Part shown: one piece after another, positions 1 through 33,691 of the stretch
Numbering within the stretch: the stretch's first letter is position 1
How the letters are laid out: each line of letters starts with the position of its first letter
DNA from: a virus
Direction: 5' to 3' (one strand)
Virus record (IMG/VR): IMGVR_UViG_3300045733_000691
Span: 1 to 33,691 of that record
DNA length: 33,691 bases
Position numbers and translations under genes: made by a program
Notes under the pieces: generated by a model
Database searches by the model: none
What the model was told of the DNA's origin: nothing
What the model saw: only the letters and a program-made list of their open reading frames with translations

Positions 1-2667
1 ATCAACAGGACAATCGATGCGATTCACTATGGCCTGTTTAACGTTTGGAATTCCTCTTATGAGAGGAAAATCTATGCTGTAGACGTAAGACTGACTGCTC
101 GTCCTCGTCACGTCTACGTCAAAGATCTCGTACTTTACGAAATCCTGGTTCATGTCTATCTTGTAAACGTCGTCCCTGTAAAGAACGTCCTCAAAACTTA
201 AGAAGGATTCGCTCAAAGACGGAAGAAGAAGGTAATCGCCGTTAACAAGCACCTTGTATTTTCTCTCGGAAATCATCGTGTACGTGTACTTCGTCTGTAC
301 AGAAGTCAGATCGTTCGTGTCGTAGTAAAAATTCGTGAACATGGCGGACTTTCTCTCGTCTATGTCTCCAACGTTAACGGTATTCGTGCCGCCTATGAAG
401 AACACCTTGTCTGCCTCCGTCCAAGCGAAAGAAAGAGAGGCAAACTCGGAAACGTATTCCAAATATATGTTCCTGATGGAAGTCATACATTTCGTCCAAA
501 AATCCGTCTCTTCATCTGCCCTAAACCTCTCGAGACCAGCGTACCTGTCCAATATCTCAAGAGTTAAATTGTAAGGATTTAATATTTCAAATATGGTATC
601 CTGTACAATATTATAAGTCGTACCTTTCTCTATCGCAGAAATGAAATAATACTCTATGTTGCTACCGAGAATAGTGGTTCCTGTGTCATTATTGCCTTCG
701 GCCGTGACCCCGAACAGAGCGTAAAGATTCTCCGAATAGACGTCTTTCAAAAGAACCACAAAAAACCTTCTGTTATTCAACACACCGACAATGTTATCCT
801 GTTTCAATTTAAAATCAGGAAGATCGGTCGTATATCCTTCTGAGTTCGTCGTACCAGAAAACAAAGGAAGAACCGCCGTCGCTCCCGTATCGTTTGGAGC
901 AAAATTGTACTTGTAATTTTGAATGAATTCGTCTCTACCTATCGTGTTTATGACGTAATCGTGTTGGAACAAGGCGAAAGAACCTATGTAGTCAGTTATT
1001 TGTTGAGGAGTCGAAGTCCACAAAGGATAGTAGGTTATGATGTAAGGATCTTCTATCCCGTTGAGAGAAGCTATTATGGACTTGTAGTTTTTAAAAGTCT
1101 CATTCTCTTCTTTCGCGTAAGAATCTATCAGGTTCTCTATCGTATCTCCCTCTTTGATCTTTATTTTCCTTATGGATTTAAAACTCGAAGAGTTCAAGAA
1201 CTGTTCTACAGAACTAAACTGTATCTCAAAATTAAGTTTTCCAGCATAATTCCTTGGAACTACCAACAGATAATAAGTTTCAGACTGTTTTATTATAACA
1301 TTGTCCTTCCTTTCAAAATCCGTGGAAAGATACGCGTTAAACACCTTTATGTTGTAATTGGACAGCGGTTCGTCAAAAGTTATCGCGTAAGCATCGGAAA
1401 AGAACTTGTTAAAGGAAGTGGTGCTGTACGCCATGTCCCTTTTGTCCTTACCGTACAAGAACAAATTGTTAGAATCTATCTTTTTGATATCCATGTTCGG
1501 AAGATTGAACAAAGAATTTCTCAATCCGAACACGTCAGAACTAAACCTTGCCCAGGCGTCTTTGTCGACCTGAATGTTCCCCTGGTTTTCTAAAGAGGTC
1601 AAATCCCTTCTGAATTTTTCTTCGTTATAAAAAGACTGGGTCTGGTTACAAGCTCCGTTAAGACTCTGCTTCAAGTTCTTTATGTTGACCTGCAGTTCGA
1701 AAAAAGCCTCACCGTTACCTATCTCTTTGATCTTCTGTTGAAGAATGTTGGCCGCGTTGACCATCTGTGTCATGGACTTTATAAGAATCAGAAGAGAATC
1801 CAACCTTGTCACGCTGTCTATCCTTGACAAAACATTCGTCTCTATAGCAGTTATTCCTTCAGTAACGGACGTGCCCAAAGAGATTATGTCGTCTGCGACT
1901 CCTATCGTGGCGTCAAAGTAATTAGAGAGAGATTCGTTTACTCCGCGGATGACACTAGAAACAATTTTTTTAGTTTCCTGTAGGTTCTTGCTTATGTTCC
2001 TTGCTGCCTGAAGAAAATTAAGTTGCGGAGCCATAGGACTATTAGAATCACGAATCGGAATATCTATACTCTCGCCCTCGACTATGAAACTAAGGTTGTA
2101 TCTATAAAGATTTGGCTGAGCCTTACTCCTAAAAAACTTATCAGATCTCAGTATAACCTCATAAGCTATGAAATTATGAGAATCTATCAACCTTACTTTC
2201 TTAACTTTGTTCATATTTTCTGGACTATATTTTTCCTTAAAATCAGCAGATTTTAGTCCAAAAATATTCTCACCCTTAATGGCTTGAACCAAAGAGTAGA
2301 GGTCCAAATAACTCCTCTTACCATATTTCCAATCTTCTTGGACCCATGAAGCGAGAGAACTCGAAACATTGTTTTCAGGAGTCATAACCCTGAACCCAGT
2401 ATGACCAGAAATGTTTATCGTCTTCAGACCTCTGCCCAAATTCTGAAACACCTTCTCTCCGTAAGTGAATATTACGCCCACTCTGTTTTGTTGATCTATG
2501 GAAACTTCTTCCGGGTTTATAGGGAATGAGAATCTTACAGGATTCTTGTCTTTCGGGTCTCCAAAGTCGACCTCAAGAACGAACAGTCTTTCCTTGTTCT
2601 CTACGCCGGTCGGCTTAGATATGTCTATCTGGAAAGGACTCGGTATGTACTCGTCTATTATGGCCAT
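1..2667 (-). CDS. Large tail/baseplate protein with LysM-like segment (partial, C-terminus outside window)
   Basis: Seen: an open minus-strand frame runs from ATG at 2667 to the window edge, at least 889 codons without a stop. The N-terminal ~80 residues include FSFPINPEEVSI followed by a short beta-rich stretch. This pattern recalls the N-terminal domain of LysM-type tail and baseplate proteins such as XkdP. Near positions 1090-1180 lies KIKEGDTIENLIDSYA, followed by IIASLNGIEDPYI, a good match to the LysM consensus (GDT, then an LN and a hydrophobic end). The middle is helical and polar. It is the last gene seen in the hub/spike/baseplate run, 8 bp after a small gene, so it probably acts in the baseplate or at the tube-baseplate joint. 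Family knowledge: phage LysM domains occur in baseplate wedge (gp53-like) and hub proteins. The exact T4 equivalent is not clear. Confidence is high that it is a structural gene and moderate for the role. Confidence 0.7.
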   Translation of the reverse strand, partial: MAIIDEYIPSPFQIDISKPTGVENKERLFVLEVDFGDPKDKNPVRFSFPINPEEVSIDQQNRVGVIFTYGEKVFQNLGRGLKTINISGHTGFRVMTPENNVSSSLASWVQEDWKYGKRSYLDLYSLVQAIKGENIFGLKSADFKEKYSPENMNKVKKVRLIDSHNFIAYEVILRSDKFFRSKAQPNLYRYNLSFIVEGESIDIPIRDSNSPMAPQLNFLQAARNISKNLQETKKIVSSVIRGVNESLSNYFDATIGVADDIISLGTSVTEGITAIETNVLSRIDSVTRLDSLLILIKSMTQMVNAANILQQKIKEIGNGEAFFELQVNIKNLKQSLNGACNQTQSFYNEEKFRRDLTSLENQGNIQVDKDAWARFSSDVFGLRNSLFNLPNMDIKKIDSNNLFLYGKDKRDMAYSTTSFNKFFSDAYAITFDEPLSNYNIKVFNAYLSTDFERKDNVIIKQSETYYLLVVPRNYAGKLNFEIQFSSVEQFLNSSSFKSIRKIKIKEGDTIENLIDSYAKEENETFKNYKSIIASLNGIEDPYIITYYPLWTSTPQQITDYIGSFALFQHDYVINTIGRDEFIQNYKYNFAPNDTGATAVLPLFSGTTNSEGYTTDLPDFKLKQDNIVGVLNNRRFFVVLLKDVYSENLYALFGVTAEGNNDTGTTILGSNIEYYFISAIEKGTTYNIVQDTIFEILNPYNLTLEILDRYAGLERFRADEETDFWTKCMTSIRNIYLEYVSEFASLSFAWTEADKVFFIGGTNTVNVGDIDERKSAMFTNFYYDTNDLTSVQTKYTYTMISERKYKVLVNGDYLLLPSLSESFLSFEDVLYRDDVYKIDMNQDFVKYEIFDVDVTRTSSQSYVYSIDFPLIRGIPNVKQAIVNRIDCPVD

Positions 2668-2675
2668 GATATTTC

Positions 2676-3002
2676 CTAAGGACAACCTAATTCAGATTTT
2701 TTGGCCTCGTAAGCAGAAGTCACAAGATCTGAGGCGGCGTTTACCTCGTCAATTTGAGCAGTGTATTTATCGTACGGTGTTTTAAAGGCCTTTATTATTT
2801 CTTTCAAACAGTTAAACATGGCAACAGAAGAACCTCCGCCTATGTCAAAAAGAGCGACTGGTTCCAATATAAGCATTTGTTCGTTCATTTTTGCCAACAT
2901 CTCTTCTGTAGAAGCAGATATTTCCGCATTCAAAGCAGTCAGTTCTTCGCAAGATTTCGCTCCTTGAATTCTTGTCGTCATAGAATCAAAATAAGCAGAC
3001 AT
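2676..3002 (-). CDS. Small virion-associated protein of unknown function
   Basis: Seen: 108 residues, ATG start with a clear GGAGG ribosome binding site nine bases upstream. The protein looks mostly alpha-helical, with an acidic N-terminal half and a glycine patch (DIGGGSS) in the middle. No signal peptide or obvious motif is visible. It lies between the spike gene and the LysM baseplate protein in the same tightly packed transcript, so a baseplate or tail-tip role, or a chaperone role for one of these neighbours, is inferred from position only. I do not recognise the family. Confidence 0.65.
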   Translation of the reverse strand: MSAYFDSMTTRIQGAKSCEELTALNAEISASTEEMLAKMNEQMLILEPVALFDIGGGSSVAMFNCLKEIIKAFKTPYDKYTAQIDEVNAASDLVTSAYEAKKSELGCP

Positions 3003-3014
3003 TTTTATCCTCCA

Positions 3015-3890
3015 TTAACCTATGCCAACTACTATTCCGTCTTGTACGGTTACAACAGCACCAGAAATGGTAGCGAAAATACCAGAAACACCAGAACCAA
3101 CCTTGATGTGGTTGTTCGTTATGACGTACCCGTCAACGTTTACTTTTGTTCCAACAGACACATTAACATTAGTTCCAGCAGATACATTAACGTTAACTGC
3201 AGAAGTAATGTTCACATCTTTCGATGCATTCACGGTCACCTCACCAGACGGTGTCATCGTAAGAGTGGCCTTATCTCCTTCGGTACTTACAATCACGTTT
3301 CCTTCGGAATCAAGAGTGACCTTCTGGCCGTTGTAATGACGAATAAAGATACCGTTTTCTGCCGCATCAGACCTTTTTTTCACCTCAAACCCGGGGGCAT
3401 AAACCGGTAAAAACGCCTTGTCGGCTATAAGATCCGTATCATCCTTTCCTATCTTAAAATAAATTCCAGAAGGATGATAAAAAAACGTAGTTCCATCAGC
3501 TCTTATTAAAGATATGACGTCCGACTCGTGCCTAGAAATCTTAAGACCGTACTCTACCATGGTCAACTCGTTCTGTCTAGCGGGAAGGAAACCAACACAC
3601 ACGGCAGTACTAAAGTCTGTTCCCGTATAAGCACACAGTGCCCACATATCAAATTTCTTCGTATTTACCACCATGTTTTTGGAATCATTGACAAAAGAAG
3701 GACAGTACTTTTCTCCGTAACTATAAGAAGTAGGCATAGCACAAGAAACAATTACATCATACATGTAAGAATCGTCATCTACTTTCCAAACATCAATGGT
3801 GTTCATAGAAGGATTCACATTTATGACCCCACACATAAAAATGCTCCTGTTAGGCTGTTCTATACCACTATAAAAATTTAAATTATTCAT
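3015..3890 (-). CDS. Baseplate spike / central puncturing protein with beta-helix tail
   Basis: Seen: 291 residues. The N-terminal ~110 residues are beta-rich and fit an OB-fold-like spike base. Residues ~195-255 form alternating valine-polar repeats (VTVNASKDVNITS, then VNVNVSAGTNVNVSVGT). This is the pattern of the intertwined beta-helix in T4 gp5 C-terminal, P2 gpV and VgrG spikes. The last ~35 residues are glycine- and valine-rich. There is no lysozyme domain like that of T4 gp5, so it resembles the simpler gpV type. Its ATG overlaps the stop of the hub gene by four bases (ATGA), implying coupled translation with the hub on which such spikes sit. Family knowledge: the trimeric spike pierces the outer membrane or cell wall on contraction. 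Confidence 0.75.
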   Translation of the reverse strand: MNNLNFYSGIEQPNRSIFMCGVINVNPSMNTIDVWKVDDDSYMYDVIVSCAMPTSYSYGEKYCPSFVNDSKNMVVNTKKFDMWALCAYTGTDFSTAVCVGFLPARQNELTMVEYGLKISRHESDVISLIRADGTTFFYHPSGIYFKIGKDDTDLIADKAFLPVYAPGFEVKKRSDAAENGIFIRHYNGQKVTLDSEGNVIVSTEGDKATLTMTPSGEVTVNASKDVNITSAVNVNVSAGTNVNVSVGTKVNVDGYVITNNHIKVGSGVSGIFATISGAVVTVQDGIVVGIG

Positions 3891-5956
3891 TTGCCCTCTG
3901 TAACATTAGTCCTATTCATGCTTAACATGGTAGAAAACAAAGACGAATTAAAATCAAAACGATGATTAACACTCTGAACGTAACCTGTAATATTAAAATT
4001 AGAAACATCAGAAGAATCATTCTCGGACGTTGACAAATTCATTCCGGGATATAAGTCTAAATTAACCGGCAAACCCACTGTCCCAACAAAAAGATGCTCG
4101 TTATTCCTATAAGCCCTCGCAACAACGTAATTTAACGAAGAAACAAATTTATTTATTATGTCACCAGATTTTGTCTTCAATCGTTCGAGTTCTTTGTTTG
4201 TTTCTCCTGGTCTAAAAGAATCAACAATTCTCTGCAGATTAACATTAAATTGTTTCTCTACCATCCTCTTGTGTTTATCAATAATAGCTTTCTTGAGAGT
4301 ATCCGAAATCTTAGCTGTATTTATGAAAGACAAATCAACAACTCTGTTAGGATCATTCATCATATCATCTGTTCCGGTAATAGCTTCACCAACCGGACCT
4401 TCACTGCGAGAACCAAACGCCTTAATATAACCAGATTTTTCCAAAGAAGCAATGAGATATTTAGTAAAATGATCCAAATGATTAAAAAAATTCCACCTTA
4501 ATTCTATCTCTTTAAGACCAAAAAACGATATGTCTCCGGACATGAACTTGCTCTTGTCATCCGAATAATTAAACAAAAAGATAGGATTATAAAACTTATA
4601 GTCACTAATATCAAATTCCACGTCAAGGGCCGCGTTCTGTACCGTAATGTAATCCTTGAACCTCTTCTTCTTGCCCTCTACGTCCTGTATTCCTTTTTGT
4701 TTGTCTATCTTTGTCATGCCTATGTTTTCTTCAAGATTGGCAAAAGCAAAAAGTCTTCCTTCTATCCTATACACGCCGGCGTCTACAACCGGAGTTGTCC
4801 ATATTAGGTTGACGACGTCATTAGATCTTTTGGAAAATCCCTTGGAAATTATCGTAGACCTATCAAGATACTGAGTAGAATAAAATTTTTCAACAATCTT
4901 CTGCGCGTCCTCGTCAGAAGTCAAAAGCTTATTAATGTCAATTTTTTTAATGGTCTCTTTTAGAGTCTCCTTTTTCGAAAGGTACTCGATGACAGGTTGC
5001 AATGATTTTTTTATCCTGCTGTTAAGTTCAGAAAAACCGAGCTGTTTCACATTATCAAAACCAAAATCTAACTCTTTAACGTTAATGACGTTGTAAGTTC
5101 CTATCATTTCGTCAGGATTCTTCTTGTCATCAGACGTCAACCTAACACTGCCGTTTTGAAAATCGTAAAACGGTGTCATCCTTATCATAAAATTGTAAGA
5201 CTCTTTCGTCTCAAAAATGTTGAACTCGAAGAACGGTTCCGGGTAAAGATACTTGAAAAAATCGAACGCCGTCGTCTGGTGCTGCTTGTAAGTTATGAGA
5301 GTCATAGACTGAGAGGCCAATAAAGATTCCTCGTCAAAAGAGAACGGCAAAAATATTCTAAAGTTTTTAAATATAGGTTTGCTCTCGTCAACACCTATCT
5401 TGTTGAGCATAGGAACGTAGAACTTCTTTAGAAAAAAAGCGAACATTATGAATGCGAATTCATTTGGAGTGAAGAACTGACTTATCAAAAAATCGTCATC
5501 AGAAAAGACCTCGTTAAAGTTCAATAACCTGAACGTAGGTTCAAACTGTTGAAGCACGTCAAAGAACGTAATGTTCTTCGTAAAGAAAGTAGTCTTGAAA
5601 AGGTGAGCAAAATCCGCTATCACAACAAGAATTGAAGAGCCGGGGCTCTCTCCAAGATCGTCCGTCTTGGTCACATTAATCACGAAACCGGAAAAATACA
5701 TGTCTTTCGGTATCATTCCTCCTTCGTCAACACTAACCTCTAATTTTACGTAATTAAATAACGTTAGGAACGACTCTATACCGCTCCTTTTGTAAGCCTT
5801 GTTTTTGAACATCTGTAACTGTACCGTGTTATTAAGCTGAAGGTCTCTGTTTATAGAAACATTGGAAATATAAGTAAAATCGTTCTCGTTAACAAGTTTT
5901 CTATCGGTCCTAGTATCAAAGAACTCCATCTTAAATTTTTTAATATTCTGAATCAT
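3887..5956 (-). CDS. Baseplate hub protein (gp27 / gpD-like)
   Basis: Seen: 689 residues, beginning MIQNIKKFKMEFFDTRTDR. The protein is rich in beta strands and aromatic residues and has no transmembrane segment. The C-terminal ~60 residues (LDLYPGMNLSTS, then FNITGYVQSVNHRFDF) resemble the end of phage late-control/hub proteins. There a statement of position is followed by a short 'SVNH' strand that closes the ring domain. It lies between the tape-measure candidate and the spike, the normal place for the hub that carries the spike. Its start overlaps the preceding stop by one base (TAATG) and its stop overlaps the spike start by four bases. The hub assignment rests on synteny plus the C-terminal pattern. 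A larger tail-tip protein of another family is the alternative. Confidence 0.6.
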   Translation of the reverse strand: MIQNIKKFKMEFFDTRTDRKLVNENDFTYISNVSINRDLQLNNTVQLQMFKNKAYKRSGIESFLTLFNYVKLEVSVDEGGMIPKDMYFSGFVINVTKTDDLGESPGSSILVVIADFAHLFKTTFFTKNITFFDVLQQFEPTFRLLNFNEVFSDDDFLISQFFTPNEFAFIMFAFFLKKFYVPMLNKIGVDESKPIFKNFRIFLPFSFDEESLLASQSMTLITYKQHQTTAFDFFKYLYPEPFFEFNIFETKESYNFMIRMTPFYDFQNGSVRLTSDDKKNPDEMIGTYNVINVKELDFGFDNVKQLGFSELNSRIKKSLQPVIEYLSKKETLKETIKKIDINKLLTSDEDAQKIVEKFYSTQYLDRSTIISKGFSKRSNDVVNLIWTTPVVDAGVYRIEGRLFAFANLEENIGMTKIDKQKGIQDVEGKKKRFKDYITVQNAALDVEFDISDYKFYNPIFLFNYSDDKSKFMSGDISFFGLKEIELRWNFFNHLDHFTKYLIASLEKSGYIKAFGSRSEGPVGEAITGTDDMMNDPNRVVDLSFINTAKISDTLKKAIIDKHKRMVEKQFNVNLQRIVDSFRPGETNKELERLKTKSGDIINKFVSSLNYVVARAYRNNEHLFVGTVGLPVNLDLYPGMNLSTSENDSSDVSNFNITGYVQSVNHRFDFNSSLFSTMLSMNRTNVTEGK

Positions 5957-7599
5957 TATCTACCCGTGTAAGGATTTACTTTACCAGGAGAAGGTGGAGC
6001 ATCTAATCTTACAGGGTTTCCACCAGTCGTAGATCCTAAAGGAATATATCCACGAGGAAGACCTCCTGGTTGAGCAAATGGAGCAAACGACAGATCTCTA
6101 TTGTTATCAAAATAATCCTTAATTAACTTCATCGCGCCTATCATTCCGTTAGTAATTTCCACCATTGCGTCTGTATAATTTGTTCGAACATCAATTATGT
6201 TTTTTATAGCTGCGGCTTCTAAATCCCAATTCGCTTGAGTGTCTCTTATGTATTTGTCAAACATCTCAGCTCTATTCACAAAAAGATCATTTTCCCTTTT
6301 GTATTGGTTCACAAGAGAGGCTTCTCTTTCTGAAATAGCATTCTCTGACACTATCTCTCCTCCACCGCTAGTCTGTTGTAAAGTCTGAATAACGCCGGTA
6401 TTAGTAAGTTGCATGTTTGGTCTTACGGCTCCTCCAGTACGAGCAGACATGAGAACTCTTTGGGCAGAAGATCCGCCCAGTTGGTTTGCCATGGCCACAG
6501 AATATCTGTCCGCAGTTTTTGTTCCCTTGAATCCAGACTGCGCATCAGCCATGAAATCCATAATACTTCCATTTGGATTAACAGATTTCCAAAGACTGTA
6601 CGCCATCATCTGACCGGCTTCGGATCCGGTTGCAGAAGCACCCATTCCTTCTTGAAAATTGGTTACTAAACCTACTGCTAATGCTGGATTAAACCTTGCA
6701 AGTTCAGTAGACATCAATCCTTTGTCTAACTTATCCTGAGAAAATTGCGTACCGTAAAGTCTCGTAGAAGTTCTAAGAGAAATCATGGCACCGGCAGCTT
6801 CGCCAGAAAAAGTTCCAAGTTGTCTAGCCGCCTGTTTTACTTGATCAGAAGTAAACCCGGCACGAACCCCGCCGGAAATAGCAACTGCAAGTTCCTGGGC
6901 GGTTCCGTATATTCCGGCTTTAGCTCCAGATATGAGATCCGTTCCTTGATCTTTCATCAGAGCATTATAACCTCTAACTCCTCCGGCACCATAAGCAGTC
7001 ATAAGGGTCCCACCAAGTTCGTTAATGCCCATACCAAGTTGCGTTGCCATACCAGTCGGATTAAAAACCTGTCCCCAATTTTTCTCGCCTATAAACCTTC
7101 TCAATAAAGCGGCCTGAGTTCCTGCTTCCGGCATTCTTGTAAAATCACCTAGTTGCATTAGCTGGTCTTCACGAATTTGAGTAGATATTCCTGCCCTAAC
7201 AAAAGCAGGATTTTCCCAATACTGTTCTTGTCTAGTCCTAGCTCTCGCCTGACCCAGTTGTCCACCTATCCAAGAACCTAAACCGGCTCCTGCGCCCATC
7301 ATGACCATTCCGGGTGCAGTTAAAATACCTCCTGAACCCAAAGCAAGACCAGCTCCAGCAATAAGACCAACAGCAGAACCTATAGCTCTTCCTGTCATCT
7401 CCGTCTGACGAACATTATCTGCTAATCTTTGATTTAAAAGAATAAAATGAGGACCAAGAGTTTCAATTGCTTTATTTGTCTGGTATTCTAACTCTAATTG
7501 TCTTGAGTACTGGTAAGAAGCAGCTATGCCTTGGGCACCAGTTTGACCTAATCTGGCGGCATGTAAAGCAGCATTGTACTGATCAGGAGGCGTTCCCAT
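5956..7599 (-). CDS. Short tape-measure protein candidate
   Basis: Seen: 547 residues. Residues ~70-125 are a glycine/alanine-rich hydrophobic zipper (VGLIAGAGLALGSGGI and MMGAGAGLGSWIGGQLG). The rest is alanine- and glutamine-rich helix with many small residues, ending in a proline/glycine-rich tail. It follows the tail-assembly-chaperone ORFs and precedes the hub, the standard tape-measure slot, and nothing else here could fill it. Family knowledge: tape-measure proteins set tail length at roughly 0.15 nm per residue and often carry membrane-inserting stretches. By that rule this one would give a tail of about 80 nm, similar to T4 gp29 (about 590 residues). The ribosome binding site is AAAGGAT. 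The alternative is a tail-tip membrane-active protein, with the true tape measure elsewhere. Confidence 0.62.
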   Translation of the reverse strand: MGTPPDQYNAALHAARLGQTGAQGIAASYQYSRQLELEYQTNKAIETLGPHFILLNQRLADNVRQTEMTGRAIGSAVGLIAGAGLALGSGGILTAPGMVMMGAGAGLGSWIGGQLGQARARTRQEQYWENPAFVRAGISTQIREDQLMQLGDFTRMPEAGTQAALLRRFIGEKNWGQVFNPTGMATQLGMGINELGGTLMTAYGAGGVRGYNALMKDQGTDLISGAKAGIYGTAQELAVAISGGVRAGFTSDQVKQAARQLGTFSGEAAGAMISLRTSTRLYGTQFSQDKLDKGLMSTELARFNPALAVGLVTNFQEGMGASATGSEAGQMMAYSLWKSVNPNGSIMDFMADAQSGFKGTKTADRYSVAMANQLGGSSAQRVLMSARTGGAVRPNMQLTNTGVIQTLQQTSGGGEIVSENAISEREASLVNQYKRENDLFVNRAEMFDKYIRDTQANWDLEAAAIKNIIDVRTNYTDAMVEITNGMIGAMKLIKDYFDNNRDLSFAPFAQPGGLPRGYIPLGSTTGGNPVRLDAPPSPGKVNPYTGR

Positions 7600-7609
7600 A
7601 ATCTATCCT

Positions 7610-7984
7610 TTAAAGTTCTTCCCAGTCATCTTTTTTCTTGATAAGAGAATCCAAGTCTATGTCTTCTCCAGACTCTATCTTTTCCATAGTATCGTCATCG
7701 GTCTCGAACAGTTCCGCATTATCTTTCGCAAGAACCTCTTCTTTTCTCTGTTTATCCAAGGTTTTTTGAGCTTCGTCTTCGGCCTTGTTTTGAAGCATGA
7801 GGTCGAAAAGAATTTCATCGTCGGTCATGTCCAGAAACCTGGAATCAAGAGGTGCTAAGTTGTACTTTTTTCTAAAGAAGAGACGGTGACGGAAGTACTC
7901 ATACTCCTCTGCCACCCGTTTTTTGAGATCTTCGTAATGGACCTCGTCCTCAAATTCGGGAGAATCAAAATCGACGAACTCCAT
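7610..7984 (-). CDS. Tail assembly chaperone, downstream part (probably made by frameshift)
   Basis: Seen: 124 residues from the ATG at 7984 (GTG at 7987 is also possible). It is strongly acidic and helical, with DMTDDEILFDLMLQNKAEDE in the middle and an acidic C-terminus. The only purine-rich stretch upstream (GAGG at 7987-7990) sits two bases from the ATG, too close for normal initiation and unlike every neighbouring gene. The frame stays open upstream through the end of the previous gene. This suggests that the ORF is expressed as an extension of the upstream chaperone, as in the gpG/gpGT pair of lambda. Family knowledge: these proteins coat the tape measure before tube polymerisation. Its position between tube and tape-measure genes fits exactly. 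Confidence 0.62.
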   Translation of the reverse strand: MEFVDFDSPEFEDEVHYEDLKKRVAEEYEYFRHRLFFRKKYNLAPLDSRFLDMTDDEILFDLMLQNKAEDEAQKTLDKQRKEEVLAKDNAELFETDDDTMEKIESGEDIDLDSLIKKKDDWEEL

Positions 7985-8006
7985 CACCTCGGCGCTAAAA
8001 ATCTTT

Positions 8007-8018
8007 TTAAGTTTTAAC
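8007..8018 (-). other. Candidate +1 programmed frameshift site
   Basis: On the minus strand the upstream chaperone ends GTT AAA ACT TAA. Four consecutive A residues (8015-8012) let a lysine tRNA on AAA at 8015-8013 slip one base forward onto an identical AAA at 8014-8012. Reading then continues CTT AAA AAG ATT and enters the downstream chaperone frame without meeting a stop. The TAA stop lies one codon past the slip. A -2 shift would reach the same frame, but I see no good re-pairing for it here. No pseudoknot was identified. Confidence 0.4.
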
Positions 8019-8336
8019 TGCCGCCTTTGGATTCTCTCCGCGAAAAAACACGAATTTTTCGTAATCGGCGTACATGTCTATGACAGTGTCCCAATCATCG
8101 GAGTCTAAGGATAAAAAATCTAGATCAGCCGGTTTGTTCACGATCACCGAATTTAACGTAGAAATCTTGAAAGCCAAACCTTCCGAAGTTGGATCCAAAG
8201 TAGGAAACCCGCCCTTTAGGGTCGCAGTCTGTTGGCCTATCTTTATCTGATCGCCGATCGTTGGCTTTTTATATTGGACAGAATATTCTTTACCGTTCAG
8301 TTTGTAAGTAAAATTTTGCGAAACTTTTGTGGTCAT
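8007..8336 (-). CDS. Tail assembly chaperone, upstream part
   Basis: Seen: 109 residues, ATG with GAGGTAT upstream. The start (TYKLNGKEYSVQYKKPTIGDQI) reads like the short beta-hairpin opening of phage tail-assembly-chaperone proteins. The remainder is helical. It is the first gene after the tail tube and is followed by a second small acidic ORF in another frame, then the tape-measure candidate. This is the conserved tube, chaperone, chaperone extension, tape-measure order. In lambda and many myophages the short form and a frameshifted long form keep the tape measure soluble and recruit tube subunits. The assignment is from synteny and length; I did not see a family-specific catalytic motif, as none exists. 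Confidence 0.65.
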   Translation of the reverse strand: MTTKVSQNFTYKLNGKEYSVQYKKPTIGDQIKIGQQTATLKGGFPTLDPTSEGLAFKISTLNSVIVNKPADLDFLSLDSDDWDTVIDMYADYEKFVFFRGENPKAAVKT

Positions 8337-8358
8337 AACGATACCTCGTGTTGTTTAA

Positions 8359-8805
8359 TTATGCTGTTGCTGGTTGAAACCCCGGAGCCGTTCCGGCTGT
8401 TACGGTCGTAGAAAGAAGAGAACAGTTATGGGCCACGATGGTGTGCTTCCTGATGGAAACCGTACCGCTAGCAAATATACAATTCTCGTACTGCCTTATC
8501 GTCTGGCCAGAGACCTTATCTATGATCTGCACTATGAAAGGATTCGAAGCAAGATACGATTGAACGTCTCCCGGGAAAACGCCTACCGAAAACAAAGAGT
8601 CCTTCTTGAGAGACATGGAATCGCATGCAAGGTTTATCCTCTGCATCGTCGGAACGTACTCTATCACGCTCGGATTTCCTACCCCAGAAGCGGCCTCAGG
8701 AGAATAATCCTCAGAAGCCGTCAGGTTCTGCAACAGGCCGACAGGCTTGTTGTTAATCATGACAACGATAGTATTGCCACTATAAACTTTTTGTGGAATA
8801 GCCAT
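8359..8805 (-). CDS. Major tail tube protein
   Basis: Seen: 148 residues, ATG with AAGGAGA nine bases upstream. It has the length and beta-rich, small-residue composition usual for contractile-tail tube subunits. The N-terminal part contains a hydrophobic beta hairpin (SGNTIVVMINNKPVGLLQNL) and the core contains alternating hydrophobic strands such as TVSIRKHTIVAHNCSLLS. It lies directly after the sheath gene, as in almost all myophages. Family knowledge: hexameric rings of this protein form the inner DNA conduit that is driven through the host envelope when the sheath contracts. Expected to be among the most abundant virion proteins. Confidence 0.8.
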   Translation of the reverse strand: MAIPQKVYSGNTIVVMINNKPVGLLQNLTASEDYSPEAASGVGNPSVIEYVPTMQRINLACDSMSLKKDSLFSVGVFPGDVQSYLASNPFIVQIIDKVSGQTIRQYENCIFASGTVSIRKHTIVAHNCSLLSTTVTAGTAPGFQPATA

Positions 8806-8818
8806 TTATGTATTCTCC

Positions 8819-10639
8819 TTAAATGGTTGCTTTAAATATTGTGGCATGGATTGTCACAAGAATGTAGTTGATAGGAAGTACCGGCGAACATTCGAACGAA
8901 ACTCTCACCGTATCCCCGTCTGCACTAAGAACTATGTTCCTGTAAGCAGGATAAGAAGTGGTTCCGACGATCACAGTCTCTTCCACGAGACCGTTAAGAA
9001 CTGAGATCAAAGAACCCTTTATCGTCTCCAACATGTACGGAGAATTCTTCCTTCCTATGAATTGGGTGAGGTTGGCCCTACAGTTCTTAGCAACGTAATT
9101 CGTGACCAGCCTGACAGAAATTTCTTTCCTGTTATAGTTATCGTCGGAGATCCAAGAGGTTATTCCCTGGACCACTTTATACCCTATTCCTCTGACCCTC
9201 TCTATGGTAAGAACTCCGTTATCTATGAGCTGCAGAATCTCCGTATTCTTGTAATTCGTAGAAAGTTCGGTGATTCCGGAAAGAGTCTTATTCGTAATAG
9301 GTTCACCGACCGGGTAATTGGCAATCATTCCAGCAATCGAAGCCGCCGTATAAGTACCGTTCCAAGTCTTCAAAACTCCCTTGAGGTCGTAGAACTTAAG
9401 ACGAGGAGAACAAACGATGACGTAAGGAGAGTTTATCTGCGCCGCGTTACCCATGGTAGTCGAAACGCTATCATCGTTTGTGTCCATGTGGAAACCTACA
9501 AGTCCCATCCTCTCTTCGGACTTTATTTCGGACATCGTCTTGCAGTGCTCGTACACGTACTGCGCGACAGCTCCCATTCTTATGGTCATATTGGCTGCCG
9601 TGTCGGTCCACACCAGATAGTTGTCAACTATCGGAACAATGAGATCGAGATCGAGATCCTCGTAAACCTGCGCCAAAACGCCCTGGTAAGACGTGGCATC
9701 GATCGTAGGAGTCGTACCGTAATTTCCACCAGTCAGAGTAAAAGGACCACCGCTGTTCAACACCGTGACAAGAAGCTTGTCGACAGGAGTCGTGAAAGCA
9801 TCCGGTGTGGTCAGGACTGCGGTGACGTAAGGTTGGGTGGAAGAATTCAACCAATCGTAGGCTGCCTTTATGGTGTTAGAAAGATAACCGCTGGTACTAG
9901 TAGCGATGATAAAAGAACCGGAATCCAGTTGAACTCCTGGAACCGAGTTGTTCACGACGGTCAGGGTCACTCCGGTAATAGGTGCCGGTAACGCTACTGC
10001 CAAAGCAGCTTCTACCGCCGTCTTGAGGTCCGTCATGTTGGAATAAGAAACAAGATTTATAGGAATAATGGAAGACACGGTGTCTTCCGCGGAAAGCTTG
10101 TAAACGCCGGCGTCCACGCCGACCGTAAACGTGACGCTGTTTCCGTTCGAACTAGAAATCTTCAAACATTTGCCAGAAAACCCAAGAATCTCTATGGTGT
10201 TGTTTTCGGCCATCACGGAAATGTCCATGTCATCAAGGGTTCCGGTAAAAGACACCTTTGTCCCGTTGGCATGAGCTCCGTAAGAAACAGACTCTATGTC
10301 GAACAAAGAAGGAACCGCCGCAGAAGCCTGTTTAGGAACATTTGCCGTGATAAACGCTCCTCCGGAATAATTTCCACCGACTCTCGTTGCCCAAACGTAC
10401 TGCGCTCCCTGAGCGAAGGAAGCGGAAATACCGTCCACCAGTGGACCTTCTTTAAAGATGGAGACCGCGTCCGAAAGAGAAGTGATCAGATACCCCTGGT
10501 TGGGAACTCCGTCTTTTGCTGGACCCATCATCCCGATGACGTTCGCGCCTACAAGACCGACAGGCGTCAACGAAGAATCGTCTACGTATGTCGCCACCTG
10601 CGGCTTGATGTAATAACGTCCGTTGTAGTAAACTCCCAT
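8819..10639 (-). CDS. Contractile tail sheath protein
   Basis: Seen: 606 residues, close to T4 gp18 (659). The N-terminus (MGVYYNGRYYIKPQVATYVD, then GLVGANVIGMMGPAKDGVP) matches the sheath pattern of an opening arm followed by a G-V-x-G-P turn. Next come SLSDAVSIFKEGPL and a 'QGAQYVWATRVG' strand, also typical. The C-terminus ends in alternating strands (RVSFECSPVLPINYILVTIH), the part that interlocks with neighbouring subunits. Residues ~110-310 form a variable beta-rich insertion expected on the outer face of the sheath. The ribosome binding site is AGAGGAGATA. The tube gene follows 13 bp later. The sheath identity makes this a myovirus. Confidence 0.88.
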   Translation of the reverse strand: MGVYYNGRYYIKPQVATYVDDSSLTPVGLVGANVIGMMGPAKDGVPNQGYLITSLSDAVSIFKEGPLVDGISASFAQGAQYVWATRVGGNYSGGAFITANVPKQASAAVPSLFDIESVSYGAHANGTKVSFTGTLDDMDISVMAENNTIEILGFSGKCLKISSSNGNSVTFTVGVDAGVYKLSAEDTVSSIIPINLVSYSNMTDLKTAVEAALAVALPAPITGVTLTVVNNSVPGVQLDSGSFIIATSTSGYLSNTIKAAYDWLNSSTQPYVTAVLTTPDAFTTPVDKLLVTVLNSGGPFTLTGGNYGTTPTIDATSYQGVLAQVYEDLDLDLIVPIVDNYLVWTDTAANMTIRMGAVAQYVYEHCKTMSEIKSEERMGLVGFHMDTNDDSVSTTMGNAAQINSPYVIVCSPRLKFYDLKGVLKTWNGTYTAASIAGMIANYPVGEPITNKTLSGITELSTNYKNTEILQLIDNGVLTIERVRGIGYKVVQGITSWISDDNYNRKEISVRLVTNYVAKNCRANLTQFIGRKNSPYMLETIKGSLISVLNGLVEETVIVGTTSYPAYRNIVLSADGDTVRVSFECSPVLPINYILVTIHATIFKATI

Positions 10640-10703
10640 TACTATATCTCCTCTTTCTGTCTCAGTAAATACAACCTATAAATTAGCGTTATCAAGCCTT
10701 TAT
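10640..10703 (-). other. Intergenic gap ahead of the sheath gene
   Basis: This 64-base gap is the longest gap within the tail part of the minus block. It is AT-rich and contains a TTGATA element with a TATTTA eighteen bases further on, a poor but possible sigma70-like promoter. A short CCTT-5-AAGG inverted repeat lies beside the end of the upstream gene. The sheath ribosome binding site fills its downstream end. A sheath/tube promoter would make sense because these products are needed in large amounts, but the boxes are weak. Confidence 0.25.
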
Positions 10704-11354
10704 TTAAGGTAAGATCCCGGTCTCATTGATCGAGAAATCACCAAAACAAGCAGAAACGTCTATCCTATTTATCAAGCCGTAGAACATGTTAAAGTTCTCT
10801 ATGTACCTAAACCTTACTATTACGTGAACATGAAAAACGTTGTTTGGAAAGTATTCAGCATCAGGAGCGAACCTGTCGAGCTGTACGTCCAATTCGTAAA
10901 AATTTGCGTCCTTTTGGTCCGAAGTCGTGTAATAGTGTTCCAGTATCATCTTGACGAACAGAGAAAGCAACCTGGTAAGAAAGATCTGTTTCGTAAAGAC
11001 GTTTACCGAATATATACCGTAAGCGAGATAGCCTATCTCGTCCGATTCTTCGTAAGTGTCTCCGTTGACGTCCGTAGAACCAAGGAAATCCCCTATGGAT
11101 TTCTCCGATTGCTGTTCTAGGTCCATCAAACAAACGATGGTCGGAAATTCCGCGGTCACGTTCGTGTAAGAAAGAGCATACTTTATCTTGTCGTTCTTTA
11201 TGACGTCCTTAAACGCCTCTATGTCCGCCTCAGAAATATCGTCGCTGTCGAACATGGACTGCAATATCTTGTCAAATAACGCGTCGTTGTTCTTTATGTA
11301 GTCAAAATACACCTTTAATATACGGAGTATTCTTTGTTCGTTTAAAGGAAACAC
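10704..11354 (-). CDS. Probable tail terminator / tail completion protein
   Basis: Seen: 216 residues with a GTG start at 11354, placed two bases after the previous stop and preceded by AGAGGAA. The protein is acidic and mixed alpha/beta. Its C-terminal third (FHVHVIVRFRYIENFNMFYGLINRI) has strands and a helix of the sort seen in tail terminator proteins. It lies immediately upstream of the sheath gene, where myophages usually encode the ring protein that caps the tube and sheath and docks to the neck (gp15 in T4). The assignment is mainly positional. A second possibility is a neck protein contacting the connector. Confidence 0.5.
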   Translation of the reverse strand: MFPLNEQRILRILKVYFDYIKNNDALFDKILQSMFDSDDISEADIEAFKDVIKNDKIKYALSYTNVTAEFPTIVCLMDLEQQSEKSIGDFLGSTDVNGDTYEESDEIGYLAYGIYSVNVFTKQIFLTRLLSLFVKMILEHYYTTSDQKDANFYELDVQLDRFAPDAEYFPNNVFHVHVIVRFRYIENFNMFYGLINRIDVSACFGDFSINETGILP

Positions 11355-12545
11355 TTATTCCTCTGTGAGATCCTGTATGAATCTGCCTATGGACCTAACC
11401 CCAAAAGTACCAGGAGTAGACTTCTTAAAAGACTCCAAAAAATTATTCGCTTTCGAAAGTTGAATCTTGTACTCGTCCGTAGTATCAACCCCCTTCGCCC
11501 CGGAAAAATCCTCAAGAGGTTTAGGAGGAGAAGCAAGAGTAAATTTGGACCTCTCTGAGGCCAGTCTCTTTTCGGTGTTCTTCTTAGCCTGTTCGACAGA
11601 AACTTCCTTCCCAGAAACTTGCTTCTTCGCTTTTTCCAAAATAATTTCTACCGACCTGGCTATGTCAAGACCAGCATTGCTCGCCGCAAGAGCTGGAGCA
11701 CCAGTTCTAGGATTGACGTGTTCGATTCTTTTTTTAGTCGTACCACCAAACTTGTCGGCCGTTATCGGCTTTATCGTAGCAGGAGATCCGCCCATCTTGG
11801 AGAGGGACCTCTCTCTAAGTTCCCTAAGTTGACCCGCAAGAAGTTCTGGATTAGGAGAACCTCCAGTAGGAGACTGGCCTATCACAGACTTGTGACTCTC
11901 TTCTCTAGAATCACCGGTATCAACTTCTGTTGGAGGACCTTCACCTGGACTGTAATAGGTTTGAGGACCATATAATCTTTTGGTTCTCTTATCATAAACA
12001 TGCATGTCTGACTTATTTTTTGGAACTATTGCTCCATCTTCATCGTCTTCGTGATGAGAAGTAGCAAACCTAGTGCCTACTTCAGGAGTGTTGTTTCTCT
12101 GTATAATAGTCCGAGTTATTTTTTTCCTTTGTTCGCTCTTGACCAAATCAAGAAGATCAGAGACCGATTTCTTATCCGGAAAATCTTCTTTCATCTTAGT
12201 GGTTAGAGGTTTGACCGGACGAGCCCTGACCATCTTTCGGCCGTCAGGAGCGGTGAACGTCTTTATCTCGCCCTGTAAAGGACTGGGTCCCTTGTACCTG
12301 TTCTTCTCGTCCTCTTCTATGGCCTTCTTCCGTTCTTCGGCCGACATGTAAGTCTGGCCCCTCATCATCGTCTGAGAAGCGGACTTTTTAGGACTCTGGT
12401 CACCTCTCGCCTTCAGACCTTTTTCTAAATCACCATCAGCAAAAGACTTATCCACGCCATTTGCGATCAAAGTATCTCTATCGTAAGGAGACATGTGCGT
12501 CATCAAACGCCTGGCCGTCAATTCGTCTAGATTATCAAATCCCAT
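11355..12545 (-). CDS. Low-complexity charged protein, unknown function
   Basis: Seen: 396 residues, ATG start with AGGA nine bases upstream. Residues ~40-350 are rich in Lys, Arg, Glu, Ser, Pro and Gly with few hydrophobic clusters, which indicates disorder. The N-terminus (LDELTARRLMTHMSPYDRDT) and C-terminus (SKANNFLESFKKSTPGTFG and a final helix) look folded or at least helical. No enzyme motif is seen. It is the last of four consecutive charged genes between the connector-like genes and the tail terminator. It may be a neck/head-completion linker or an internal head protein. I do not recognise a family. Confidence 0.6.
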   Translation of the reverse strand: MGFDNLDELTARRLMTHMSPYDRDTLIANGVDKSFADGDLEKGLKARGDQSPKKSASQTMMRGQTYMSAEERKKAIEEDEKNRYKGPSPLQGEIKTFTAPDGRKMVRARPVKPLTTKMKEDFPDKKSVSDLLDLVKSEQRKKITRTIIQRNNTPEVGTRFATSHHEDDEDGAIVPKNKSDMHVYDKRTKRLYGPQTYYSPGEGPPTEVDTGDSREESHKSVIGQSPTGGSPNPELLAGQLRELRERSLSKMGGSPATIKPITADKFGGTTKKRIEHVNPRTGAPALAASNAGLDIARSVEIILEKAKKQVSGKEVSVEQAKKNTEKRLASERSKFTLASPPKPLEDFSGAKGVDTTDEYKIQLSKANNFLESFKKSTPGTFGVRSIGRFIQDLTEE

Positions 12546-12555
12546 GTGTTTTTTC

Positions 12556-13491
12556 CTAACCTACTATTTTGTCCCAACGGTGACCCTGACCGGCTCCACC
12601 CATGCGCGGCATTCCCGTCCTGTCCGTTTTGGCGTTTTCTATCTCGTCCGCGTGTGCCTTAGCTTCTCTTCTTCTCTTCACGGCTTCTATTTTACCACGA
12701 AGAACTTTGTCTCTCGTCTCTCTCGAAAAAGTCTTATACTGTCTTATTTTTTCTTCCTTTTTCTTATTCTCTTTTTCTTTACTCTTCTGTTCCCAGTGAG
12801 ACTTGATTTTTGCCTTCTGCTCATCAGTTAGAGAATAACCTGGTTTATCAAGGAGTTGTTCGGTCGTAAAATCACCCTTAAGTTTCGTTCCAGCCTTCAT
12901 GTCTTCGGCATCTTGTTCTATCTCTTTCGCCTCAACACTTTCTTCGTCATCATCTTTGTGTTGACCACGAATAGGTCTATCTGGTTCGTCAGGTTCAGAA
13001 AAATCAAGTTTATGTTTTGGATCGGTCTCTTTTTGGTGTTCTTTTATCTTAGAATCCGTAGTTCCTACAGTCCTGCCGATACCTTCAGATCCCATTTTTG
13101 GACCGGCCAATTGGTGTTCCCCAGGAGGTGTCTTGTCCTTAACGTATTGGTAGACCTTCCTTCGTTCTACCGACTGCTTCTTCTCGTCATCTGTCATCGA
13201 AGATTCCGCGGACTCGTCACCACCTTTTGGAGACTTGTCCCTTTTTCCGGCAGCCCTTTTTGTCTGTATGTGTTCTGAAGACGGAACCATTCCGGCGGCA
13301 TGGTCTTCTGCCGTAGGTTTTCTTGTGTCGTAAGCCTTCAGAAGAGAGTAGAAGTCGTCCGACAGAGACGACTCCCTCTCCGTTTCTAGACTCTTTAAAA
13401 CACGATCATAGTAGTAAGAACGGACCAGTCCTTTGACGGCCTTCTTTAGCGTACCGTACAGAACTAAGCATTCAGCGTCATTTTTGTCCAT
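12556..13491 (-). CDS. Lysine/glutamate-rich low-complexity protein, unknown function
   Basis: Seen: 311 residues, ATG with CGAGGACGAG upstream. The N-terminal ~55 residues form amphipathic helices (CLVLYGTLKKAVKGLVRSYY). The next ~200 residues are highly charged and poor in hydrophobics, and residues ~235-290 are a Lys/Glu/Arg-rich probable helix (EQKSKEKENKKKEEKIRQY). The protein is basic overall near its end. It shares composition and layout (short helical head, long charged tail) with the genes on both sides, which suggests a common origin or role without clear sequence identity. No recognised family. Confidence 0.6.
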   Translation of the reverse strand: MDKNDAECLVLYGTLKKAVKGLVRSYYYDRVLKSLETERESSLSDDFYSLLKAYDTRKPTAEDHAAGMVPSSEHIQTKRAAGKRDKSPKGGDESAESSMTDDEKKQSVERRKVYQYVKDKTPPGEHQLAGPKMGSEGIGRTVGTTDSKIKEHQKETDPKHKLDFSEPDEPDRPIRGQHKDDDEESVEAKEIEQDAEDMKAGTKLKGDFTTEQLLDKPGYSLTDEQKAKIKSHWEQKSKEKENKKKEEKIRQYKTFSRETRDKVLRGKIEAVKRRREAKAHADEIENAKTDRTGMPRMGGAGQGHRWDKIVG

Positions 13492-13513
13492 CTCGTCCTC
13501 GGTCCGTTTAAAA

Positions 13514-14476
13514 TTACTGTTCTTGTCCCTGCAAAAAATCTTCTAAAATGTCCACAGAAGCCTTCACTAGGTCAAAATCTTCGCCTTCGCTCGCCCTTTT
13601 GTTCGGGGTAGCGTTTGGTTTCTTTATCCTGTCACGAACGCCCCAATAAGTCGATTCATGCCGCTTGGAAGATTCCTTTTCGCCCTCGTCCATGATCTCT
13701 TCCGCCTTTTTGTTGTCGGCAGATTCATGAGCGTGACGTTTTCTAGTGCCAGCCGCTATTTTGGAGTGCATCTCGTCCTGTGTCATCGAATGACCTTCGT
13801 TGACCTCTTTTTGCGTAGGAACCTGAGACGGTTTTCCCTTTTCCAAATACTCCTCGATCACGAAGATCGCGGCCTTCACCAAATCAAGGTCCTCGCCCTC
13901 GCTAGCCCTTTTATTAGGAGTAGAATTAGGTTTCTTGATACGGTCTCTCACTCCCCAATAGGTCGCCTCGTGACGCTTGGAAGAGTCCTTTTCGCCCTCG
14001 TCCATGAGTTCGTCCGCTTTTTTACTGTCGGCAGATTCATGAGCGTGACGTTTGCGGGTGCCGGAAGCCATCTTGGCGTGCATCTCGTCTTGCGTCATCG
14101 AATGGCCTTCGTTGACCTCTTTTTGCGTAGGAACCTGAGAAGGTTTGCCTTTTTCAAGGTAATCCTCAAGAACTACGATGGCCGCTTTGACGACGTCAAA
14201 ATCCTCGTCGTCGGTAGACTTGTGGTCTAGACCGAACTTGCTGTCGTCACGGTCCTCGTCTTCGTCAGGAACTGTGGAAGAAACGTGCTCTACCGCCTCT
14301 CCAAACTTGCTCTTACCCTTTTTCGCCTTTTCCAAGAACTCGAACTCGCCTGGACCTGTCTTCACCAGCTCTACGCCGGAAGTTGGGTCCTGTGACTTCA
14401 GGATCTGGTCCTGAAGATCGGGAGTTAGGCTCTTGATGAAAGTGATCATCGTGAATTGGTCTTCGTAACGTAACAT
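13514..14476 (-). CDS. Charged protein with a 104-residue tandem repeat, unknown function
   Basis: Seen: 320 residues; the ATG overlaps the previous stop (TAATG) with GAAGGAGA upstream. Residues 92-195 and 196-299 are two near-identical copies, and residues 300-318 begin a third. Each unit opens with an acidic helix (VVKAAIVVLEDYLEKGKPSQ), then SMTQDEMH, a His-rich HAHESAD segment, and YWGVRDRIKKP. The N-terminal 90 residues are different and include a helix (MITFIKSLTPDLQDQILK). The helix at each repeat start also resembles helices in the neighbouring charged proteins. Likely a modular binding scaffold, but no known domain is recognised. Confidence 0.62.
   Translation of the reverse strand: MLRYEDQFTMITFIKSLTPDLQDQILKSQDPTSGVELVKTGPGEFEFLEKAKKGKSKFGEAVEHVSSTVPDEDEDRDDSKFGLDHKSTDDEDFDVVKAAIVVLEDYLEKGKPSQVPTQKEVNEGHSMTQDEMHAKMASGTRKRHAHESADSKKADELMDEGEKDSSKRHEATYWGVRDRIKKPNSTPNKRASEGEDLDLVKAAIFVIEEYLEKGKPSQVPTQKEVNEGHSMTQDEMHSKIAAGTRKRHAHESADNKKAEEIMDEGEKESSKRHESTYWGVRDRIKKPNATPNKRASEGEDFDLVKASVDILEDFLQGQEQ
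13580..14203 (-). repeat. Two tandem coding repeats of 312 bp, with a third partial copy to ~13520
   Basis: Within the gene at 13514-14476 the coding sequence repeats with a period of 312 bp (104 codons): 14203-13892 and 13891-13580, then a truncated copy of about 57 bp. Protein identity between the two full copies is very high (for example both contain KPSQVPTQKEVNEGHSMTQD). Differences are mostly conservative or silent, so the duplication is older than a sequencing artefact but still recent enough to allow unequal recombination. Confidence 0.85.
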
Positions 14477-15081
14477 TACTTTTTCTCCTTCTTCTTCTTT
14501 CGGGGTTTGGAACCCTCTTCTTTAATAAGATCCAAGGGTTCGTCACCCGGACCACAGATAGCCATAGAAGTGCCAGTGCATTTCCTTATCGCCCTATTGT
14601 ATAAATTATGTGTGGTTTTGAATAAATCTCCGCTATTTACAGAGTTTAGGACTTTTTCGCCCTTATCTTTCTCTTCTTCCAATCTCTTCCTTATCTTGAC
14701 GTACCTCTCGTAGGTCTTCAGAGCCTTGTCTTCAGGAACTTCAGGACCGAAAAGCCTTTCTGACCTCTCGGAAATCGGTTCTTTTCTCGTTTTTTTAAGA
14801 AGATTTTCCAATCTCACCGACAGCTTAATTGGTTTCGGAACAGTAGAACCAATGTCAACTTCTTCTGCGTCTTCACTAAACTGCTGATCATTAATCTGTT
14901 GAGTCATGTCAAGTTTGTTCTGGTTCTTCACGTTCATTGTAGAAGCCGTCACATTACCGTGCATCTGTTTCGGCACTATCGGAGAAGAAGGTATCATCTT
15001 GCTCATATCTTCTGCGTAAGCCTTTAGTATGCTATCTTCTACCTTAGGAAAAATTAACTTTCCGGACCGAATGTGAGACAT
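14476..15081 (-). CDS. Charged virion-module protein, unknown function
   Basis: Seen: 201 residues, ATG at 15081 with a purine stretch (GAGAGAGAG) about twelve bases upstream. The N-terminal ~40 residues (RSGKLIFPKVEDSILKAYAE) could be a short folded anchor. The centre is polar and the C-terminus is very basic (KPRKKKKEKK), which would suit binding to DNA or acidic partners. A cysteine pair (CTGTSMAIC) lies near residue 170. It is the first of the four charged genes after the connector-like pair. Stop and next start overlap by one base. No family recognised. Confidence 0.58.
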   Translation of the reverse strand: MSHIRSGKLIFPKVEDSILKAYAEDMSKMIPSSPIVPKQMHGNVTASTMNVKNQNKLDMTQQINDQQFSEDAEEVDIGSTVPKPIKLSVRLENLLKKTRKEPISERSERLFGPEVPEDKALKTYERYVKIRKRLEEEKDKGEKVLNSVNSGDLFKTTHNLYNRAIRKCTGTSMAICGPGDEPLDLIKEEGSKPRKKKKEKK

Positions 15082-15104
15082 TTATAGTTTAACTCTCTCT
15101 CATA

Positions 15105-15866
15105 TTAAAATAAATAAACGTCAGGAATCTCTAGTTTCATATGAACAACCCTAGGAAGATTCTCCCATGCTTGAACATCGCTCGGTTTGACTCCCCCGGC
15201 GGTAAAACCTCTGATCTCGTGGTTCGCACTTATGATTATGTAAGAAGGATTAAAACTGTAATATATTGAAAACGCAGTGCCGTCGACCGGCCTGTCGTTC
15301 CCATCGATCCAGTAAAGATTTCCGTCAGAATCTACGTCCACGTCTCTTTCTTCCTGGAAAGAATGCGAACAGTCATATTCTGTCCCGTCATTGTCTATGA
15401 CCCTCATAAGGTCTATTATCTTGTACGTGAAAGAATATTTAGAAACAGAATCAGAAAAAACCTTCGGTTCTGACCTGAATGTGACCGAGTCCTTGAAGAC
15501 CACCCTGTCCCTTATGTTCACCTTGTCCGTAGGGAGAACGTTGAGAGACGCGTATATGTTGGCCATAATTCCTTGTTCAGGAACCCTGTAGGTAAGCGTG
15601 GCCTCTTCCCTTTGGAAAGAATACGGTATAGCCTTGATGGCTCTGTTAAAAACGTACGCCCAACCGGTTCCGTTACACAGAGTACAGGAAAGTTTTTGAA
15701 ACTTGTGTTCCTCTATCTGGGTCTTGATCGTACAAGGACATATCATGGTGTTGTACCAGTCCCAATTGGAACCGTACATATTTATGAAAGCGACTATTCC
15801 TTCCGTGTTGTAGTCGATCTTTATCGGTTTAAAGGATAGTCTTGCTGCCCCTGTGGCTATGGTCAT
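15105..15866 (-). CDS. Neck/head-tail adaptor-like protein with zinc-knuckle motif
   Basis: Seen: 253 residues. Residues 41-68 contain CPC (C43, C45) and then CTLCNGTG (C61, C64), a CxxCxGxG unit like those of DnaJ-type zinc domains, so a four-cysteine metal site is likely. The rest is beta-rich, with conserved-looking NANIYASLN and an acidic DVDVDSDGNLYWIDG loop. Start ATG overlaps the stop of the 250-aa connector-like gene by four bases, implying paired expression and probably contact in the particle. Position after the capsid/decoration genes and before the tail genes suggests a neck or head-completion component. Function is inferred from position only. Confidence 0.55.
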   Translation of the reverse strand: MTIATGAARLSFKPIKIDYNTEGIVAFINMYGSNWDWYNTMICPCTIKTQIEEHKFQKLSCTLCNGTGWAYVFNRAIKAIPYSFQREEATLTYRVPEQGIMANIYASLNVLPTDKVNIRDRVVFKDSVTFRSEPKVFSDSVSKYSFTYKIIDLMRVIDNDGTEYDCSHSFQEERDVDVDSDGNLYWIDGNDRPVDGTAFSIYYSFNPSYIIISANHEIRGFTAGGVKPSDVQAWENLPRVVHMKLEIPDVYLF

Positions 15867-16615
15867 GCTAAAGCCGCCATCCTGATGCCGTAGTAGAAAT
15901 CCTTTAGCATCTTGACGAGGTTTTGGTTCTCTCTTTCATACTGTCTTACCCTGGCAGAATATGCGTGGTTTTCTGCCGAAAGAGTAGTGCTGACGGACTG
16001 CGAAAGACCGTCAACTCCTATGGAATAACCGGCAAGAGCCGCTTGGCCTCCAAGAGCTATTTCTCCAAGTACCGCCAAGACTCCTGAAGTCGCCAAGTTG
16101 CCTATGAGTTGCGCGAGAGCTCCAGGAATCTCGTCGCCTGGTTCAAATCCAGAATCGTACTTTACAAGTATGATTTGAGGAACGTACGACGAGGAAGAAA
16201 GAAGAGGCATAAACAATAAAAACTGATTACCAATTGACGCTGACGCAAGTATTCCGTAATAAGGAAGTAACTGAAGTTGAGAATTCTTCTTCTTAAGCTG
16301 TATCCATTCGTTTGGAATAGAAATCGTGGAAGTGATGATGTTGAGCTCAAGACTTTTGACCCTAATGCTCGGCCTCCTGTACATCTGAAGAAAACCGAAA
16401 CCGGAAGTCCATTCTTCCAAACGGTAGTCGTGACGCTCTTGATTATCGGAATGTTTGTCTATATCTATTCCGAGTAAAATCTCTGCCTGGTTTTTTGCCG
16501 AATTTATGTAAAAATTAAGAACATCGTCAGTCACAAAATCGTTGTCGTAAGAGATCGGTATCCTGTACAGGAAGGTTTCTTTCAACCAGTCTGGTGTTAG
16601 ATCACCGAACAGCAT
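15863..16615 (-). CDS. Head-tail connector (adaptor) protein candidate
   Basis: Seen: 250 residues, ATG with GAGGTGACAG upstream. The N-terminal region contains a helix, FYINSAKNQAEILLGI, of the kind seen in gp6/gp15-type connector proteins, where an early helix bundle forms a ring under the portal. The central part is beta-rich. The C-terminal third has a hydrophobic Gly/Ala helix (LAVLGEIALGGQAALAGYSI), then SQSVSTTLSAENHAYSARVR and a final helix. This tail is frequent in adaptor proteins that insert into the portal clip. It is translationally coupled to the zinc-knuckle protein. Adaptor identity is probable but not proven. Confidence 0.58.
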   Translation of the reverse strand: MLFGDLTPDWLKETFLYRIPISYDNDFVTDDVLNFYINSAKNQAEILLGIDIDKHSDNQERHDYRLEEWTSGFGFLQMYRRPSIRVKSLELNIITSTISIPNEWIQLKKKNSQLQLLPYYGILASASIGNQFLLFMPLLSSSSYVPQIILVKYDSGFEPGDEIPGALAQLIGNLATSGVLAVLGEIALGGQAALAGYSIGVDGLSQSVSTTLSAENHAYSARVRQYERENQNLVKMLKDFYYGIRMAALA

Positions 16616-16623
16616 CTGTCACC

Positions 16624-16995
16624 TCAGTTCTTGAACGGTACGTAAGCTACAACACCGTGAGTCCCGGAGTCAAGAATAATTATGGTGTCTTTCCCCGGAA
16701 CATGATGACAAAAAGGAGCGCTAGCAAAAAACGAAGAAAGATCCAACGGACCGGCACTACCGGAATAAGTGAACGCTGTCTCGTCTATGACACCGTTCGT
16801 ACCAAAACCGATGGTCACAGTCTTTCCCGCAGAATAAAGAGCCGTTATTATGTTTCTGGTTCCGACTCCCTCGCTGGCAAGGACTATCGATCCCACTCCC
16901 GTTTTATACAAACTTCTGTATTTTATGATGGAAGCCGTATTGTAGGATATAGTCGGAAGACGACTCAGGCTCATGTCTATCGTAGGAGCAGTCAT
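16624..16995 (-). CDS. Small structural protein sharing a VPGK motif with its neighbour
   Basis: Seen: 123 residues, ATG with AAGGAGA upstream. Beta-rich, with many Ser, Thr and Gly; no signal peptide. The C-terminus reads VPGKDTIIILDSGTHGVVAY. The same order of residues (VPGK, hydrophobic strand, D-G, V) opens the next protein upstream in the transcript (VPGKGTVLLTDNGPAVVG). That suggests a shared small fold or docking peptide. Position between capsid and connector genes suggests a head decoration or completion protein. No family recognised. Confidence 0.58.
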   Translation of the reverse strand: MTAPTIDMSLSRLPTISYNTASIIKYRSLYKTGVGSIVLASEGVGTRNIITALYSAGKTVTIGFGTNGVIDETAFTYSGSAGPLDLSSFFASAPFCHHVPGKDTIIILDSGTHGVVAYVPFKN

Positions 16996-17004
16996 AAATT
17001 CTCC

Positions 17005-17424
17005 TTAGCCGATCTTTTCTTTAGTTTCTACTTGAATTTCTCCTACTTTTCTCTTTGGCTGTTTGGCAGAAACCTCTACATTTGGTGATTTCTCTTCGAG
17101 AGAATAAATCATGTTGTCTTTAGGGGTCGCAACCGTAACCGGAATGATCTCAATAGGTTTAACCTCGGAAGAAGATTCCTCTTTCCTGACAACTGAAGGA
17201 TTCAGAACGTCTACGGGAGCTTTCGTTATGATCGGAGCTTTGTCTGGAGGAGGAGGAGAAGTCGGTTGTAAAACTTCCGGTCTCACGTCAAAAGTCACCT
17301 CTTTAGGAGCCTTCACCTGAGCAGCAAGAGTCTGAGGATTGATGAACTCGTTACCAACAACTGCTGGACCGTTATCCGTTAAAAGGACGGTCCCCTTACC
17401 TGGAACGTAAATGTAATCGGCCAT
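17005..17424 (-). CDS. Proline-rich small structural protein, unknown function
   Basis: Seen: 139 residues, ATG with AAGGAGA upstream. The first ~30 residues form a compact beta segment with the VPGK motif shared with the neighbouring 123-residue protein. The rest is extended and rich in Pro, Val, Lys and Glu, including a run of four prolines, and ends in a basic/acidic tail. Such a layout (small folded head, long flexible tail) fits a capsid surface or internal linker protein. It lies in the run of small genes after the capsid gene. No family recognised. Confidence 0.57.
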   Translation of the reverse strand: MADYIYVPGKGTVLLTDNGPAVVGNEFINPQTLAAQVKAPKEVTFDVRPEVLQPTSPPPPDKAPIITKAPVDVLNPSVVRKEESSSEVKPIEIIPVTVATPKDNMIYSLEEKSPNVEVSAKQPKRKVGEIQVETKEKIG

Positions 17425-17453
17425 GTCTTTTCTCCTTAACTATGACGTCTTGT

Positions 17454-17798
17454 TTAGTACGCCGTATTGAACACTATGTAATCGAAAGTAGACCCTTCCG
17501 CGTCGGCGTGATCGTCATGCGTTACAACAAAACTTCCGTCGACAACAGAAGAAACGTAAATGCCGCTCGTCACGTTCGCTCCTCCTGCGATCATCGTGGC
17601 CGCCTTGGCAGAACTTGGCGTTATCATAACGTGAGCACCCGCAAGAATTTTTGGATCAGTAACAGTCGTGGTTCCAACACCACTTATGGTCAAAGTCCCC
17701 TTGATGAACCCTATGAAATCAGAGTCGTGTCCGTGTCCTGGCCATTTTTGGACAGGGTGCGAAAGGACACTAGCACTCGGAGTTGTTTGAGTAGTCAT
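17454..17798 (-). CDS. Small decoration/fibre protein, paralogue of the collagen-like protein C-terminus
   Basis: Seen: 114 residues, ATG with AGGAGAT upstream. The N-terminus has a His-rich peptide (KWPGHGHDSDFIGF). From about residue 33 to the end it aligns by eye with the C-terminal ~72 residues of the preceding collagen-like protein: both begin GTLTxxG, then a TTT strand, a xxITPSSA/FLFPTSSA strand, then G(I/L)YVSS and a final xFxYxI(V/Y) strand. This is a beta-sandwich-like module. Being encoded next to the long form and after the capsid gene, it is probably a capsid-surface or fibre-cap protein. Function inferred. Confidence 0.65.
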   Translation of the reverse strand: MTTQTTPSASVLSHPVQKWPGHGHDSDFIGFIKGTLTISGVGTTTVTDPKILAGAHVMITPSSAKAATMIAGGANVTSGIYVSSVVDGSFVVTHDDHADAEGSTFDYIVFNTAY

Positions 17799-17810
17799 TT
17801 TTATCTCCTA

Positions 17811-18668
17811 TTATGGCGAATAGATTAGGTAGCTGAAAGTTTCCGTACCAGCAGCAGTACCATGTGTTAACGTAAAACTGACACCGTTACTAATGCTGGA
17901 CACGTACAATCCAGTCACAAGAGCGGCACCAGCAGAACTGGTTGGGAACAAGAATATTCTCGCGTTCGTAACAGCTCCTGCGTCGGCTTTTGTGGTTGTC
18001 ACTCCGCCTGTTAGTGTCAACGTTCCTCTGGCAGCAGCCGCGATTCCAGAATAACCGGAAGTACCTATTCCAGAGTAACCTGAAACACCGGAGTAACCGG
18101 ACGCGCCAGGATTTGCTCCTGAATAACCAGATCCACCAGAATAACCCGAGTAGCCTGAAGCACTTACTCCAGAATAACCTGAGGTAGAAGTTCCCGAATA
18201 TCCAGAAGTACCAGAATATCCTGAAGCACCGGCGCCAGAGTAACCAGAAACACCGCTGCCTGAATAGCCGGAAACACCGCTACCAGAATAACCTGAAGTA
18301 CCGGAATAACCGGAAGCTCCATTGTTTCCGCTAATACCGGAATAACCGGACTTACCAGAAAAACCCGAATAACCGGAGGCTCCTGCAAAACCAGAGTAAC
18401 CTGAAGTGGTGACTCCAGAATAACCGGAAACGCCGCTGTAACCAGACTTACCGGAATAACCGGACGTAGAAGCTCCAGAATAACCGGAAGTTCCGCTGTA
18501 ACCAGAATCACCAGGATTTGCTCCGGAATATCCAGAGCTTCCGATAGCACCGGAGTAACCTGAAGTACCGACCCCAGTATAATCCGTTATTTCACTTAAG
18601 GCGTGAGCGTGATTATGAAATTCGTTTTCGTACTTAAAACCAGAAGACGGTATATAGTTTTGTGGCAT
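17811..18668 (-). CDS. Collagen-like fibre or capsid decoration protein
   Basis: Seen: 285 residues in three parts. Residues 1-33 form a short N-terminal anchor with HNHAHALSEITDYTG. Residues ~34-208 are Gly-X-Y collagen-like sequence, nearly all built from GYSG units (about 22), with a few one- or two-residue interruptions. Residues ~213-285 are a beta-rich C-terminal module duplicated in the next gene. Family knowledge: phage collagen-like proteins trimerise through such a cap domain and form thin fibres on heads or tail fibres. The position right after the major capsid gene favours a head fibre. Tyrosine-serine-rich triplets rather than proline-rich ones suggest a low-hydroxyproline bacterial-type triple helix. 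The ribosome binding site is GGGGGAAAG. Confidence 0.78.
   Translation of the reverse strand: MPQNYIPSSGFKYENEFHNHAHALSEITDYTGVGTSGYSGAIGSSGYSGANPGDSGYSGTSGYSGASTSGYSGKSGYSGVSGYSGVTTSGYSGFAGASGYSGFSGKSGYSGISGNNGASGYSGTSGYSGSGVSGYSGSGVSGYSGAGASGYSGTSGYSGTSTSGYSGVSASGYSGYSGGSGYSGANPGASGYSGVSGYSGIGTSGYSGIAAAARGTLTLTGGVTTTKADAGAVTNARIFLFPTSSAGAALVTGLYVSSISNGVSFTLTHGTAAGTETFSYLIYSP
18045..18569 (-). repeat. GYSG-encoding tandem low-complexity repeat
   Basis: Codes for about 22 GYSG units in Gly-X-Y register, with short spacers. The unit SGANPG appears twice (near residues 48-53 and 182-188), suggesting that a larger block was duplicated. Codons for the same peptide vary between copies (mixed third bases), so the repeat is kept for its protein rather than from very recent slippage. 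Reading frames on the same strand stay open by repeat structure and produce shadow ORFs that are not genes. Confidence 0.85.
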
Positions 18669-18691
18669 ATCTTTCCCCCATGTTAATTAAG

Positions 18692-18728
18692 AAAAAGGGG
18701 GACCACCAAGTTATCCTAGTAGTCCCCC
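18692..18728 (-). terminator. Rho-independent terminator downstream of the major capsid gene
   Basis: On the minus strand a GGGGGAC arm (18728-18722) pairs with GTCCCCC (18703-18697), a seven-base GC-rich stem that can extend by a few more pairs with mismatches through an 18-base loop. It is followed directly by TTTTTCTT (18696-18689). This is a textbook intrinsic terminator oriented for transcripts that have just passed the capsid gene. It lies 62 bases after the capsid stop and before the collagen-like gene. Confidence 0.75.
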
Positions 18729-18789
18729 CAGTTTCGCCTCGTGTTTACCTATACCTTTACGTTTTCTTCTCTGACCTGTTAGTTCCAGG

Positions 18790-20286
18790 TTAGAGGCTGA
18801 TGTTGATCACTCTCGTCCATTTTTGCGGAACGAAGATGACCGGCATCCCGTAAAGAAGGATCATCCACTTATAAGCCGGTGCGATGGTAGCAAGGTCCAT
18901 CTTTACCAGCGGAGCAAGTTGCCTGAAGGTCAATACGTCCGAAGTATTCTGACCGATGAAAGCCGTATAAGTATTCGGAAGTCTCCTTCCGTCCCAATCC
19001 ACCGTGGTCACAGCGTTTCCTAGAGGAATTCTCTGTACCCAGTAAACAGTTGCCGCTTGCGCAAGCGCCTGAGTGGCACACATGGGACTAAGGAAAATGT
19101 TGACAAATTCCGCAGCGTCGGCATCATTAGTGTCGGCAGAACCTAGAGTGATTCTGATCGATTGCGTGGTACCGTTTAACTGAATACAAGCTCCGGCAAT
19201 ACCTGCTGGAACTGTTGCAACACCACCGTCACCTTCGTAACCACGAGTCTCGCCGTACTTGTTCTCGAAGGTGTAATTGACCTTGTACCATCCAGCTGCC
19301 GGAACGTATCCTGTAGTAGGAGTTCCACCGCTGCTGGCGGTCATCGTCTTGCCAATAGCCGCTGCCATCGTCGTGCTCTTCAAGAGCTTGGACGCCGTAG
19401 GAATCGTTCTGGTCCTCTGGAGGAAATAGGTAGGCTTTAGATTGACCTTACCGGCCTGAGTCATCAAACTGTCCACGTTGATGTTAAGCTGGGTGTTTCC
19501 CGCAGGAGAAGGAAGTACGATACGCTGAGCTGCTGTACCAGCGAACTCGTCATTGATCTTCGCCAACAGTTGGTACGGAAGGTAAATGTCGGTAGGGAAA
19601 CCGAACTGGTCGACTACCGTCTGTGCCAAAGAGTTCACGACAGTCGTGAAAGGCGTGGTCGCCAAATTCACGTTACGCATGTCGTAGTTGTTTCCACCAC
19701 CAGTACCGATTCCGGTCGCTCCACCGATCTGTTGATCGATGCCTGCCCATTCCACGTATTCGGAAGCGTCACGGCCTTTATCGTTACCCCAGAAGAGGGC
19801 GTTTTCGATCTGGCGAAGCATCCACATGATGCCGTTGCTGTTTTCCTGAGCGATAACATCAGGAACCATCGTACGAACCAGGGTCATAGGGTGAGAGACC
19901 GAACGGGTCGTTCCCACGTACTTGACCAGGGCTACCTTACGTAAGTAGTCCGACGTGGTTGAGTAAGGAAGTTCACCTTCCGTAACGAACCCGCCAGTCT
20001 GCATTCCGTAAGAAGTCAGCTGGTTGTATTCCTCGGCGGTGCTGTAAGCAGGCGTCTTAGGAATGTCTTTCCAGAAATTGATGTGCTTGTCGGTGAAAGT
20101 TATGACCTTCAGCGAACTGTCGAGCGACTGAACACGTAGTGCCGCGCCGCCTGTGGTACCGTCTGTTACGATACCAGCGGTTGAGACTCCCGCCTGGAGA
20201 CCAAGAGAAGCAGCGCCTTCAAGCGCTTTGTTCAACTCTTGAACGTCTTGGCCGGACCCAATCCCGAATCCGTTAAAATCTAACAT
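18790..20286 (-). CDS. Major capsid protein (HK97 fold)
   Basis: Seen: 498 residues, ATG with CGGAGGACA upstream. The N-terminal half carries features typical of HK97-fold coat proteins of myophages: IVTDGTTGGAALRVQSLD, ITFTDKHINFWKDIPK (the spine/E-loop lead), and MLRQIENALFWGND. The C-terminal part is beta-rich with 'NKYGETRGYEG' and a terminal PVIFVPQKWTRVINISL strand. It follows protease and scaffold genes, the standard head order. No long charged delta domain is present at its N-terminus, so the separate scaffold gene probably supplies that function. Expect this to be the most abundant virion protein. The following terminator may serve to raise its transcript level relative to the genes after it. 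Confidence 0.85.
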   Translation of the reverse strand: MLDFNGFGIGSGQDVQELNKALEGAASLGLQAGVSTAGIVTDGTTGGAALRVQSLDSSLKVITFTDKHINFWKDIPKTPAYSTAEEYNQLTSYGMQTGGFVTEGELPYSTTSDYLRKVALVKYVGTTRSVSHPMTLVRTMVPDVIAQENSNGIMWMLRQIENALFWGNDKGRDASEYVEWAGIDQQIGGATGIGTGGGNNYDMRNVNLATTPFTTVVNSLAQTVVDQFGFPTDIYLPYQLLAKINDEFAGTAAQRIVLPSPAGNTQLNINVDSLMTQAGKVNLKPTYFLQRTRTIPTASKLLKSTTMAAAIGKTMTASSGGTPTTGYVPAAGWYKVNYTFENKYGETRGYEGDGGVATVPAGIAGACIQLNGTTQSIRITLGSADTNDADAAEFVNIFLSPMCATQALAQAATVYWVQRIPLGNAVTTVDWDGRRLPNTYTAFIGQNTSDVLTFRQLAPLVKMDLATIAPAYKWMILLYGMPVIFVPQKWTRVINISL

Positions 20287-20308
20287 TTTTGTCCTCCGTT
20301 AGAGTTTG

Positions 20309-21202
20309 TTAAAGACCTAGAGAAGCTCTGATGTTCTCAGGTATTACGTTTATGTCCCCAGAAGTCTCAAATCTGACTACCACTTGAGGATCTACCCCTT
20401 GGCCCTTGATTGACATGTCAAGAAGAGCAGAGGAGATCTCTGACTTTGACATTGTTGAGGTGCCTTCCATACTGTCGTTCTTCACTATGTCGGACTTTCT
20501 AAGGACCGACTTGCGAACGGAGAGCGCCTTCGTGATGTTGGAAAGAACCTTTTCTACCACTTCCATCTTTCCGGCGTATTCTTCTACCGTTTCTGCATAC
20601 TCGTTGTGCGATTTTTCCATGTCCTCAACCCTCTCGAGGGTCGCTTCAATGGAAGCGGCAAGACCGGTTCCTATGATTTCGGACTGAGAAGCCTTCGCAA
20701 AAGCGTCGGCGTATTTATCTTCAATCAAAGCAATGACTTCTTCCACGACGCTCTTGGCAATCTCCGCCTTAAACTGGTCGATATCAAGATAAACGGCCTC
20801 TGAAGAGGAAGAAGCTTTCTTGTGTTCTTTGGCTTCTTCTTCGGCAGACTCGTCTTTCTCGTGGTTTTTGTCTTTGTCATCCTCATCTTTCCCAAAATTC
20901 TTTTTTAGATTTGAAGAAGTGACAGACTTTTCGCCGCCTTCGTGTTTCTTGCTTTCTGGACGTGCTAGAGGAGCTTGACCTCCGCCTTCTTTAGCGAACT
21001 TGTATCCCTGCTCTTCTCCATCGTCTATTTCGACTCGAGGACCGCCTGGGTTTCCCTTATTTTGAGGATGAGTTCCAGAATTGGCTTTGTTCTTCTCTTT
21101 CCAGTCTTCGTCCTTTTTAGGAACACCTTGAATCGTGTGTTCGACGGCTTCTTGTGCCATGGCTTTATTGAGAAGATTGTCGATTTTTTCTAGTAATGAC
21201 AT
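20309..21202 (-). CDS. Capsid scaffold / prohead core protein
   Basis: Seen: 297 residues, ATG with TGGAGGA upstream. Residues ~25-135 are a highly charged, Lys/Glu/Asp/Ser-rich disordered stretch (DEDDKDKNHEKDESAEEEAK). Residues ~140-235 are probable coiled coil (VVEEVIALIEDKYADAF, then LERVEDMEKSHNEYAETVEE). A short C-terminal folded part (PQVVVRFETSGDINVIPENI) would contact the coat protein. Length, composition and location between protease and capsid genes are those of phage scaffolding proteins. Family knowledge: scaffolds guide prohead assembly and are then degraded by the protease. Confidence 0.72.
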   Translation of the reverse strand: MSLLEKIDNLLNKAMAQEAVEHTIQGVPKKDEDWKEKNKANSGTHPQNKGNPGGPRVEIDDGEEQGYKFAKEGGGQAPLARPESKKHEGGEKSVTSSNLKKNFGKDEDDKDKNHEKDESAEEEAKEHKKASSSSEAVYLDIDQFKAEIAKSVVEEVIALIEDKYADAFAKASQSEIIGTGLAASIEATLERVEDMEKSHNEYAETVEEYAGKMEVVEKVLSNITKALSVRKSVLRKSDIVKNDSMEGTSTMSKSEISSALLDMSIKGQGVDPQVVVRFETSGDINVIPENIRASLGL

Positions 21203-21222
21203 GTTTTTCCTCCACTGTCGGT

Positions 21223-21249
21223 AATGTAAATTAACGGAAAATGTAAATT
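21223..21249 (-). repeat. Direct repeat pair AATGTAAATT upstream of the scaffold gene
   Basis: The ten-base word AATGTAAATT occurs at 21223-21232 and 21240-21249 on the plus strand (17 bp apart), inside the 51-bp gap between protease and scaffold genes. The repeat is exact. It could be a binding site or simply AT-rich coincidence. No promoter box is evident beside it. Confidence 0.35.
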
Positions 21250-21253
21250 TTTC

Positions 21254-22201
21254 CTAAAAAATGTCGCTCTTTTCGAGAACATCAAAAAAATTATCCAATC
21301 CGCCAGCCTTTGTTATCAAACTTATGACTTCGTCAACCACAACGTCACTGGCTTTCGGATTAACCGATTTTATGATGTCGTGAAGTTCTTTTCTTGTTTC
21401 AAAAAGAAGAATAGATTTCTTCCTAAATTCATTTTCTATAGTTGGATCAGCCAATTCTTCTGTTTCTGGAGCTTCATCTTTTCTTTTGATCCTAACGCCT
21501 TCCAGAGATTGGGTTCTGGTGGCGGCATAACCGGTAGTTCCTTGTGTAACTATTCTGGGGGTAGAAACCGACGCCATAGCTCCAACAGAATAGTCTAACG
21601 CACTACCTGCGTCCTTTAATATATATTTTAAGATGTCGTCATACGAAGCAGGAACAATGGATTTGGTAAGATTGTCTATAGTTAACGTGGCTTTAATGTT
21701 AACCGGGATGTGAGTGATGGCGACATTAGTGATCCTTGCTTCCAGGATCTTGGACTTGTTCATTTCCGACCTTCTGGTGACCTTCCCCTCGATGGAAAAG
21801 CCCATATTCCTTGGATTACCTACGTCGTGAAGTTCGCAGATGAGATTCCACACGTGATTGGCCATCTCCGTCTTAAAAAGCATTCCCTTGACAAAAAGGC
21901 CCTTAGAATTTACGCTGGCTTCGGTCGGACATCCTATTATGTGGCTTGGAGAGTTGTTGTGCATCCAGTTGAACCAACCCTGGGACTTAAAATAACTTAT
22001 GTCCAGACCGTTTTGGACAACAACTTCGTTATCGGTATCAACGTTGTCTGTAGATGCCATTCCTTTGATTATTCTTTTGGTAGCGTTCTTAAGGTCAACC
22101 TTCCTGGCCTTCAAAATGTCCGGATCAACCTGTTCTTCACATATGTGAAGGTCGTCAGAAAATACGTTAAAATCGTCTTCTATCAGAATTTGTGTCGCCA
22201 T
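21254..22201 (-). CDS. Prohead protease (S78/HK97-type serine protease)
   Basis: Seen: 315 residues from the ATG at 22201, which has GGAG eight bases upstream; a TTG four codons earlier is possible but lacks a suitable ribosome binding site. The sequence has GWFNWMHNNSPSHIIG with a candidate catalytic histidine near residue 81, and NMGFSIEGKVTRRS with a candidate catalytic serine near residue 136. These are the H and S of the S78 family that includes HK97 gp4. The C-terminal ~110 residues are extra, ending in helices, and may be a core-binding tail. It is the first gene of the minus-strand transcript and precedes scaffold and coat genes. Reaction: self-cleavage, scaffold removal and trimming of capsid proteins during maturation. 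Confidence 0.82.
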   Translation of the reverse strand: MATQILIEDDFNVFSDDLHICEEQVDPDILKARKVDLKNATKRIIKGMASTDNVDTDNEVVVQNGLDISYFKSQGWFNWMHNNSPSHIIGCPTEASVNSKGLFVKGMLFKTEMANHVWNLICELHDVGNPRNMGFSIEGKVTRRSEMNKSKILEARITNVAITHIPVNIKATLTIDNLTKSIVPASYDDILKYILKDAGSALDYSVGAMASVSTPRIVTQGTTGYAATRTQSLEGVRIKRKDEAPETEELADPTIENEFRKKSILLFETRKELHDIIKSVNPKASDVVVDEVISLITKAGGLDNFFDVLEKSDIF

Positions 22202-22239
22202 TAACGTCTCCAAAATGGATTGTTTTCATAACTATACAT
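22201..22239 (-). CDS. Possible 12-codon leader peptide ORF before the protease
   Basis: A small ORF starts ATG at 22239 and reads MYSYENNPFWRR, with its TAA overlapping the protease ATG (TAATG). Many genes in this genome are coupled in exactly this way. There is no clear ribosome binding site at normal distance, though a GGAAAG hairpin stem lies upstream. It may be a translated leader that couples into the protease, or chance. Confidence 0.2.
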   Translation of the reverse strand: MYSYENNPFWRR

Positions 22240-22397
22240 TAAGAAGGAAAGTTGTCTTTCCTCGCTAATTTATCGATTGACGACAAGTCGAGAAACAAAA
22301 ATTTACGAGGTTCGTGTACATACATTTTAGGAAGGTGTATATTCTTATAAGTATTTAGAATCACACCTGGAAACCAGAAAACGAATAGAGGTACCAA
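22202..22397. promoter_or_regulatory. Divergent control region between head operons
   Basis: This 196-bp gap separates the minus-strand protease operon from the plus-strand terminase operon, so it should hold outward promoters in both directions. Plus strand: TATAAGTA at 22346-22353, one base off the T4 late box TATAAATA, with the terminase AGAGGT ribosome binding site about 35 bases on. Minus strand: GATAAATT at 22275-22268, a weaker match. A hairpin with a 7-base stem and 4-base loop lies at 22245-22262 at the predicted 5' end of the minus transcript. A gp55-like sigma gene in this window makes late-type boxes plausible. The boxes are weak evidence alone. Confidence 0.45.
22245..22262 (-). 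promoter_or_regulatory. Perfect 7-bp stem-loop in the protease mRNA leader
   Basis: AGGAAAG at 22245-22251 and CTTTCCT at 22256-22262 are exact reverse complements separated by a four-base loop. There is no following T-run, so it is not a terminator. At the 5' end of the leader it could protect the transcript or hide the purine-rich AGGAAAG from ribosomes. Confidence 0.4.
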
Positions 22398-22994
22398 ATG
22401 AGTGACGGTAATGACGGATTAAGAGACATGCAAAAAGAACTAAACGATTTGAATCGGTTAGTAAGGGCAAAAGAAGGTATAATAGAGAATAATCCCCAAC
22501 TGTCCAGTATCAAGAAAGTAAACACCGGTCTATCAATAGTAGAGATGGACAACGAAGAATTCTCCAGTCTGGTGGAAAAAGTTGCCACTATGCAGTTCGA
22601 AGGAAACAAGCGCCAAGACATCATGTTGTCGCTTGGATTGTCCAGCAAAGAATTCAAAGAAATAATTCTCAGTGCAGAATTCGAAGACATCAAACAGAAA
22701 TTAGTCCAAGATAACAAAACATATCTCATGGCAAAAATCCTCGGTAAGTTCGACGACGCCATAAATACTCTGTCAGACCTTCTTGTCACCGCGGACGAAG
22801 ATAAGGTTAGAATGCAATCAGCAGCCCTCTTGATAGAAAACGCCAAAGAACTGTTACAGGACGCTCTGAACGACAGGACCGCTTCTACCATATCACAAGT
22901 TGCCAAAGCAGCCGCTTCCGGTGGTGACGAGACCACGATCAGGCTGGCAGAATTCGTCATAGGTAAACGGAAAGAACGCGGACTTGACCAGTAA
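22398..22994 (+). CDS. Terminase small subunit candidate
   Basis: Seen: 198 residues, ATG with AGAGGT seven bases upstream. Helical and charged. Residues ~65-95 (EGNKRQDIMLSLGLSSKEFK) resemble a helix-turn-helix of the small-terminase DNA-binding type. The centre (KTYLMAKILGKFDDAINTL) is a helix fitting the oligomerisation domain. The C-terminus is basic. It is immediately before, and overlaps by eleven bases, the large terminase, the standard arrangement. Family knowledge: small terminase rings recognise viral DNA and regulate the large subunit motor. Sequence similarity within this family is low, so position carries much of the weight. Confidence 0.68.
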   Translation: MSDGNDGLRDMQKELNDLNRLVRAKEGIIENNPQLSSIKKVNTGLSIVEMDNEEFSSLVEKVATMQFEGNKRQDIMLSLGLSSKEFKEIILSAEFEDIKQKLVQDNKTYLMAKILGKFDDAINTLSDLLVTADEDKVRMQSAALLIENAKELLQDALNDRTASTISQVAKAAASGGDETTIRLAEFVIGKRKERGLDQ

Positions 22995-24750
22995 GACCGT
23001 TCCAGAATACACTCAAGAAGACATTGTAACCTTATGCCTTCAGGACTACAGGTTCTTTACCGAGACTTTCGTCTCTATCAAAGATAAGAAGCGCCAGATC
23101 ATACCGTTTCTTTTCAACGATATACAAACGCAATTCTACGCCACGTACTTGAAACTCAGAAAGCAGGGAATCAGACAACACATCATATTGAAACCAAGAC
23201 AACTCGGTTTCACCACGATGGTATGTGCCCTGTTTTTGGCAGAAGCCATTCTAGTTCCAAATACCGTTGCCGTCATCATCGCTCACGACGCAGAATCCAC
23301 TGCCCGTATCTTCGAGATCACGAAACTCATGTACGACAACCTTCCTGACGAGATAAGACCGATTAGTAAGTACTCGTCAAGAAGAGAAATCGTTTTCGAG
23401 ACCATCAACTCCAAGATTTTCATCGGCACCGCAGGATCCACAGGATTCGGTCGAGGAACCACGATCAACCTTCTGCACTGTTCCGAGTTTGCCTTCTGGG
23501 ACAAACCGGAAGAAATCCTTCCTTCGTTAATACAGACAGTTCCGATGGAAAACGGAGTCATCATCTTTGAGACTACCGCCAACGGCTACAACCATTTTCA
23601 CGACAGTTACATGGAAGCCGTAAACACATCAGAGATGGAAAGAAAGATAAACGACGTTCCTTACCCTCACTTCTACCGCTGGTTCGACCACGCTGAATAC
23701 AAGTTTGAGATTGGATTAGAAGAACAGGCCTACATACAAGAGACTCTTACCGACGAAGAGAAAGATTTCATGACAGTTCACGGGGTTAATTTACAACAGA
23801 TGGCTTGGAGAAGGTCGAAACAACAGACCCTAAAGGAAAAATTCCTCCAAGAGTACCCTGAAGACGACCAGTCTTGTTTCCTTTCTTCAGGAAAACCGTT
23901 CTTCGACAGAGAGATGATAAAGTCCATTGGTCTTTGGATAGAGGCTAATAAGGTTTCAGAATGGCAAAAAATAGAACAAGAAAAGATAAAGATCTACAAG
24001 ACGTTCCAACCAGATCCTAACTTTAGGTACATACTCTGTGTAGATCCCGCCGAAGGTAATCCAACCGGATCTTCGTCTGCCGCCTATATGCTAAGACTAC
24101 ACAAGGACCCTGTAAGAATAGAGATGTGTGCTGAGATAAGCGAAAAGATACCGATGCCAAAGTTTTGGAGGCTTGTATATCACCTAGGTTCTCTTTACAG
24201 ACATCCACAGTTGGTAATAGAAAGAAATAATCACGGACATCTTCTGTGTTATTGGGCCGTAAACGGACTATTGCAAGATGGAACAAAAGTACTAGACAAA
24301 TATCCTAATATATATCATGGAACAGACGGAAAACCTGGTTTTGTGACAAACTCTGCCACCAGGCCTTTAATATTGGACAATCTTTCTGAGGTCCTTAGGA
24401 ACAACATGCTGGTGGTATATAGCAAGATATGGTTGGATCAGGCTCTGAGTTTCATATATTCTGATAAGAACAAACCAGAGGCAGAAGCTGGCAAAAGAGA
24501 CGACTCCATCATGGCGGTCGCTATTGGAACTTTCATCCTCATCAACCAGAAACAGACTTCTAGCTTTAAGTTCTTAAACGCGGACCAGTTTCCAGGATCA
24601 GGAGTTGTTTCACAGACAGAAAACAAAAAGACAATGTACGACGACCGACTTTCCGTATATAAGGAACAACAAGACATGAACAGGAACGAACACATAAGGT
24701 TCCTATTACCAGACACGGCAGAACTAGTGGACTATAAGAAATTTTTATGA
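22984..24750 (+). CDS. Terminase large subunit (packaging ATPase and nuclease)
   Basis: Seen: 588 residues. ATPase part: adenine/Walker A region IILKPRQLGFTT (residues ~68-78) and a Walker B-like strand LLHCSEFAFW (163-172) with E168 as catalytic glutamate. The coupling motif is FETTANG (~195-201). Nuclease part: CVDPAEG (D354), VIERNNHGH (E413) and KRDDSIMA (D506/D507), the RNase H-like acidic set. Usual residues are in place except that the Walker B position before the glutamate is Ser instead of Asp. TTG at 22984 overlapping the small-subunit gene is the only plausible near start; the next in-frame ATG is more than 100 residues on. Acts at the portal vertex to cut and pump DNA. Confidence 0.9.
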   Translation: MTSKTVPEYTQEDIVTLCLQDYRFFTETFVSIKDKKRQIIPFLFNDIQTQFYATYLKLRKQGIRQHIILKPRQLGFTTMVCALFLAEAILVPNTVAVIIAHDAESTARIFEITKLMYDNLPDEIRPISKYSSRREIVFETINSKIFIGTAGSTGFGRGTTINLLHCSEFAFWDKPEEILPSLIQTVPMENGVIIFETTANGYNHFHDSYMEAVNTSEMERKINDVPYPHFYRWFDHAEYKFEIGLEEQAYIQETLTDEEKDFMTVHGVNLQQMAWRRSKQQTLKEKFLQEYPEDDQSCFLSSGKPFFDREMIKSIGLWIEANKVSEWQKIEQEKIKIYKTFQPDPNFRYILCVDPAEGNPTGSSSAAYMLRLHKDPVRIEMCAEISEKIPMPKFWRLVYHLGSLYRHPQLVIERNNHGHLLCYWAVNGLLQDGTKVLDKYPNIYHGTDGKPGFVTNSATRPLILDNLSEVLRNNMLVVYSKIWLDQALSFIYSDKNKPEAEAGKRDDSIMAVAIGTFILINQKQTSSFKFLNADQFPGSGVVSQTENKKTMYDDRLSVYKEQQDMNRNEHIRFLLPDTAELVDYKKFL

Positions 24751-24768
24751 TAAAAATAGGAGTTCAGT

Positions 24769-26478
24769 ATGGCACGTAAAAAGAATTCGACTTTAACTGG
24801 TCCTCTCTTTGTAGAAAACGGGAATACAGAGGACATTTCTAAGTCCAAGCAAGTTGAACTCTCTGGCGGAAAAATAGTCGGAGCACAAGATCCTGTCGAA
24901 CAGAAACCGGTATCAAAATTTTACGATCCGCTATTTGTTCTCGATTATCTTCAGTTCAAATCAAAGAACACGGCGTGGTCTCTTTCTTACCAGCTTTTAA
25001 GAAAGATCTCGTACAGGAACGGTATCATAGCCTCCATCATAAACACGAGAATAAACCAAGTCGCTCTGTTCTCCAGCCAGTACCTCACTCCTAACGATAG
25101 GATAGGTTACACAGTTTACCCAAAGGACCAAAAGTACAGTCATCTCTTAAGACAAGCAAATCCTTCGCTTCCTCCTCAGACCATGGGAGAAGAAAAAGTA
25201 AAAAAGATGATGTATCTTATGGATTTTCTAGAAAACTGTGGAGACAAAGAGACTCTCGGTAAAGATCCAGAAAGACCGAATTTCATGGAATTCTTGAAAA
25301 AGATAACTAGGGACAGTCTTACTTTTGATCAACTCTGTTTCGAAATCGTTAAAGACCCAACAACAAACAAGCCTTCTGCTATCTATCCAGTAGACGCAGG
25401 AACCATCAGGATCGCGGACCCAAAGACGAAAAGAGATAAAGGAATTTATTTCGTACAGTACTTGGACGGCATCTTATACACAGGTTACACGTACGAAGAA
25501 ATGGCTTTCGCTCTCAGAAATCCGACCACAGACATCAGAACGAACGGTTACGGAGTTTCTGAAATAGAAATGTCCCTTAACTACATAGCGGCACAAATTT
25601 ACGGAGAAGAGTACAACAAAAAATTCTTCACGCAAGGTTCCGCACCAAAAGGAATCTTGAACGTAAAGGGAACTTCTCTTCCCACGGAAGAACTTGACGC
25701 TTTCCGCAGAGCATGGCACTCTCAAATAGCCGGAGTAAACAATGCCTGGAAAACTCCCATCATAGCCTCAGAGGGTGTTGAATGGATAAACTTTAACCAA
25801 ACCAATAGAGAAATGGAATTCGGCAGGTGGTTAGAATACCTCGTGAACGTCATCTGTGCCATATACCAAATAGACCCGGTAGAAATCAACTTCCCAAATA
25901 AAGGTGGAGCTTCCGGTGGAGGAGCACAATCAAGAAGTTTAAGCGATTCTTCTGCCATAGAAAGAATAAAGTTTTCCAAAGATAAAGGACTCGTTCCTCT
26001 TTTAAAATTCATGGAAACTGTCATAAACAAGTACATCATCTACCCCTTGACCGACGCAGAATGGGAATTCAGTTTCTACGGTTACACCGACGTGATCGAC
26101 GCGCAAAAGATGAACATGGAAACCCAGGAAGTAGGTTATCTCAGAACGGTGAATGAGATGAGATCCCAATACGGTCTGAAGCCTTTGTCCGGCGGAGACG
26201 TCATCCTTAATCCTACGTACGTACAGTACAAGATGCAGAAGGAACAACTCAACGCGGAACAAGGAATACAACCTGGTGGTGACGAAGGTGGTGACGTTGA
26301 TCCAGAAGGAGAATCTGAAGACGATACCCACGCCGATGACGTGTCGGCAGGTGGTAACGATAACGAAGAATCTTCGGAAGAATACGAAGGCGAAAGCGAT
26401 TTTAATACCAGTGTTGGTGGTGGGATGACAGGGGGAAGTGGATTACCTATCGGTGGTCATCCTCCATCTTCGAGTTAA
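24769..26478 (+). CDS. Portal protein
   Basis: Seen: 569 residues, ATG with AGGAG upstream. Residues ~55-130 (YLQFKSKNTAWSLSYQLLRK, then NGIIASIINTRINQVALFSS) match the opening of portal proteins in which the wing follows a helix that samples two states. The middle has EYNKKFFTQGSAPKGILNVKG, a typical portal strand, and FNQTNREMEFGRWLEYL with QIDPVEINFPN, the clip/stem-like region. The last ~70 residues are acidic then glycine-rich (from ~500), probably disordered and exposed in the head or tunnel. It follows the large terminase, as expected for the DNA entry ring. This pair lies on the opposite strand from the protease and capsid genes. Confidence 0.82.
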   Translation: MARKKNSTLTGPLFVENGNTEDISKSKQVELSGGKIVGAQDPVEQKPVSKFYDPLFVLDYLQFKSKNTAWSLSYQLLRKISYRNGIIASIINTRINQVALFSSQYLTPNDRIGYTVYPKDQKYSHLLRQANPSLPPQTMGEEKVKKMMYLMDFLENCGDKETLGKDPERPNFMEFLKKITRDSLTFDQLCFEIVKDPTTNKPSAIYPVDAGTIRIADPKTKRDKGIYFVQYLDGILYTGYTYEEMAFALRNPTTDIRTNGYGVSEIEMSLNYIAAQIYGEEYNKKFFTQGSAPKGILNVKGTSLPTEELDAFRRAWHSQIAGVNNAWKTPIIASEGVEWINFNQTNREMEFGRWLEYLVNVICAIYQIDPVEINFPNKGGASGGGAQSRSLSDSSAIERIKFSKDKGLVPLLKFMETVINKYIIYPLTDAEWEFSFYGYTDVIDAQKMNMETQEVGYLRTVNEMRSQYGLKPLSGGDVILNPTYVQYKMQKEQLNAEQGIQPGGDEGGDVDPEGESEDDTHADDVSAGGNDNEESSEEYEGESDFNTSVGGGMTGGSGLPIGGHPPSSS

Positions 26479-26513
26479 CAATAAAACAAACTACGTGTTC
26501 CGAAATATAAAAC

Positions 26514-26530
26514 GGCATTAGTATAATGCC
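26514..26530 (+). promoter_or_regulatory. Perfect inverted repeat in the portal-downstream leader
   Basis: GGCATTA at 26514-26520 and TAATGCC at 26524-26530 form a seven-base stem with a three-base loop. It covers an ATG at 26526 that would otherwise be the first start of the next gene, and no T-run follows on the plus strand. It argues that the next gene begins at the ATG at 26550, which has its own ribosome binding site. Confidence 0.4.
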
Positions 26531-26549
26531 AAATATTGCAGAGGTAACA

Positions 26550-27203
26550 ATGGAAACAACCACAGAAAAAACATCTATCACAAAGATCATGAGCGTGTTC
26601 TTTCCTATAAAACCGCTTTCTCACAAATTCAGCAACGGGTTTATAGCCAACCAGATAACACAATTTATTCCTAGACTAAAAGAGTTTACAGAAAAGGTCC
26701 TCGTTTACAGGATAGATAACGAACATTTTTACACGTTTGACTGGGGAAAAGAAAAGTTCGGAGACACCTTTGAGGTTGTCACCAACAAAACCATAGTCCT
26801 AATGCTGTCCATAGACAAGACCAAAAACTTGGAACTGAGCGGATTGTTGGACCAAGAACTCATAAAAAACGTAAACATAATAAGGGCTCACAGAAAGAAA
26901 ATAGACAAGAAAGAACAGAAACCGTCCTACATATTCTATACTATAAACTCGACCAAACTGTTGAACAACATGATAGAAAAAATCTCTGCCATCGACGAAT
27001 CCAGTGGAACCTATTTCATCCTTGGAGCCAACAGTGCTAAAAGAAGAGAATTGGACATAGAAAAAGCTTTGACTACAGAAAAATTATGCATCATGAATTA
27101 CCTGTTTACGGTGGATTTCACAAAAAACGCAAGCGAGGAGAGTTTAAATGAATTCCTAAAAAAGAAAGTTGGAAGTAGTCTCAACAACATAACCACAAAA
27201 TAA
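26550..27203 (+). CDS. Protein of unknown function between portal and SSB genes
   Basis: Seen: 217 residues from ATG 26550, chosen because AGAGGT lies six bases upstream; an ATG at 26526 lies inside a hairpin and has no such site. Mixed alpha/beta, basic (many Lys), no signal peptide or membrane segment. Includes KIMSVFFPIKPLSHKFSNGF near the start and a Lys-rich KKIDKKEQKPSYIFYTI in the middle. No motif recognised. It joins the packaging genes to the recombination genes in one plus-strand run. An early/replication role or a packaging-coupled role are both possible. Confidence 0.6.
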   Translation: METTTEKTSITKIMSVFFPIKPLSHKFSNGFIANQITQFIPRLKEFTEKVLVYRIDNEHFYTFDWGKEKFGDTFEVVTNKTIVLMLSIDKTKNLELSGLLDQELIKNVNIIRAHRKKIDKKEQKPSYIFYTINSTKLLNNMIEKISAIDESSGTYFILGANSAKRRELDIEKALTTEKLCIMNYLFTVDFTKNASEESLNEFLKKKVGSSLNNITTK

Positions 27204-27213
27204 AGAAACTCAG

Positions 27214-27240
27214 TGTACAACTAAACAGCATAATGTACAA
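27214..27240 (+). promoter_or_regulatory. Repeated TGTACAA elements in the leader of the SSB gene
   Basis: TGTACAA occurs at 27214-27220 and 27234-27240, exactly 20 bp (about two helical turns) apart, in the 66-bp gap before the SSB gene. Read as a promoter, the second copy overlaps TACAAT, a near match to the -10 box, with TGTACA as a weak -35. Either a paired operator or a promoter is possible. Confidence 0.35.
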
Positions 27241-27269
27241 TATAACAAGTAGCATAAAAAGGAGTTTGT

Positions 27270-28109
27270 ATGAAGATAAGAGCAAAAGAGACTTTTGAAA
27301 AAAAGTTCACGGCAACAAAGAACACGGTCTCAACAAACGGATCAGTAGACTATCTAAAGTTCCTCAAAAACAACGTTTATTCATTTCTCATCGTTCCCAA
27401 AGTCGTCTCGATAGACTTAGAAAAAGAAGAAGTCGAAGTCGACTACCCGTTCGAAGAGGTCAACACGCACTTTGGACTCTACGATCTTGCCAAAGCAAGA
27501 GGAATGAGAGCACAAAGAATCAACTGTAAAGGATGCGTCGTAGACAAGTGGCTTGCGGAAAATAAGGTCCCAAAATCTGTGTGGAAGATAGCCGTTCCTA
27601 CAAAATTCTTTAACGCCTACGTCATACACGACAAAAAGATCAAGATAGCTTCATTCCAGGATTACCTATACGTAATACTTCTTGACAAGATATCGAAAAT
27701 AATGACCGAAGCAAACATGAACCTAATAGACGTCTTCCGTCATAGAGTAAAAGTGTTCACAAACCCAGAAGGCAGATTTGACGTCTCGATGGAGATGGAT
27801 AATCCAATCAACTCAGAATCTGCCGGTTACTTAAACGTCCTTAACGTAGTAAACAAAAAACCTCTTGACCTATACATAGAGCAAAACATCTGTGCAGAAC
27901 CAGAATTTATGTCAGATATCCTTAAGCACCTTAAAGATTATTGTCAAGAAGTCATTGATTCTGAAAGAGACGAGAAGAGAAAAGAAAAGATACAAGAGAA
28001 CACTGACACCCTTAAGGCCGCAGTAGACGGTTTCAAAAAAGATGACGATTTACCACCGAACGAACCCGTAACAGATATACCAACCAATAGCGAAGAGGAA
28101 CCATTCTAA
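27270..28109 (+). CDS. Single-stranded DNA-binding protein (gp32-like)
   Basis: Seen: 279 residues, ATG with AAAAGGAG upstream. The N-terminus is basic (MKIRAKETFEKKF). Residues ~28-70 carry an OB-fold-like start (YLKFLKNNVYSFLIVPK). INCKGC (C86, C89) is followed by a helix and KIAVPTKFFNAYVIHDKKI. This order (cysteine pair, helix, then the K-R-x-x-Y-W-x-N-I-L-V strand) mirrors T4 gp32 around its zinc site, although one gp32 zinc ligand is not obvious here. The C-terminus is acidic and ends EEEPF, like the partner-binding tails of gp32 and bacterial SSB. Followed by UvsX and gp46/47 genes, the recombination set that such a protein supports. Confidence 0.62.
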   Translation: MKIRAKETFEKKFTATKNTVSTNGSVDYLKFLKNNVYSFLIVPKVVSIDLEKEEVEVDYPFEEVNTHFGLYDLAKARGMRAQRINCKGCVVDKWLAENKVPKSVWKIAVPTKFFNAYVIHDKKIKIASFQDYLYVILLDKISKIMTEANMNLIDVFRHRVKVFTNPEGRFDVSMEMDNPINSESAGYLNVLNVVNKKPLDLYIEQNICAEPEFMSDILKHLKDYCQEVIDSERDEKRKEKIQENTDTLKAAVDGFKKDDDLPPNEPVTDIPTNSEEEPF

Positions 28110-28288
28110 TGGCAAATAAATACCAGAGATTTGAGTTTAGACAATACGAATCAGAAGTTCCTGGAATATTTTTCTTGGACCAAGAGACTGGTGAGATTTA
28201 TGAATTTTATAAGGATTATTCGAAATCAGTTCCGAAATTTAACACAAGAAGAATAGCCAACCTAGAAAGAGGCAAAGATGAAAATTAA
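28109..28288 (+). CDS. 59-residue protein of unknown function, coupled to SSB and UvsX genes
   Basis: Seen: 59 residues (MANKYQRFEFRQYESEVPGI...), starting ATG at 28109 on the last base of the SSB stop (TAATG) with AGAGGAA eight bases upstream, and ending inside the first codons of the UvsX gene. Rich in aromatic residues (7 Phe, 5 Tyr) and basic at its end. The middle segment FFLDQETGEIYEFYKDY looks like a beta hairpin. Coupling to both neighbours makes chance unlikely. It may modulate the recombinase or SSB, but there is no homology seen. Confidence 0.6.
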   Translation: MANKYQRFEFRQYESEVPGIFFLDQETGEIYEFYKDYSKSVPKFNTRRIANLERGKDEN

Positions 28289-29288
28289 AGGCGGAAATAT
28301 GGTGTCAGGTGGAACTGACACGGATAAACTCAGAAGCATCATCTACGGAGTTCACGGGGACGAACAGAACGAGATAGAGTCTTTCGATGTCATACCTACA
28401 GGGATAGCTACTCTTGATAAGATACTTGGAGGAGGTTTCATCCTTGGTGGAACGGTAGAAATCGCAGGTCTAGAAGCTTCGGGAAAATCTACTTTGGCCG
28501 CAATGGTCACTGCCCAAGCGCAGAAGAAAGGTTACCCGGTAATTTATCTGGATACGGAAGCTGCCATGTCCATAGCAAGACTTAAAAACATAGGCGTAAA
28601 CACCGAAGACCTAATCTATATGCAACCTCGGTGTTTAGAAGATGTGTATAACATGGTAAAAACTGTCGTAAAGTCCAAGATTGTGGACAAAGCGTTTTCT
28701 GGTCCGGCTCTCATAGTGTGGGACAGTCTTGCTGCTACTCCTGCTCTTAAAGAGGTAGAAAGCGAAGACTACGACAAGGAAATGGCCATAAGAGCCAGAG
28801 TAAACTCCGCAGGACTGAGAAAACTCATAGTTCCTCTGTCGGAGGCCAAAGTTTGTTTCCTCATCGTAAACCAGTACAGAGAAAACGTAGGAGTGATGTT
28901 CGGAGACAAATACTTAACTCCTGGAGGTCATGGTCCCAAGTACGCCGCCATCCAAAGGTTAAAGATGGCAAACGTGGGCAATTACGATATAGACAAACCG
29001 GCCGGAATAGTCGGAAAGAAGGTCGACTTCAAGACCATCAAGAACAAAATACACCAACCCCTGTTGGAATGTACGGCGATATTCAACAACAACATCGGCA
29101 TGTTTGATCCTGCCCAGACTGCTTTTGAACACCTGAAAGAGAACAAAAGAATAAATTCTAACGGTCCGTCTTGGATCCTCAACCTTAACGAGGACCTTGG
29201 AAGCCAAGAAGGAAACATAAAGTTTAAAAGAACAGAGTTTGTTCAAGTTTACGAAGAAAACAAACAAAGAATTTACGAGGTCCTCTAG
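28278..29288 (+). CDS. uvsX: UvsX/RecA-type recombinase
   Basis: Seen: 336 residues, ATG 28278 with AAAGAGG five bases upstream (a second ATG at codon 8 also has GGCGG). RecA core: FDVIPTGIATLDKILGGG (36-53), Walker A GLEASGKST (64-72), Walker B ALIVWDSLAA (144-153, D149), LIVNQYRENVG (loop after strand), and TPGGHGPKYAAIQRLK (DNA-binding loop region). C-terminus is like UvsX, without the RecA C-terminal acidic tail. Reaction: ATP-dependent filament on single-stranded DNA, strand exchange, used for recombination-dependent replication and repair. Neighbours are SSB, exonuclease, gp46 and gp47, as in T4. Confidence high for RecA family, and high for phage type. Confidence 0.9.
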   Translation: MKIKGGNMVSGGTDTDKLRSIIYGVHGDEQNEIESFDVIPTGIATLDKILGGGFILGGTVEIAGLEASGKSTLAAMVTAQAQKKGYPVIYLDTEAAMSIARLKNIGVNTEDLIYMQPRCLEDVYNMVKTVVKSKIVDKAFSGPALIVWDSLAATPALKEVESEDYDKEMAIRARVNSAGLRKLIVPLSEAKVCFLIVNQYRENVGVMFGDKYLTPGGHGPKYAAIQRLKMANVGNYDIDKPAGIVGKKVDFKTIKNKIHQPLLECTAIFNNNIGMFDPAQTAFEHLKENKRINSNGPSWILNLNEDLGSQEGNIKFKRTEFVQVYEENKQRIYEVL

Positions 29289-29295
29289 TGCAACC

Positions 29296-29940
29296 ATGTA
29301 TTTTAAAAACGAAGAGGTCGAAGAACGAGTCCTAGAATACCAGAAGACGAGAGACATTAAAATCATAGAGGAACTTGAGCCCATATTCAAAAACCTTATA
29401 AACGGCGTAATAAGCAGGTACAAGCTCCTTAGAAGAAACTACATAAACGACGACCTATCGCAAGAAGCGTGGGTCGGCATAATGGAAGCCATCCATAAAT
29501 GGGACAAAACAAAGGGAGATGCGTTCTCATTCTTTACGGCCATATCTAAGAACAAGATATTTTGGTACCTAAAGAACCAGTACAAAGACACGTCCATAAC
29601 CTCTGACGAACCGATCACCGTAAACGTGGACGATAACAACTCCAACTTTAACTTGTATTCCGGAAGCCATCCGGAAAACTTTGAACGAACTTATTCTGTC
29701 GTAGAATTCATAACCAAAATAAAACTTAGCGATCTAAAAACAAGAAGCACCGATGAGAACAAAAAAATCCTTGAATGCATCAAAGCGAAGGTCATATGTA
29801 ACGAAGGAAAATCAATAGACAACATAATTTACGCCGACCTGATAAGAGAGATTCAAAAAGAAACCAAGATACCTAAGAAAAACATAAGACATATCTTGGA
29901 GAAAATATACAAAACGTACGTTGGAGAAAGAAAAAAATGA
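29296..29940 (+). CDS. Sigma factor for late transcription (gp55-like)
   Basis: Seen: 214 residues from ATG 29296; an in-frame TTG at 29239 would overlap the recombinase gene and has no ribosome binding site. Residues ~30-90 match sigma-70 region 2: a helix (FKNLINGVISRYKLLRRNYI) then DDLSQEAWVGIMEAIHKWDK (2.1-2.2), GDAFSFFTAISKNKIFWYLK (2.3-2.4). A C-terminal helical part may be a short region 4. In T4 the small sigma gp55 directs late promoters (TATAAATA). The gene sits 8 bp after uvsX and overlaps the exonuclease start (ATGA), matching the close association of gene 55 with 47 and 46 in T4. It would switch on the minus-strand structural operon. Confidence 0.8.
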   Translation: MYFKNEEVEERVLEYQKTRDIKIIEELEPIFKNLINGVISRYKLLRRNYINDDLSQEAWVGIMEAIHKWDKTKGDAFSFFTAISKNKIFWYLKNQYKDTSITSDEPITVNVDDNNSNFNLYSGSHPENFERTYSVVEFITKIKLSDLKTRSTDENKKILECIKAKVICNEGKSIDNIIYADLIREIQKETKIPKKNIRHILEKIYKTYVGERKK

Positions 29941-30956
29941 GCGACATACTCATAATCGACGGTTCTAACTTCTTCGTCAGAGCTCTTTACGGAATGTCTT
30001 CTTCTGGACCCTTAACAAATTCACAAGGACAGGAAACAACCGCCATATACAATTTTCTTGTTGGACTAAGGTTGAGAGTCTCCGAAGAAAAACCGGAAGA
30101 AACATACATAATATTCGATTTTGGAAGAGACACCAGAAAGAAACAGCTGTACAAGGACTACAAGGCAAACAGGGACATAAATCTCTCAGACTTAAGCGGT
30201 TCCGATTACGACATAGCAGTAAACAAGAGCGAATCGTTCAAAAGACAGAAATCTGTCATAATAGACATCCTAAAAACCCTTCCGGTAAAGTTGGTCCTCC
30301 TGCAACAGATAGAAGGAGACAGCCTAATGGCCTACGTAGCCAGACATTTTTCTGATAGAGATAAGACCGTGACCATAGTTTCCAACGACAGGGACTTCTA
30401 CCAGCTACTGTGTAAACCTAACATATGCATGTGGAACCCACACAAAAAGATAAAGATAACGCAAAAAAATCTCACAGAAGTATCCAAAGTGGACATCCCT
30501 CCTCCAGCCTGGAGAGTGTTCAAATCCATAATAGGAGACAAGGGAGACAACATCATAGGTCTTCCGAACATCGGTCTCAAAAGAGGACAAGAGATACTGG
30601 ATCTCATAGTAGCGTCAGGACACGAGTGTCCGACCACCATAGACCAATTGTTCACCGTCTTTGACGAATCCAAGGACCATCCGGAATACGAGAAACTTGT
30701 AAAAAAATTCGGTAAACATTTCACGGAAGAAAACAAGAAACTTCTCGCCATGAATTACGAACTTGTGGACCTTCTTGACTGTACCTTCTCTCCACAGGCC
30801 TTATCCGTGATATACAAAGCGATAGAGAGCAAACCGTTCTACAGCAAGATGGAATTTGTTCAGCACCTGATAAGAGAAAACATAAACAGCCTTCTGGCTT
30901 CTACCGACAAATTCATAGACCCGTTTACGGACATGTTACCTAAGGAGAGGGCCTAA
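29937..30956 (+). CDS. 5'-3' exonuclease / RNase H (FEN-PIN family)
   Basis: Seen: 339 residues, ATG overlapping the sigma stop. Active-site acidic residues: LIIDGSNF (D8), IIFDFGRDTRKKQLYKDYKA (D61 and basic residues), EGDSLMAYVAR (E127, D129), VSNDRDFYQLL (D151, D153), and the helix-three-turn-helix IIGDKGDNIIGLPNIGLKRG (D201, D204). This is the T4 RNase H / T5 D15 type: it removes RNA primers and 5' flaps and can resect DNA ends. The context with recombinase and gp46/47 fits lagging-strand processing and repair. Note that T4 RNase H is about 305 residues, so length fits. Confidence 0.87.
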   Translation: MSDILIIDGSNFFVRALYGMSSSGPLTNSQGQETTAIYNFLVGLRLRVSEEKPEETYIIFDFGRDTRKKQLYKDYKANRDINLSDLSGSDYDIAVNKSESFKRQKSVIIDILKTLPVKLVLLQQIEGDSLMAYVARHFSDRDKTVTIVSNDRDFYQLLCKPNICMWNPHKKIKITQKNLTEVSKVDIPPPAWRVFKSIIGDKGDNIIGLPNIGLKRGQEILDLIVASGHECPTTIDQLFTVFDESKDHPEYEKLVKKFGKHFTEENKKLLAMNYELVDLLDCTFSPQALSVIYKAIESKPFYSKMEFVQHLIRENINSLLASTDKFIDPFTDMLPKERA

Positions 30957-32114
30957 GTGTTCCTTCTGTTATATTCAGACCCACATGCAGCCAACATATA
31001 CCCTTTCAACGTAAAAAGAAGTAAATTTGTCATATCCGAATATTCCAGAGTAGACGAACTTTACTCTACTCTTGCTTGGATAGCCACCGTCGTGAAAGAA
31101 AGAGGAATAGCGTTACCCATAAACCTTGGCGACACGTTCCATCAAGCCTTGCGCTTCTACGTGGAAAGGTACAACACCACCATCAACGCCATCACGACCA
31201 TAAACAAGTCGTCCACGAGTCAAATGGGAATAGTCATAGAGGGGAACCATGATAAGAGTGATAACGTATCCGCTGTGGAAACGTTGGAGAACTATTCCAA
31301 TACGACCCTTGTGAACAACAGCATAAAAATAAAGTACATAAGCGAGATAAACTCCCATTTCGTCTTCGTTCCGTACATAAGAGACCACGAAAAACTAAAA
31401 GAAGTGTTCAACAAGCTGTACGAAAAATTCAAGAAGAACAAATCACACAACGTCTACGTCTTCTGTCACATAGACCTGAAGGAACACATGGAAACTTTAC
31501 ACGCTTCTTCGTTCCAGGTTAGCCAATGTAACTCTTACAACGATTTACGCTTAGACATATATGCAGGAGTCTTCTCCGGTCACATCCACAACAAAATGAA
31601 GATAAGGGACAACTTCTACTATGTCGGTTCGTGTTTGAACCAGAATTTTGGTGACAGGCTAGAAAAGAAAGAAATAGCGATCCTAGAAATCACGTCTAGC
31701 GGGTACAACATAGAGTTCATAAAAAACCCGTATTGTCCATTATTCGTACAGTTGAACCTTGAAGACGAAGAGAAGACTGACAAAAAGATGGAAATCATCG
31801 AAGAAGAGTTGAAAAAGTATACTTACACCAACGTGTATGGTAGAATATTTACTCTTAACGATGATTCTGGTAGAAAAAAAGTGGAAGACTTCATGAATAA
31901 GTACTTCCACGTCTTTACTTCTTACGAAGTCAAATGTCTAGAAAACGAAGACCAGATCACAGAATCTGACATAGAGTCTGCAGGAGTTTCCGCCATAAAC
32001 ATCATAGACCTCATCATAGAACAAGGAGAAAAAGCTCTTAACGAAAGCGGAGTCGACGTAGAACTAAAGGAAAAATACATAGATAGGCTAAAGACCCTTT
32101 GTCAACTAAATTAA
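30957..32114 (+). CDS. 47: Mre11-type nuclease subunit (gp47 / SbcD)
   Basis: Seen: 385 residues with a GTG start, chosen because AAGGAGAGG lies six bases upstream and the previous stop is adjacent. Metal-binding phosphoesterase motifs in order: YSDPHA (D8, H10), INLGDT (D59), GNHDK (N97, H98, D99), CHIDLKE (H171) and FSGHIHNK (H209, H211). The C-terminal half is helical and probably binds gp46. Forms the nuclease complex that resects double-strand breaks and supports recombination-dependent replication. Its coupling with the gp46 gene (one base between stop and start) matches T4. Confidence 0.88.
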   Translation: MFLLLYSDPHAANIYPFNVKRSKFVISEYSRVDELYSTLAWIATVVKERGIALPINLGDTFHQALRFYVERYNTTINAITTINKSSTSQMGIVIEGNHDKSDNVSAVETLENYSNTTLVNNSIKIKYISEINSHFVFVPYIRDHEKLKEVFNKLYEKFKKNKSHNVYVFCHIDLKEHMETLHASSFQVSQCNSYNDLRLDIYAGVFSGHIHNKMKIRDNFYYVGSCLNQNFGDRLEKKEIAILEITSSGYNIEFIKNPYCPLFVQLNLEDEEKTDKKMEIIEEELKKYTYTNVYGRIFTLNDDSGRKKVEDFMNKYFHVFTSYEVKCLENEDQITESDIESAGVSAINIIDLIIEQGEKALNESGVDVELKEKYIDRLKTLCQLN

Positions 32115-32115
32115 A

Positions 32116-33691
32116 ATGAGTATTAAACTAAAAAAATTAACCATAGAGAACTTAAATTCGTTTAAAGGCAAGCACGAAATAAACTTCGCAGAGCACCAGG
32201 GGAACCTCGTGTTCGTGAAGGGGATAGACCTCCTCGACATGTCGTCCAACGGTGCCGGTAAGTCCACCATCATTGACGGCATAACTCTGGCCTTCTTTGG
32301 AAAATCCATAAAGAAGGAATTAAACCTTGACGACCTGATATGTATAGACTCGTCTGAGAAATTCTGGAGATCCACCCTAGATTTCGTGGAGTCCAGCGAC
32401 GGCAAGGTATTAGTAGAATACCGCATAGTTAGACACAGGAGTCCTCCAAACACGACCGTAGCACTTTACGTTGACGGAGAGATAGTTTCAAAAGACCTGA
32501 CCAACACGGAAACCCAAGCAAAGATAGAGAACGTTCTTGGAATAGACTACTTCATGTTCATGAACAACAACGTCCTGAACCCGGAACTGTTCAAGTTCAT
32601 CAAATCTTCCAGCACCCAAAAGATAGAAACTCTAGAAAGAGTTCTCAATCTAAACATCATATCCAAGATGTACAACATTCTTTCAAAGAACGAGACCACA
32701 GACCAGGAAACCTACAAGGCAATAAATACGGAGTTTTACGCATTAGAAAAAACCCTGGAAGGTCTTCTTAAACAGGAAGACGAAGTTAGAAAGAACGTGG
32801 AAGAACAGATAGAGATCCTGATAACCAACGTTGAAAAAAACAAAGAAGTCCTAAAGCCAAAACAAGAAGAGCTTAAGAATCTTCAGGAAAAACTATTAGA
32901 AAAACAAGAGGAAGTAAAAAAATACGACGACAGAATAAACGAAATAGTAGAACTCATATCCCCCTTGGAGTTTGAAAAGAAAGAACTCATTAAATCCATA
33001 AAGTTCTACGAGACCAACGAAAACTGTCAAACCTGTGGTCAGTCTTTACCGGACAGACAGGAAATCATAAACACAGCAAAAACCAGAGGTAAAATCGTTA
33101 AGGAAGACATAGCAGAATTAGAGTGTAGAAAATCGGTGTTTTCTGCGGTGAACCCACACAGAGAAGAAGAAAACATAGAAAAGACAATTAGTGATATAAA
33201 AACAGAGATTCAAGGACTGAACTACAACATAGAACACGACGAAAAAACAGTCAAAAATATGCAGTCCCTGACGTCCCAAGCAACGCAGATAGAAGAGACA
33301 AAAAATAAAATAAAAGAGATGCAAAACGAGCATTCGGAGGCCAAATTTAACCTGAAGGCGACGTCGTTCTGGAAAGAATTGTTGACGCCCAAGTCTCCTC
33401 ATAGGATGAAACTTGCCGGTGACCTGATCAAGGTCCTGAACATAAATATCAACAAGTTCATAGCTAACTTCTACACGAAGGACGTAAAATTCAATTTTGT
33501 CGTAAACGATAACAGTATTTCCGAACAACTAACCATATCCGGGAAAAAGATCAAATACGATCAGATGAGTTCTGGAGAGAAACAGAAGATCGATATCATC
33601 ATCGTACTTTCTCTTCTGGACATAGCGATGACGTTCTTTAAGAACAATCGCCTAAAATTTCTCATAGTAGACGAAGCTACAGATCATCTTG
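32116..33691 (+). CDS. 46: Rad50-type ATPase subunit (gp46 / SbcC), partial
   Basis: Seen: at least 525 residues to the window edge. Walker A SSNGAGKST (43-51, K49), coiled coil from ~190, a zinc-hook CQTCGQ (C304, C307) at the apex, second coiled coil to ~440, ABC signature MSSGEKQK (~484), and Walker B LIVDEATDHL cut at the right edge. The order is that of a Rad50/SbcC SMC-like protein with a CxxC hook and a short hinge. It partners with the gp47 nuclease, one base after its stop. The C-terminal D-loop and H-motif lie outside the window, so completeness cannot be judged. Confidence 0.88.
   Translation, partial: MSIKLKKLTIENLNSFKGKHEINFAEHQGNLVFVKGIDLLDMSSNGAGKSTIIDGITLAFFGKSIKKELNLDDLICIDSSEKFWRSTLDFVESSDGKVLVEYRIVRHRSPPNTTVALYVDGEIVSKDLTNTETQAKIENVLGIDYFMFMNNNVLNPELFKFIKSSSTQKIETLERVLNLNIISKMYNILSKNETTDQETYKAINTEFYALEKTLEGLLKQEDEVRKNVEEQIEILITNVEKNKEVLKPKQEELKNLQEKLLEKQEEVKKYDDRINEIVELISPLEFEKKELIKSIKFYETNENCQTCGQSLPDRQEIINTAKTRGKIVKEDIAELECRKSVFSAVNPHREEENIEKTISDIKTEIQGLNYNIEHDEKTVKNMQSLTSQATQIEETKNKIKEMQNEHSEAKFNLKATSFWKELLTPKSPHRMKLAGDLIKVLNININKFIANFYTKDVKFNFVVNDNSISEQLTISGKKIKYDQMSSGEKQKIDIIIVLSLLDIAMTFFKNNRLKFLIVDEATDHL

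What the first reader, a model, noticed from the sequence alone, without database searches (positions are those of the whole stretch)
17454..18668. Collagen-like GYSG protein and a stand-alone copy of its cap domain side by side
Seen: the C-terminal ~72 residues of the collagen-like protein and residues ~33-114 of the next protein share order and spacing of strands (GTLT, TTT, a FP/TPSSA strand, G(I/L)YVSS, FxYxI). Both proteins also carry short His-rich N-terminal peptides (HNHAHA and GHGHDSD). Inference: a gene duplication in which one copy gained or lost a collagen shaft, giving a long and a short version of the same particle-surface or fibre-tip module. This is just after the capsid gene, so a two-component head-decoration system is possible.
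Basis: partly seen in the sequence, partly recalled or inferred. Interest (0 to 1): 0.7.

Follow-up and report, generated by a model that had tools for sequence, protein, structure and literature searches.

The report
Swappable collagen head-fibre cassette beside capsid gene
An uncultured phage related to SPO1 carries, right after its capsid gene, a collagen-like rod with a lectin-like tip and a separate short protein made mostly of the same kind of tip; in related phages these parts are rearranged (bare rods, tipped rods, one to three loose tips), which suggests a modular set of spikes decorating the virus head.

Summary
The last 71 residues of the collagen-like protein and residues 34-111 of its neighbour are homologous (BLASTP E=4e-6; score 119, best of 10,000 shuffles 70). 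AlphaFold gives both the same strand order, and both best match the C-terminal domain of trimeric phage tailspikes (Pam1; also Klebsiella K1 lyase, Pfam PF24146). The pair follows an SPO1-type capsid gene.

A simple duplication is not supported: the window's collagen tip groups with tips of podophage small ORFs and tailspikes, not with the neighbouring loose tip (support 97/87; one-clade test p=0.017). All 23 readable relatives have GYSG collagen gene(s) right after the capsid gene: 16 carry one or two short bare collagens (59-112 aa, near the size of SPP1 gp12), 7 carry one long tipped collagen plus one to three loose tips. The tipped state changed at least three times. Nearly all rods and many loose tips share a short N-terminal motif (YP..G...GY.Y), probably a docking peptide; the window's loose tip lacks it.

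Best reading: trimeric head-decoration proteins with interchangeable outer parts. Head location is inferred from gene order and SPP1 gp12; neck whiskers remain possible. New variant of a known kind.

The parts
17811..18668 (-). P0002, 285 aa collagen-like (GYSG) protein with C-terminal cap
   Evidence: ORF; Pfam Collagen PF01391 E=3.3e-10
18618..18668 (-). P0002 N-terminus, residues 1-17, with the motif Y.P..GF.Y; candidate docking peptide
   Evidence: Regex shared with nearly all cassette rods, none of the unrelated N-termini tested; not found by the stricter HMM
18600..18617 (-). P0002 HxH motif, residues 18-23 (HNHAHA)
   Evidence: Sequence; an HxH is kept in L003, L004, L007, L008
18042..18569 (-). 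P0002 collagen-like shaft, residues 34-209, 176 aa, 23 GYS triplets, 11 interruptions, 2 prolines; at most about 50 nm if all triple helix
   Evidence: Script; Pfam PF01391
17814..18026 (-). P0002 cap domain, residues 215-285
   Evidence: Homologous to P0001; AlphaFold pLDDT 85; tailspike C-terminus fold; PF24146 E=1.5e-5, just under its cut-off
17454..17798 (-). P0001, 114 aa loose cap protein
   Evidence: ORF; kept after the tipped collagen gene in 7 relatives
17700..17798 (-). P0001 N-terminal arm, residues 1-33, with GHGHDSD at residues 21-27
   Evidence: 76% identical between near relatives against 59-68% for the cap
17457..17699 (-). P0001 cap domain, residues 34-114
   Evidence: AlphaFold pLDDT 93.5; Foldseek 7eea Pam1 tailspike, probability 1.00
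17805..17809 (-). AGGAG ribosome site of P0001 in the 12-nt gap after P0002
18696..18729 (-). Intrinsic terminator between capsid gene and cassette, 15-bp stem and T run
   Evidence: kept with a changed stem in L005 and L018
18790..20286 (-). Major capsid protein, SPO1 type (context)
   Evidence: phrog_752 E=2.8e-71; Pfam SU10_MCP E=3.5e-8
15863..16615 (-). Adaptor-like ORF, syntenic with SPO1 gp6.3 (context)
   Evidence: Gene order

Best explanation
The cassette encodes trimeric proteins that decorate the outside of the virus head. P0002 docks by its N-terminus, extends a flexible collagen-like rod of up to about 50 nm and ends in a lectin-like cap that helps the three chains register and probably touches cell-surface or environmental glycans. 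P0001 is the same kind of cap held close to the shell by its own arm. Across relatives the outer parts are exchanged (bare short rod, long rod with cap, loose caps), mostly behind a common N-terminal motif, much as tail-fibre tips are exchanged. Shown here: cap homology, common predicted fold, conserved place after the capsid gene, repeated gain or loss of caps, and a shared N-terminal motif in most members. Inferred: trimer state, triple helix, head location, docking role of the motif, and glycan binding.
For: In all 23 readable relatives the first gene(s) after the capsid gene are GYSG collagens. The bare forms (59-112 aa) match SPP1 gp12 in size (64 aa), collagen-like core and place next to the capsid gene; gp12 trimers sit at hexon centres (PMC6813328, PMC6316719). 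Caps have the predicted fold of trimeric tailspike C-termini. An HMM from bare-rod N-termini finds tipped rods and loose caps of L005, L018 and L025, best E 3e-6, best of 1,019 unrelated N-termini 0.35; a looser regex also covers the window's P0002. Separate giant GYSG proteins with a different N-terminus lie in the tail-fibre region of a 163-kb relative, about 27-40 kb away. The tipped state changed at least three times on the capsid-protein tree.
Against: No particle data; none of these phages is cultured. The window's loose cap lacks the shared motif, and the window's P0002 matches only a regex written after seeing the data. The GYSG rod is poor in proline (2 in 176) and interrupted 11 times, so a stable triple helix is not assured. 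Genes next to the adaptor could equally serve the neck. Foldseek E-values against the PDB are modest (best 2.6e-3). AlphaFold was run on single chains only, and the loose-cap alignment included collagen caps.
Confidence: 0.58

Rival explanations
1. The proteins form neck whiskers or collar fibres: P0002 is the whisker and P0001 a second collar component, bound at the adaptor or stopper ring rather than over the shell.
For: The genes lie between the capsid and adaptor genes. The related phage 812 has unidentified whisker density around its adaptor (PMC12886913), and A-1(L) has neck fibres built from several trimeric proteins (PMC10966104).
Against: The likeness of the bare rods to SPP1 gp12 points to hexons. 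A-1(L) neck-fibre genes (gp80-82) are numbered far from its neck genes (gp2, gp5, gp7), so the place next to the capsid gene is not typical of them.
Confidence: 0.2
2. P0001 is an accessory that works on P0002: it binds or caps the collagen fibre (mixed trimer, chaperone or stacked tip) and is not a separate decoration.
For: Loose caps occur only where the rod is tipped and never with bare rods (8 of 8 against 0 of 16). The genes are 12 nt apart.
Against: In L005, L018 and L025 loose caps carry the same kind of N-terminus as the rods, which points to parallel docking rather than stacking. The number of loose caps varies from one to three. The two caps belong to different branches.
Confidence: 0.12
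3. These are ordinary tail or baseplate fibre genes that happen to sit beside the capsid gene.
For: PHROG hits of the collagen part are all tail fibre families, and the cap occurs on tailspikes.
Against: The place is fixed across all relatives. A relative has its own giant collagen fibres in the tail region with a different N-terminus. Collagen hits are driven by repeat composition.
Confidence: 0.08

Closest known systems
SPP1 gp12, collagen-like trimeric capsid decoration protein (PMC6813328, PMC6316719)
   Same: Collagen-like core, small size of the bare forms, gene directly beside the capsid gene
   Different: gp12 stands alone and has no cap; here rods come in pairs or carry a tailspike-type cap with extra loose caps. 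The phage is an SPO1-like myophage, not a siphophage. gp12 lies before its capsid gene, these after it. Sequence homology could not be tested
PF24146 K1-lyase_C, C-terminal beta-sandwich of tailspikes (K1 lyase 7w1c, Pam1 tailspike 7eea)
   Same: Same predicted fold; sequence matches in nine of 20 caps
   Different: There the cap ends an enzymatic beta-helix on the tail; here it ends a collagen rod or stands nearly alone beside the capsid gene
Small podophage ORFs with a cap (L049, L051, L052, L066, L071, L072; BFVD Ralstonia phage Firinga 132 aa)
   Same: Short protein with an N-terminal arm and a C-terminal cap
   Different: Different arm, and a place in the tail or neck module after a large gp10-like protein
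Heads with more than one decoration protein: Sf14 gp33 and gp20, T5 pb10, T4 Hoc (PMC11821841, PMC5292684)
   Same: Surface proteins with a docking part and an exposed outer domain
   Different: Those outer domains are Ig-like or a trimer lattice; here rods and tips are interchangeable modules of tail-fibre type

Membership tests
SPP1 gp12-type collagen-like capsid decoration protein | Collagen-like G-X-Y core | tested here: met
   Pfam PF01391 E=3.3e-10; triplet parse with interruptions
SPP1 gp12-type collagen-like capsid decoration protein | Gene adjacent to the capsid gene | tested here: met
   All 23 readable relatives and the window
SPP1 gp12-type collagen-like capsid decoration protein | Trimer bound at hexon centres of the expanded capsid | not testable with these tools
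   Needs particles or expressed proteins
SPP1 gp12-type collagen-like capsid decoration protein | Sequence homology to gp12 outside the collagen repeat | not tested
   SPP1 record not held
K1-lyase_C (PF24146) tip domain | Profile score over the curated cut-off | tested here: inconclusive
   Window collagen cap 25.8 bits against 27; window loose cap no hit; nine of 20 caps hit at E<=0.1
K1-lyase_C (PF24146) tip domain | Beta-sandwich fold of the tailspike C-terminus | tested here: met
   Foldseek 7eea probability 1.00 for both caps; 7w1c/7w1d lower down
K1-lyase_C (PF24146) tip domain | Trimer dome | not testable with these tools
   Only single chains could be predicted
SPO1-type (Herelleviridae-like) head module | Order protease, scaffold, capsid protein, small ORF(s), gp6.3-like adaptor, later tail sheath and tube | tested here: met
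   against 55, 56; portal and terminase lie on the other strand in the window
Neck whisker or collar fibre | Attachment to the adaptor or stopper ring | not testable with these tools
   Needs structure or proteomics

The most novel reading that the evidence does not exclude
The post-capsid block is a combinatorial head-display cassette: one short N-terminal address sends any of three outer parts (bare collagen rod, tipped rod, loose tip) to the head, and tips are swapped in from the same pool as tailspike and tail-fibre tips, so the head, not only the tail, evolves its own changeable set of adhesins.
Probability: 0.35. Interest if true: 0.68.

Novelty: new variant of a known kind. Interest (0 to 1): 0.5.

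Why it matters
If the N-terminal motif is a head address, it is a short portable peptide whose docking on a phage head can be tested directly, and the lineage offers a natural series (bare rod, tipped rod, loose tips) for asking what head fibres do, a question still open for SPP1 gp12 and similar proteins. It would also show that the tip-swapping seen in tail fibres extends to the head. If it proves ordinary, the result is still a useful annotation: collagen-plus-cap genes next to a capsid gene need not be tail fibres.

Tried and rejected
(1) Simple tandem duplication of P0001 and P0002: not supported by the cap tree. (2) Homology of the two His-rich N-termini: score below the shuffle mean; the HxH motifs may be independent, and L005, L018 and L025 lack them. 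(3) A solved homologue by sequence: a profile search of the PDB gave only chance hits. (4) Isolated-phage relatives of the collagen genes: none, though low-complexity masking weakens that negative; P0001 has one hit in a Bradyrhizobium phage (E=1e-5). (5) Homology of the small ORF after the capsid gene in SPO1-group phages with P0003: none. (6) A wide pattern scan with all caps failed for lack of conserved stretches; narrower ones returned mainly the known set plus podophage and tailspike caps. The one genome-collection scan found only a marginal, probably chance match. (7) A broader capsid-protein scan found no new contigs, so the IMG/VR sample is saturated at this sensitivity. (8) The SPP1 gp12 sequence and paper were not obtainable.

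Full report
WHAT WAS CHECKED. The window is a 33,691-base IMG/VR virus record. On the minus strand lie, in order, a head maturation protease (21254-22213), a scaffold-like ORF (20309-21202), the major capsid protein (18790-20286; phrog_752, E=2.8e-71), the collagen-like P0002 (17811-18668), P0001 (17454-17798), two small ORFs (P0004, P0003), an adaptor-like ORF (15863-16615), and later the tail sheath and further tail genes. This is the SPO1-group order; the closest cultured capsid proteins are only 35-38% identical.

THE SIMILARITY IS REAL. BLASTP of the two proteins gives E=4e-6. The cap alignment scores 119 against a maximum of 70 in 10,000 shuffles. An HMM from the first eight caps recovers both members of the pair in every tipped relative. 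The first 33 residues of the two proteins are not alike, although each holds an HxH motif that is kept in the nearest relatives L003, L004, L007 and L008. HxH motifs are linked to iron at the axis of trimeric phage spikes such as the Sf14 tail needle (PMC11821841), so a metal-clamped trimer is possible, but this is inference.

WHAT THE CAP IS. AlphaFold2 of the loose cap gives pLDDT 93.5 (alignment of 20 caps of all kinds). The collagen cap, modelled from an alignment that holds none of the cassette's loose caps, gives 85. Both have the order E-E-E-H-E-E-E. No direct superposition could be run, but Foldseek puts the same domain first for both: the C-terminus of the Pam1 tailspike 7eea (probability 1.00, TM-score 0.59-0.66 on the query), with Klebsiella K1 lyase and R2 pyocin fibre lower down. 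PDB E-values are modest (best 2.6e-3); among predicted viral proteins four fall below 0.001. Pfam K1-lyase_C hits nine of 20 caps, and the window's collagen cap falls just under its cut-off. In K1 lyase three such beta-sandwiches form a dome at the trimer interface (PMC8822698), and the C-terminal domain of R2 pyocin fibre is called lectin-like (PMC6116203). The cap family also ends tailspike-like proteins (L073, L074) and forms small podophage ORFs with a different N-terminal arm (L049, L051, L052, L066, L071, L072).

THE CASSETTE IN RELATIVES. A capsid-protein scan gave 25 contigs, 23 with the next genes readable. All 23 have GYSG collagen gene(s) immediately after the capsid gene. Sixteen have one or two short bare collagens (59-112 aa). 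Seven, and the window, have one long tipped collagen (284-406 aa) plus one (window, L003, L007, L008, L009), two (L005, L018) or three (L025) loose caps. Several contigs are near-copies, so these are not independent counts. No bare-rod locus has a cap nearby; in the 111-kb, 116-kb and 163-kb relatives the only cap found is a weak one on a 768-aa tail-region protein. On the capsid-protein tree the tipped state needs three changes, and one origin is rejected (p=3e-55).

NOT A SIMPLE DUPLICATION. In the cap tree (26 rows, 82 columns) the window, L004 and L007 collagen caps lie inside a 97/87 set with podophage and tailspike caps. L018 and L025 collagen caps form another deep pair, and L005's stands alone. 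Collagen and loose caps as one clade is rejected (p_AU=0.017). Identities agree: the window's collagen cap is 41% identical to its neighbour and 44-45% to several podophage or tailspike caps. With so few columns this is suggestive, not final. The simplest account is that rod tips were exchanged more than once from the wider tailspike pool, while loose caps were kept and sometimes duplicated.

A SHARED N-TERMINAL MOTIF. Seventeen distinct bare-rod N-termini share roughly M-x-x-Y-P-x-x-G-D-x-x-G-Y-x-Y. An HMM from them alone finds tipped rods and loose caps of L005, L018 and L025 (E from 3e-6 to about 1) with the best of 1,019 unrelated N-termini at 0.35; it does not find the window's own two N-termini. 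A looser regex, written after seeing the data, matches 41 of 49 family rows and the window's P0002, and none of the other roughly 1,390 N-termini tested. The window clade's loose cap lacks the motif; its own arm is more conserved (76%) than its cap (59-68%), as expected of a binding arm.

WHERE IN THE PARTICLE. Three lines point to the head: the conserved place between capsid and adaptor genes; the likeness of the bare forms to SPP1 gp12, a 64-aa collagen-like protein whose trimers sit at hexon centres (PMC6813328, PMC6316719); and the 163-kb relative, in which giant GYSG proteins with a different N-terminus (MRRIFDLFKDLRDVPSPDEGKFLVWDN) lie in the tail-fibre region about 27-40 kb away. Neck whiskers are the main rival: phage 812 has unidentified whisker density around its adaptor (PMC12886913).

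EXPRESSION. A strong intrinsic terminator (18696-18729, 15-bp stem) separates capsid gene and cassette, kept with a changed stem in L005 and L018, and SPO1-group records annotate a terminator at the same place. No sigma-70-like promoter follows it, so the cassette may be read by partial read-through, below capsid-protein level (inference). P0001 starts 12 nt after P0002 with its own AGGAG site.

VERDICT. Observation confirmed, interpretation partly supported. Most likely a modular set of trimeric head-decoration proteins: a new variant of a known kind.

Noticed in passing
window 18696-18729 (-): Intrinsic terminator between the capsid gene and the collagen gene, conserved in place with changed stem sequence in L005 and L018; SPO1-group phages have one at the same place.
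   Followed up: partly
window 16624-16995 (-); L005 7282-8363, L018 4263-5364, L025 6457-7561: A second post-capsid family: P0003, a small protein of unknown family, with a longer 234-248 aa relative beside it in L005, L018 and L025 that shares an N-terminal stretch like PTIS.N...V.KYR..Y. It may be another decoration protein with its own N-terminal address.
   Followed up: no
G003 99267-113360 (L098): Three giant GYSG collagen-like proteins of about 770, 1300-1510 and 1690 aa in the tail-fibre region of a 163-kb relative, one ending in a weak cap match; two share an N-terminus of the type R.I...F..L.D...PD.GKFL.W.
   Followed up: partly
L004 9922-10449, L011 5328-6092, L013 6106-6648: ORFs that look like GIY-YIG homing endonucleases inserted after the adaptor-like gene in several relatives, absent from the window (judged by eye).
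   Followed up: no
window 15863-16615 (-): PHROG labels this ORF a tail fibre protein (phrog_772), but its place matches SPO1 gp6.3, an adaptor-like head-completion gene; the label is probably misleading.
   Followed up: no
window 13514-14476 (-): The 320-aa ORF contains two nearly identical stretches (EDYLEKGKPSQVPTQKEVNEGHSMTQDEMH...), an internal duplication.
   Followed up: no
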